DNA from: Miscanthus floridulus
Taxonomy: Eukaryota > Streptophyta > Magnoliopsida > Poales > Poaceae
DNA length: 64,000 nt
Assembly: GCF_019320115.1 (NCBI RefSeq)
Contig: NC_089598.1
Coordinates: 79,052,570 to 79,116,569, forward strand
Direction of reading: 5' to 3'
This document shows, piece after piece, positions 1 through 64,000 of the stretch. Every line of letters begins with the position of its first letter. Position 1 is the stretch's first letter. The position numbers were made by a program, and so were the translations under genes. A model generated the notes under the pieces. The model worked only from the letters and a program-made list of their open reading frames with translations, did not search any database and was not told the origin of the DNA.

Positions 1-1436
1 AAGCACTAACATGCTCACAAGAGCTAGGCGCATCGATTAGTGGCACTTTGGAGGTCGATTACGACATGGAACGAAGCTAACGCCGACCATGGCGGATGCG
101 GTGGCACAACAGTATTATGCCGGCGAAACAAGGCCAGTAATGGTGAAACAGAGAGTACAGGAAGCATCAGTGGCTCACCCCAATCGTGTTGAAGCAACAG
201 GCGAGACCGGAGAAGCTACGGTGACGCGTTTCGACGGTGACCGGGATCACGGCGGAGCGGACCTCGTCGACGACAGCGTTCCAGCGACTGCAGTGGGCAA
301 AACGAGCAGGCAAGAGTGGAATGAGCACTACAGCATCGAGACGAAATCCATAGAGCCAACCAGCAAGGGCAACGGCTCACCGGACGAGGCTGGCCACGGT
401 GAATCGGAGCTTCCGTCGATGTCGCCGGCCACGAGGAAGATGAACGTGTACTGCGAGCTCTCGACGAAATTAGGTGGTAGCAATAGCTCGGTCGAATGCG
501 CAAGGAGCAGGCAGAACTAGAACACTGGCTTTAGACGGGCTTGCTTGCGCTGAGGAGACGAGAGAAGCTCGCCGGAGTTGAGACGGCGGCGTCGGGAAAA
601 CAGAGAGAAGGAAGAAAAACGAACGGCGACTTCTGGGCTTATAGCGCGGCAAGGAGCGCGCGGAATCGACACGCAGCGTGCTCCCCAGCGCCAGCGCGAA
701 GCTAAGGGCGGTCGTAGGCATGCCTGGAAGGCCGGAGAAGGACGCCGGCGGTGAGGCGGTGACGGCCTGTAGTTATCTGGATTTTTGAAGTATTTACAGA
801 TTTGCCACTGCGTCTATTTTTCAAATTACTCCCAAATTTTCTAAAGAAGTTGAAAATCTCCAAAAATGAAAGTTGCTCAAATTTTCAAACTCTACAACTT
901 TGCTTCTAGGAACATTTTCAAATTCTGCCTCCATTTTGAAATTTGAATTTGGGGATGCATTTGAGTATTTGAATCATTTCAAAATTACTCCAAATTTTAT
1001 ATGTAAACTTGAAAAACTTTGAATACCAAAGTTGATCCTTATAAAATAATCTTCAACTTTGCTTTTTACCTCAACCCCAAATTCCACATGGATTTTGAAT
1101 TAGACAAAAGGGGCAAAAATGACTTTTATGATTTGAATTTGAATTCAAATTTGATTTGTTTACCTTTTGCTTTAACTTTGATTTTTGACCAGTAACATGA
1201 CCCATTAGGGTTATTTGAGTCAAATGACACATGGTCTCACATGATCACATGAAATTTGACCCTTGTGGTCATGATCTTTATTTAGGGTTTTGAATCACAT
1301 CACATGAAATAATAACATTATGAAATAAACCTTATTTAGTGAATGCATTCAAAATTTTCTACTTTATGAATGCTTTGCAATGCATATGATGACATGTCAA
1401 ATTTTAGTGTTAGGTCAAAACACCAGAGGTGTTACA
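1..1436 (-). repeat. 3' LTR of chromovirus C (partial)
   Basis: The sequence matches 9435-10867 almost end to end and appears reverse-complemented in solo LTR B. Its inner edge is the terminal TGTAACACC (minus strand), adjacent to a polypurine tract. About 2.2 kb of the LTR lies left of the window. Differences from the 5' LTR are mostly transitions and are denser in the GC-rich part (1-780) than in the AT-rich part. The TATA motif of the other copies is altered here near 633-645. Reading frames inside it are not supported as genes. Confidence 0.93.
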
Positions 1437-1450
1437 AGCCCTTCCCCCTT
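1437..1450 (-). other. Polypurine tract of chromovirus C
   Basis: The minus strand reads AAGGGGGAAGGGCT directly against the start of the 3' LTR. This is the position and composition of a plus-strand primer for reverse transcription. The 150 bases between it and the chromodomain stop hold nothing else. Confidence 0.85.
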
Positions 1451-1606
1451 AAAGAAATCTCGTCCCAAGATTTAAAACTTAAGGCTAAGTAATGGAAAAG
1501 GAAATGTGTCAAGCTAACACATCATAACTTTATTCAAAAGGCTAGTGAGGGGGTTTTCCATTCGGTTAACAACAAGACAAGTTACAATATAGACAAGGTA
1601 TTGCAA

Positions 1607-2032
1607 CTAGATAGAAGCGAAGAAGTCAGGAAAGTTCTCTTCTAAGTAATCCTCGGACTCCCAAGTAGCTTCATCTTCCGTGTGTTGATTCCATTGTACT
1701 TTGTAGAACTTGATTGTACGTCTGCGAGTGACTCGATCTTTCTGATCTAAGACTCTAATGGGGTACTCGGCATAAGTCAAATCAGGTTCTAGTTCTACAT
1801 CACCAAAGTCGATCTCCTGGTCAGGTACTTGAAGACACTTCTTTAACTGAGATACATGAAAGATATCATGCACCGCTGACATGTGATCTGGTAGCTTGAC
1901 GCGATAGGCGACTGGTCCACATCGTTGTTGGATTTGAAAAGGACCTACATAACGGGGTGCCAACTTTCCCTGAATCCCAAAACGATGAACTCCTTTCATC
2001 GGTGATACCTTGAGGTAGACATAATCTCCCAC
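1607..2032 (-). pseudogene. Integrase C-terminus with chromodomain (chromovirus C)
   Basis: 141 residues are open. Residues ~26-48 resemble the GPY/F module (PRYVGPF...YRVKLP) of gypsy integrases. Residues ~88-135 (YPIRVLD...KVQWNQHTEDEATWE) are a chromodomain of the group found in plant chromoviruses. In the family this module recognises heterochromatic histone marks and steers integration; plant group II domains lack part of the classical aromatic cage, so ligand strength here is uncertain. The frame is shared with the segment 2075-2332 but not with the upstream catalytic core. It is the last coding segment before the PPT. Confidence 0.88.
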
Positions 2033-2074
2033 TTTGAATTCTAGCGGTCGTCTCCTCTTATCAGCATAGCTTTT

Positions 2075-3048
2075 CTATCGGGATTGAGCTATCTTCATAT
2101 TAGCTTGTATGAGTTTAACTTTCTCTTCAGCTTCCTTGACCACATCCGGTCCAAAGAACCAACGTTCTCCAGCTTCTGACCAATTTAAAGGTGTTTGGCA
2201 CCTACGGCCATACAGTGCTTCGAATGGTGCCATTTTAATGCTCTCTTGATGGCTATTGTTATACGAGAATTCAGCTAAGGGAAGGCATTCATCCCATTTA
2301 GCACCAAAGGAAAGGACACATGCTCTTAACATATCTTCAAGAATTTGATTTACCCTTTCAGTCTGTCCATCTGTTTGTGGATGATAAGCTAGAACTACGG
2401 ATAAGTTTAGTTCCTAAAGACTCATGTAGACTTTTCCAAAACTTGGATATGAACAATGACCCTCTGTCAGAGACAATGGTCTTGGGTGCCCCATGCAGAC
2501 TGAAGATTCTATCAAGATAAATCTTTGCATACTGCTCCGCTCGATATTTATCTCTGACTGGTAGGAAATGAGCTATCTTGGTTAGACGATCAACAATAAC
2601 CCATATTGAATTGTAGCCTGCAGATGTCCTAGGCAACCCTACTATGAAGTCCATACAGATATCTTCCCACTTCCAAGATGGAACTAGCAACGAATGTAAT
2701 GGACCTGCAGTCTTCATATGAACTGCTTTGACTCTCTGGCAAATATCACACTTGGCCACATATTGAGCTATTTCTATTTTCATTTTGGTCCACCAATATC
2801 TCTTTCTCAAATCATGATACATTTTGTTGCTACCCGGATGAATGGAGTATCTTGTAGAATGAGCTTCATCAAGAATCTGCTTTCGTAGCTCTGGATTTTT
2901 GGGTACTACCAACCTATCCTTGAACCATACGACATCTGATTCATCAATCTTGAAACATGTTGGTTTTCCAGATCTGACTTTATCCTTAATATGGGCTATG
3001 CCCTTACTTTTCTGTTGAGCAGCAATGATCTGATCTTTGATAGTGGAC
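2075..3048 (-). pseudogene. Integrase zinc-binding and catalytic core (chromovirus C)
   Basis: Integrase inserts the cDNA into the host chromosome. The HHCC zinc domain is visible (HSTRYSIHPG...CDICQRVK), followed by the core with MDFIVGLPR (first Asp) and IVSDRGS (second Asp). The third catalytic region lies close to the frame break near 2340-2360. Segment 2358-2912 and segment 2075-2332 are in different frames, and 2913-3048 continues upstream through further breaks. This is ordinary for the clade apart from its decay. Confidence 0.87.
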
Positions 3049-3691
3049 TCAACTACAATATTGGATAGGGAACCTTGTTCTATGATTTGTAAATTCTAGA
3101 TGCTCCATCTCTTGACACAATGTTCGCTGCATCGGTTCTACAATTAGGCAATGACAATGACTCTTGCGACTCAGGGCATCGGCAACCACATTAGCCTTGC
3201 CCGGATGATAATGCACTTCTAAATCATAATCTTTGATAAGTTCTAACCATCTTCTTTGCCTCATATTCAACTCTGACTGAGTGAAGATGTATTTCAAACT
3301 TTTGTGATCCGTATAGATATGACATATATTGCCCAATAAATAATGTCGCCAAATCTTGAGTGAATGGAACAACAACAGCTAATTCAAGATCATGGGTGGG
3401 ATAATGTTCCTCATGCTTCTTGAGTTGTCTGGAAGCGTATGCTATGACTCTGCCTTCTTGCATAAGAACACAGCCAATACCAATTCCAGATGCATCACAA
3501 TAGATATCAAATGGCCTCTCGATATCCGGTTGTGCTAATACTGGTGCAGTTGTCAGCAACTTCTTCAATGTCTGAAAGGCCTCTTCACATTCTGTTGACC
3601 ATACAAACTTAGTTTGATTTTTCAATAGTCTAGTAATTGGCTTCGCAATTCTAGAGAAGTCAGGGATAAACCGACGGTAATACCCTGCCAA
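3049..3691 (-). pseudogene. Gypsy RNase H and RT connection (chromovirus C)
   Basis: The segment starts with the RT thumb/connection motif ([20 protein letters not shown]). It continues into RNase H with [15 protein letters not shown] (catalytic DAS), the [21 protein letters not shown] block, and in the next frame [10 protein letters not shown] and [17 protein letters not shown]. RNase H removes template RNA during reverse transcription. The frame changes around 3370, inside the conserved block, showing a small indel. Confidence 0.88.
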
Positions 3692-3701
3692 CCCCAGGAA
3701 A

Positions 3702-4398
3702 CTACGAACTTGATGAACAGTTGTAGGTGCTTTCCAAGTTAAGGACTTCTTCTACCTTGCTCGGATCAACAGCTATACCTTCAGTAGATAGTACATGACC
3801 TAGAAATTGTACTTCCTCTAACCAAAATGCACATTTGCTGAATTTGGCATATAGTTGGTGGTCTCTTAACCTTTGTAGAACAATACGGAGATGTTCCGCA
3901 TGTTCCTCTTTGCTCTTAGAATAGATAAGAATGTCGTCTATGAACACCATGACAAACTTATCTAACTCAGGCATGAAAACTGAGTTCATCAGGTACATGA
4001 AATGAGCCGGGGCATTGGTTAGCCCAAAAGACATGACTAGATACTCATATAGACCATATCGGGTAGTAAATGCTGTCTTTGGCACATCTTCACGTCTGAT
4101 CTTAATCTAGGTGGTAGCCTGATCTTAGGTCTATCTTCGAAAATACCTTAGCTCCCGCAAGTTGATCAAAAAGCAAATCAATTCGGGGTAAGGGGTATTT
4201 GTTCTTGATGGTGACTTCATTTAATGGCCGATAGTCAACACATAACCTCAAGGTTTGGTCCTTCTTCTTCACGAAGATAGCAGGGCATCCCCAAGGTGAT
4301 GAACTGGGTTGAATGAAACCCTTGTCTAACAACTCTTGTAGTTGCATTTTTAATTCTGCTAGTTCCTTGGGTGGCATCCTATATGCTCTTCTGGACAC
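3702..4398 (-). pseudogene. Reverse transcriptase (chromovirus C)
   Basis: Fingers and palm motifs are present in order: [68 protein letters not shown] and [10 protein letters not shown] (the active-site pair DD). The two halves (4102-4398 and 3702-4085) are in different frames, with a break just after the SGYH motif. A second break at 3691-3702 separates RT from the connection domain. Confidence 0.9.
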
Positions 4399-4960
4399 TG
4401 GTGCTGTCCCTAGGTTTCAGATCAATTCTGAACTCTACGTCTCGGTCTGGTGGCAGACCAGGCAGATCATCGGGAAAGACATCCATAAACTCACATACCA
4501 CTGAAATTTTCTCGACTCCTTCAACAATAGTTGCACAGACTGTTTCCACTGTACTCTTAGGAAAGGGAAGTTGGATGAGAAGTTGGGTTTTGCTGTCAGG
4601 TGCATTTACCCTTATGGTTCTACGCAGGACATCTATGATAGCCCCGTGCTGAGTTAACCAGTTCATACCAAGGATCACATCTATATCTTGATCCTTTAAT
4701 ATCAGCATATTGGTAGGGAACTCATAACCTCCCAAATCAATAGGTACATGCTGAACTACCTCCCTTGTATAGATTCGTCCCCTAGGCGACTGTATATGAT
4801 AGGGTTCTTTTGTTTCCCCAATAGCTATCCCATGCTTCACAACAAATGTACGATTGATGAATGTATGGGATGCACCAGAATCAAATAAGGTAATTGCAGG
4901 ATGCTTAGCAATGGGAAACATACCCATCATAACTGGTTCTCCTTCTGGAATAGATTCCAC
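4379..4960 (-). pseudogene. Aspartic protease and RT N-terminus (chromovirus C)
   Basis: 193 residues are open. Residues 23-33 contain the retropepsin-type active site (LFDSGASHTFI, Asp at residue 27), followed by LGMNWL near residue 96. The last third is the linker into RT (VFPDDLPGLPPDRDVEFRIDL). Protease would cut the Gag-Pol precursor in the particle. The active-site triad is intact, but neither Gag nor RT is in the same frame. Confidence 0.87.
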
Positions 4961-5084
4961 TTGAGTATAGAATACCCTTCTAGTTTTCTTGTCAGCCTGA
5001 CCCTTCTGATTGATCTGAGCATTACCCTTGTACTGATTCTGAGCTTGAGTAACAGGGGCTTTGGGTGCATCAGGATTGTTCTTC

Positions 5085-5931
5085 CTAGGATACGGACATT
5101 CTCAGGGAAAAATGTCTAGGTTTACCACAATTATAACATGGAAAATTGTGATTCTGGGGAGTAGCATTGCGGTTTGCATTATTTGTATTGTTCTGCTGCT
5201 GCTGGTGCTTGATGAGTATAAGGCGTATTAGTTGCAGGGCGAATAAAGATCTACTGCCTGCTTTGGCCTTGTTGTGGGCGGAATGGTGCACGGCCATGAT
5301 TCTGAGGATGGTATACGATCTTCTGACGCTTTCCACTCGACGATCCGGAAGCAAATATTTTCTTCTTCTTCGCCTCCTTGTGTCGGCGGTAATTCTCCTC
5401 TGAAGCGATAGCAATGTTGATTGTCTCGTGGTAAGTTGCGTTACCACAAGTTGCCATCATGGTCTGAAGTTTAGTGTTCAGGCCTCTAAGAAAATGATTC
5501 TTTTTCTTCCTGTCAGTATTCACATACTCAATAGCATACTGCGATAGGTGGTTAAAACGCCCAACATAATGCATCACTGGGTGCTCCCCTTGCTTAAGAG
5601 CCAAGAACTCTTCTAACTTCATGGTCATCACACCGTCTGGAATATAGTGTGCCCTAAAGGCATCCTTGAACTCCCTCCAGTTGATTTGGTGACCAGCGGG
5701 CTATACTGCCACCAAATTTGCCCACCAGGCACCAGCAGCTCCTCGGAGTTGCTGTGCCGCAAACCTAGGTTTCTGAACCTCGGTACAGTGAATTAGCTCG
5801 AACTTTTGCTCTATTGTCCTAAGCCAATCGTCTGCTTCTAAAGGTTCTTCTGCCTTAGAGAACACTGGTGGACGTGTGTCAGTAAAATCCACATAAGGTT
5901 GACTCGTCATTTCCATTATTACGATGGCCAC
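5085..5931 (-). pseudogene. Gag core and zinc knuckle (chromovirus C)
   Basis: The capsid-like core includes PLEADDWLRTIEQKFEL, RFAAQQLRGAAGAWWANL and FLALKQGEHPVMHYVGRFNHLSQYA, as in retrotransposon Gag. A basic stretch (RRHKEAKKKK) precedes a CCHC knuckle beginning CYNCGKPRHF. The last knuckle Cys is reached only in another frame, so an indel sits inside the knuckle near 5100-5115. Pieces 5701-5931 and 5251-5631 share a frame and are separated by stops; the knuckle piece is in a different frame. Confidence 0.85.
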
Positions 5932-6174
5932 GATTAGGGTATGGTGCCTGCTGGTTCTACGCCAACTCCCTTAATAGCCTAGCATTCTCTGTCCGTTGCG
6001 TTGACGAGTGCGGCTATGGCATCTGCCATAGTCGAAGGCATTGGTGGAGGATTTGGGCACTCATCATCATCATGCGAGCCACTAGCACCAGTTCGGGTGA
6101 TAGGACGAGGCATCTGTTAGAGAAACACATTTACTTACATTATTCTTTATTGAAAGCATTTAAAAGGTTTCATG

Positions 6175-6483
6175 CTACAAAGGGTCCTTATTTATATTAC
6201 ATGTCTTGTATCCCACAAGACAACCCTGGTTTTCTAGGAAAGCAGTAAAGGAACTACTTCTACTCCAAGCTCTCAGTCTTCGGCATCCGTGCCCATATCG
6301 GACGAAAACCTCATCTTCATCTGAGAAGTACACCAACTCCTCAGGATCCTCCTCCTCTTCTTCATTCTCGACTTCTCCTAGAGCTACAATCATTTCTTCA
6401 TCGGTAACTTCACCATCCCCATGAGGAGGATGAAGTTGAGCGTACAACAGGTGGACATTCTCATGAAGAATGGCATTGTCCAT
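6175..6483 (-). pseudogene. Acidic middle part of Gag (chromovirus C)
   Basis: The segment is rich in Glu/Asp (EVENEEEEEDPEELVYFSDEDEVF) and lies between the basic Gag N-terminus and the core. It is out of frame with the N-terminal segment, with a break near 6480-6490. I recognise no domain. The acidic composition could balance the basic tail upstream, but that is inference. Confidence 0.6.
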
Positions 6484-6541
6484 CTCCTAGGTCTTCTACG
6501 TAGAACTCCAACTCATGGACGCGTTCATTGGCCGCATCCTC

Positions 6542-6811
6542 TCATGTCCAGGCTTCATTCCGCAACTCCATGGTCATGGTGATACCCCTTTGCATTTCCG
6601 CCAGCTCTTCTTGATCTTTGGCATGAGCTCGATGAAGAGTGTTGAGCTCCTTGTTAAGGTTCTCGATGTTGGCGGGGTTGCTTGAAGATCCTTCCTCTCC
6701 TAGGTTCTTGGAACTTCCTTCACCAAGCTCGTGATTTCTTGGTGCCAATTGGTGACGAGGGACTCCATGAGGTCCGGTGGACTTGCGTGCGGTTTTCTTG
6801 GTCTTTGCCAT
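6542..6811 (-). pseudogene. Gag N-terminus with histone-H3-tail-like start (chromovirus C)
   Basis: 90 codons from the first ATG after the PBS. The protein opens MAKTKKTARKSTG, then PRHQLAPR. Against the canonical histone H3 tail this keeps the TK (Lys4) and TARKST (Lys9/Ser10) contexts and the P-R-x-Q-L-A block, with one extra residue between. The rest is low-complexity followed by a predicted coiled coil (NLNKELNTLHRAHAKDQEELAEMQ). The ATG is the natural gag start: it is ~370 bases after the PBS and nothing longer is open upstream. A TGA at the end of the segment lies where an Arg codon (CGA) is plausible. Confidence 0.75.
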
Positions 6812-7183
6812 AGCCTGTAGGATTTAAGGTAGGACTATAAGAATAGCTTGAGGATAATGGAGGTTAGCAAGAATGGGATTGACATTACTTACCCAACCAC
6901 TATTAAGGGGAATTATTATGCAATGTGCTCAAGCATGATGCATGAATCGATCTTACGAATCTAAGTACAAAAGATTTATATAATCATAAGTACTAGATTT
7001 TTAATACATAGGACAAACCTAATCATATTATCCGCCACAAACTTTCAAATAAGATCAGGATTGAGTCTAGATCAAAGGTAAGAAGAAAGAAATTGAACTT
7101 TCAAAATATCAAGTTTACTTTCTTTGATCCAAATCAATTTGAAGGTTTTCCAAAGTAACCTACAATGATCATAGATGGGAACT

Positions 7184-7195
7184 GCTCTGATACCA
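7184..7195 (-). other. Primer-binding site of chromovirus C (iMet-type)
   Basis: The minus strand reads TGGTATCAGAGC, the usual complement of the plant initiator-Met tRNA 3' end, two bases inside the 5' LTR edge at 7198. The gap 6812-7183 is untranslated leader, with no gene seen. Confidence 0.92.
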
Positions 7196-7197
7196 GC

Positions 7198-10100
7198 TGT
7201 GGCAGAACCTCCTAAGGAATCGGGCCCACGTGCACCTATCAGTTGTCTTAACAGACCTCGGATAGCGTACACGAGTTCCCAACAACTCAACAGGTCTGTC
7301 GGGTGTCCTCGGGAAACCTGAATCATCCACGATTCTCTTTTCAAACAGGATCCCAATCACAGATCATTGCAGATTACAACAGTTTATTCAAATATATACC
7401 AGAGTAAAAGATAGCGGAAGTCTTAAGATAACATAGTTACAAACCAGTTGTTTTCAAACTTACAATACCATAAGTGTCATACAACCATAGTAGCGGGATA
7501 ATATTACATTAACTTTATTTATCATACAAACTAGTGCCTTGTCCAAAGGCCATTCATCACTCCTCATCGTCATTGACTTCAAACACAGACATGCAGCAGG
7601 GACCAAAACAAGCCTGCGCATGCGACTCACCTGCAACAAGGGTTAACAAACCCTGAGTACAAAGGTACTCAACAAGACTAACCCGACATAACGGGATGTA
7701 AGACTTTAGAGATGCAGGGGTTTGGGGCAAGGTAAGGATGTAGCAAGATTCAAAAGTTCTTTGCCAAAAGCTTACTATTCTTCATTCTATTTTCAAGTTT
7801 TACCCCTAAGTTCTTTTAGTTCATTATCTCAACTAAATGTACATTTCCCATATTCCATTCCTTCTCATTCCATTCTCTTCTCATATTTTAGTAATTCACC
7901 AGTCCTACATTGCTTCTGTAATGAATCGAGTCTTCATATCCGCGGAGCACCGGCAATTCGAATTGATTCAATTCCCAGCTGGGGATTCCTTATCACACGA
8001 CATATGTAGAACTTAATCTTGCAGTACATCAACCTCGCTACCGGATCCTCCTATACTAAGCCGTCTCCACTGCCACCCGAGAGCACTAGCACACCTCAAA
8101 TCTAGGCCACATTCTAGCCACTGAGGGTACACGCTACTCCCGCCATCTCTCCACTCCCTAGTGCGTGGGCATTCGTCTTAGTATCAGATTAGCCGAAGTA
8201 GGCTTACCGGAGTATGTGACCAGTACTATAAAGTGTCTCGTTTAGAAGATCCACAATGAGTGGCCTTTAAGCGACATAGTCTGGCAACATTACCCAAAAT
8301 TCAAGATAAGTCACCTGACTAGTCTCTAGTTCATTCTATCTTCTTTCTTTCTTTGGCCAGTATGCCATCTTTGATTGTATTGAAACTTTTACTTTGAAAG
8401 CCTACCATAAAGCATACTAAGCATTCTACGCCTTTGTAAATGAAAACATCTTCAAGGATGGTAAACAATTATCAAGGTAGGTAATGCATCAAGTAGGTAA
8501 CATTTGAATTAAACAACTTAATGCAATAAGTAACATAGGTGATAAACTTTTCAAAGTAAACAAGGTAATGGCTTAATGCATAAACCGGGGCTTGCCTTCG
8601 TTGACGATCTCAGGTTCTCGGATCCGTACCACAATTATCGAATCCCGTGACAACCGGGGATTCTTCCAGAACTTGCTCAACTAGAATCATTTCACTCTCG
8701 GGTTCTACCTGAAACGATATAACATATGCCTTAACATGATGATAATGTAAACATGATGCTTTCATGGTACATGAAATGTAAAAACACCCGGCAAATGATT
8801 TTATTTCCCTGTACAGTTGCAAGCCAACAAAACCAACTTGCAATCCTACCATCAAGAACCACACATGTGTCTTAACCAAATGGATCTTGAAACCCAACTA
8901 GTCACAAAACATGACCAAAACAAGATCCAACACTAATCAAACACTTAGGGTTTGTCTTTATTTATTTTTGAATTAATCTGGAATTAATCCCAAGAGTGAA
9001 CTTGTTCCAAATGACCTGAAAATTTTATGTAAGCTTCCTCATGACAAATTAGTGTACCAAAACAAATTTCATAATTTTTGGAATTATACAGTGACCTACA
9101 AAAATCATGGAAATTGCATTTTTCAATTAATAGACTGAATATTTGAGCATTAAACATTTATTCAATTTCAAATTTTAAATCATACTAGAAACATGTATAG
9201 AAGCTACACACAAAATTTCATAATTTTTGGAGCTATGATTATTTTTCTACAAATTTCCAAAGATTTAGCACTATTCAAAACAGAAAATAAACAAAGCTCA
9301 CTATTCTCTCTCTTGCTCTCACTGACAGCCGGCCCCCCACCTGTCATCCCCAACCTCGGGCATTGACTTGGCTGCGACGGCGCTGACCGGCGCTAATTCG
9401 CCGGTGATATCAGTGAGTCTAACAGCGATGGCCAAAGCACTAACATGCTCACAAGAGCTAGGCACATCGATCAGTGGCACTTTGGAGGTCGATTACGACA
9501 TGGAATGAAGCTAACACCGACCATGGTGGACGCGGTGGCACGGCAGTGTTACACCAGCGAAACAAGGCCAGTAACGGTGAAACAGAGAGTACAGGAAGCA
9601 TCAGTGGCTCACCTTGATCGTGTTGAAGCAACATGCGAGACCGGAGAAGCTACGGTGACGCGTTTCGACGGTGACCGGGATCACGGCGGAGCGGACCTCG
9701 TCGACGACAGTGTTTTGGTGACTACAGTGGGCAAAATGAGCAGGCAAGAGTGGAATGAGCACTACAGCATCGAGACAAATCCATAGAGCCAACCAGCAAG
9801 GGCAACAGCTCACCGGACAAGGCTGGCCATGGTGAATCGGAGCTTCCATCGATGTCGCCGACCACGAGGAAGATGAACGTGTACTGCGAGCTCTCGGTGA
9901 AATTAGGTGGTAGCAATAGCTTGGTCGAATGCGCAAGGAGCAGGTGGAACTAGAACATGGCTTTGACGGGGCTTGCTTGCGCTGAGGAGACGAGAGAAGC
10001 TCGCCGGAGTTGAGACGGCGGTGTCGGGAAAACAGAGAGAAGGAAGAAAAACGAACAGCGACTTCTGAGCTATATAGCGCGGCAAGGAGCGCGCGGAATC

Positions 10101-10867
10101 GACACACAGCGTGCTCCCCGTGCCAGCGCAAAGCTAAGGGTGGTCGTAGGCGCGCCTAGAAGGCCGGAGAAGGACGCCGGCGGTGAGGCGGTGACAGCCT
10201 GTAGTTATCTGGATTTTTGAAGTATTTACAGATTTGCCACTGCGTCTATTTTTTAAATTACTCCCAAATTTTCTAAAGAAGTTGAAAATCTCCAAAAACA
10301 AAAGTTGCTCAAATTTTCAAACTCTACAACTTTGCTTCTAGGAACATTTTCAAATTCTGCCTCCATTTTGAAATTTGAATTTGGGGTGCATTTGAGTATT
10401 GGAATCATTTCAAAATTACTCCAAATTTTATATGTAAACTTGAAAAACTTTGAATACCAAAGTTGATCCTTATAAAATAATCTTCAACTTTGCTTTTTAC
10501 CTCAACCCCAAATTCCACATGGATTTTGAATTAGGCAAAAGGGGCAAAAATGACTTTTATGATTTAAATTTGAATTCAAATTTGATTTGTTTACCTTTTG
10601 CTTTAACTTTGATTTTTGACCAGTAACATGACCCATTAGGGTTATTTGAGTCAAATGACACATGGTCTCACATGATCACATGGAATTTGACCCTTGTGGT
10701 CATGATCTTTATTTAGGGTTTTGAATCACATCACATGAAATAATAACATTATGAAATAAACCTTATTTAGTGAATGCATTCAAAATTTTCTACTTTATGA
10801 ATGCTTTGCAATGCATATGATGACATGTCAAATTTTAGTGTTAGGTCAAAACACCAGAGGTGTTACA
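7198..10867 (-). repeat. 5' LTR of chromovirus C (3670 bp, complete)
   Basis: Both edges are TG...CA: the minus strand starts TGTAACACC at 10867 and ends CTGCCACA at 7198 next to the PBS. It matches solo LTR B along its whole length in opposite orientation. A TATA motif lies at 10070-10076, followed (minus strand) by a GC-rich leader to about 9310 and then AT-rich sequence. The inner half carries AATAAA-like signals near 7380-7540. Open frames within it are antisense or leader frames that differ among copies and are not called genes. Confidence 0.94.
10070..10076 (-). promoter_or_regulatory. TATA box of LTR C
   Basis: Minus strand TATATAG, in the same LTR position as 17937-17943 in solo LTR B. 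AT-rich sequence lies upstream and a GC-rich leader downstream, as expected for the LTR core promoter. Confidence 0.6.
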
Positions 10868-11072
10868 ACAAGCCCACAAACATGTCATATGCTACCACTA
10901 GATCATTTTAAGCATACAAGCATCAAATTCATTTGATTTTCATGAATGAGCCTAAGACATGTGAGGAATGATTAGATGTACTAAACAAGTCCTTAGCATT
11001 AGATGAATGACATGTTAATCAACTTTATCTTGCTTTTTCTCAAAGGAGAGGCATGTCATATAATGGGGTGCA
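10868..11072 (-). other. Start of the 3' region of copia-1, cut by chromovirus C
   Basis: The sequence parallels copia-2 from ~46624 (ACAAGCCCACAAACATG and onwards), which is 3' untranslated Sirevirus sequence. ACAAG at 10868-10872 is the likely target duplication of C; its partner would lie left of the window. No gene is present. Confidence 0.75.
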
Positions 11073-12914
11073 TCAACACATATTTGAGAAGTCAAGTATG
11101 TTCAATTCATTCTTTAGCTTGCAAAACCTCTTCTCATCAAGTGGCTTGGTAAAGATACCGACAAGTTGATCATCAGTTTCCACACTCTTAATGCAAATAT
11201 CCCCTTTTTGTTGGTGATCTCTTATGAAATGTTGGTGGACATCAATGTGCTTTGTTCTTGCATGTTGAACCAGATTGTTGGTGAGCTTGATTGCACTCTC
11301 ATTGTCATATAGCAATGGCACTTGCTTGAACTTGATTCTAAAATCACTCAAAGTAGCCTTCATCCATAGTAATTATGCACAACAACTATCGGCCAAAATA
11401 TACTCTGCTTTGGCGGTTGAAAGTGCTATACTATTTTGCTTCTTTGATGACCAAGACACAAGTGATTTTCCCAATAGTTGACATGTGCCCGATGTTCTCT
11501 TTCTCTCAACTTTGCATCCCGCATAATCAGAGTCCGAATATCCAATCAACTCAAATCTTGCTCCTTTGGGATACCACAATCTAACATTTTGTGTATGCTT
11601 CAAGTACCTCAATATTCTCTTTGTTGCCTTCAAATGACTCTCTCTTGGTGAGGCTTGAAATCTAGCACACATACATACACTAAACATTACATCCGGTCTT
11701 GATGCGGTCACATAGAGTAGGCTTCCAATCATAGACCGATACATCTTTTGATCCACCATGTTGCCACTAGCATCACTATCCAAGTTTCTATTTGTCCCCA
11801 TTGGTGTACTAATTGCTTTAGCATCATCCATTCCAAACTTCTTGAGCATGTCTTTGATGTACTTGCCTTTACTCACAAATGTGTAATTCTTCATTTGCTT
11901 GATTTGAAGACCAAGGAAGTAACTAAGCTCTCCAATCATGGACATCTCAAACTCACTTGCCATCATCTTTCCAAACTCCTCACAAAAATCTTGATTGGTT
12001 GATCCAAATATGATATCATTAACATAGAATTGCAATACAAACAAGTCATTGCCAAGCTTCTTAGTGAAGAGAGTGGTGTCAACCTTTCCCATCTTGAACC
12101 CCTTAGAGAGTAGGAAATCCCTCAATCTCTCATACCATGCTCTAGGTGCTTATTTCAATCCATACAAAGCCTTTTTCAACTTGTAGACATGGTTGGGCTT
12201 CTTCTCATCTTCAAAACTGGGAGGTTGCTCAACATACATAAGGTCATTGATGTACCCATTGAGAAATGCACTCTTCACATCCATTTGGTACAACTTGATG
12301 TCATGGGCATATGTTTCTCTAATGTCAAGACCTTCAACTTGAGTGTAACCTTGAGCTACTAATCTTGCTTTGTTCCTTACAACTATCCTATCTTGATCAT
12401 TCTTGTTCCAAAAGACCCATTTTGTTCCAATCACATTATGATCCTTAGGCCTCTCAACTAACTCCCATACTTGATTTCTTGTGAAGTTGTTTAGCTCTTC
12501 ATGCATAGCATTTACCCAATCAACATCCTTCAAAACTTCATCTATCTTCTTTGGTTCAATGGATGAGACAAATGAGAAGTGTTCACAAAATGATACCAAT
12601 CTTGATCTTGTTTGCACACCTCTAGAGATATCACCAATTATAGATTCCAATGGATGATCTCTTGCAACATTGGTTGGTTGGAACACTTGCACTTGATTGG
12701 TTGCATTTGATTGATCACTTGGTTGAGATGATGAACTAGCCACTTGTTGTTGATCTTGCACTTTTTCATCACTAGCACTTGCTTGAACTTGATCATGAGA
12801 ACCATTAGCTTGTAGATTTGAGTTAGAGAGCACTTGATCTTTGTCATCTTCAATATTGATCACCTCTCTAGGCCTTATGTCACCAATGTCCATGTTCTTC
12901 ATTGCATTGACCAA
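11073..12914 (-). pseudogene. Reverse transcriptase-RNase H of copia-1
   Basis: RT motifs include [45 protein letters not shown] and KKALYGLK. The active-site box reads YVNDIIFGS, so the first Asp of YVDD is Asn (codon at 12018-12020). RNase H follows with SDYAGCKVERKRTSGTCQLLG, SWSSKKQNSIALSTAKAEY and the terminal KHIDVHQHFIRDH...GIFTKPLDEKRF. One stop separates 12125 from 12150 in the same frame, and a second break at ~11363-11373 splits RNase H. The segment KGLDIRETYAHDIK lacks residues that copia-2 has at 48050-48130, so an internal deletion near 12300 is visible. Confidence 0.9.
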
Positions 12915-13855
12915 TTAAGTGCCTCTCACATCATCTAGATTCTCATCTTCTTCTTGAGAACCATTGGTTTTATTAAATTCCACATCATGAACCTCCTCAA
13001 GAGTACCACTAGCCAAATTCCAAACTCTATAAGCCTTGCTAGTAGTAGAGTAACCAAGCAAGAAACCTTCATCATATTTTTCTCAAACTTGCTCAATCTA
13101 GTGCCTTTCTTCAATACGTAGCATTTGCAACCAAAAACCTAAAAGTATGCAATATTGGGCTTTCTATCATTCAAGAGCTCATAAGGTGTCTTCTCCTTCA
13201 ATGGATGACAATAGAGTCGATTGCTATAGTAGTAAGCCATGTTGATTGCTTCAGCCTAAAATGAATGACTCACATTATACTCACTCAACATTGATCTTAC
13301 CATGTCAATCAAAGTTCTATTCTTCCTCTCAACTAGGCCATTTGATTGAGAAGTGTACTTCACCGAAAATTGATGCCTAATCCTAAATTTATCACACCAA
13401 TCATCAACTCTTGTGTTCTTGAATTCACTTCCATTGTTACTTCTCACTTTCTTGATGGTGGTCTTAAACTCATTGTGAATTCTCTTGATGAATGTCTTGA
13501 AGGTTGAAAACACACAACTCTTGTCAATAAGAAAGAACACCCATATATATCTAGTGAAATCATCCACAATCACAAATCCATATTTTTTTCCACCAATGCT
13601 AGTATATGTGGTTGGTCCAAATAAATCCATGTGCAACAACTCAAATGTTTTAGATGTGCTCATCATGCTCTTCTTAGGATGTATGTTACCAACTTGCTTC
13701 CCGGCTTGACATGCACTACATAGCTTATCCTTCTCAAATGTGACATCTTTCAAGCCTGTAACTAAGTCATACTTGATCAACTTGTTTAATTGTTTCATTT
13801 CAACATGACCAAGCCTTCCATGCCATAACCAACCCATGCTAGACTCAGTGAGCAA
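12915..13855 (-). pseudogene. Integrase of copia-1
   Basis: The GAG-pre-integrase/HHCC part reads LWHGRLGHVEMKQLNKL...CSACQAGKQ. The core has LLHMDLFGPT (first Asp), VRSNNGSEF (family VRSDNGTEF, so the second catalytic Asp is Asn, codon at 13436-13438) and NGLVERKNRT (Glu intact). The downstream part 12915-13255 continues into the Sirevirus extension but has several stops and frame changes; its counterpart in copia-2 is open. The Asp-to-Asn change alone would abolish strand transfer. Confidence 0.88.
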
Positions 13856-13873
13856 ACATGTTGATAATTGAGC

Positions 13874-14224
13874 TTATCTAGCATTGAAATCAACCAAGTA
13901 TAGATTCTCATATCTAAATCCTTTGAATATCAAGTTAGAGCCATCTACACTTATGATCTCTACATCATCCACACCAAATATGCACTTGAACCCAAGATCA
14001 CAAAGTTGAGATACCAACAATAGGTTGAAGTTTAACCTCTCTACTAGTATCATATTGGGAATGCTCAAGTCATTGGATATTGCAATCTTACCAAGACCTT
14101 TGACCTTGCCTTTGCCATTGTCGCCAAATGTGATACTATGAATCCTATTGCTCTCATTCTCATTGATTGAATTGAACATTCTTGAATCACCGATCATGTG
14201 TTGTGTGCACCCACTATCAAGCAC
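13874..14224 (-). pseudogene. Copia-type aspartic protease of copia-1
   Basis: The segment opens at the active site LDSGCTQHM (Asp near 14216), followed by ITFGDNGKGKVKGLGKI and LNFNLLLVSQLCDLGFKCIF, standard for copia proteases. It is in the same frame as the gag segment ending at 14267, separated by TGA and then TAA. The active site is kept here, unlike in copia-2, where 14 bp have been lost at exactly this place. Confidence 0.85.
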
Positions 14225-14257
14225 CCAATGCCTTCTCTGACTTTATAATTGACCTAG

Positions 14258-14300
14258 AAAAGAAGATCAATTCTTTTTAGGTACCCAAACTTGCTTGAGT
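14258..14300 (-). other. Paired stems around the gag stop codon, copia-1
   Basis: The gag TGA (14267-14269) sits in the loop of a stem with arms at 14258-14264 and 14271-14277 (AAAAGAA / TTCTTTT). Just upstream in transcription, 14283-14300 forms a second, partly decayed stem (ACCCAA with TTGAGT). The same arrangement is found in copia-2. A regulatory role is inference. Confidence 0.5.
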
Positions 14301-16068
14301 CCTTTAAGGTTAGTTACCAAGGTCTTTGGTACCCAAATGGCCTTTTTATTTGGGCCCACAATTGGTGTACCAATAAACTTAGCCTTCACACCATTGGCAC
14401 CCTTGATAAGCATATAACAAGAATCAAATCTAATTGAGGATACATTAGGTTGCTTGTTTTTGTTAATCTTGCAATATTGCTCTGTAAGCCCAACTTGCTT
14501 GCATCTATTGTAAAACCGACCATTGCCCTTCACAAAGCTAGCTTTGGGAGTGACAAAGGCCGCCTTGCCTTTCTTAGGGGTATAGCCTAATCCTGCTTTG
14601 TTGAGATAAAACCTTTGGCTACCCAAGGACTTTAGCAAACGGGCATCTCCACCATAGGCATTGCCTAAGGCACGAGTGAGCTCATTCACCTCCTTCTTAA
14701 GGGTCTCATTTTCTACCATTAGTGAGGCATCACAAGTGAAACCATCACTCAAAGGTGAAGTAGAAGTGGTAGTGCTACAAGAAGGGTTAGTGGGAGCAAC
14801 AACAATGGGCTTATAAAAAGATTCATCAATAATATCACATATTAGTCTCACATCACATGACACAATCACTTGCTCCTTCTTGGCTTCCTCCTTCTTGACT
14901 TGCTCGATGAGAGAGGAGTGAGCCTTTTCAAGCTTAGAGTGACCTTCGCCAAGCTTCTCATGGTCTTCCCTTATACTCTATGAGAGGCATTAAGCTTATC
15001 AAAGGATTGCTTAAGAGATTTGATCTTCTTGCGCAATTCTTTGCACTCTTTTCTCTTCATCTCAAAGCAAGTGTGCACTTGCTCACACATGTCCATGAGC
15101 TCCTCCTTGGTGTACTCCTCCTCCTCATCATTACTCCTACAACCATTACTTTCACAAGTATTATCATTACTCACATCATATTTTACCTTGGTAGGCTTTA
15201 CCATGAGGCAAGTCGATGGAGTGTCAAAGATGGAAGGCTTGATGTTGATGACGATGCTTGCTAGTGCTTTCTTGATAGATTTCTTGCCATCATCACTAGA
15301 GTCATTACTATCTGAAGAGCCATCACTGTCCCAAGTGACCACATATCCTCCATCCTTCTTCTTCTTTTGGAAGGTCATTTTCTTTTCCTTCTTTTCTTTC
15401 TTTTCTTTCTTCTCCTTCTTCTGCTTCTTCTTCTCATCCTCATCATTGTCACTATTATAGGGACAATCCGCTACAACATGATCAGGGCTCTTGCAATTGT
15501 AGCATCTTCTCACATAATATTTGCTCTTGTTGTTGTCTCTTCTCTTTCTTGAACCATAGACCTTCTTCTTCATGAATCTTCCAAACTTGCGCACAAAGAG
15601 AGCCATGGCTTCATCATCAATGTCACTAGCATCTTCATCATCACTTGATTCTTCTTTCTTGGACTTGCCCTTGTTCTTGGATGATGAGCTAGCCTTGAAT
15701 AGTTCACTGTTCTTCTTGTCTTCATCTCCCTTCTTCTCATCCTTGTCAACCCCTTCCCTTTTTATATGGTATGTCTCTTGTGTCATGGCATCACCTAGTA
15801 CTTGGTTAGGGGTGAGTTGCTTCAATCCTCCTCTAATGATGATCAGTCTCAATGTCTCAAAATCTAGAAGGTAAGCACATCAAGAACCGATGAGAGGCAT
15901 CATCATCATTGATCTTCTCTCCTAAAGCCTTCAAGTCATTGACAATTAGTTGCAATCTATGGAACATCTTTGGAATGCTCTCATCATCCTTCATCTTGAA
16001 GCTTGTCAACTTGTCCTTGAGGATGTATAGCTTGGCACTCTTCATCGTCAGTGGGCCCTCATAGGTCT
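14267..16068 (-). pseudogene. Gag (C-terminal three quarters) of copia-1
   Basis: The segment continues the gag cut at 24851. It starts KSAKLYILKDKLTSFKMKDDESI and proceeds through a CCHC knuckle (CYNCKSPDHVVADC) to a Lys/Glu-rich stretch and a predicted coiled coil (MCEQVHTCFEMKRKECKELRKKIKSLKQSFDKL). A second knuckle in which one position is changed (CKQVGLTEQYC) is followed by WVPK motifs, and the stop is at 14267. Segments end at 15857, 14971 and 14267 and lie in two frames. Family role: particle assembly and RNA binding. Confidence 0.87.
16064..16068. repeat. Target-site duplication GGTCT (left) of LTR A
   Basis: GGTCT here is repeated at 24851-24855 on the far side of A. Removing A rejoins the copia-1 gag between the Glu-Glu-Thr codons and the following residues seen in copia-2. 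Confidence 0.93.
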
Positions 16069-17145
16069 TGTAACACCCTAGGTGTTTATCACTAGTTAAG
16101 CAATGGGTTTGAGCTCAAACATGACATGTTAAGTGGTGATGAAGGTGTCAAGATCAAATCTATAAGAGTGAGCTCCAACTTAAACTTGGACAACGCACCT
16201 TTGCTTACATGTGGACCCTTGTTAAGATTATGCAAGAGTAAGGTTAAACATGCTCATTCCATGTACATTACATCAACATGCATCTATCTAGACCAGTGGA
16301 AAAGTTTTATGGAGTTTGGAATCAAGAAGTCACATGAAATGATAAGTTATAATCTTTCTTGGATTACTTTATTAAGTGAATGGAATTATAGGTCATCAAC
16401 CAAACCTTGCTACCTTACCCAAACGACTCTAATTGAACTCTACAACAAAAGTCATGAAGGGTTCATGTTGAGCACATGTCAAGAAAGGCCTCAATTGGTC
16501 GAAAACCCTAATTCCAGGGTTAACGAGATACTGCTTTGACCAAGATGAAGAATTGGTTCATGTACTAGATATGAAGTTTGACCTTTAATAAAAGTTGAAG
16601 TTTGAGTGGAGTAGAACAAACTTTGTTTTTGGACCAAGAGCTAGATCAGCTTGCAAGAAAGTCAAACCGAGGCTCAAACTTTGAATCATCAGCTATTTTC
16701 AATACTTAGAATTTTTCTAAGTCTGGAATTCATCGTCATCGACATTGGCATTTCGTGTTCTCGTGATTTTGTTAAGAAACGTGATCGAGTCCCAAAATAA
16801 AAGTTGGAGTATATATTGTGGAGAAAAGCATGCAAAAGGAGGGCACTCGTTTGACCTTGTCTTGACCATCAATTTTTGGAGTTTGTTAATCACTGTCAAT
16901 GCTTTGACACTTGCTAATTGGACACTAATTATCCACTGATCCAAAGCTCCAGTAATCATGGCCCCTTAAGCAAAGTTGGAGAACATGAGGAGTACAGCAA
17001 ACTTTGTTTAAGGACCGTTCGCTAATTCGGTCCATAAACAGCCCAAAACGGTGCCCGCAGTGGCCACTTCGCCGCCCGCCAAGTGTTCGTCGAATCGACG
17101 TCGTGACGTCCATGCAAGGCAGCAGCGCCCTACCTTGACGCCATG

Positions 17146-20100
17146 TGTAACACCTCTGGTGTTTTGACCTAACACTAAAATTTGACATGTTATCATATGC
17201 ATTGCAAAGCATTCATAAAGTAGAAAATTTTGAATGCATTCACTAAATAAGGTTTATTTCATAATGTTGTTATTTCATGTGATGTGATTCAAAACCCTAA
17301 ATAAAGATCATGACCACAAGGGTCAAATTTTATGTGATCATGTGAGGCCATGTGTCATTTGACTCAAATAACCCTAATGGGCCATGTTACGGGTCAAAAA
17401 TCAAAGTTAAAGCAAAAGGTAAACAAATCAAATTTGAATTCAAATTTAAATCATAAAAGTCCTTTTTGCCCCTTTTGACTAATTCAAAATCCATGTGGAA
17501 TTTGGGGTTGGGGCAAAAAGCAAAGTTGAAGATTATTTTATAAGGATCAACTTTGGTATTCAAAGTTTTTCAAGTTTACATATAAAATTTGGAGTAATTT
17601 TGAAATGATTCAAATACTCAAATGCACCCCAAATTCAAATTTCAAAATGGAGGCAGAATTTGAAAATGTTCCTAGAAACAAAGTTGTAGAGTTTGAAAAA
17701 TTGAGCAACTTTCATTTTTGGAGATTTTCAACTTCTTTAGAAAATTTGGGAGTAATTTGAAAAATAGACGTAGTGGCAAATCTGTAAATACTTCAAAAAT
17801 CTAGATAACTACAGGCCGTCACCGCCTCACCGCCGGTGTCCTTCTCTAGCCTTCTAGGCGCATCTGCGACTGCCCTTGGCTTCGTGCTGGCATAGGGAGC
17901 ACGCTGCGTGTCGATTCTGCGCGCTCCTTGCCGCGCTATATAGCCCAGAAGTCGCCGTTCATTTTTCTTCCTTCTCTCTGTTTTCCCGACGCCACCGTCT
18001 CAACTCCAGCGAGCTGCTCTTGTCTCCTTAGCACAAGCAAGCCCCGTCAAAGCCATGTTCCAGTTCTGCCTGCTCCTTGTGCATTCGACCGAGCTATTGC
18101 TACCACCTAATTTCACCAAGAGCTCGCAGTACACGTTCATCTTCCTCGCGGCCGGCGACATCGACGGAAGCTCCGATTCACCGTGGCTAGCCTCGTCCGG
18201 TGAGCCGTTGTCCTTGCTGGTTGGCTCTATGGATTTGTCTCGATGCTGTAGTGCTCATTCCACTCTTGCCTACTTGTTTTGCCCACTACAGTCGCTGGAA
18301 TGCTGTCGTCGACGAGGTTTGCTCCGCCGTGATCCCGGTCACCGTCGAAACGCGTCACCATAGCTTCTCCGGTCTCGCCTGTTGCTTCAACACGATCGGG
18401 GTGAGCCACTGATGCTTCCTGTACTCTCTGTTTCACTGTTACTAGCCTTGTTTCACCAGTGTAACACTGCTGTGCCACCGTGTCCGCCATGGTCGGCGTT
18501 AGCTTTGATCCATGTCGTAATCGACCTCCAAAGTGTCACTGATCGATGCGCCTAGCTCTTGTGAGCATGTTAGTGCTTTGGCTGTCGCTGTTAGACTCAC
18601 CAATGGCAAATTAGCGCTGGTCAGCGCCGTCACAGCCACAGTCAATGCCCGAGGTTGGGGATGACAGGTGGGGGCCGACTGTCAGTGAGAGCAAGAGAGA
18701 GAATAGTGAGCTTTGTTTATTTTCTGATTTTGAATAGTGCTAGATCTTTGGAAATTTGTAGAAAAATAATCATAGCTCCAAAAATTCTGAAATTTTGTGT
18801 GTAGCCTCTGTACATGCTCTAGTATGGTTTAAAAATTTGAAACTTGAAATTTGGATATATGTTTAATGTTCAAATATTCAGTCCATTAATTAATAAATGC
18901 TATTTCCATGATTTTTGTAGGCCACTGTATAATTCCAAAAATTATGAAATTTGTTTTGGTACACTAATTTGTCATGAGGAAGCTTACATAAAATTTTCAG
19001 GTCATTTGGAACAAGTTCATTTTTGGGCTTATTTCCAAATTAATTCAAAAATAAATAAAAGCAAACCCTAAGTGTTTGATTAGTGTTGAATCTTGTTTTG
19101 GTCATGTTTTGTGACTAGTAGAGTTTCAAGATTCATTTGGTCAAGTCACATGTGTGGTTCTTGACGGTAGGATTACAAGTTGGTTTTGTTGGCTTGCAAC
19201 TGTACCGTGAAGGAAAATCGTATTCGGGGTGTTTTTACATTTCATGTACCGTGAAAGCATCATGTTTACATTATCATCATGTTAAAGCATATGTTATCAT
19301 TTCGTGTAGAATCCGAGAGTGAAACGATTCTAGTTGAACAAGTTCTGGAAGAATCACCGGTTGCCATGGGATTCGGTAATCGTGATACTGATCCGGAACC
19401 TGAGATCGTCAACGAAGGCAAGCCCCGGTTTATGCATAAAACCATTACCTTGTTACTTTGAAAAGTTTATCACCTATGTTACTTATTGCATTAAGTTGAT
19501 TAATTCAAATGTTACCTATTTGATGCATTGCCTACCTTGATAATTGTTTACCATCCTTGAAGATGTTTTTATTTATAAAGGCGTAGAATGCTTAGTATGC
19601 TTTATGATAGGCTTTCAAAGTAAAAGTTTCGATACAATCAAAGATGGCATACTGGCCAAAGAAAGAAACAAGGTAGAATGAACTAGAGACTAGTCGGGTG
19701 ACTTATCTTGAATGTTGGGTAATGTTGCCGGCTATGTCGCTTAAAGGCCACTCATTGTGGATCTTCTGAACGAGACACTTTGTAGTACTGGTCACATACT
19801 CCGATAAGCCTACTTCGGCTAATCCGGTACTAAGACGAATGCCCATGCACTGGGAGTGGAGAGATGGCAGGAGTAGCGTGTACCCTCATGGCTAGAATGT
19901 GGACAGATTTGAGGTGTGCTGTGCTCTCGGGTGACGTGGAGATGGCTTAGTATAGGTGGATCCAGTAGCGAGGTTGATATATGCAAGATTAAGTTCTACA
20001 TATGTCGTGTGATAAGGAATCCCTAGCTGGGACTTGAATCAATTTGAATTGCCGGTGCTCCGTGGATATGGAGACTCAATTCATTATAGAAGCAATGCAG

Positions 20101-20808
20101 GACTGGTGAATTACTAAAATATGAGAAAAGAATGGAATGAGAAGGATTGGAATATGGGAAATGTACATTTAGTTGAGGTAATGAACTAAAAGAACTTAGG
20201 GGTAAAACTTGAAAATAGAATGAAGAATAGTAAGCTTTTGGCAAAGAACTTTTGAATCTTGCTACATCCTTACCTTGCCCCAAACCCCTGCATCTCTAAA
20301 GTCTTACACCCCGTTACGTCGAGTTAGTCTTGTTGAGTATCTTTGTACTCAGGGTTTGTTAACCCTTGTTGCAGGTGAGTCGCATGCGCAAGCTTGTTTT
20401 GGTCCCTGCTGCATGTTTGTGTTTGAAGTCAATGACGATGAGGAGTGATGAATGGCCTTTGGACAAGGCACTAGTTTGTATGATAAATAAAGTTAATGTA
20501 ATATTATCCCGCTACTATGGTTGTATGACACTTATGGTATTGTAAGTTTGAAAACAACTGGTTTGTAAACTATGTTATCTTAAGACTTCTGCTATCTTTT
20601 ACTTTGATGTATATATTTGAATAAACTATTGTAATCTGCAATGTTTGTGATTAGGATCCTGTTTGAAAAGAGAGTCGTGGATGATTCGAGTTTCCCGAGG
20701 ACACCCGATAGACCTGTTGAGTTGTTGGGAACTCATGAACGCTATCCGAGGTCTGTTAAGACAACAATAGGTGCACATGGGCCCGATTCCTTAGGAGGTT
20801 CTGCCACA
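17146..20808 (+). repeat. Solo LTR 'B' of the chromovirus C family (3663 bp)
   Basis: TGTAACACC...CTGCCACA, collinear with LTR C (7198-10867) but in opposite orientation. Flanks are CCATG at 17141-17145 and CCATG at 20809-20813, a perfect target duplication. No internal sequence remains, the hallmark of a solo LTR. TATA at 17937-17943 is followed by a GC-rich leader to ~18660; the 3' part has a short inverted repeat (AGGGTTTGTTAACCCT, 20351-20366). With C it makes a 3.6 kb inverted repeat spaced by 6.3 kb. Confidence 0.96.
17937..17943 (+). promoter_or_regulatory. TATA box of solo LTR B
   Basis: TATATAG at the boundary between AT-rich U3-like sequence and the GC-rich leader; the counterpart in C is 10070-10076. 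Whether this solo LTR is transcribed is unknown. Confidence 0.6.
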
Positions 20809-21559
20809 CCATGCACCCCTACCCTCTCCCTACCTCATGTGGAGCGCCCGAGCCTTTCTTGGCCTCCCTCCCTCACTTTCCGCCCTCCCAGCTCTCTTCC
20901 TTGCCCTCTCTTGGTGCTCCTCCATGGCCTCCATGGCTAAGCTCCGAGCTCACCGGAGCCGCAGCCATTCCCACCGCTCCTAGCCTCCTTGTTCCCTATG
21001 AGCACCACCATAAGCTTCGCCGCCATCTCCTGCATGCCGTGCTCTTGCTCGCCGTCCCAATCCATCACCATAGTCGCCGGAGCACCAGCCATAGCCGTCG
21101 TCGCCGGCGCATGCACGTGGCTAGGGGGCCACAATCATCCTAGGGCCGGGCTGCGCCTCGTGGCGGATGCGCCTGGTCATAGGGAGGCTGCGTCACCACT
21201 CCCCGGCCATCGGCGTGACCTCCTCCGGTCGGAACAGCGAGCTCCCGATGACCTTCCCTGTTGAAATCACGTCAAGGACCACGCATAGCAATTCGACAAA
21301 AGGGAAGTGTCTAACTATGAACTATAGACTCATATGAATAGTGCCTAGAAGGACTGGTTTGATGAATCGGTATTAAAGGAAAGTCTAGGACCCTCGGTGC
21401 AAGTTTGCTTTTCTTTTATGACTAAAACTTTGAAAAATCATAACAAATTGTAGACAAATCCAAAAATAGCAAACTAGGACTTTTTGGAATACTTGTGAGA
21501 TTATCTATGCACTAGATCTATAATATGGCATGCTTTAGTTTAAAGTTTTTGCTATAAAA

Positions 21560-22870
21560 ATCAATTTATGAAGTTAGGTTTTTAATACTAGTTATGTCTT
21601 GTCTTTTTCATAACTACAGTTGTGGTACTCAAATAAATGTGAAATGTTTATGGAGTGCTACTAAGGTTATGTTTGATGTCTGGTAAAAATTTTAGGAGTT
21701 TAGATTTGATGGTTTAAGAGTTATAAAAATAACAAATGCCCTGTGTTGCTTTGCTCCTATTCTAAATAGGTCTGCATGTTTGAATTAATTGACTTAGTTA
21801 AGTTATGAATCATGACTTTATGACAATACATGAGTTGTAGTACTTTTCTTAAGATTTCCAAAAAGCTAAATAGCATAAATTTTAGTTAAGTAGATTTTTA
21901 GTTATAGTTGCTTATATTTCTGTGGTTGTTTCTGCCCAAACCCAGATAGGGTTGTCTTGTTGGTATTATGGGGCCTTTTTAATAGTGGAATTAGCTTTAG
22001 GTGTTTATAAAAAAGTTGTTTATAATTTTCTAAGATTTCTAAAAAGTCTAGAGCCACATTTATTGGACATGTAGAACTCTAGTTATAGCTGTTTAAAGTG
22101 ACATGTCAGATTCTGTCCATGTTTTAGATAGAGATGTATTCATTGGATTAATTGACCTTGTTAGCTGTAGAATCATCTTAAGATGATAATAAGAAAGTTG
22201 TAGGTAACTCTATAAGATTTTCAAAAAGTTATGATTCTTATTTGTTGGAGGTCTAGAACTCCAGTTATGCTTCTCTGAAGTTTCTATCAGTTTTCTGTAC
22301 CACTGCTGTTTGGGCTGCATGTGCAGTTTTGCTTGTGCAATTATTTTCGTGGTGTAAATGATGTTTTCTGTGGTTGTAGTGAATACAAAAGTTGTAGCTA
22401 ATTTCATAATCTAGCTTTTGATAAATGTTCATGACCATAGGCCTGATAATTTAGGAGCTATAGATTTTACAAGTTCATTGTTAGATTTTTGCATGCTCTC
22501 TGTATAGATCTGAATAATTGTGTTGTTTGACCTAACTAAGCTTTGAATCATGTCTTGGAGTTAATAGAATAAGTGTAGTTCTTTTCATGAGATTTCCAAA
22601 TTGTTAAAGATCACACCTTTTGGTGGTCTAAACCTCCAGTTATAAGTTTGTGAAGTTGCATGGCAGAATCTGTCCCAGTCTGGTTAGAGGTGCTCAATTG
22701 TGATTGATTGGCCTTGTTAATTGTGGAATCGCCTTGTGATGACAATAAAAATGTTTTAGATAATTTAATAAGCTTTCCATAAAGTCTAGGATCACCTTCT
22801 TTGGATATCTGGATCTCTAGTTATGGATAAAACAAGTGACTACTGTGTTGCTGCCTAGATTTCTATACAG
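21560..22870 (+). repeat. Diverged ~181 bp tandem repeat inside LTR A
   Basis: The marker (A)GTTAT recurs at 21720, 21901, 22082, 22264, (weak) 22454, 22639 and 22820, steps of 181, 181, 182, ~190, ~185 and 181. A second marker, AAGATTTCCAAAAAG-like, recurs at 21851, 22032, 22214, 22589 and 22770 with the same period. Units share a recognisable consensus but differ by many substitutions, so the array is old. Seven units are visible; the edges are not sharp. Confidence 0.75.
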
Positions 22871-24850
22871 GTGCTAGGTGATTGCTTTAGCTTGCTCTTG
22901 TTTTGGCTAAACATGTTGGTTAGTTCTTGATCGATGCATGTGTGCAATATCTGAACTTAAGTTCACTTGTGTGCCATGCCTAATGTGCTTTCTATCCCTC
23001 TATAATAGTTTGTGTGATGTTTAGTTAAATAACTCTAGGTGCCTATGTCTTGCATGATCTTATGTTTGCCTTGAATGCTATTATGTGAAGCATCTCATAT
23101 TACCATTCTTCATATTCATGCACTTGCATCTTGCATCCCATCTAGGTACGCTAGATGAACCACGTGAAGGACGTGATATTGGAGCCAACCCCGAAGACGG
23201 TGTGTGGTGGACCTATCCTAAAGATGGAAGGACTAAGCAAGTGTCGAGATGGGAGATACTCACCAAGCGAGTGTCCTCTAACAAACACTAACCTAGTGTT
23301 GGATCCTAGGCAAGCCTCGGAGCATTCTAAGCCTCCTATGTATTTACAAATATCACTTGAGTTCTTTATGTTTGATGCATTAGGTTATAAGAGTTGATTG
23401 GAAACACTTGATGCATAGAACTACCTTGTCCAGAAATATACCTTGAACCCTATGTAGGTCCAAGATCGAATGTATGCTTAGCAATGCTTAGACTGGTAGA
23501 AGTCAGGTGATTTCCTATCACCTGTGAGATATAGGTGGATACCGAAACACAGTTGGCTATATTTGCTATCGTGGAAAAGAACCATGGGGTAATGTAAATG
23601 GAGACCGGATGGGATGTCGATAGAGAAGCAACAAGACATGGAGGCCTTGGGTGTGGATCTATCCCCATCTGTGTCGATTAAGGATCATACCATTGTTGGC
23701 ACTTTTGACAAGATTGAACGCATACCTATCACTTAGCTAGCTAGATAACTCGTTCTGACTATGAAGCCGAGTAGCTCAACTCAGGCCAGGCCCCGCTCTG
23801 TCAAAGTGAGGACTCTAGATGGAAGTAAGGATGTACGAGGAGAGGATCAATAGACCATGGGCAAGCATGACCTGAGCGACCTAGTCCAGGACCGTGGGTA
23901 GGCATGGCTTGAGCAACCTAGCTACCGTCAGCCACTGATTGTGCGGCGCTAGGCGAACCTGTAAAATGTGGACCTGAGTTGTACCAAAGGTGACCTAAGG
24001 CGACTAATGATCTGGTCTGCCTAGGTTTGTGTTAGGAATAAATTCCCAGCTGGTTGAAATCGATTCGAATCGTCGTCTCTCCCAGATAGTGAGAAACTTG
24101 GCTAGCTCCAACATCATAGTAATTATATTATGGAATGTGATGGTTCGGGTAAACATGAAATTACTACACTGGCTATGGTTACTATTGTATGCTATTAAAT
24201 GATATACTATGTGTTTGGCATAGGTTAGTTGCTAATCTAGAGATGAATAGCTATAATTAACTTGATGACAAAAGTATAATTGTACAACTGAATTAGTCGC
24301 TTTTTATGCAAAATATTGTCAAACTAGCTCCACTTATAAAAGCCTTGCATACTCCTTGGTGTTACTTTATTTCTAGTTTATGACGAGTAAGTCTAGCTGA
24401 GTACATTCGAGTACTCAGGGTTTATCCCACCATGTTGCAGGTAAAGTTTTAGCCTGCTGAAGATGGTGACTAACCACCGGTGGGCTCGGTGACTCTATAT
24501 TTATTTCTCATCTATATGCTTTTATCAGAGGATGTCACTTATGCTAGCAATGTATTTGGAACTTATATTAATGTAATCATTTGAAAGCTATGTTGTTTCA
24601 CTAATCGATTTTGAAACCCAAACTTGTACTGTTAATTGTGAACCCATTTGTAATATTATTTCTGCTGCAACTCTGTGTATGTGATTTGTATTTGCTTAAT
24701 CATACAATCTTGGTTGTGATGTTGATTTACTAAGGTCCTTCGTGACACTCGGTAGACTACCGAGTTTATATAAGTGAAAGTATGTGCATGTCAACGTGTT
24801 AGCAGGGACAGTCATACTTGATCTTGTATAAATTGGGCGGTTCTATCACA
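22871..24850. other. Remainder of LTR A, no gene seen
   Basis: Mixed-composition sequence without coding domains. Short open frames at 23085-23397 have no recognisable product. Near the end, GGTAGACTACC (24751-24761) is a small inverted repeat. The final 100 bp lead to the TCTATCACA terminus. Confidence 0.6.
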
Positions 24851-25153
24851 GGTCTCCTCCAACCTCTTCCACACTTCACTAGCTCTCTCATAATCCTTAA
24901 TTTGCTCAAATACCTTGTAATCAATGGCATTATAGATGGTGTTGAGAGCCATTGTGTTGCATTGCTTTTTGGCCTTATCAGTGTTGGTGAGATTGTCTGG
25001 ATCAAGAATCACATAGTCACTCTCGGTCACATCCCACACTTGATCATTGATTGAACCAAGATACATCTTCATTTTTCTCATCCAATAATCATAGCATGTG
25101 CCATCAAAGAATGGTGGTTTGCTCCCCAAATGGTTGAACACAACTTGAGCCAT
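24851..25153 (-). pseudogene. Gag N-terminus of copia-1 (5' fragment)
   Basis: It starts MAQVVFNHLGSKPPFF at 25153 and continues YDYWMRKMKMYLGSINDQVW...IYNAIDYKVFEQIKDYERASEVWKRLEET, the copia Gag N-terminal (DUF4219/UBN2-like) region. Copia-2 has the same start (MAQVMFNHVGGKPPFF). The frame is open until LTR A cuts it at the target duplication GGTCT (24851-24855); the downstream part resumes at 16068. Confidence 0.9.
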
Positions 25154-25199
25154 AATTTGACACCGAGGTTGTTAAGCCTTCAATCAAACGGTGACCACA

Positions 25200-25211
25200 G
25201 CTCTGACACCA
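25200..25211 (-). other. Primer-binding site of copia-1
   Basis: Minus strand TGGTGTCAGAGC, one change from the iMet-type TGGTATCAGAGC, two bases inside the LTR edge at 25214. Confidence 0.85.
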
Positions 25212-26104
25212 CTTGAAAGGTCCTAATATGGATAGAGGGGGTGAATATCCTATTTAAAAATCTACAAGATCACTAGAGCAATTTGATTAGTATGAAAAAT
25301 AGCAAAATGCAAACTTGCTAAAGCTCTACAAGGGTTGTAAGCCACCTATCCAACAATTCTAGTCACTATAATCACTAGGCACATAATTGCCTGAGTCACT
25401 ACTCACTAAGAGCTCCACTAGATGAACTTAAGCAACAAAGCAAGCTCTCAATTCTAGCTACACTAAAGAGCTTGCTACTACTAGTTTGTGGGAAAGTAAA
25501 AGAGTGAGTAGGGTGATTATACCGCCATGTAGAGGAGTGAACCAATCACAATGTGAAGACAACAAATCACCGGGAGAAATCCAATCACACAAGAGACATA
25601 GGATTTTTCTACCGAGGTTCATGTGCTTGTCGGCTGCTAGTCCCCGTTGAGTCGACCAACACTTGGTGGTTCAGTAGCTATGAGGTGTTGCATGAACCTT
25701 GTCCACACAATTGGACACTACAAGAACCTACCCACAAGTAAGGTAGCTCAATGACACTAGCAATGTACTAGAGTTGCCTTTAGCGCTCTGCCAAAAAGGC
25801 ATAAGACCCCTCACAAGCAACTGATCGAGGCCAGAGACAATCACCAACTCTGCCTAATGATCCTCCAATCACCAAACCATCTAGGTGTTGGCAAACACCA
25901 AGAGTAACAAGCTCACAACCAGCCCAAATCACGCAACTAGTGCCAAAAGATGATGCAACTCAATGTAATACACTAGAGGCTCTCCAATCTCACTCTAGAT
26001 GATGAAATCAAGTGAACAAGTGATTGGAGTGTGTTGCTTAGCTTCCAAAGGGTGTGCACAAGTGTATGAGGTGCCAAGAGAGTGGCTAAGGCCGGCCACA
26101 CCTG

Positions 26105-26113
26105 CTATTTATA
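26105..26113 (-). promoter_or_regulatory. TATA box of copia-1 LTR
   Basis: Minus strand TATAAATAG preceded by GTGTGGC; same context as TATAAATAG at 37752 in LTR E. Confidence 0.65.
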
Positions 26114-26159
26114 GCCACACAAGCAAATAGAGCCGTTATACCCCTTGGAGCTGCTTTCT

Positions 26160-26680
26160 GCGAGGGCACTGGACATGGCGGTGCGGTCACTGGATAGGGG
26201 GTGATGGTGCCCCAATGGTCAAATTCCAATGATCGACCAATGGCTAGTTGGTCACCGGACAAGGGTGACGGTGGCACCGGACAGGGGGTGGCGGTGCCAC
26301 CCTGGCTGAGCCCCCAAAACACCCCTCCCTGGATAATTAGGGTGGTGCACCGCCACCCCATGGCGATGACTAGGGCGGTGCCCTCTTGGCCCTATCTCTA
26401 GCAAGTCCCTACCTTAGTTAAAAAGTGGCTGTGGCACCGGAGAGCCAGTGATGGTGCACCGCCATGCCAAGGGCGGTGCACACAGTCATGTCCGTTGATG
26501 ACCCTAGCATTGCTGCTCTCTACCATGTCCAGCCTATCACTGGATAGGCCAGGGCGGTGTACCACCACACCTAGGGTAGTGACCACCCTGAACCAGCTAC
26601 TCTCGGCCTCGGCCAGTTGGTCACCAGATAGGCCAGGGCGGTGCATCACCGCACCGATGGTGGTGACCACCCCAAGGCAA
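26160..26680. repeat. CpG-rich palindromic word cluster in copia-1 LTR
   Basis: Words such as GGTGGTGCACCGCCACC (26341-26357), GGTGCACCGCC and GGCGGTGCATCACCGC recur at least six times in both orientations. Palindrome-rich cis-regions are known from maize Sirevirus LTRs; here they lie upstream (minus strand) of the TATA box, where regulatory U3 sequence is expected. Confidence 0.7.
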
Positions 26681-27394
26681 AAACCTCCGTTAGCTATGTT
26701 TTTGATTCTTGATTCGATCCACAAGCAGTCTAACACTACTTTGCAAGCGATGCTAACTCTCAAAGTGTTTTCTCAAAAACATGTTAGAGCCAAGTTAGCA
26801 TTTCTCAAAACATTTTCCATAAATATTTTCGCTTGCTCTTCGATGTGCACTAGGCATAAATGCAATGCATGAAGTCTAACACCTAGTGGCACTAGATGAC
26901 TGAATTGTCTAGTTAAGAAGCCCTCTTAATAGTACAGCCATCTATCCTAAATGTGATCACACTCTCTATAGTGTCTTGATCGCTAAAACAAAATCCCCAA
27001 TTATACCTTTGCCTTGATCTTCATAGGGTTTTGTTTTTTTTCTTTCTTCTTTTCCAAGTTGAGCACTTGATCATCATCACATGTGGCCATCTCATCATTT
27101 CATGTGATCAACATCACCATTTGAGTTCCACCATGCTCCTCACTTGGATTCCACCAACCTAGCTCATATCATCACTCATGAAAAATGTTAGTGCTTAGGT
27201 TTCATCAATTATCCAAAACTAAACTAGGGCTTTCAGTCTCAAATGATACATCCATGAAGCATAGTCTCATTTCAACATGATACAATCTATCTCAAACTCA
27301 AGATACATCAATAAAGCTCACAAACTATAGTTGCAATACATATCTCTAGGTACAAAGATAAGAAATGAAACAAACATCCTAAAGCTTTAATCAG

Positions 27395-27420
27395 TCTCTC
27401 TCCCCCTTTGTCATCTATCA
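27395..27420 (-). other. PPT-like motif of element F
   Basis: Plus strand CTCTCCCCCTTTGTCATC, i.e. a minus-strand AAAGGGGGAGAG tract followed by the ACCACAAAGG context also seen in copia-2 (46339-46366). Part of the multiple-PPT signature of Sireviruses. Confidence 0.6.
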
Positions 27421-27486
27421 CCACAAAGGTCGCCAAAAGATCAAATAAAGCACAAAGGGGCTGCGAGTTGTCTCTGAAAGTAGTGA

Positions 27487-29397
27487 TCACTCATCATCTC
27501 TGCCATCACCCTCATCATCTAAACATGGAGCCCTAGCTGGGCGCAAACCACCTTCACTAGATGGGTCATAACCACCATACCCATAGTGGCTATATCCACT
27601 AGTGAGGTCACCCCACTAGTCTGAAGCATACTCGTCTGCTGCACTAGGATGTGGCTAAGCATGAGTAGACACATGAGCCTGTAGTGGCAAGGTGTTAGGG
27701 TGCTCAGTGCCTGCTCCTGCTATTGCTGAGCCTACTAAGCATACTGCTGCTCCTGTCTCTAAAGAAACTAAGCAAACTCTCTATCATACCGGACCTGTCG
27801 CTGCTCCTCTATCTCTGGTTCACTAAGATCCTCATATGAAATTAGAGACGTAGGAGGATTAAGCTCCAAGTTCTAAGAGATCTGCTTGAGAGTCTAGGTG
27901 TCCTTCCTCCTAGCCTCCCTCTCTCTGTTGTCTAGTCTAGATATCTCTGCACATCCCAAATATAGCGCTAAATATAATGCAAATAGGAGACAGAGGGCTA
28001 TGGCATAGTGAAGACAAACAAGGAAGAGCATGTGGTGGAGGTGAAGTTTCTCCTACTGCTTCACCACCCTTAGGTGCATCTGCCTCTGCTATTGCTGCTC
28101 CCCCAGTCTAGGTGGGAGAGCTCCAACCTCTGTCAAGTCATCCACTATCTTGAGGACTTTGTACTTCTTGTCATACTCAAATGTGTGTCATGTCTCCTTC
28201 TCAATCATAAACATGATGTAGGGTGCAAATCCATAGCCCTTGAGGGGCCTCTCACCAACACTCCTATCTTTGACAAAATAAAATCAAAGAAACTGAAGGA
28301 CTGTGCACCAGGTGACATCCTATGGAGCAAGTTTCTAGAATAATCAACAATGTTTCCCTTGTCTCCTCCTTTGCAATCAATGGTATTCCTAAACATTCTA
28401 TCTAGGTACCTGTAGGTGGGGTGAAGGCCATTCACCTTTCCAACTGATCCACCCCTGTATATATAGGCAAGTCTCTCAGGTGGGTAGATCCCCTTAGAGT
28501 GTATCTTCTCCTATTGAAGATCCTCCTTTGAACATCCAAGTAAGGCTACAAAGTCATTATAGTCAACATTGTATCACTAACCTTCCAGCATCCAATGCAT
28601 ACGCTTAGGCTCATCCTCAACAAACATGATAGCATAGAACTAAGCTATTACTTTAGAGTTCCAATCCTGCTAAAACTCCATGAGCCCATAAATCCCTTTG
28701 CTCTCACAAATAGCAATTGCTTCATCAAGAGAGAGCTTCTTCAACTCTCTAATATGCTTCTAGTCAATCCACTAAGATTTTGCTACTACTGGGTTTCTAG
28801 AGAGGATCATACTAGTTTAATAATCAAGCTAAAGCATAGTGCGAAACCTGTGATCATAAGGGCAACTCTCTGGCTGACTCCTTGGATCAATCCTCCTCAG
28901 CTCTCTAGCTCTCTCAATCATATCATTTCCCTTGTAATTAACTCTAGCAACATAATCAGATATAGCAGTACGATGTACCTTGAGCATACCAAAGTGTATG
29001 CTATGAGCTAGCAATCCTCCATGAGGCGGGTGCTGAACTTGAGGTGCCTCCTCATCCTCCTCAATCTCCTCCTCATCATCTGGACTATCGACATCTGAGT
29101 CTCTGTTAGTGCCCTTTCTCTTCCTATACTCAACTCTGTAGTCTTCAGTCTCATCATCATCAAAAGAGGGACTGCTACCATCTCCACCCTCTCTGTACTA
29201 TGGAGCACCCCTAGTAGCTCTAGAGGGTCTCCTGCTACTGGCCTACTCCTGCTAACTGAACTTGGGATGCATGTCCTATCTTGCCTTCTTGTATTTTTCA
29301 GAAGCAGGTCTATCTCGCTAAGCCTTAGACCGATGCTCGAGCCTACCATCCTTGTGTCTCCCCATACTTGCTGCCCTGTATCCAAAAAGGTTTGCAA
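27487..29397 (-). pseudogene. Decayed extra ORF downstream of gag in F (plant-transposon-type domain, env-like position)
   Basis: Reading the minus strand in one frame gives a recognisable grass retrotransposon-associated protein. It has an N-terminal charged part with basic and acidic runs, then ARVNYKGNDMIERARELRRIDPRSQ, an IDWKHI and FYAIMFVEDEPKRMHWM block, VNGLHPTYRYLDRMFRNTI and a Gln/Tyr/Gly-rich tail ending CLDDEGDGRDDE. It resembles the 'putative plant transposon protein' domain family (Transposase_32-like; from memory, not searched). Sireviruses carry an env-like ORF at this position. It has many in-frame TAG codons where Gln is expected. Function unknown. Confidence 0.55.
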
Positions 29398-29459
29398 AGA
29401 ATCTCAGATACATGCCCAATCAATATTTCTTATATCATTGTCTATATACATATAATCTT

Positions 29460-30200
29460 TTATCCATAATCTCGTAATCACCTATCCCAACCATGGTCAA
29501 GGTTTACAAGACTAATTTAGACAGGCAATCATAAATATAGAGACAACATTGATAAAAAATTGAGTCAAGGCTACATGTTATCCTGCACTACTGGCTCATG
29601 TCCGATATGCATACCGGACACGTTCGGTATGGACACACAACAAGCCCTAACAAGGGTCCTATCCTTAATCTCAATCATTCCAATCCAAACTTTGAGGGTA
29701 GCTTCTCCATCACCAATGCAGTACTTTTACCAAAGAAATTTGTATTTGAAGCATAAATGAGTAGATCGAAAGAGGTCCGGGATTTGAATACCTAGAATGG
29801 GAGACTTAAAATCGATTCCAAATCCATGGTGGAGATCCTTGATTCTTGTTGTGGGAACCCTCCAATCCTTCTCCCTTCTCCTCTCCTTCCTTCTCCTCAC
29901 TTGGCCATGGTCTGAGGAGGCAAATGCGGCTACTAGGGCGCTAGGCTCGATGATGTTGTGGCTACTGGCGAGGGCGAGCGATAGGATGGAGGAAACAGCA
30001 CAGAGGCAAAAGAGAGGGAGGAGAGGCATGGCCAATGGCATGGAAAGGCCAGGCCACGATGAGCGTGGCGCGAGGATGAGAGCAGGGTGAGCGACGGTGC
30101 TGCTGGGTGAAGAGACTGAGAAAGAAAGAATGGGCCTTAGACTTGGGCTGAATGGGTACAGGAATATATATCCCCCATGGATACCCACATTCGGTATTTG
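29460..30200 (-). promoter_or_regulatory. Promoter-like leader upstream of the extra ORF in F
   Basis: On the minus strand a TATATAT run (~30164-30171) is followed by TGGGCC/GGCCCA-type words, a pyrimidine-rich stretch (TTCTTTCTTTCTCAGTCTC) and a GC-rich ~250 bp segment (30100-29860). This layout resembles a plant core promoter plus 5' leader. Near 29611-29630 is an imperfect palindrome (ATACCGGACACGTTCGGTAT) akin to the one at 32920. No domain is recognised in the open frames (29727-30188). Function is inferred from layout only. Confidence 0.35.
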
Positions 30201-31499
30201 CGAGAACCACCCAGATGCTCCAAATTTTCATCTCTCAAATCCAAAACCCTTCTCTGTCACTTCTTAATCCAAAAACATGTCTGTCCTTGATCCAAAACAA
30301 AGTATACTCATTTTTTCTTATCCAAATGCCAATAGTTGCTCTTCTCTTTTCCAAAAACTTGGCATATAACTTTTGCTTACTTGAGATAGATTTAGTGAGA
30401 CAAAGTAGATTTATGGACTTAAGAGGGAGTCATGCCACTTATGATTAGCGAATCAAACAATCAAAGATAACAATAATCACAATTGGCATGACTTAGGTCA
30501 CAAAGACCAAGAATCGAATGGTTTTTCAAATTCACACCACCTATAGATGCTAGTTAGGGATTTTTGAAAAACATCTATCCTATGTCACACAAATGCACAC
30601 TCTAGCATATAAGAGGCCTTAGATGCACTTACAATGCATGAATGTAAATCCATATCTTTGCCTTGAGTCCACTAAATTTTCCACTAAGACAACACACGAC
30701 ATGATAGTCATTATGCTTGTATCACTACTCTACTAGTCATGCCGTCACAAGGATCCAATTTTCATACCTAGGACTACAAGATCACTAAAAGAGATTGTTA
30801 GTCCACAATGGCACAAAATAGAAGAGTGAACTCCCCCTCAATAAGTGCTACAAGTAATTTGAATAACTTGCCACAAGCACTTTACTCAATTATGAATATG
30901 AGAGAGTCAACTTTCCATTTTGACCAACACATAGTTTGCCATTTTAAGTGAGTTCAAGAGATGCTTACAACCACTTAGATATAATGAATCACTAAGCTTC
31001 TGAGTCATCTAAGAATATATGAAGTTGCAACAATCATTACTTAGCAACAATCACATTTGAGGTTCTGCCCCCTGCCATATGGGTATGTGCACGACAGAAC
31101 CCAACAATTCACAGCTTGTGATTATTGATTCTTGCTCTTTCATTTCTTATATGTCTGCATCTCAACAAGTGAATTGCTCTACTAGAGAGCCATTAAAAGC
31201 ACCATATGGCAAGCAACAAATGATCAATTTGAATCTAATTAGCCACTTTCAATATTTCACAAATATGCCTATTTGTGAGTTATTGAGCAAGTTAAACTTA
31301 AAGCAGCTATCCTACAAGGTTTAGGTACTTGTTACCAATAGTGAAGATGAAGTAAAGAAATTAATCAATTGTTGTTCTTCGGGTCAACCATATAAGAGGT
31401 TATGGTAAGAATTGGTTGATAGATTAAGTGAATATTTTCAATATGTTGCTCAACCACCCTAAAGACTTCATCTCACCACTAAGTACCTACATCAACATC
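30201..31499 (-). other. Noncoding part of F between gag and the extra ORF
   Basis: AT-rich sequence with one PPT-like tract (ACTCCCCCTC, ~30833-30842). No coding domain is seen; pol would normally be here, which makes its absence notable. Confidence 0.55.
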
Positions 31500-32889
31500 C
31501 TAAGCACACTTTGGTACCCAACTCTTGTTGGGTACTTTTGAGTTAGTCAACAAGTGCTTAGGCACCCAAATAGCCTTAATACTAGTTTGTGGTAAACACA
31601 TCACCTTGCTAGTGCTAACTCCATTTGTAGATGCCCTTTTCTTCTACAAGCATAGCATAGACGACCTTGATTTGCTCTATGCTTGTTTTGCTTGTTGGGA
31701 CACTTATCAACGATATGCCCCATCTCATTGCATCCATAGCATCTTCTTGTTGTAACTTGGGCCTTCTTTCTTGCCTCTTTGTACAAGGGGTAATTCTTGG
31801 TAGGATGGCCCAACTTCTTGTATATGAGACAAGGACTTGGTTCATCACTCTTCATTTGCTTGGCCACCTTGGTAGAAGCCTTTTGATCGGCGGCTTCAAC
31901 CTTGTTAGCCCAACTCTTGTGTGGACATATAGCTCACTCATGCCCATACCATCCACAACCATAGCACAATCTTTTTCCATGTTTCTTGCTCTTGGTTGCT
32001 TTGACTTTGCTTGAGTTGTGATTCTTTTGTAGGATTTTGGAGGGAGCAAGGCTTGAACCCTTCTCAAGCTTCTTCACCATATTTTCATGGTTATCTTGAG
32101 AAGGTTCTGCTTCCTCCTTACCCTTCAACCAAATCACATCATTTCTTAGCCTTTCTACTTCTTCTTTGAGCTCATTACTTTCTAAACGATTTTGCTCAAT
32201 CAAAGATTGGCTTGCTTGAGAAGCACACTCATTAGTACAAGGAATATTTAATTTAGATGGTGTACAAGTGAGTGTGTGAGTGGAAGGTTGAGATGATTTT
32301 ACTGATATGATCACAACCTCATGAGCTACCTCAAGCATGAAATGTGATTCCACTAACTTTTCATGTGAGCACTTGAGATGAACATAGTTAGCTTGAAGTA
32401 CATTGTATTTGCTTGATAGTTCATCTAGTCTTGCCTTGAGCTCAATGTTGTCCTTTTCTAGTTGTGACACACTAGAAGAGGAGTTAGTAACTAAGGCATG
32501 CTCAATTGACAATTTTTCATACCTTTCATTCAATGCCTTTAGTTCTTCCAACTTGGAGATGAGAAACTTTTCTTGCTTTTGAAATGATTGTTCTTGTTCC
32601 TCATTCTCTTCTTCAAGCTCATCATTCTTTTCAACTATCTTCCTGATTATGAACTTGTCTTTGCGGTTGAGATGATCAAGGTTGTAGTTGTCTTCAACTT
32701 CAACATCACTCTTATCTTGATCATCCACTTGTGCTTTCTCCTTTTCTTGATCTTTCTTGTTACTCTTCTTCTTGCTTTTCTTGATCATGAGACACAAGTG
32801 ATGAGTATCATTAGATACTGAGGTTGACTCATCACTTGGCTGCCATCGAGCTTGATCATTGTCACAGATGCCAACTTGCTATCTTACTA
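31500..32889 (-). pseudogene. Gag coiled-coil and four-knuckle C-terminus of F
   Basis: 32797-31934 encodes a basic start (KKSKKKSNKKDQ), a long predicted coiled coil (IVEKNDELEEENEEQEQSFQKQEKFLISKLEELKAL onwards) and a CYGCGWYGHE knuckle. In the next frame come CLIYKKLGHP (decayed knuckle), CYGCNEMGHIVDKC and CYACRRKGHL, so four knuckle units. The end carries repeated WVPK motifs and a stop at 31500-31502. The length and four knuckles match the gag of D, not copia-1/2. At least two frame breaks. Confidence 0.78.
31514..31535 (-). other. Perfect hairpin at the gag end of F
   Basis: Arms GTACCCAAC and GTTGGGTAC (9 bp) around a 4-base loop, 12 bases before the gag stop. Counterparts: 42743-42760 (D), 50091-50108 (copia-2), 14283-14300 (copia-1). 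Confidence 0.6.
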
Positions 32890-33757
32890 CTTCACCAATA
32901 CCGAACATGTCCGGTAGTGATACCGAACATGTTCGGTATGTGCAGCCAGGCAACACTGCATGTGCGGCTTGCATGTCTTGCTTCGGCTCAATGCTTTGCT
33001 AGTTCCTTGATGTTTCTCCACTGCATGAAGACTCAATGGACATGTGATGAGGACATGACACCCATGCATATGACCATGTTTGGCACATGGTATGGAGGGG
33101 TAGGATGCCAACAAGGGTGTCCAAGTCAAGAAGGAGGCCTGAGGCTAATTCGGTTCGAGTCCCTGAGGTGGAGGCCCAAAGCAACTTAAGTTCGAGTCTG
33201 CCTCGGCCTCTAGGACCAGTCTTCCTTAAACTGGTCACCCAGGACGCATTCGGACTCTGTTTTCGATGATCCATATATGGTTGGAAAGCTAATTTGATAA
33301 GAAAGCTAATCCAAGTGGTCTCATGTCAAAAAACCCTTCAAAATTAACGGAAATCATCGAAACAAGTCAGCATCTAGAATCTACCAAGGTACTGCGACAC
33401 CGTCTTTTGGTCCGTTGGACCATGTATCATGTTTGGGCCCATTAGGGGGTGCGCCTAGGGTAGGCGATGACTCTAAGACCTTTATAATCATACGCCGCTA
33501 CCGTCATTAGGTTTTGGGTTTTGCTTAGATTATTCTGTCAAGAACAGTTTCGCCGTTCGTCGGTTTGTGAGACCCCAACTTCGTGAGATTAATCATTCAT
33601 CTATAATTTGGTTGTGTTCTTTCTTGTTCTTGCTTGTGTTCTTCATTGCGCAGGTAGGGATTAGCCTTCTTGGCAAGGTCAACCCAATTCGTGACTTGGT
33701 TGATAACCAGAGGAGCTGTGGTGCTAAGATTGTAGGGTTCGATCTTTCGATCTGAAG
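32890..33757 (+). repeat. Foreign segment inside the gag of F, probably a gypsy-type LTR remnant
   Basis: The gag reading is interrupted between QARWQPSDESTSVSND (towards 32797) and the N-terminal segment at 33758. The inserted sequence starts with palindromic ATACCGAACATGT words and ends with LTR-like text (GCGCAGGTAGGGATT, 33650-33664, and a GATCTTTCGATC inverted repeat near 33740). I could not define TG/CA edges or a target duplication, so the type is uncertain. Open frames at 32887-33274 have no recognisable product. Confidence 0.4.
32898..32939. promoter_or_regulatory. Tandem 20 bp palindromes (ATACCGAACATGTTCGGTAT)
   Basis: A perfect 20 bp palindrome occupies 32920-32939, preceded by a near copy at 32898-32915 (ATACCGAACATGTCCGGT). 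It looks like a dimeric protein-binding site or the palindromic cis-words of Sirevirus LTRs; which of the two is not decided. Confidence 0.5.
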
Positions 33758-34189
33758 CTAGATCAGTGTGTCATTCTCCGCCACAACGATAGTTACCTCT
33801 ACCTGATGGAAGATCAGGATCCCCATCCCCATTAACATGTCTTCCATTGACTCATACTCATGAGCCTCATCACATTTGGACTTTTTGTATAAATCAACAA
33901 GTCTAGTCCAAATGAGATGAGCACTATCCGGAGGTGTTTGCCCATTGAAGATTGCCTCATCTAGAACCTCTACACTCAATCTACTCAACATGACATTAAT
34001 TGCTTGAGCATTGAGTTGCATGCATATCTCTTCCTCTTTTGGAAAATTTTTGTAGTTGCTCCAATCAACTACCGGAAGAGGGATGCTTGTATCCACAATA
34101 CGCTTAACAAGAGGACTAATAGCTCTAAAAGCATCGAGTACATGAATTGACCAAGGTAAAAAGTTTGAACCATCATTTTGGAGAAGCAC
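33758..34189 (-). pseudogene. Gag N-terminus of F
   Basis: It begins LLQNDGSNFLPWSIHVLDAFRAISPLVKRIVDTS, the W-containing start typical of copia Gag N-terminal domains. It continues with QLNAQAINVMLSRLSVEVLDEAIFNGQTPPDSAHLIWTRLVDLYKK, the UBN2-like part. It is only ~65 bases from the PBS, so upstream gag sequence (another frame to 34266) is short. It ends where the foreign segment starts. Confidence 0.75.
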
Positions 34190-34253
34190 CGACTCTGACT
34201 CATTAGGCGTCGATATCCTTTTCTCATGGCGGTGAAGCTTTTAGTGAGTCCTT

Positions 34254-34265
34254 GCTCCGATACCA
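34254..34265 (-). other. Primer-binding site of F
   Basis: Minus strand TGGTATCGGAGC, one change from the iMet-type site, two bases from the LTR edge, which reads TAAAAGG instead of the family TGAAAGG. Confidence 0.8.
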
Positions 34266-34267
34266 AT

Positions 34268-34956
34268 TAAAAGGACCGAGGATGCTGCCTAGAGGGGGTG
34301 AATAGGCGTTTCTAAAAATTCAACCCTTCAAAATGTGGAAACGATTAGAGTGGTTGGAAACTCCTAATCAGAGAAATAAACCCCTCATGAGTTAGCCAAC
34401 AAAGTAAACAAGGTATATAAAGTATATCTTGGAGCTACAATCCTGCAACACAAAGATTAGAATGAAGAATGAATAAATTTAGCGCAGGTGGGAAATACCA
34501 AATGCGTCCGATATACATGGGCTGCGCAAATCAGCTCCCCTCTTGAGCACTTTGTCTTGCAAACACTCAAACCTCACATGGGTTGGCTTGAGCACTTATG
34601 AATAGTCATCTATCAACATGATGCATCCCTCTTAATAGTATGGCATACCTATCAACTCAAGATTAAAAGAAAGTAGAGTTGGAAGCGCTTGAGTTGAAAT
34701 CCTTGGAATCGAATGCCATAGCTTTCAATCTTCGACAAGTGTGGGTGACAATCATGTCAATTTGATTTTCTCCTTGAGCATAGCCATCTTGAGCATTTGA
34801 CTTGATTCCTTCCAATAAATGAGAGTTGGCTCTAATGGTAACAAGTCATCCTTTTATAAAGTCATCTAGGATTTGATCCTCCACATCAATATGACCAGCA
34901 TGGTTTGATTGGTGCCTTGACTAAATGCAAGTACTTCCTCCTTCACCCTAGCTATG
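34268..34956 (-). repeat. 5' LTR of F (partial, cut by element D)
   Basis: The U5 edge shares CTAGAGGGGGTGAATAG with the other Sirevirus LTRs. Within 400 bases it reaches text that in copia-2 lies near the other end of the LTR (CCTCTTAATAGTATGGC), so the LTR is short or internally deleted. It ends at CTATG (34952-34956), the left target duplication of D; the rest is not in the window. Confidence 0.7.
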
Positions 34957-35645
34957 TGTAGGGTCGAGATGGCGGACTAGAGGGGGTGAATAGTCCTTTC
35001 TAAAACTTAATCGCGCTGGCTAACCGATACAAGTGCAAAATTAAAACTATCGGTCAAGCCAAGACTACACCCCTCTATCTAAGTTATCAAGCACCTTGAA
35101 AAGATCCTAAACAAGCAACTAAGGTGTCAGGCTAGCTAGAGCTCATATAACCAATCTAGCTTGCAAGGTCACACAAACCTATGCAACTAGTACTTCAAAC
35201 AACCGAGGGCGCTCCTATACAATCTAGTAAGCAAAAGCACAAAGCCACCTAAGCTTACTAGCAATGCTCAATAACAAGGCTAAGAAGCCAAATTAGAGAG
35301 CGCAAATTACTTAGCTACACAAACTAAGTAATGTGACTAACAAGGTTACTAAAACCAAATTACTAACTCAAGGGAGCTACTTCTTATGCTACACAAGCAA
35401 GAAGGCAACTAGCAAGCTACTAAAGGTAAACTAGTCACAAGAGCAACTACACAAGCACAACGTAACCTCACGATCACCTAGTGCCACTTGATGCAACCTC
35501 ATGATGCAATCACACTAGAATCACACTTACTCGCAATCGGATGCAACCACTATGTGCACAAGTGAGTTAGAGGCTCTCCTAGCACTCGCCAAGCATGGAC
35601 ACTAAGTTCCAAGGGTGCTAAGCATGTGCCAAGGCCAGCCACACA

Positions 35646-35656
35646 CTATTTTTATA
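35646..35656 (-). promoter_or_regulatory. TATA box of LTR D
   Basis: Minus strand GGGGCTATAAAAATAG; same GGGGC lead as 37752-37760 in LTR E. Confidence 0.6.
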
Positions 35657-37389
35657 GCCCCAAGGGTTAAAGTAGCTGTTACCCCCTTCATCCTAATTTC
35701 TACGCACTGATCGGACTCACTGACCGGACTCACCCTAGAGTCTGGTCTAGAGTCCGGTCCAGAGTCCAGTTGCAAAGTCCGATCGCTCCTCGTGCACCAT
35801 GTGTACTAGTCATTCGAAGATGCCCGTTGCTCGCCAATGGCTAGCTCTCGGACGCACATAATCCAGACTAGATGTGCCTAGGTCCAGCGACCAGACACAC
35901 CGAAGCCGAGTCCGATCACCAAAGCACCTTTTCACAACCGACCGAACTCCCTTTTCTCCTATGACCAGACTCAATTCTCCTAGAGTTTGGTCACTTCCAG
36001 GAAGGTTCCAAAGGGCTCTTTTGATGATCGGACTCTCCGTGCGTCCGATTGCTCTTGGACACGTTAAAAACACTGACCGGACTCTTGACTGGACTCGTAG
36101 GTACTGACTAGACGCGTCTTGTCACAGAGTCCGATCACTGACCTTTTAGCGCTAAAATGGCTATAACTCTTAGCTCCAAACTCTAATTTTGATGATCTTA
36201 GATATTTTGGAAAGCTTATTCAGAGGGCTACACAACCTACTTACATATTTGATCCAAAGCACAATGGATCAATGCAAAATTCAAATCAAGAGCCATCCTA
36301 TAGTTCAGAGTACACTAAAAAACCTCTCTCTCTTATCCAAGTTGATCCAATTCAACTCCAACAACTTCTCCTTTGCAAATGTGCCAACACCACCAAGTGT
36401 ACACCACCAAGTGCAAATGTGTTAGCATTTTCACAAACAATTTTCAAAGGATTAGTCACTCAATTCACCTTGCCACTCTGAAAGGTCCTTGTTTGGTTTT
36501 GGTAATTGAGTGACAACTTAGGTGGACTAATTGTGTTTATGTGAGATACACAGGTGATTAGTCCACAGGTACATGTGTGTGAGTAACATATGCCATGAAG
36601 GTGAAAATGGCTTGGAGATGTTGCAAAGCTCACACATGTGATGATGAAGGAGCTTAAATGCACATGAGACATGACATTGAGTCATGTGATTAAGGTGGAG
36701 AAGATCAAGACAAGACTTGGCTTGATGGACCGGTTGCAAGCGTGAAGGGCAAGTCGAAGGCTTTGGAGTGATGGACCGCGTGGCGGTGAAGCTTGAGCAA
36801 GACTTGGCGCCGATGGACGATGGCAACGGTGAAGAGCAAGTAAAGTCAAGATCGATGAACCAATATGATCATATGATGATATGAAGTGGATCATATCATT
36901 GTTGATCGTGTTGGTGCATGTGTTGCATCAACATTGGAGGAGATGGAATGGAATGCGCAAGGCAAAGGTATAACCTAGGGCATTTCATTTCACCGGTCAT
37001 AGGTGTGTAGAGAAGTTTATGACCGGGTTTAGGATAGATGGCCGTACTATCAAGAGGGGCAAACTTATTTGCATATCGGTCATCTAGTGCCACTCGAGTG
37101 ATCTAACTTTGCATTGACGCTAGGATCGAGTGGCGTGGCAAGTTGAGTGGCTAACATCCTTTGGGAAATGATTGTGAAAAGCTAACACACATACACATGG
37201 TGGTGTACACTTGGTGGTGTTGGCACATTTACAAAGGAGGTGGTGTTTGTAGGGGTGAGATGGGTTTGGGAAAATGGAATGTCTATTTTCTATTGCGCCG
37301 GATGCAAATTCTTGGTGGTTAGCACATTGGTGCAAGGGTGAAGAAGTTAGAAGTAAAAACGAGTTGGTCGCGAAGATGCCGGCGTCGGT

Positions 37390-37705
37390 CAACTGACCGG
37401 ACGCTGGATCTAAATGCACCGGACGCTGGCAGGCTGCGTCCGATCGCACTAACGTGGAGTGTAGCAGTAGCTGGAGAGTGACCAGACGCTGGCTGCGTCC
37501 GATCGCGTTCGACCGGACGCGTCCGGTCATGCTCGGGAGCTTACTGGAAACGACCGGACGCTGAGGGTCCAGCGTCCGGTCAGTTGAAGCTGGAGCGTCC
37601 GGTCAGGTCAAGTGACTGTTGGAACCGGGACACGTGGTCGTCTGTGGGCGACCGGACGCTGAGGTCCAGCGTCTGGTCAACACGACCGGAGCATCCGGTC
37701 GGCCC
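37390..37705. repeat. CpG-rich palindromic word cluster in LTR E
   Basis: ACCGGACGCT, GCGTCCGGTC and variants recur about a dozen times in both orientations within 315 bp, ending ~45 bp before the TATA box. Comparable clusters: 35700-36140, 44820-45190, 53200-53600 and, with another word, 26160-26680. Confidence 0.75.
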
Positions 37706-37751
37706 GACCGTTGCCCAATGAAGGGGTAACGGCTAGTTTAGCCCTTGGGGC

Positions 37752-37760
37752 TATAAATAG
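37752..37760 (+). promoter_or_regulatory. TATA box of solo LTR E
   Basis: GGGGCTATAAATAGAAG after the palindromic cluster; typical LTR core promoter layout. Confidence 0.65.
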
Positions 37761-39448
37761 AAGTGGCCCTCGGCCATGGCTGGTGTGGAGCACCTCAAGG
37801 GACTTAGTGTCCATGCTTGTGAGTGCTTGGGAGCCCTCCATCACACATATACTTGATAGTGATCATTCGATTGTGTGAGTGAGCGATTCTAGTGCGATTG
37901 CATCGTGAGGTTGCATCGAGTGGCACTAGGTGATCGAGTTGCAAGCCGGTGGAGCTTGTTACTCTTGGAGGTTGCCACCTCCTAGATGGCTTGGTGGTGG
38001 TCTCCGTCGAAGCGCGCAAGAAGCTTGTGCGGCGCTCCGGAGAAGTGCTTGTGAGGGGCATTGTGCTCGCCCCGCGGGAGCCGCGAAGAGCAACTCTAGT
38101 AAAGCATGCCATTGAGCTACCCTCACTCAAGGGGTAGGTTCTTGCGGCGCCCGACGTGCGGGCTTAGCGGGTGATGCTAATTAGCCGCCGAACCACCAAG
38201 TGAGCGGTCGACACAACGGGGACTAGCGTGTTGGCAAACACGTGAACCTCGGGAGAAAAATCATCGTGTCAACCTTGTTCTTCCCGTTGGTTTGCATCCC
38301 TATTACACAAGCTTGCAATTACTTTTATACATATTAAGCTTGTATAGTTGCTCTTGTAATTAGATAGCTTGTGTAGCTTGCTAATTACCTTCTTGCTTGT
38401 GTAGCATAGAAGTAGCTCCCTTGCGTGGCTAATTTGGTTTTAGTAACCTTATTAGTCACATTGCTTAGTTTGTGTAGCTAAGTAATTGTGCTCTCTAATT
38501 TGGCATTGGTCGCCTTGTTATTGAGCCTTGCTAGTGAGCTTAGTTAGCTTTGTGCTTTTGCTTACTAGCAAGTGTAGGAGCTCCCTTGTTGCTTAAAGTA
38601 CTAGCGGCATAGGTTTGTGTGACCTTGCTTCTAGAATTGGTTAGGAGAGTTCTAGCTAGCCCGGCACCTTTATTGCATAATTGTTATCTTTGTAAGGTGC
38701 TAGTGAACATATATAGTGGGGTATAGTCTTGGCTAGACCGATAGTTTTAATTCCGCATTTATATCGGTTAGCCGACGCGATTAAGTTTTAGAAAAGACTA
38801 TTCACCCCCCCTCTAGTCGCCATCTCGACCCTTCACACTCGATCCTAGCAAAGTCGCAAAGTTAGATCGCTCAACTGGCACTAGATGACTGATATGCAAA
38901 CAAGTTTGCCCCTCTTGATAGTGCGGCCATCTATCCTAAACCCGGTCATCAACTTCTCCACACACCTATGACCGGTGAAATGAAATGCCCTAGGTAATAC
39001 CTTTGCCTTACGCATTTCATTCCATCTCCTCCATTGTTGATGCAACACATGCACCAACCAATCACCAAATGATATGATCCACTCCATGTCATCACGTGAC
39101 CGTATTGGTTCATCGATCTTGACTTCACTTGCTCTTCACCGTTGCTTTGGTCCTTCGGCGCCAAGTCATCACTCAACTTGCACTTCACACTTGTAACCGG
39201 TCCATCGAGCCAAGTCTTGTCTTGATCTTCTCCACCTTGATCACATGACTCCATGTCATGTCTCATATGCAATGAGCTCCTTCATCACATGTGTGAGCTT
39301 TGCAACATTTCCAAGCCATTTCACCTCCATGGCAAAGTTTGCTTACACATGATGTACCTGTGGACTAATCACATATGTATCTCACATTAAATACAATTAG
39401 TCCACCTAGGTTGTCACACAATTACCAAAACCAAATAAGGACCTTTCA

Positions 39449-39462
39449 ATCTCCCCCTTTTT
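39449..39462 (-). other. Polypurine tract of D
   Basis: Minus strand AAAAAGGGGGAGAT directly against the LTR start TGAAAGG. Further PPT-like tracts follow at ~39591, ~40006, ~40151 and ~40324, the Sirevirus multiple-PPT signature. Confidence 0.85.
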
Positions 39463-42400
39463 GGTAATTGATGACAACTCTACAAAGATATGGAATTTAA
39501 GCTCAAATGGATTCATGTTGCTTGCCCAAGTAATTTTACCATGTGTAAATGATTTTGGACAAGTACCACAAACCCGAATTGGTATTATTAGCTCCCCCTA
39601 CATATGTGCTAGAGTGTTTGGTTTGAAGCTTGCACATATGCATAGATTGGAATTATGGGAGAGTAATTACTACCAATGATGCTAAGATGTATAGAATAAG
39701 CCTTTGAAGCGTGATACCAATCGGAGTTGCAGTTTTAGGTTCATCCTTAGCACCATGAGTAGCTAGACAACAAAATATACTAGAAACCCCGTGAGATCAA
39801 TATTATAAGCAAGGTTCTAGTACCACATGTAGAAAAACAAGTCTAGCTACCATCCTATGCATGCTAGTTATCATTTCATCAATGAAATTCTACAACTAGC
39901 ATACAACACACAATCATGCATATTAAATTTTAAAACTTATGCAATGCAAGCAAGCACATGAATATGCACATATCAAATGCAATCAAACATAAGTTCATGA
40001 GCTTGCTCCCCCTACTTGTGTGCTTCTCTTGTCCAAGAATTTTGATCCTTCTCAATTTCTCAATGTTGCTTCCTCTTTATCCATGTCCATATCCAACCTC
40101 TACTTCTTTGTCTCAAACTCTCCCAAAGGTTTCATATCTTTGTACAATCACTCCCCCTTTGTCATCAATTTCCATAAAAGGTATGCTTCTTATTGATGCA
40201 AAGGCTTGCATTGGGGTAGATGGTTGAGGCTTGAATCTTGCATTTTTTATGGACACCACTTGTACAGCTCTTTAGACACCATGTGTAGGATCTTATGACC
40301 TTGATACCAATTGTAGTGGGGCTCCTCCCCCTATGTCCAAGCATGGGTTATTCTCTTGATAATCTTGAGCTCTTCTAGATGAGGAAAGCATTCTTCATTT
40401 GATGATCACATAAAGTTGAGGATCACTTGTGGAACCACCATCTTGTATGAATGATACCATGTGTAGAGATGTAATACCACGTGTAGGATTGATTTGTCAA
40501 TAAAACCATTTCTCAAACATTTGCTATCATCATGGGTACTACTTGTAGGATATCACTTATGAGTTGATCTAGACATTACTTGTGAATTCTTGATGAAATA
40601 TTTGAGTCTAGATACCATTTGAAACAATTAAAACAAGATATCCATTTGCATTGTTGTCTTGTGCTTGTACTCTTGTCACTATCATGAGCTTCTAATGTTG
40701 ACTTGAACTAAGTTGATTTGCCAAAGCTTCCAAGTCTAGTTTGAACCAATGACAAGTTTCTTCACACCTCTTTCAAGGGTTATCTTGCCAATGTTGTACT
40801 TGTTACTTGTTAGCAATCCAAAATAAATCAAGTACTTGGGTTCACTAGCTCATGAACAAACTCATACACTAACCACTAGATCAATTAATCATTCAAGCAA
40901 TAGTGGTAGGCTATGAATTTCAAAGATTTTCATTTGTCATGCATGATCCTAATAAGCATGTAAAAAAACTGGACCTGCAGGGGGAAAGCATCCTAATAAG
41001 CATGTACTATATGCACTAACCGCATAATAGTAAGGGATGAAATGATCATGCACATTACAATGATACCTTTGCAATATTGGAGTAAATGATAGTCACATAG
41101 ATTCTAATTTATTACTCCACTAGCAATGTGAAGTCCAATTTATAGCTTGGTGAAGACCAATCATCATAGATAGAGTCCATTCTTCATCCATATGAATTGA
41201 GAACCACTTATGATCAAGTGCACTTTCTTGTTGTGGTTTGCTTGTTTCTTCATTACATCTTTGCTTGCATGAGAACATCAATGTGAGAATACCACTTAAA
41301 ATATTATGACTAGTTCTTTTTTGGGTGTTGCTTGCTTTTCTTGATCAACCCTTTTGATTGCTTCAACTAAGCATCTCAAATGTTCCTCGGATCACCACTT
41401 CCATATTTGCCTTCCAAGTACCACACTTGGTTTACCTACACATAGGCGGCATGCCCCTACACTAGGAAGAAGTGACCTCTCTCCAAAGAACCATTTTTTA
41501 TACTCACTTAAAATAGCTTGATTGATTGATCCAAATGATAGACTTAACTAGATGTGTAACCTTGAATTCTTCTTTAAGTCTTTTTCTTTCTACTTGTTTA
41601 AGTCATTTTGTTTCTACCAAATGATTTCCAATAATCTCTAGAACTTAAACTTCATCTTCATCTTGAGCTTGGTCTTGATCTTCAATTTGAGTACCAAATA
41701 TGTGCCAAGTACACTCCACAATCAAATGGCCTTGTACCCTTTACTTGTCATGCTTCTATATCAATCCAAAACCAATGATTATAAACATGTTTTCAACTTG
41801 AGGACATTTCAATCAAAGTGACACTTGATCAATCCAATGATTATTACTTTTCTGGCAGATTCTGTACCCTTCAAATAAAAATACATATCTCCCAATGTAC
41901 AGACCAAATACCACAAAATTTTATAGAGATGTGGTACACTAAGTCATATAGCAGTTGTAAAAATTGAGCTTCATTTGACTTCTAGATTGCTACTAGATTT
42001 TAATTCTTTCACCACTGCTACATGCTAAAAACTGCTACACTATAGCTGACAAGATCTACTCCAAGACCGAAGCATCTCTTATCCAATTCTCATGAAATTT
42101 CTATAGCATCTCATACCATAAGTCTAGAGCATGCATACCAAATTTCAAGCCAATACAAATAGATTTGATCACTCAAGCATGACTAGGATCACAGCTAGCT
42201 CAGATTTTGCAATATAGGATAGATTTCAATTACTTGAGCTGTTCTTCATCAAATATGAATCAAACTTGAAACTAACTTGTTTGAATACTTTCACAAGACA
42301 TATATCCATTCAATTCACTTACTAAAGGTCATATTATGAATTTATCCAACTCAAATCAATTCAAACTTGATTACTAAGTATTTATCCATTCAATCATCTC

Positions 42401-42723
42401 GTAGCAAACAACATTGCATATTTATCCAATTCAATCAACTCATATGCACCCAAATAAAATAATCAACAATAGATATACCTTGGTTGGCTCATGATCATCC
42501 AATTAGCAAGCTTCAACTCATATCTTTGCAAGCCATCAAATATATCAATAAATCATCCACAATATGAATGTTGCACTTGTATGTGGATAGCTCTTGGACT
42601 TCACTATCTTGTCATGGCATTGGGATAATAACCATCATTTGTCAATACTTAGCTCAATCACATGATCAACACAATGAATACCACTTGAACCAAGACTCCA
42701 ATGCCCATGGTACCTACAAACAA
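39463..42723 (-). other. Noncoding 3' region of D (no pol)
   Basis: 39463-40200 aligns with 45712-46370 of copia-2. From 40250 to 40625 a degenerate motif resembling GATACCANNTGTAG recurs about eight times. 40650-42720 is AT-rich with no coding domain. A short GGACCTGCAGGGGGAAAGC word (~40971-40989) is out of character with its surroundings. Pol is absent. Confidence 0.65.
40252..40624. repeat. Degenerate GATACCANNTGTAG motif series in D
   Basis: Copies start near 40252, 40275, 40303, 40453, 40473, 40535, 40572 and 40611. The motif resembles the antisense of a PBS-to-LTR junction (GATACCACTTGAAAGG); spacing is irregular (20 to 150 bp). Confidence 0.45.
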
Positions 42724-43843
42724 TCATTCACTTTTTGATGGTACCCAAACTAGTTTGGGTCCTCTTAAGTTAGGAGCAACATACTTAGGCATAGCCTTAG
42801 TATGAATAGCGGGATGTTTTGCAATTCCAACCAATGAGGTACCATTGCCATCCTTTCTTAGCACATCATGATCATCAAATGAAATGGGCTTAGAAATATT
42901 ACCTACGGGACATGAATGAGCCACGTGTCTCCTTTCCCGGCATGAGTAGCACTTTCTTTTTGATTGAGCCTTTTCTTCCTTGCTCATGTGGTGCTCCTCA
43001 TTGCCTTGCCTCTCATTAGTTGCTTGAGCCTTCTTCTCAAGCTTGGTAGGACACCTTGAGGCAAAGTGTCCCGTATCTCCACACTTGAAGCACTTGATGT
43101 GAGCATAGACTTTCTTCTCATCTTCATTCTTGCTCATCATCTTGGCATCTTGACTTTGCATTTGATGCCTTACTTTTCTGCGCCTTCTTGTTTTCTTCTT
43201 CTTCTTCATCATCAAGTCAGCACCATCTTCATAGTTGATCTTGATTTGCTCTTGGGGTGTCTTCTCTTCCTCATCTTATGGGTTGGGTTGAGGCTCTTCT
43301 TGTTGCTTCACCAATTGCTTGGTTGGGCACATTGAGGTAAGGTGACCCCAAGTGCGGCACTTGAAGCACTTGACATGTTTTAGCCTCTCTTCTTCCTTCA
43401 TCTTCTTGAGCTTCTCAATATTTGGGCAACCATTTGCAAGGTGTCCTGCTTTATGACACTAGTAGCATATGGAGTGAGACAACTTCAATTGTAGTTGCTT
43501 CTTCATCTTCTTTGCCCTTTTTCTTTCACCCTTTGTCATCTTCCTTTTGAAGCCAAGGCCACTCTTGTCACCAAAGTTTCTTTGAGTCTTCAACATATGC
43601 TCAAAGGTGACTTTTGAGTTGTAGCACCTCTCTAACTTGTTGCTCAATTTCTTCACTTTATTCTTGAGCTCATTGTTCTCCTTCAAAAGGTTAGTCTCAC
43701 AAGACAACAAAGTAGACAAAGCATCTATATGTGAAGAGCATGGAATTTCTATTAAATTATCTTGCGATGTCATAGCAGATGCCAAAATCCAAATTAGCAA
43801 GCATTATCTGATTTTCGGGCACGACATGGAAGGCAGCCACCAA
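42724..43843 (-). pseudogene. Gag C-terminus of D with four CCHC knuckles (5' cut by copia-2)
   Basis: A coiled-coil part (LLKENNELKNKVKKLSNKLERCYNSK) is followed by four C-x2-C-x4-H-x4-C units. The first lies at ~43430-43470 (one in-frame stop inside it), then CFKCRTWGHLTSMC, CFKCGDTGHFASRC and CYSCRERRHVAHSC. A basic run (KKKKKTRRRRK) sits between units 2 and 3. The end is LRGPKLVWVPSKSE, stop at 42724. It aligns in plan with F gag. The N-terminus ends at the left flank of copia-2 (ACCAA, 43839-43843). Confidence 0.8.
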
Positions 43844-45697
43844 TGAAAGGTCCTAATATGGCTAGAGGGGGGTGAATAGCCTATTTAAAAATCTACAAAT
43901 CAACTAGAGCAATTTGATTAGTATGACAAATAGCGTAATGCAAACTTGCTCTAGCTCTACAAAGGTTGCAAGCCACCTATCCAACAATTCTAGTTGCAAT
44001 GATTACTAAGGCACCCAAACTTGCTATATAACTACTCACTAAGAGCTCTCAATCTTGCTACTCTAAAGAGCTCAACTAGATGAATGTAAATAATAAAGCA
44101 AGCTCTCAATTCTAATTACACTAAAGAGCTTGTATCAACTAGTTTGCAAGAATGTAAATAGGTGAGTGGGGTGATTATACCGCCGTGTAGGGGATGAACC
44201 AATCACAAGATGAAGATTAAGCCAATCACAGGGAGAATGCAAATGACAAGAGATAACCGATTTTTCTCCCAAGGTTCACGTGCTTGCCGACACACTAGTC
44301 CCCGTTGTGTCGATCAACACTTGGTGGTTCGGCGGCTAAGAGGTGTTTCACAAACCTCGTCCACACGATAGGACACCGCAAGAACCGACCCACAAGTGAG
44401 GTAACTCAATGACACGAGCAATTTACTAGAGTTACCTTTTGGCACTCCACCGGGGAAGGTACAACTCCCCTCACAATCACCGAAGATGGCCACGAACAAT
44501 CACCAACTCATGCCAATCCTCCACCGCTGCTCCAACCGTTTAGGTGATGGCAACCACCAAGAGTAACAAGCAAAATCCGTAGCGCAACACGAATACCAAG
44601 TGCCTCTAGATGCAATCACTCAAGCAATGCACTTGGATTCTCTCCCAATCTCACAATGATGATGGATCAAAGATGGAGATGAGTGGGAGGGCTTTGGCTA
44701 AACTCACAAGGTTGCTATGTCAATGAAAATGTGCAAGAGTTAGAGTTTGAGCCGGCCATGGGGCTTTAAATAGAAGCCCCATCAAATAGAGCCATTGTAC
44801 CCCTTCACTGGGCACAACGTGGGCTGACCGGACGCTCCGATCAGACTGACCGGACTATAGGCCCAGTGTCCGGTAAACTGATGTAAGCCACGTGTCATTG
44901 TCCATTCAACAGGAACCACCCGATCGTAACGGCTAAGTAGTGACCGGATGCTCCGGCACAAATGACCAGACGCTGGACCCCCAGCGTCCGGTCATTTACA
45001 GTAAGGTTCCAAACCGGGTTTTCTTCGATCGGACATGTCCGGTCCATCACGACCGGACACACCTTAGCGTCCGGTGCACAACCCTAGATACTGTGCTAAC
45101 CCATTAGTTCGACCGGACCTAGACTTCTAGCGTCCGGTCAATTTAGATCCAGCGTCCGATCACTTATCTAGGGTGCCGGTGGCACCATCGGACTGTCCGC
45201 ACTCTACGGGCGAACACTCCACCGGTGAAGTATCTTACCCTTGCTCAAATGTGCCAACCACCAAGTGTATCACCTTGTGCACATGTGTTAGCATATTTTC
45301 ACAAATGTTTTCAAGGGTGTTAGCACTCCACTAGATCCTAAATGCATATGCAATGAGTTAGAGCATCTAGTGGCACTTTGATAACTTCATTTCGATACGA
45401 GTTTCACTCCTCTTAATAGTACAACTATCTATGCTAAATGTGATCACACTCACTAAGTGTCTTGATCACTAAAATAAAATGGCTCCTACATTTTATACCT
45501 TTGCCTTGAGCCTTTTGTTTTTCTCTTTCTTATTTTCCAAGTTTAAGCATTTTACCATCACCATGCCATCACCATTGTCATGATCTTCGCCATTGCTCCA
45601 TCACTTGGAGTAGTGCTACCTATCTCATAATCATCTTGATAAACTAGGTTAGCACTTAGGGTTTCATCAATTAACCAAAACCAAACTAGAGCTTTCA
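43844..45697 (-). repeat. 3' LTR of copia-2 (1854 bp)
   Basis: Plus orientation TGAAAGGTCC...GAGCTTTCA, bordered by a PPT at 45698. It is about 20 bp shorter than the 5' LTR because of one indel near 45170. The TATA variant on the minus strand, TATTTAAA, is at 44765-44772. ACCGGACGC-type words lie in 44820-45190. Confidence 0.93.
44765..44772 (-). promoter_or_regulatory. TATA-like box of copia-2 3' LTR
   Basis: Minus strand GGCTTCTATTTAAAGCCCC; the counterpart in the 5' LTR is 53143-53150. Confidence 0.5.
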
Positions 45698-46366
45698 ATC
45701 TCCCCCTTTTAGGTAATTGATGACAACCCTTATACAAAGATATGAATTAAAGTACATTTGAATCCATGTTGCTTGCCCAAGCATATTTACCATGTGTAAA
45801 GGATATGGGGAAGTTTCATGAACTCCATATGATAGCAATTGCTCCCCCTACATATGTGCTAAGAGTTTGGATTGAAGCTTTGCACATATGATTAGATAGG
45901 AAATATAGAAGACAATTTCTACCAAATGATGCTAAGGTATAAGAGATAGACCTTTGAAGCGTGATACCAATCGGAGTGCACCATTATACCATCCTTAGTA
46001 CCATTAGTAACTAGACATACACAAAAACTAGAATACCCCATGAGATCAATATTACAAATAAGGGTCTAGTTTCCATAGAATGAACATAGGTCTAGTTACT
46101 TTAGCCTATGCATGCTAGTTTTTCATTTCAACATTCAAACCTACAACTAGCATACACCACACAAGCATGGATATTAAAAATGTATGACATGCAAGCAAAC
46201 ATATGTAATGCACATACAAATTTACCATACAAGTTCATGAGCTTGCTCCCCCTATTTGTATACTCAAAATTTTAATTGATCCCCTTCCTTTTCATATATT
46301 ATCTCTCCCCCTTTGTTTCACTATCTTTGTACACTATTTCTCCCCCTTTGTCATCAATGACCACAA
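45698..46366 (-). other. Multiple polypurine tracts of copia-2
   Basis: The main tract (minus AAAAGGGGGAGAT, 45698-45710) touches the LTR. More G5-AG tracts occur at ~45842, ~46245, ~46305 and ~46339, seen on the plus strand as CTCCCCCT. A multiple-PPT array is characteristic of Sireviruses. Confidence 0.75.
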
Positions 46367-46851
46367 AGGCTTAAAGTATAGATAGGGTAGGATTATTAAT
46401 GTCAACAATTTGCCCAAAAGGTGGCCTCAAATTATAGATATGTTGGTGTGAAACCATGTGAAATGAGGATCATTTTCCCAATTTGATTCAATCTAGATTA
46501 CTTGCAAAAGATATTTAACTTGGTTTGATCCAAGGACAAGCTTCTTCACACCTCCAAATAAGGGTTATCTTATACCATGTTGAGTTAAACACTTATAGCT
46601 CATTTTCTAAATCAAACACTAGGTTTACAAGCCCACAAACATGTCATATGCTACCACTAGATCATTTCAAACATACAAGCAATAGTGGTACCATACAAGC
46701 ATCAAATTCATTTGATTTTCATGAATGAGCCTAGGACATGATAGGAATGACTAGATGCACTAAACAAGTCCTTAGCAATGGATGGATAACACGCCAATCA
46801 ACTTTACCTTGCTTTGCTCGAAGGAGAGGCATGTCATATAATGGGGGTGCT
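46367..46851 (-). other. 3' untranslated region of copia-2
   Basis: AT-rich, no gene. 46624 onwards aligns with the region of copia-1 into which chromovirus C inserted. Confidence 0.65.
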
Positions 46852-49026
46852 TCAACACATATTGGAGAAGTCAAGTATGTTCAATTCATTCCTTAGCTTG
46901 CAAAACCTCTTCTCATCATGTGGCTTGGTGAATATGTTGGCAAGTTGATCTTCGGTGCCCACGCTCTCTATGCAAATGTCTCCTTTTTGTTGGTGATCTC
47001 TTATGAAGTGATGACGTACATCAATATGCTTTGTTCTTAAGTGTTGAACCGGGTTGTTGGTGAGCTTTACGGCACTTTTGTTGTCATATAGCAATGGTAC
47101 TTACTTGAATTTGATCCCAAAGTCACTCAAGGTAGCCTTCATCCAAAGTAATTGAGCACAACAACTACCGGACAAAATGTACTCTATTTTGGCGGTTGAA
47201 AGTGCTACACTATTTTGCTTCTTTGATGACCAAGACACAAGTGATCTTCCCAATAGTTGACATGTGCCCGATGTGCTCTCTCTCAACTTTGCATCCCGCA
47301 TAATCGGAGTCCGAATATCCAATCAACTCAAATCTTGCTCCTTTGGGATACCATAATCCAACATGTTGTGTATGCTTCAAGTACCTCAATATTCTCTTAG
47401 TTGCCTTCAAATGACTTTCTCTTGGTGAGGCTAGAAATCTAGCACACATGCATACACTAAACATCACATCCGGCCTTGATGCGGTCACATAGAGTAGACT
47501 TCCAATCATGGACCGATACATCTTTTGATCCACCATGTTGCCACTAGCATCACTATCCAAGCTTCCACTTGTCCTCATTGGTGTATTAATAGTTTTAGCA
47601 TCATCCATTCCAAACTTCTTGAGCATGTCCTTGATATACTTGCCTTGACTCACAAATGTGCCATTCTTCATTTGTTTGATTTGAAGACCAAGGAAGTAAC
47701 TAAGCTCTCCAATCATAGATATCTCAAACTCACTTGCCATCATCTTACCAAACTCCTCAAAAATTCTTGATTTGTTGATCCAAAGATGATATCATCAACA
47801 TAGATTTGCATTACAAACAAGTCATTTCCAAGCTTCTTGGTGAAGAGAGTGGTGTCAACCTTTCCCATCTTGAATCCCTTAGAGAGTAGGAAATCCCTCA
47901 ATCTCTCATACCATTCTCTAGGTGCTTGTTTCAATCCATACAAAGCCTTTCTCAACTTGTAGACATGGTTGGGTTTCTTCTCATCTTCAAAACTAGGAGG
48001 TTGCTCAACATACACAAGCTCATTGATGTACCCATTTAGAAATGCACTTTTCACATCCATTTGGTACAACTTGATGTTGTGGGCACAAGCATAAGCTACC
48101 AAGATCCTAATTGCTTCCAATCTTGCAACCAGGGCATATGTTTCTCCAAAGTCAAGACCTTCAACTTGAGTGTAACCTTGAGCCACTAATCTTGCTTTGT
48201 TCCTTATTACTATCCCATCTTGATCTTGCTTGTTCCGAAAGACCCACTTAGTTCCAATCACATTATGATCCTTAGGCCTCTCAACTAAATCCCATACTTG
48301 GTTTCTTATGAAGTTGTTTAGCTCTTCATGCATAGCATTTATCCAATCAATATCCTTCAAAGCTTCATCTATCTTCTTAGGTTCAATGGATGACACAAAT
48401 AAGAAATGCTCACAAAATGAAGCCAATCTTGATCTTGTTTGCACACCTCTTGAAATATCACCAATGATAGTGTCCAATGGATGATCTCTTGTAACATTGG
48501 TTGGTTGAAGCACTTGCACTTGATTGCTTGCATTTGATTGATTACTTGGTTGGGATGATGAACTAGATATTTGTTGATCTTGCACATTGCCATTACTAGT
48601 GCTTGCTTGGATTTGATCATGAGAACCACTAGCTTGCACATTTGAGTTAGAGAGCACTTGATTCTTGTCATCTTCAATATCAATCACCTCTCTAGGCCTT
48701 AACTCACCAATGTCCATGTTCTTCATTGCATTGACCAATTGAGTGCCTCTTACATCATCTAGATTCTCATCTTCCTCTTGGGAACCATTTGTTTCATCAA
48801 AATCCACATCATGAACCTCCTCAAGAGTACCACTAGCCAAATTCCAAACTCTATAAGCTTTGCTAGTAGTGGAGTAACCAAGCAAGAAACCTTCATCACA
48901 TTTCTTTTCAAACTTGCTTAATCTAGTGCCTTTCTTCAATACATAGCATTTACAACCAAAAACCTGAAAGTATGCTATGTTGGGCTTTCTTCCATTCAAT
49001 AGCTCATAAGGTGTCTTTTCCATCAT
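46852..49026 (-). pseudogene. Integrase C-terminus, reverse transcriptase and RNase H of copia-2
   Basis: The longest open stretch in the window is 49026-47740 (428 codons). It carries the integrase tail ([29 protein letters not shown]), a Gln/Ser-rich linker ([19 protein letters not shown]) and RT up to YVDDIIFGS (47791-47802, catalytic pair intact). The frame then shifts at ~47740: 47743-47210 holds the rest of RT and the SDSDYAGCK block, and 47322-46852 the RNase H end (SWSSKKQNSVALSTAK, KHIDVRHHFIRDH). At least three frame changes lie in the last third. Confidence 0.92.
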
Positions 49027-49041
49027 GGGGTGACAATAGAG

Positions 49042-49692
49042 TCAGTTGCTATAGTAGCAAGCCGTGTTGATTGCTTCGGCCCAAAATGAATGACTCACAT
49101 TGTACTCACTCAACATTGATCTTGCCATATCAATCAAGGTTCTATTCTTTCTTTCAACTAGCCCATTTGATTGAGGAGTATACTTGGCCGAGAATTGATG
49201 TCTAATTCCAAATTCATCACATAACTCATCAATTCTAGTGTTCTTGAACTCACTTCTATTGTCACTTCTAACTTTCTTGATTGTTGTTTCAAACTCATTG
49301 TGAATGCCTTTGATAAATGATTTGAATGTTGCAAACACATCACTCTTGTCAACAAGAAAGAATACCCATGTGTATCTAGTGAAACCATCCACAATCACAA
49401 ATCCATATTTGTTTCCACCAATGCTAGTGTATGTGGTTGGTCCAAACAAGTCCATGTGCATCAACTCAAATGCCTTAGATGTGCTCATCATGCTCTTCTT
49501 AGGATGTGTATTACCAACTTGCTTTCCGGCTTGACATGCACTACATAGTTTGTCCTTCTCAAATGTGACATCTTTCAATCCTCTAACTAAGTCATGCTTA
49601 ATCAACTTGTTCAATGGTTTCATTCCAACATGACCAAGCCTTCTATGCCATAACCAACCCATGCTAGACTTAGTGATCAAACATGTTGACAA
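49042..49692 (-). pseudogene. Integrase HHCC and catalytic core of copia-2
   Basis: LWHRRLGHVGMKPLNKLIKH...CSACQAGKQ forms the zinc domain. The core keeps MHMDLFGPT, VRSDN and NGLVERKNRT, so all three acidic residues are present, although the Gly after SDN is Arg. One in-frame stop at 49042 separates it from the open stretch downstream. By this measure it is the best preserved integrase here. Confidence 0.9.
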
Positions 49693-49699
49693 TTGAGCT

Positions 49700-50060
49700 T
49701 CTCTAGCATTGAAATCAACTAAGTATACTCGTATCTAAATCCTTTGAATATCAAGTTAGAGCCATCTACACTTATGATCTCTACATCATCCACACCAAAT
49801 ATGCACTTGAAACCAAGATCACACAATTGAGCTACCGACAATAGGTTGAAGTTCAAGCTCTATACAAGTAGCACATTGGAAATGCTCAAATCATTGGATA
49901 TTGCAATCTTACCAAGCCCTTTGACCTTGCCTTTGCCATTGTCACCAAATGTGATACTATCAATCCCATTGCTCTTACTTTCATTGATTGAATTGAACAT
50001 TCTTAAATCACCGGTCATGTGTTGTGTGCACCCAATGCCTTCCTCCAGCTTTATAATTTA
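49700..50060 (-). pseudogene. Protease remnant of copia-2, active site deleted
   Basis: The sequence aligns base for base with the copia-1 protease (13874-14224): CTQHM, ITFGDNGKGKVKGLGKI, QLCDLGFKCIFGVDDVEI. At 50028-50034, however, a single GCACCCA replaces the two GCACCCA copies of copia-1 (14207-14213 and 14221-14227), removing 14 bp that include the LDSG codons and shifting the frame. Additional stops follow. This copy cannot encode a protease. Confidence 0.85.
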
Positions 50061-50067
50061 CCTACAA

Positions 50068-50108
50068 AAAAAGATCAAATCTTTTTAGGTACCCAATCTT
50101 GCTTGGGT
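50068..50108 (-). other. Paired stems around the gag stop codon, copia-2
   Basis: The gag TGA (50075-50077) lies in the loop region of a stem with 8 bp arms (AAAAAGAT 50068-50075, ATCTTTTT 50079-50086). Upstream in transcription, 50091-50108 pairs ACCCAA with TTGGGT. Positions and pairing match copia-1. Confidence 0.55.
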
Positions 50109-52162
50109 CCTTGTAGGTTAGTCATCAAGGACTTTGGTACCCAAATGGCCTTCTTCTTTGGGCCCACAATTGGTGTACCAATGAACTTAGCCTTCACACC
50201 ATTGGCACCCTTATAAAGCATGTAACAAGAATCAAATTTGATTGAGGATACATTAGGTAGCTTATTCTTGTTAGTCTTGCAATTTTGCTCTATATGCCCA
50301 ACTTGCTTGCATCTATTGCAAAACCGACCATTGCCCTTCACAAAGCTAGCTTTGGGAGTGACAAAGGCCGTCTTGCCCTTCTTGGGGGTATAGCCTAATC
50401 CCTCTTTATTGAGAGAAAATCTTTGACTACCCAAGCACTTTAGCAGGTGGGCTTCTCCACCATAGGCATTGCCTAAGGCACGAGTGAGCTCATTCACTTC
50501 CTTCTTGAGGGTTTCATTTTCCACCATAAGTGAGGCATCACAAGTGAGACCATCATTCAAGGGTGAAGTGGAAGTAGTAGTGCTACAAGAAGTGTTAGTG
50601 GGAGCAACAAAAATAGATTCATCAATAAGATCACATGTTAGTCCCACATCACATGATATGATCACTTGCTCCTTCTTGGCTTCCTCTACTTTGACTTCCT
50701 CAATGAGAGGAGTGAGCCTTTTCAAGCTTAGAGTGAGCATTGCCAAGCTTCTCATGGGCTTCCATTAGCCTCTCATGAGTGGCATTGAGCTCATCAAGGG
50801 ATTGCTCAAGAAATTTGACTTTCTTGTTCAATTCCTTGCACTCCTTTCTCTTCATCTCAAAGCAAGTATGCACTTGCTCACACATGTCCATGAGCTCCTC
50901 CTTGGAGTACTCCTCATCATCATCATCACTCCTACAAGCATCACTTTCACATTCATCATCATCACTCATATCATATTTTACCTTGGTAGGTTTTGCCATG
51001 AGGCACATCGATAGAGTGTCGAAGATGGAGGGCTTGTTGTTGATGGCGATGCTTGCTAGTGCTCTCTTGATAGATTTCTTGTCATCTTCACTAGAGCTAT
51101 CACTATCTGAAGAGCCATCACTATTCCATGTAACCACATATCCTCCACCCTTCTTCTTCTTTTGGAAGGTCATTCTCTTCTCCTTCTTCTCCTTCTTTTC
51201 TTTCTTATCCTCCTTGTGCTTCTTCTTCTCATCCTCATCATTGTCACTATTGTATGGACAATTTGCTACTACATGATCGGGGCTTTTGCAATTGTAGCAT
51301 CTTCTCACATACTCTTTCTTCTTAGTGTGATCTCTTCTCTTTCTTGCACCATAGCCCTTCTTCGTCATGAATTTTCCCATCTTGCGCACAAAGAGAGCCA
51401 TAGCTTTATCATCAATATCACTAAGATCATCATCATCACTTGATTCTTTCTTGGACTTGCCCTTGTTCTTTGATGATGATGAGCTAGCCTTGAATGCTAT
51501 GCTTTTCTTCTTCTTGTCTTCTTCTTCCTTCTTGTCATCCTTGTCATCCCCCTCCCTTTCCACATGGTATGTCTCTTGTGTCATGACATCACCTAGTACT
51601 TGGTTAGGGTAATATCCTTTAATCCTCCTCTTATGATGAGCAATCTCAACATCTCAAATCTTGAAGGTAAGCACACCAAGAATCGATGGGAGACATCATC
51701 ATCCTTGATCTTTTCTCCCAAAGCCTTCAAGTCATTGACAATTACTTGTAGCCGATGGAACATCTCCGAAATGCTCTCATCATCCTTCATCTTGAAACTT
51801 GTCAACTTGTCCTTGAGGATATACAACTTGGCACTCTTCACCACCGGTGTGCCCTCATATGTTTCCTCCAATCTCTTCCACACCTCATTTGCTCTTTCAC
51901 AATCCTTGATTTGCTCAAACACCTTGGAATCAATGGCATTGTATATGGTGTTGAGAGCCATTGTATTGCATTGCTTGTTGATCTTATCTTGGTTGGTTGG
52001 ATCATCGGGATCAATGATAGCATAGTCATTCTCGGTCACTTCCCATACTTGATCATTGATTGAACCAAGATACATCCTCATCTTTCTCTTCCAATAATCA
52101 TAGCATGTGCTATCAAAGAATGGTGGTTTGCCCCCCACATGGTTGAACATAACTTGAGCCAT
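50075..52162 (-). pseudogene. Gag of copia-2
   Basis: It starts MAQVMFNHVGGKPPFF at 52162, ~50 bases after the PBS. Order: DUF4219/UBN2-like N-terminus (to 51593), a frame break near 51590, a Ser/Lys/Asp-rich region with knuckle CYNCKSPDHVVANC and a Lys/Glu-rich run (51584-50700), then a coiled coil (MCEQVHTCFEMKRKECKELNKKVKFLEQSLDELNATHERL). After a second frame break come the knuckle CNRCKQVGHIEQNC and the end GPKQDWVPKK (50755-50075). Two knuckles, as in copia-1, not four as in D and F. Confidence 0.9.
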
Positions 52163-52208
52163 AATTTGACACCGAGGTTGTTAAGCCTTCAATCAAACGG
52201 TGACCATG

Positions 52209-52220
52209 CCTCTGATACCA
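52209..52220 (-). other. Primer-binding site of copia-2
   Basis: Minus strand TGGTATCAGAGG, one change from the iMet-type site, two bases from the LTR edge at 52223. Confidence 0.87.
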
Positions 52221-52222
52221 CT

Positions 52223-54096
52223 TGAAAGGTACTAATATGGCTAGAGGAGGTGAATAGCCTATTTAAAAATCTACAAATCAACTAGAGCAATTTGATTAGT
52301 ATCACAAATAGCGTAATGCAAACTTGCTCTAGCTCTACAAGGGTTGCAAGCCACCTATCCAATAATTCTAGTTGCAATGATTACTAAGGCACCCAAACTT
52401 GCTATGTAACTACTCACTAAGAGCTCTCAATCTTGCTACTCTAAAGAGCTCAACTAGATGAATGTAAATAATAAAGCAAGCTCTCAATTCTAATGACACT
52501 AAAGAGCTTGTATCAACTAGTTTGCAAGAATGTAAATAGGTGAGTGGGGTGATTATACTGCCATGTAGGGGATGAACCAATCACAAGATGAAGATTAAGA
52601 CAATCACAGGGAGAATGCAAATGACAAGAGATAACCAATTTTTCTCCTGAGGTTCACGTGCTTGCCAACACGCTAGTCCCCGTTGTGTCGACCAACACTT
52701 AGTGGTTCAGTGGCTAAGAGGTGTTTCACAAACCTCATCCACATGATAGGACACCGCAAGAACTGACCCACAAGTGAGGTAACTCAATGACACGAGCAAT
52801 TTACTAGAGTTACCTTTCGGCACTCCACTGGGGAAGGTACAACTCCCCTCACAATCACCGAAGATGGCCACAAACAATCACCAACTTGTGCCAATCCTCC
52901 ACCGCTGCTCCAACCGTCTAGGTGGTGGCAACCACCAAGAGTAACAAGCAAAATCCGCAGCGCAACATGAATACCAAGTGCCTCTAGATGCAATCACTCA
53001 AGCAATGCACTTGGATTCTCTCCCAAACTCATAATGATGATGGATCAATGATGGAGATGAGTGGGAGGGCTTTGGCTAAACTCACAAGGTTGCTATGTTA
53101 ATGAAAATGTGCAAGAGTTAGAGTTTGAGTCAGCCATGGGGCTTTAAATAGAAGTCCCATCAAATAGAGCCATTGTACCCCTTCACTGGGCACAACGTGG
53201 GCTGACCGGACGCTCCGGTTAGACTAACCGGACTCTAGGCCCAGTGTTCGGTAAACCGATGTAAGCCACGTGTCATTGTCCATTCAATAGGAACCACCCG
53301 ATCATAATGGCTAAGTAGCGACCGGACGCTCCGGCACAAATGATCGGACGCTGGACCCCCAGCGTTCGGTCATTTATAGTAAGGTTCCAAACCAGGTTTT
53401 CTTCGATCGAATGCATCCGGTCCATCACGACAGGACACACCTCAACGTCTAGTGCACAACCCTGGATACTGTGCTGACCCATCAGTTCGACCGGACCCAG
53501 ACTTCCAGCGTCCAATCAATTTAGATCCAGCATCCGATCACTTACAGTGACCTCCAACTTTTCTATCTAGGGCACGGATGGCACCGTCAGACTATCCGCA
53601 CTCTATGGGCGGACACTCCACCGGTGAAGTATCTTACCCTTGCTCAAATGTGCCAACCACCAAGTGTATCACCTTGTGCACATGTGTTAGCATATTTTCA
53701 CAAATGTTTTCAAGGGTGTTAGCACTCTACTAGATCCTAAATGCATATGCAATGAGTTAGAGCATCTAGTGGCACTTTGATAACCACATTTCGATACGAG
53801 TTTCACTCCTCTTAATAGTACGGCTATCTATCCTAAATGTGATCACACTCACTAAGTGTCTTGATCACTAAAACAAAATGGCTCCTACATTTTATACCTT
53901 TGCCTTGAGCCTTTTGTTTTTCTCTTTCTTATTTTCCAAGTTTAAGCATTTTACCATCACCATGCCATCACCATTGTCATGATCTTCACCATTGCTTCAT
54001 CACTTGGAGTAGTGCTACCTATCTCATAATCATCTTGATAAACTAGGTTAGCACTTAGGGTTTCATCAATTAACCAAAACCAAACTAGAGCTTTCA
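52223..54096 (-). repeat. 5' LTR of copia-2 (1874 bp)
   Basis: Plus orientation TGAAAGGTAC...GAGCTTTCA. Differences from the 3' LTR are mainly C/T and G/A plus one ~20 bp indel at ~53545-53565. Palindromic words lie in 53200-53600; the TATA variant is at 53143-53150. The right edge abuts ATAGC of a Tat LTR, not the ACCAA of the other side. Confidence 0.93.
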
Positions 54097-54460
54097 ATAG
54101 CGCTGCCGCCACAGATTTATTGGATCCAATCTTAAACCTCACATCGAGACTGGAATCTGTCCCGCATGCGGATCGACATAGTCAAAGTGCTAAAGCACTT
54201 AATCATGGTCACCATGATGCCACATCCGAGGTGCACGCATACGTACTACTCCAAGTCTCTGGACTCCATCGAGATCAATTTGATACGGGAAAAGCAAGCC
54301 GACGAATATAACCACGATGACATCGGCAGCATAAGCTAGATCCGATCTAAAGCAAGCATCAAGATCGGAGCATGAATCTCCGTCTCCAACGTGACATCGA
54401 CGCTGGAATTTTCAAATTGAGGTTTCAACGTCCTAGTTGAGGAAGCAAGTAGGGCCAAGG

Positions 54461-54523
54461 CATATATGGGTATATGCATGCATCATATATGGGTATATGC
54501 ATGCATCATATATGGGTATATGT
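54461..54523 (+). repeat. 23 bp tandem repeat (2.7 copies) in the Tat LTR
   Basis: Units start at 54461, 54484 and 54507; each contains CATATATGGGTATATG followed by GCATGCAT in the first two copies. Near-perfect copies suggest recent slippage. Position is ~250 bp upstream of the TATA box. Confidence 0.85.
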
Positions 54524-54766
54524 GTGGGGGTATTAACCCCTATACCCTTACGGCTAAGCTTGGGCTAGCCCGGAGCAGTGGGTCTGGTCCACCAAAAGAC
54601 GACACGTGGCCCAGCCAACCTGTTCAGAGCCCCGTACAAGGAGTCAAGACAGATTTGGCGATCAAGCAAGATCCTGGTCGGTTAGAATAGGAATCCTTAT
54701 CCGGCTATCTATGGCAATTGTAATTGGCTAGGATTAGTTGCCAGATCTGTAACCCTGCCCCCGAAC

Positions 54767-54773
54767 TATATAA
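54767..54773 (+). promoter_or_regulatory. TATA box of the Tat LTR
   Basis: CTATATAAGGCGGG, 220 bp before the PBS; transcription would start near 54800. Confidence 0.7.
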
Positions 54774-54992
54774 GGCGGGTAGGGGACCCCTCTAAAAACA
54801 TCTCTCATTGACATACAGCAATACAATCAGACGCAGGACGTAGGTATTACGCCTTCTTGGCGGCCGAACCTAGATAAAACCTCGTGTCTGTCTTGCGTCA
54901 CCGTCTTGTTTGAGGCTTGCGCATCTATCTACCAACAATCTACTACCTTGGGCATACCCCTAGGTAGACTGCCGACCATATTTAGTCGACAA

Positions 54993-55010
54993 TGGCATGC
55001 CAGGTAGGGG
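54993..55010 (+). other. Primer-binding site of the Tat element
   Basis: TGGCATGCCAGGTAGGGG directly after the LTR end GACA. Grass Tat elements carry TGGCGCGCC-type sites at this position; I cannot assign the tRNA with certainty. Confidence 0.65.
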
Positions 55011-55039
55011 GTGTGCGTACTGCTCTCCAAGCAAACAAG

Positions 55040-57604
55040 ATGGTCATCATCTCCGGCTCCGTGGCTATATCGAACGGCCCCACGTTCATCGTCGGCCAGA
55101 TCACCTGGACCACCGGCTCTGATGACTTCATCGCCATGACCATGGAGGAAGCGCAGATTCAATCTGCATCGACCACTGCTTCACCTGCATCGGCAATAGC
55201 TCTGACCATGGTGGACACGGCTTCGACCATGGTGGATATAGCTCTGACCACAAAGGATCTGCCTCCGACCATGGTACATCTGCCTCCGACCATGGTACAT
55301 CTGGCTCCGACCACGCCTGCATCGTCTTTAGCCACGCCGACAACCCATCGTCCGCTTCCCCGCTACAAAGGGAAGCAGATCGACAACACCGACCTACTCA
55401 ACTCCATCGATCGGGTCGGCACCAAACTCGCTAAAACCCTAGCTCTGGTAAGTACAATTCAAAGTCAACCTAATGAGCAGGTAACCGATCCCCACAACAG
55501 ATCTACCTGACTAGCTTAGGCCAGTTGTCCTGCACGACTTGGTGCAGATCTTGTGGTCATATCTACTCCTAGAGGGCGCTCCGCTCGTCGCCGGCTAGCC
55601 TCTGCGACAAGTCTCTGGCTCTCCAAGTACGAAGCCTCGATGGAGAACTACCAGGCCCAGCCCTATGGCCTATGAAACACTGCCTCCAACTACGCATATA
55701 ACATACAATGCTGCTCAGATCTGTGTTTTGTACATCAGCCTCGGCCGAGGCCAAGTGACTTTGTCAACATGATCCGGATTGAGGATTATCAAGAAGGATC
55801 CATTCACATGGTCCAAGAGGGTGACTCCAGCTCCTCGTCTGGCATCGCATCTAATGCCTCCGTCCACACCGAGCTCTAGCATCATGATGATGAAGGCGTC
55901 GAACACGATTTGGATATCCCAGACCACGCCCCAGGGTTCCCGCAATTCCTGTCTTTCCCGCTGAGGCGAGGGGGTTTGATCAATGTCGTCAGCAATGACG
56001 AACCACCAGCAGTTGGCGAAACAAAACAAGAAAGGATTGCATGCAAGGCACACAATATTGACCGGTTTAATCACCGGCAAATTGAAGCTGAAGCAGAAGA
56101 GGAGGCACGACGCATAAGGGTCTAGCCACATGACCTCAACAATGCTTTCGACAGGGTGGGGGACAAACAGGTCTTCAGGACTCCAAGCACCAATGTAGTC
56201 GTCGCTATGGCGACAATGCAATGGCTACCCAACACCCCTAAAACCCAGGCAATTTGCGATGATATACAAGCTTATCTGACGGCTGCTATGGCTCAGACCA
56301 TGGAGATGGTGAATCAAGCCTGGGCCCCATCCATTTTGGTCGAATCAAGCCACAGCCACCAATACTCAAGTCGCTCACAGCCACTCAACCAACGTGGCTC
56401 ATGCAACAACGACCCATCAGACAATCGTCAAGGCAGAAATGGTGGTCCTAATGGTGGTCGGGACAACAACCGCCGTTGGGAGGACAACCGCCGCGACGTT
56501 TGGGATGACAACCACCGAGATAACCGCGATAATCGCCGCGGCCACAGGGTTAATCAAGATGGCAACCGGGATCGCCGTGATGGCAATAACGATCTCTGCC
56601 GCTACCTCGGGGAACACAATCTGCGCGATCGCATCAACCAGAGAGCCAATGATCGAGCATCCCACAAAAGTTATCGCCATATGGAATATGACACTGCCCA
56701 TGGCCCGCCAGGTTTGAAACAGTTTACTCCGCACCTTCGCCAAGTCATATGGCCCAAAAATTTCAAGCTCAAGAAACTTCAGAAGTATGACGGCAAGGAG
56801 AACCCTGAATTATGGGTCATGCTCTACAAAACTACGTGCAGATCAGCCATGGCTGATGAGCATGTTATGTCTAACTACTTCCCAGTCGTTGTTGGCCATA
56901 CAGGTCACCAATGGCTGGTCAGCTTGTAGGTGAACTACTTTGATTCTTGGCAAGAGCTCAAGCAAGCCTTCATCAACAACTTCATTGCTACTTGCGAACA
57001 ACCCGGCAATAAATACGATCTGCAATGGATTCGAGATCGAAAAGATGAGCCATTGCGCAAGTACGTTCGGTGTTTCTCGGAGATGCGCATCAAGGTCCCA
57101 TCAATCTCTGATAATGAGGCAATCGAGGCTTTCATCACTGGCCTCCACTTCCACGATGCCCTGAGGGACAAGCTCCTCCGTAAGAGACCTGAATCAGTCA
57201 TAGCGCTCCTGGCCACCGCTAAGAAATATGCGGACACCGACGACGCTAAAAAGATAATTATCGAAGAAGCAGCAAGGGTTCCACGCTCCGACCACCCCCC
57301 ACACCACGATGACTACTGCAGCAACCATGGTCAGAACAACAATTTTGACCACCGCAACCAGCACAATGACTCCTGTGACCACCACGACCAACGTAATCAG
57401 CGGCATAACCACCGCGACGATTACAGGGGCAAGCGTGCTCGGGAAGACGACGGCAAGGTCAACACCGTTAAAAAAGGTGGCGGACGTCATAACTATGAAG
57501 ACGACTACGCCAAAGCATTGAAAGGGTCCTACCAGCTCCATCCTAAGTCAAACCACACCATGGAGAATTGCCGCATTCTCAAGTTTATCTACACGCGCCA
57601 ATAG
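55040..57604 (+). pseudogene. Gag of the Tat element
   Basis: One frame is followed from ATG 55040 to 57604 and onward into protease. N-terminal part: Thr/Met repeats (TMVDTASTMVD; PPTMVHLPPTMVHL). Middle: an acidic region, then AICDDIQAYLTAAM. An Arg/Asn/Asp-rich stretch is at 56410-56680 (many NRRDxRDxNR words). Core: LKKLQKYDGKENPELWVMLYKTTCRSA, NYFDSWQELKQAFINNFIATCEQPG and KYVRCFSEMRIKVPSISDNEAIEAFITGL (retrotransposon Gag). A His/Asp-rich tail and NHTMENCRILK follow. In-frame stops: about six TAG/TGA, including 56927 and 57602. Confidence 0.87.
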
Positions 57605-58285
57605 GCTCTGGATACGTCCGATAAGCCTAACGACGTAGGGGAACAGCGCAACAAGGACAACGATGATGAAGACATAGATTCCCATCACAAGTACATCAAG
57701 CCAACCAATCGCATGCACACCATCATCAGAGGCAAAGTGTCCATCGAGACCAAACGAGAATGCAAGCTGCTCGCCCGTGCTTGCTTGAATGTGGCCAACA
57801 CCGATAACCTCCTCGCTGATCCGCGGCTCCCTCCATGGTCTCACCGTGAGATCTCCTTCAGCAGAAAGAACCAATGGGCTACAACACCTGAGCCAGGACG
57901 TTTTCCCCTAGTCCTCAATCCTTGCATCAACAAGGTTCAGTTCGACAGAGTGCTGATCGACGGTGGCAGCTCCATCGATATACTGTTCAAGAACAGTCTG
58001 CCCGCCCTAAAGATAACCTAGGCAGATCTCAAGCCATACGAGGCATAGTTCTAGGGTGTTCTCCCCGGACAGAGCTCTACACCTCTCGGGCAGATCACGC
58101 TACCTGTGTAATTCGGGACTCTGGACCACTTCCGCACTAACTACGTCAACTTAGTGGTCGCTAACTTTGACGGCACCTACCATGCTATTCTTGGTCGACC
58201 GTCGCTCACCAAGTTCATGGCCATACCTCATTATAGGTATCTAGTGCTCAAGATGCCTACCGAGAAAGGAGTTCTAACCCTCAGG
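57605..58285 (+). pseudogene. Aspartic protease of the Tat element
   Basis: Same frame as gag. PWSHREISFSRKNQW leads to VLIDGGSSIDILFKNSL (active-site D-G-G, near 57957-57965), then VVANFDGTYHAILGRPSLTKFMAIPHY, the flap and C-terminal LGRP block of Tat proteases. TAG codons at 58019 and shortly after, and one TAA at ~58109, interrupt it. The frame is lost in the G-run at 58284-58286, after GVLTLR. Confidence 0.85.
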
Positions 58286-59316
58286 GCAACGTATACGCAG
58301 CTTATACTTGTGAGGACGATAGCTTCAAAATAGCAGAGGCTCATGACCTCTCTATTCGCATGGTCAAGACCATGCTCGACACCAAGAAGACCTCCGCCGA
58401 CCACCTGGAGATCCTAGAGCTCGAGGCTCCATGCAAGAACATCAAGTCTAAGGAGCACAAGGTGATCCAGCTGATCGACGGCGATCCTAGCAAAACGGCC
58501 CTTATTGGGGCCAACCTGGATCCCAAATAGGAAGACGTGCTCGTCTAGTTCTTGAGGAGCAACGTGGATGTGTTCGCATGGAAACCTACTGACATGCCTG
58601 GTGTACCTCGAAACTTGATCGAGCACTCCTTGAATGTCAATGGCAAGGCCAAACCTATCAAGCAGAAGCTACAACGGTTCGCTCGTAGCAAAAAGGAGGT
58701 GATTAGGGTAGAAGTTACACGGCTTTTGGCAGCCAGATTTATCAAAGAAGTGTATCACCCAGAGTGGTTAGCCAACCCGGTTCTGGTACACAAAAAGAAT
58801 AATGAATAGAGAATGTGTGTTGATTACACTGATCTCAACAAACACTGCCCTAAGGACCCCTTTGGTTTACCTCGCATAGACGAGGTTGTAGATTCAACCA
58901 TCGGTTGTGAGCTGCTTTCCTTTCTCGATTGCTACTCTGGTTATCACCAGATTGCTCTCAAAAAGAACGACCAGATCAAGACATCTTTTATTACGCCTTT
59001 CGGCGCCTACTGCTACATGACCATGTCATTAGGGCTCAAGAACGCCCAGGCTACCTACCAACGCGCTATATAGGCCTGCCTCAAAGAAGAGATAAAAGAC
59101 GACCTCGTTGAGGCTTATGTTGATGATATAGTTGTCAAAACCAAGGAAGCATATACCCTTGTTGACAACCTAGAACGCACCTTTGCAGCCCTTAACACAT
59201 TCCAGTGGAAATTAAACCCAAAAAAGTGCATCTTCGGTGTTCCTTCTGGCATACTACTTGGCAACGTCGTCAGTCATGATGGCATACGCCCTAACCCGAA
59301 GAAAGTCAAAGCTGTC
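58286..59316 (+). pseudogene. Reverse transcriptase of the Tat element
   Basis: Frame shared with all downstream domains. Motifs: FAWKPTDMPGVPRNLIEHSL, GFIKEV-type AARFIKEVYHPEWLANPVLVHKK, MCVDYTDLNKHCPKDPFGLPRID, LLSFLDCYSGYHQIAL, ITPFGAYCYMTMSLGLKNAQATYQRAI, EAYVDDIVVKTK (catalytic DD, 59116-59127) and FGVPSGILLGNVVSHDGI. Four TAG codons (58528, 58546, 58807, 59071) and no other breaks. Confidence 0.92.
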
Positions 59317-59950
59317 TTGGACATGAAGCCACCCAAAAAGGTAAAGGATGTTCAGAAGCTTACCGGATGCATGGCCGCCCTCAGCCAGTTCATATCAAGA
59401 TTAGGGGAAAAAGGATTACCGTTCTTTAAACTGCTCAAAGCATCCAAAAAGTTTGAGTGGTCGGAGGAAGCAGACATTGCCTTCACACAGCTGAAACAAT
59501 ACCTTACATCACCTCCGGTCCTCACTGCTCCCAGAGAAGATGAGACACTCCTGCTTTACATTACGGCTACTAATCAAGTGGTCTCCACGGCCATGGTGGT
59601 CGAGCGCGACAAGCTTGGCCACGTCTACAAGGTACAGCGACCAATCTATTTCATCAGTGAGGTACTCAATGAGTCCAAGACCAGGTACCCACAGGTTCAG
59701 AAATTGATCTACGCCATACTGATAACATCTCAAAAGTTGAAACATTACTTCGACGGATATCATGTGGTGGTCATGACTGAGTACCCTCTGCAAGACATCA
59801 TTAGCAACAAGGATGCGAACGGGCACATCGTCAAATGGGCAATGGAGCTATGCCCCTTCTCCTTGGAATTTGCAAGCCGTACTACAATCAAGTCTCAAGC
59901 ACTCATCGATTTCATCATCGAGTGGATAGACTTAAGCACGCCTACCTCTC
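59317..59950 (+). pseudogene. Gypsy RNase H (degenerate type) of the Tat element
   Basis: Connection motif KVKDVQKLTGCMAALSQFISRLGEKGLPFFKLLK, then LLLYITATNQVVSTAMVVERD where other gypsy elements have the catalytic DAS block, RPIYFISEVLNESKTRYPQVQKLIYAIL and HIVKWAMELCPFSLEF. In Tat elements this first RNase H is known to have lost catalytic residues and to be complemented by the second domain; the absence of DAS here agrees. Confidence 0.87.
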
Positions 59951-60360
59951 CGGGGTCCGATGAGTATTGGACAATGTACTTTGATGGTTCTCTCAACATT
60001 GACGGTGTGGGGGCAGGAGTCCTTTTCATGTCACCATCCAAGGAGCAGCTCCGGTACGTCCTCAGGATTTATTTTCCAGCATCTAATAATGTCGCCGAGT
60101 ACGAAGCATGCCTACATGGTTTGCGCATTGCGGTTGAGCTTGGCGTTAAACGTCTCTATGTCTATGGAGACTCTGCTCTGGTCATCAACCAACTGAACAA
60201 GGACTAGGACACGACCAGCGAAAAGATGGATGCATACTGCAAATCGATTAGAAAGCTGGAAGGCAGGTTCTATGGCATCGAGTACATACACGTGGTCCGA
60301 GACAAGAATCAAGCAGCGGATGCGTTGTCAAACTTAGGATCATCCCGAGCCAAAATCCCA
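59951..60360 (+). pseudogene. Second, archaeal-like RNase H of the Tat element
   Basis: TMYFDGSLNIDGVGAGVLF (Asp), NNVAEYEACLHGLRIAVELG (Glu), LYVYGDSALVINQLN (Asp) and VRDKNQAADALSNLGS (last Asp): the full D-E-D-D set of the RNase HI fold acquired by the Tat lineage. One TAG at 60205 where Trp is expected (KD-x-DT) breaks it. Confidence 0.9.
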
Positions 60361-61743
60361 CATGGCATATTCATCCAAGACCTGCTCATGCCTTCCATCG
60401 AAGAGGAAGATTCCACAGCAGACAAGTCTCCAGACCAGCAATTGGTGGCTACGGTTCCGGCGTCAAGCACCATCGAAAAGCCTCTGACCACTCATGAGAC
60501 CGACTGGAGAATACCTTTCATCAAGTACCTAACAGATGGCAGCGGTTACACTGATCGGACAGAAAACGAGCGCCTGATGCATCGCAGTAAGCATTACCTG
60601 CTCGTCGATGGCAAGTTATGGCGCAAGAACGCAAAGGAAGAAATCTTGATGAAGTGTATAACCTAGGAGGATGGTGAACATCTCCTAGACCAAATCCACT
60701 CTGGCTCCTATGGCAACCGCATGGCCTCAAGAATGCTGGTCGGTAAGGCTTTCTGAGCAGGGTTCTATTGGCCGTCAGCAGTAGCCGACGTAGAGAAGCT
60801 AGTCCGCCACTGTGAGGGTTGTCAATTCTTCGCCAAGAGAATCCACGTACTAGCACATGAGATCTAGACAATACCAGCCTCTTGGCCCTTCGCATGCTGG
60901 GGACTGGATATGATCGGGCCCTTCAAACTGGCTCCTAGGAAATTTACATGCGTCTTTGTGCTAATCGACAAATTTTCTAAGTGGATAGAATACATGCCTC
61001 TGGTACAGGCATCCTCAGAAAAGGCTGTCACGTTCCTCGACCAGGTCATCCACCGCTTTGGCATACCCAATAGCATCATCACTGATCTGGGCACTCAGTT
61101 CACCAGGAATGCTTTTTGGGACTTCTACGATGAAAGGAGCATAGTAGTAAAATACGTTTCGGTTGCGCACCCTAGAGCTAATGGACAAGTCAAGCGGGCA
61201 AATGGAATGATCTTGGACGCATTGAAGAAGAGGATGTACAGAGAAAATGACAAAGCTCCCAAAAGATGTCTCAAAGAGTTACTAGCCGTGGTCTGGGGCC
61301 TTAGAACTCAGCCCAGTCGTAACACCAGCGTCTCACCGTACTTTATGGTTTACGGCGCTGAGGCAGTCCTCCCAGCAGATATAGCTTTCAGATCAGCATG
61401 GGTAGAGAACTTCGACGAAGGCAAGGTCAATGAAGTATGGGAGCTAGAAGTGAATAGCGCAGAAGAGAAGCGGCTCGATTCTTGTATACATACGGCCAAA
61501 TACCTTGCTGTTTTGCATAGGTACTACAACAAGAATGTTAAAGAGCATTTTTTCATGGTTGGGGACCTAGTCCTGAAGTGGAAGACAAACCAAGCTGGTG
61601 TCCATAAACTCGCAACCCCATGGGAGGGGCCCTTCATAATCAAGGAAGTCACGCGACCAATGTCTTACAGGTTAGCTCACCTGGACAGTACGGACGTACC
61701 AAACTCGTGGCACATCGACAAGCTTAGACGTTTCTATGCTTAA
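60361..61743 (+). pseudogene. Integrase of the Tat element
   Basis: The zinc domain (HLLDQIHSGSYGNRM...CEGCQFFAKR) is followed by the core: WGLDMIGPFKLAPRKF (first Asp), IITDLGTQFTRNAFWDFY (second Asp) and HPRANGQVKRANGMIL, where the family has VER, so the catalytic Glu is Lys (codon 61192-61194, GAG to AAG). The C-terminus has LVLKWKTNQAGVHKLATPWEGPFIIKEV and ends SWHIDKLRRFYA with TAA at 61741. Interruptions: TAG 60664, TGA 60754, TAG 60865. No chromodomain. Confidence 0.92.
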
Positions 61744-62321
61744 CCACTGAGATATGTACTCCTTTTGTACTTTCGATTTACTTCAATAAAGCTATTATGA
61801 TTTCTCTGACCACTCTAATATATCACTTCGAATTTTATGGTTATTCTAACTTAGCCAGTAAAAGCCAACCACCATTCCTTTTATGGTTTTTGGAGTAGGC
61901 CCTGTCTTCGATTCCTCCCAACGCGTACATGGGATCCGCTCTCTACGTTACGGGTGATCGACAGGTCCCCCCTGGTTTGACTTGTCCGCATCTACGTGTG
62001 CACAGGTCATGCACCTCACACTCCGACCACATGGCAAACTTGGGCCATACAAACTTTTCGAGATGACGTGTCGAGCAAAATGGTACAACTAAACAGAACG
62101 TTAACATGTTCTCACTTAGTTACACCAACATGAGTATCAAGCTTAAATACGTTTTATACAAAGCAAACAAGCTTATGATGATATACAGTTATGTTATTAC
62201 AAGCTTGCCTGAAGAGGCCCAAGTTTACAATAACACAACTATGTCCTCCTTCTACAGCTCTAAGCCTATTCCATTGGCTGGTCGGGGCGCGCGGCACCTA
62301 CTGCTCGCTGCTTCTGATATC
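61744..62321. other. Spacer between pol and the antisense gene
   Basis: An AATAAA-like word (CAATAAAG, ~61783) lies 40 bp after the pol stop. Otherwise nothing is recognised; the downstream end of the antisense gene may extend as far as 62154. Confidence 0.5.
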
Positions 62322-63987
62322 CTACTCGAGTCTCGGGGACTCTTGTGCTGGTCGAGCTAAAGAGGATGGCCCCGCCGATGCCTAGCTGGTCAAGACCGTA
62401 GGCTTCATTGGTTGGCTTGCAACTGATGGTGTTTCTAGCTGACTTGTCGATGGTGCACCCTGTACAGGTGCTGTCCCACCTCCACACAGGTTAATATTGC
62501 CAATTATCTTTGATGATAGGTCCAGCTAGGCCATCTGAAGCTCCTCAGCCTTGTCTGGGTCTACCTCCTTCGGGTACCCAGCCTCCAGGCGCTTGAGATC
62601 GATCAGGGGGTAGTGGCCATGCACCATGCTTAGCACATGTGCACCCATGTACTCACCCACCTCCTTCACGAACTCTTGGAACCAACTCCATGCCTTTCAG
62701 CACCTCTCGACCAGTCCGAGCTGCAGCGTCCTTGGCGCTTCCTCTGTAAGCGCCGGATCGATAAGGTCGAGGATGGGCAAAATGCCAGTTGCCACTTCCT
62801 GACACCGGTTCTTCCATGTGTCCCGATCCTCGGTGGTCTCTAGGCATCAAGCCTTCCGGCCATCACGATCTTTCATCATGGCTTTTAGATGTTTCTTGGC
62901 ATTGACTTTTAAAACTGCAAACCGTACAAGACATAAAAATGTGACGGCACGACAAGATAAGGCGGGCAACGGAATGAGAAAGGTGGTCTAGAACACTTAC
63001 TTTTCAGCTCCTCCTTCATCTTGGTTGTGCAGTCCCGAAGTTGAGACTGGTTGCATGCCAGTTTCTCGTTGTCCTCCTTTAGGCGACCACATTCTGCGGT
63101 CACACGGCTATTCTCCTCTTGGAGGCGGGTTACTTCGGTTTCTAAGCCTGCACTATAGCTATCACTACCAACAATGCAACAACACGTGTCATGCACTTGA
63201 TGTGATCAAATGACAACTTACTTGTTTTTTCCTGCTCTTTGTTACTGAGCTGGATGACCAGGTTCTGGTTTTGTGCCTCTTGCTCTGTCCTCTCTTGGTC
63301 GGCGGCTTCAAGTTGGCGGTGCAAGCGTTCCTCCTCGGCCGCCAGTTCTCTATTGTTTGCCGTGATTCCCTCAATCTGGTCGAAGCACCTCTTTCGGTAC
63401 TTTGCGGTCTTCATCAAGTCCTGCATATAAACAAGCTAAGTTAGACAGTTTGACTAAATAGCAGGATCAAGTGGTCAAGCCAAACATACCTGGACTTCTG
63501 TCACCAGATGTTTTGCCGCTCGTTCAACTTTTAGGGTCTCTTCGACCTTTGGGATTTCCTCATGCATAACCCACTCGTCGTTCCACCAGCACGACACATA
63601 TACATGTTGTCGTTTGTCTTGGGGATGGCTCATGATCTCTTCTACTTCGTCCTCTTCGGCCTCTTATTCAGGAGGCGGAGCTGGTCTGGAGTTTGTAGTC
63701 TCTGTGACCACTATGGCTTTCCCACGAGCCATAGCATCAGCAAGCGCGCTCTGTGCCACCTCTGGCTACCGCTCCTCGGCTTGGTCCAGTCCCCTTAGCG
63801 CTGAACTATCCCCCTCAGTAGGGGTAGTGCTCGAAGCACTTGTACTTGGCTCGACTCTCTCCTCGACCAGCTACTCGGGGACTATTATCTGGCCGCTCAT
63901 CTGCTGAGGTTCCGGTGGATTTTCTTCTATAGGTTCCTCCACATCCGGCTGCTGGGCAGTTCTTTTCGCCATTGCTGGCGAAGCCAT
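62322..63987 (-). pseudogene. Antisense, four-exon coiled-coil gene in the 3' region of the Tat element
   Basis: Minus-strand exons: 63987-63490, 63420-63222, 63147-63001 and 62914 to ~62322. Introns of 69, 74 and 86 bp have consensus ends (GTATGT...TGCAG, GTAAGT...TGCAG, GTAAGT...TGCAG), and the frame is kept across all three. The product has an acidic N-terminus (MAKRTAQQPDVEEPIEENPP), a long coiled coil over exons 2-3 (LAAEEERLHRQLEAADQERTEQEAQ; LETEVTRLQEENSRVTAECGRLKEDNEKL) and a C-terminus with FVKEVGEYMGAHVLSMVHGHYPLIDLKRLEAGYP. The C-terminus resembles grass 'putative gypsy-type transposon' proteins (Transposase_28-type), from memory. An upstream domain may lie beyond the window. Stops in exons 1 and 4 (e.g. 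63871, 62847, 62697) make it a pseudogene. Extra antisense ORFs are known in Tat elements. Confidence 0.72.
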
Positions 63988-64000
63988 GCCGCACCTGGCT

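Follow-up and report, generated by a model that had tools for sequence, protein, structure and literature searches.

A conserved histone H3-like tail on ORF0, an accessory protein of Tekay/Del-type chromoviruses in grasses

On the minus strand of a stretch of 64,000 nucleotides of the Miscanthus floridulus genome (NC_089598.1, positions 79,052,570 to 79,116,569; hereafter "the window"), a frame opened by an ATG at position 6811 reads MAKTKKTARKSTGPHGVPRHQLAPRNHELG. Its beginning, MAKTKKTARKSTGPHGVPRHQLAPR, aligns with the N-terminus of histone H3, with one extra residue in the transposon protein. Which protein of the element carries this tail, does the resemblance go beyond chance, is it kept in related copies, and what might a retrotransposon do with the beginning of a histone?

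The minus strand of the window, from position 10867 down past position 1, is occupied by an LTR retrotransposon. The 5' LTR (3670 bp) lies at 7198-10867, as defined by the repeat match, the LTR ends and the target-site duplication; the 3' LTR covers positions 1-1435 and continues outside the window to G000:C19:79050331. The duplication, ACAAG (10868-10872), flanks both ends of the element, its partner being located outside the window (L097, 77-81). The LTR pair shares 96.1% identity, with a K2P distance of 0.041 over 1,432 aligned sites; at a grass substitution rate of 1.3e-8, this corresponds to an insertion age of about 1.6 million years. The primer binding site, read from the sequence at 7184-7195 (minus strand), is TGGTATCAGAGC, which we take to be of the tRNA-iMet type, and the same 12-mer is found upstream of the ORF discussed below in four of six fetched relatives. 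The coding part, entirely on the minus strand, comprises gag fragments (5251-5931, with Retrotrans_gag, PF03732, in 5251-5631), an aspartic protease (4379-4960; PF08284), a reverse transcriptase (3702-4398, with PF00078 in 3702-4085 and the segment 4102-4398 assigned by position alone), an RNase H (3224-3691; PF17919/PF17917), the zinc-binding and core domains of the integrase (2358-2912; PF17921, with PF00665 below its cut-off) and the integrase C-terminus (1607-2032), which harbors an SH3-like domain and a group-II-type chromodomain (PF00385, residues 100-137). The Pfam order is thus gag, protease, reverse transcriptase, RNase H, integrase and C-terminal chromodomain, in separate short frames; a second gag-pol copy that was scanned has the identical order, with Chromo just under its curated cut-off. 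The chromodomain that the earlier note had placed in the same element is confirmed by the PF00385 match, and on the basis of its Ty3/gypsy gene order and the altered aromatic cage of its chromodomain the element is assigned to the Tekay/Del-type chromoviruses. Beside it, minus-strand frames at 11073-12125 resemble, by eye, the end of a Ty1/copia polyprotein (reverse transcriptase/RNase H).

The tail corresponds to codons 1-25 of the ATG frame (6737-6811, minus strand), as read from the sequence, and is kept in relatives. In the window copy the frame runs for 89 codons up to an in-frame stop (6542-6811, minus strand), embedding the tail and the first part of a coiled coil; the end of the coil and an acidic region follow at 6175-6483 (minus strand), out of frame with the start, and were recognized from the 178-aa frames of other copies. 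In many of these, which come from the same genome, the corresponding ATG opens a frame of 176-178 aa ending in a stop, and since the window copy shares this ATG with full-length frames, its start codon is supported. When the genome was probed with the coil only, nearly all of the 150 listed rows had an open frame of 179-195 codons, with about six exceptions (counted by eye). In related copies the gag-pol frame starts about 160 nt past the stop of this upstream frame; of six downstream stretches that were fetched, two have gag-pol as one uninterrupted frame of about 1,500 codons with the chromodomain at its end, and in the other four it is broken. As the upstream frame stops before gag-pol, the H3-like tail belongs to a separate upstream protein. 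The earlier note had described it as the start of Gag, an assignment that we rejected because the frame of the relatives ends before gag and the gag homology (PF03732) lies further on.

An upstream ORF of this kind, in the rice elements RIRE3, RIRE8 and Retrosat2, is called ORF0; according to Gao et al. (2012, PMC3485330) it is grass-specific and divergent. Judged by layout and by the description in that paper, the likeness consists of an extra ORF upstream of gag-pol (ORF1), LTRs longer than 3 kb, hosts among the grasses and a rapidly diverging protein. The RIRE3/Retrosat2 layout is found here as well, with an ORF0 of 178 aa, a spacer of about 160 nt, gag-pol and, in the window element, the LTR of 3670 bp. 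Within the Tekay/Del-type chromoviruses, ORF0 ranks as an accessory protein.

As regards its architecture, ORF0 falls into three parts: the H3-like tail, a single long helix of the coiled-coil type and an acidic end that is disordered. An AlphaFold2 model built on 41 aligned ORF0 proteins predicts a single helix from residue 46 to residue 126, with block means mostly of 95-98, and has low confidence for residues 1-45 and for the acidic end. Pfam searches with six ORF0 proteins retrieved weak, mostly coiled-coil matches, with no histone family among the hits shown (25 of 36 in the case of P0083), and a Foldseek search with the model was uninformative (its one match had an E of 6.9, and none reached 0.001). 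The idea that ORF0 is a histone fold or an H3 variant was dropped, since no histone family appears among the Pfam hits shown and the model consists of helix and disorder. Histone H3 and the ORF0 tail have much of residues 1-21 in common, but in the place of a histone fold, which was not seen in ORF0, there is a long coiled coil.

The resemblance to H3 is stronger than the earlier note had stated. That note had described an H3-tail look-alike with one extra residue, which alignment, shuffling and database searching all bear out; its transcription of the tail had, however, omitted the residues PHGV. The 30-residue tail of the window copy scores 67 against the first 31 residues of H3; when the 29 residues that follow the Met were shuffled 20,000 times, this value was never reached (maximum 50), and in a close relative (P0001) the part from residue 31 on scores 14. 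The 30-mer was also searched against the PDB, with 130 matches; the 60 listed consist entirely of histone H3, Cse4 or H3/CENP-A chimaeras, with a best E of 0.0026. Full-length proteins behaved similarly: H3-type chains are among the 60 listed of 147 matches for P0227 (best E 9e-06, over 22 residues without gaps) and among the 60 listed of 124 matches for P0215. Chance resemblance was rejected on the basis of the shuffles, the PDB searches and the contrast in identity between the tail and the rest of the protein described below; the tail thus matches a histone beyond chance and is conserved, both of them features to be expected of a histone mimic.

Three protein searches yielded 249 ORF0 homologues, the first two lists being the best 120 of 424 and the best 120 of 2,227; whole ORF0 proteins were used as probes, tail included, which favours tail-bearing homologues. 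In an alignment of 16 proteins, whose identity to the first row is 29-56%, 16 of 25 invariant columns fall within the first 25 residues. Among 24 diverse ORF0 proteins the mean pairwise identity is 77.3% in the tail vs 32.8% in the rest, and the tail is the more similar part in all 276 pairs; in the 225 pairs in which the rest is less than 40% identical, the corresponding values are 76.6% and 26.9%. In this alignment of N-termini across relatives, a check of the kind that the earlier note had proposed, the tail is far more conserved than the residues that follow it, and Lys9 is nearly fixed.

Positions were counted in 199 of the 249 homologues, a set dominated by the family called D below; most of the 50 dropped start inside the protein or out of frame, but P0142, P0199 and P0201 do carry the tail and simply failed the parsing expression, and P0069, P0078 and P0082 start inside it. 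The position of H3 Lys9 is K in 197 of 199, that of Lys4 is R in 124, K in 73 and W in two, and the other H3 residues are retained as follows: T6 in 192, R8 in 184, G12 in 184, T11 in 182, A7 in 155 and S10 in 143. According to these data, of the contexts of Lys4 and of Lys9/Ser10, both described earlier as kept, only Lys9 itself is retained almost throughout, Lys4 and Ser10 being retained in part. Lys14 is kept in 25 sequences, the Lys18 position is H in 195, and the Lys23 position is K in two and mostly R; basic residues prevail at positions 2, 4, 8, 9, 17 and 23. The residues fixed in ORF0 itself (V15, H18, P22 and R23) are conserved as strongly as those identical to H3, with the proviso that positions 15, 16, 19 and 20 served as the parsing anchor and their conservation is partly by construction. 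Of 26 representatives, a set that includes fragments and whose members are at most 70% alike beyond the tail, 24 have K9 and nine have K14.

The families differ in the details of the tail. In family B (L059-L070, P0068-P0080) TARK is mostly replaced by TPRK, presumably a site of the proline-directed kinase type, and T6, R8 and K9 are mostly kept; Ala7 is thus not required. Family D (P0084-P0120 and many of P0121-P0212) reads MPPRTRKTARKST, with an extra N-terminal residue, R at position 4 and K9 kept. P0222 reads MARTKRTARNSTGGRVSRHQLAPR and has N at the K9 position; P0225, P0226, P0230, P0231, P0233, P0234, P0238 and P0249, which start after the tail, apparently form one further family with it. 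Close forms of P0096 (family D) and of P0227 were not found among 150 scored candidates each in the genome, the listed matches being 34-44% identical and many of them at places also listed for family B. ORF0-type proteins also turn up in protein sets from metagenomes, where they bear the names of prokaryotic or phage proteins (FlaC, SlyX, glutamine synthetase type III, Gam) and presumably represent plant DNA in the samples; a scan of viral contigs returned 52 stretches, with no relative of ORF0 among them.

At the codon level, we compared 12 of the 35 full-length copies of family A with three of the 12 copies of family B, namely those of at least 180 aa (36 pairs). The tail has a pS of 0.58 and a pN of 0.19, and from codon 41 on ORF0 has a pS of 0.88, which is saturated, and a pN of 0.40. 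With pN below pS, the tail is under purifying selection. Because the synonymous sites of the rest are saturated, the dN/dS values of the two parts are not comparable (the tail also has the lower pS), and the contrast between tail and rest is drawn from the amino-acid identities instead. The tail has diverged less in amino acids than the rest between the two families.

In order that copies were not chosen by their tail, the genome was also searched with the coil only, and from each list of 150 places 20 were taken, spread from top to bottom. In family A the tail is present in 20 of 20 copies, with an exact ARKSTGP in 14 and K9 in 19; in family B a recognizable tail with K9 is present in 20 of 20, although the first part of the tail is out of frame in one copy (L109) and the start Met is changed in another (L103). 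The differences among the sampled copies look like ordinary decay, and conservation of the tail within the genome partly reflects the youth of the copies.

Where might such a tail come from? A DNA pattern for ten residues of the ORF0-type tail has 971+907 = 1,878 exact matches in the genome (reversed control, 0), and the corresponding pattern of canonical H3 has 56, at least two of which are ORF0; these counts imply that most places with the ORF0-type pattern are not canonical H3 genes. Four ORF0 places with a near-perfect tail were opened, two from the 1,878 matches and two from the list of 56. The frames of L120 and L121 begin with residues 1-13 of H3 unchanged, and those of L122 and L123 with residues 1-16 unchanged, K14 included; P0227, from another source, has an H3-like start of 22 residues without gaps. 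L124 gave no exact pattern match on the plus strand, and L125, a control, reads as a host H3 exon. Over the first 39 nt, one host H3 exon agrees with L120-L123 at 32-36 positions; with the window copy it agrees at 30. This fits a capture of the tail from a host H3 gene, without proving it, as the amino acids are identical anyway; capture is the most likely origin. The four near-perfect places, L120 (1501-2487), L121 (minus strand), L122 and L123, encode a longer ORF0, in which an added stretch of about 150-190 residues (F.GEFG.PTLLWRVL...) separates the tail from the coil. For the added region of L120 no Pfam family was matched; the L120 coil is homologous to those of the short-type ORF0 proteins with the tails left out (E 4.7e-13).

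The earlier note had suggested that the tail recruits the element's own integrase. The chromodomain of the window element retains the cage tryptophan but carries H in place of the third aromatic residue of HP1-type domains; the first cage aromatic is missing by eye, its site being outside the printed alignment. Its motif, DEATWESE, is one residue off the EEXTWEXE reported for Tekay chromodomains (Novikova et al. 2012, PMC3350952), and a family B copy reads EEATWESE; altered-cage integrase chromodomain and TWE motif are shared with the Tekay/Del group-II chromoviruses of that paper. According to the same source, Y24 is missing from group II chromodomains, as Y48 usually is, no factor interacting with them was identified, and the same type is present in other plant clades; its parts covered here mention neither ORF0 nor an H3-like tail. 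The altered cage, together with these published data, weakens the suggestion, and judging from its residues the element's own chromodomain appears a weak, rather poor, candidate as reader of the tail. That the tail is its ligand would be in line with both being encoded by one element; with the third residue of the cage replaced and the first, by eye, missing, with the domain type occurring in other plant clades (PMC3350952) and with relatives lacking ORF0 (PMC3485330), we consider it highly improbable.

The reading that we prefer, with a probability of about one half, is that ORF0 is a captured H3-tail mimic that engages the host H3K9 machinery and acts as an anti-silencing decoy. Removal of the Met would leave the tail of the MA-starting families beginning with Ala, as in H3; the coiled coil would present two or more tails, which host H3K9 methyltransferases and readers (SUVH/KYP, CMT3, ADCP1 and SHH1) might engage as if they were H3. 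Such a multivalent decoy could occupy or divert the H3K9me2/DNA-methylation machinery that silences the element. The H3K9me2 axis is indicated by the near-fixed K9 and the H3-like start of the MA families, combined with the replacement of K18, K23 and, mostly, K14. The Agenet reader ADCP1 contacts H3R2 and K9me2 and, as described, does not bind H3K27me3 (PMC6318295), so that a mimic of the H3 start could meet readers of this type. A more detailed version, which we hold tentatively, is that grass chromoviruses fused a captured H3 5' end to a coiled coil, and that a soluble, multivalent ORF0 methylated at K9 would draw off CMT3, ADCP1 and the readers of RNA-directed methylation. Some observations speak against a decoy: nuclei should contain far more host H3 than ORF0, so that simple titration is hard to envisage; the equal conservation of the residues proper to ORF0 indicates that the tail has a constraint of its own; the loss of Ala7 and the variable S10 might be incompatible with a strict K9 writer or chromodomain; the family of P0222 has N at K9; and the start of family D would disturb readers needing a free Ala1.

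The identity of the tail to H3 and its conservation would also be explained if host heterochromatin readers bound it: ORF0 would then bring the particle or integration complex to H3K9me2 chromatin and steer where the element integrates. The coiled coil could serve as a bridge, another route of targeting would be useful to an integrase whose chromodomain cage seems incomplete (PMC3350952), and FRetro3, a relative that bears ORF0, shows enrichment near the centromeres of O. brachyantha (PMC3485330). Nevertheless, nothing links ORF0 with the particle or integrase, Retrosat2 itself is dispersed rather than concentrated in specific regions, and relatives without ORF0 persist too (Gao et al. 2012, PMC3485330). 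Such a tether is, with competition for host silencing readers, one of our two leading readings, and the less likely of them. The tail sequence alone cannot separate decoy from tether; the decoy is preferred because ORF0 is accessory and, according to the same paper, is not found in relatives from several plants. The likeness to H3 might also stem from an import pathway rather than from histone marks, the basic tail being an H3-type import signal or an RNA/DNA-binding arm. Basic residues do prevail at the six positions listed above. Carriers of the importin-beta family recognize the H3 tail as an import signal, but K14 and K23, key contacts for these carriers, are altered in most homologues (kept in 25 and two of 199, respectively), even though L122 and L123 retain K14, and simple signals need no 13-16 consecutive H3 residues; we regard this reading as unlikely. 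Finally, the variation at positions 5, 7, 10 and 14 would suit a captured H3 exon drifting without function, or a chance resemblance; against this stand the identity of 0.77 in the tail vs 0.33 in the rest, a pN lower than pS in the tail, the shuffles and the PDB searches, and such a relic has very little probability in our opinion.

The decoy reading has parallels among known systems. Influenza NS1 and SARS-CoV-2 ORF8 are viral histone-tail mimics, proposed to engage host chromatin factors, and share with ORF0 a short H3-like stretch in the protein of a parasite; the viral mimics are short motifs, whereas ORF0 has up to 16 consecutive H3 residues at its N-terminus and belongs to a transposon, in abundant families. 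VANA and VANC are plant transposon accessory proteins reported to oppose host silencing; unlike what is proposed for ORF0, they act on the DNA methylation of related copies, and we know of no histone-like tail in them. For ORF0 itself, Gao et al. (2012, PMC3485330) derive functions of the hydrolase, acyltransferase or transporter type from fold models, whereas an H3-tail mimic is proposed here; the words histone, chromatin and coiled are absent from their main text, and the parts of the paper covered report no conserved tail in ORF0. In the open PMC literature, as far as its texts were covered, there is no report of an H3-like tail in ORF0 or in any plant retrotransposon protein. ORF0 was thus already known, with guessed metabolic functions.

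In practical terms, searches with H3 N-terminal peptides, or antibodies against them, might in grasses meet transposon proteins with the same residues. If ORF0 is an H3-tail mimic, transposons would join viruses in histone mimicry, and the imitated mark would be one that is central to the plant pathway silencing these very elements. This, in turn, would represent a transposon counter-defence by means of a histone tail, persisting in abundant families, and would offer a reason for the high numbers that these families reach.
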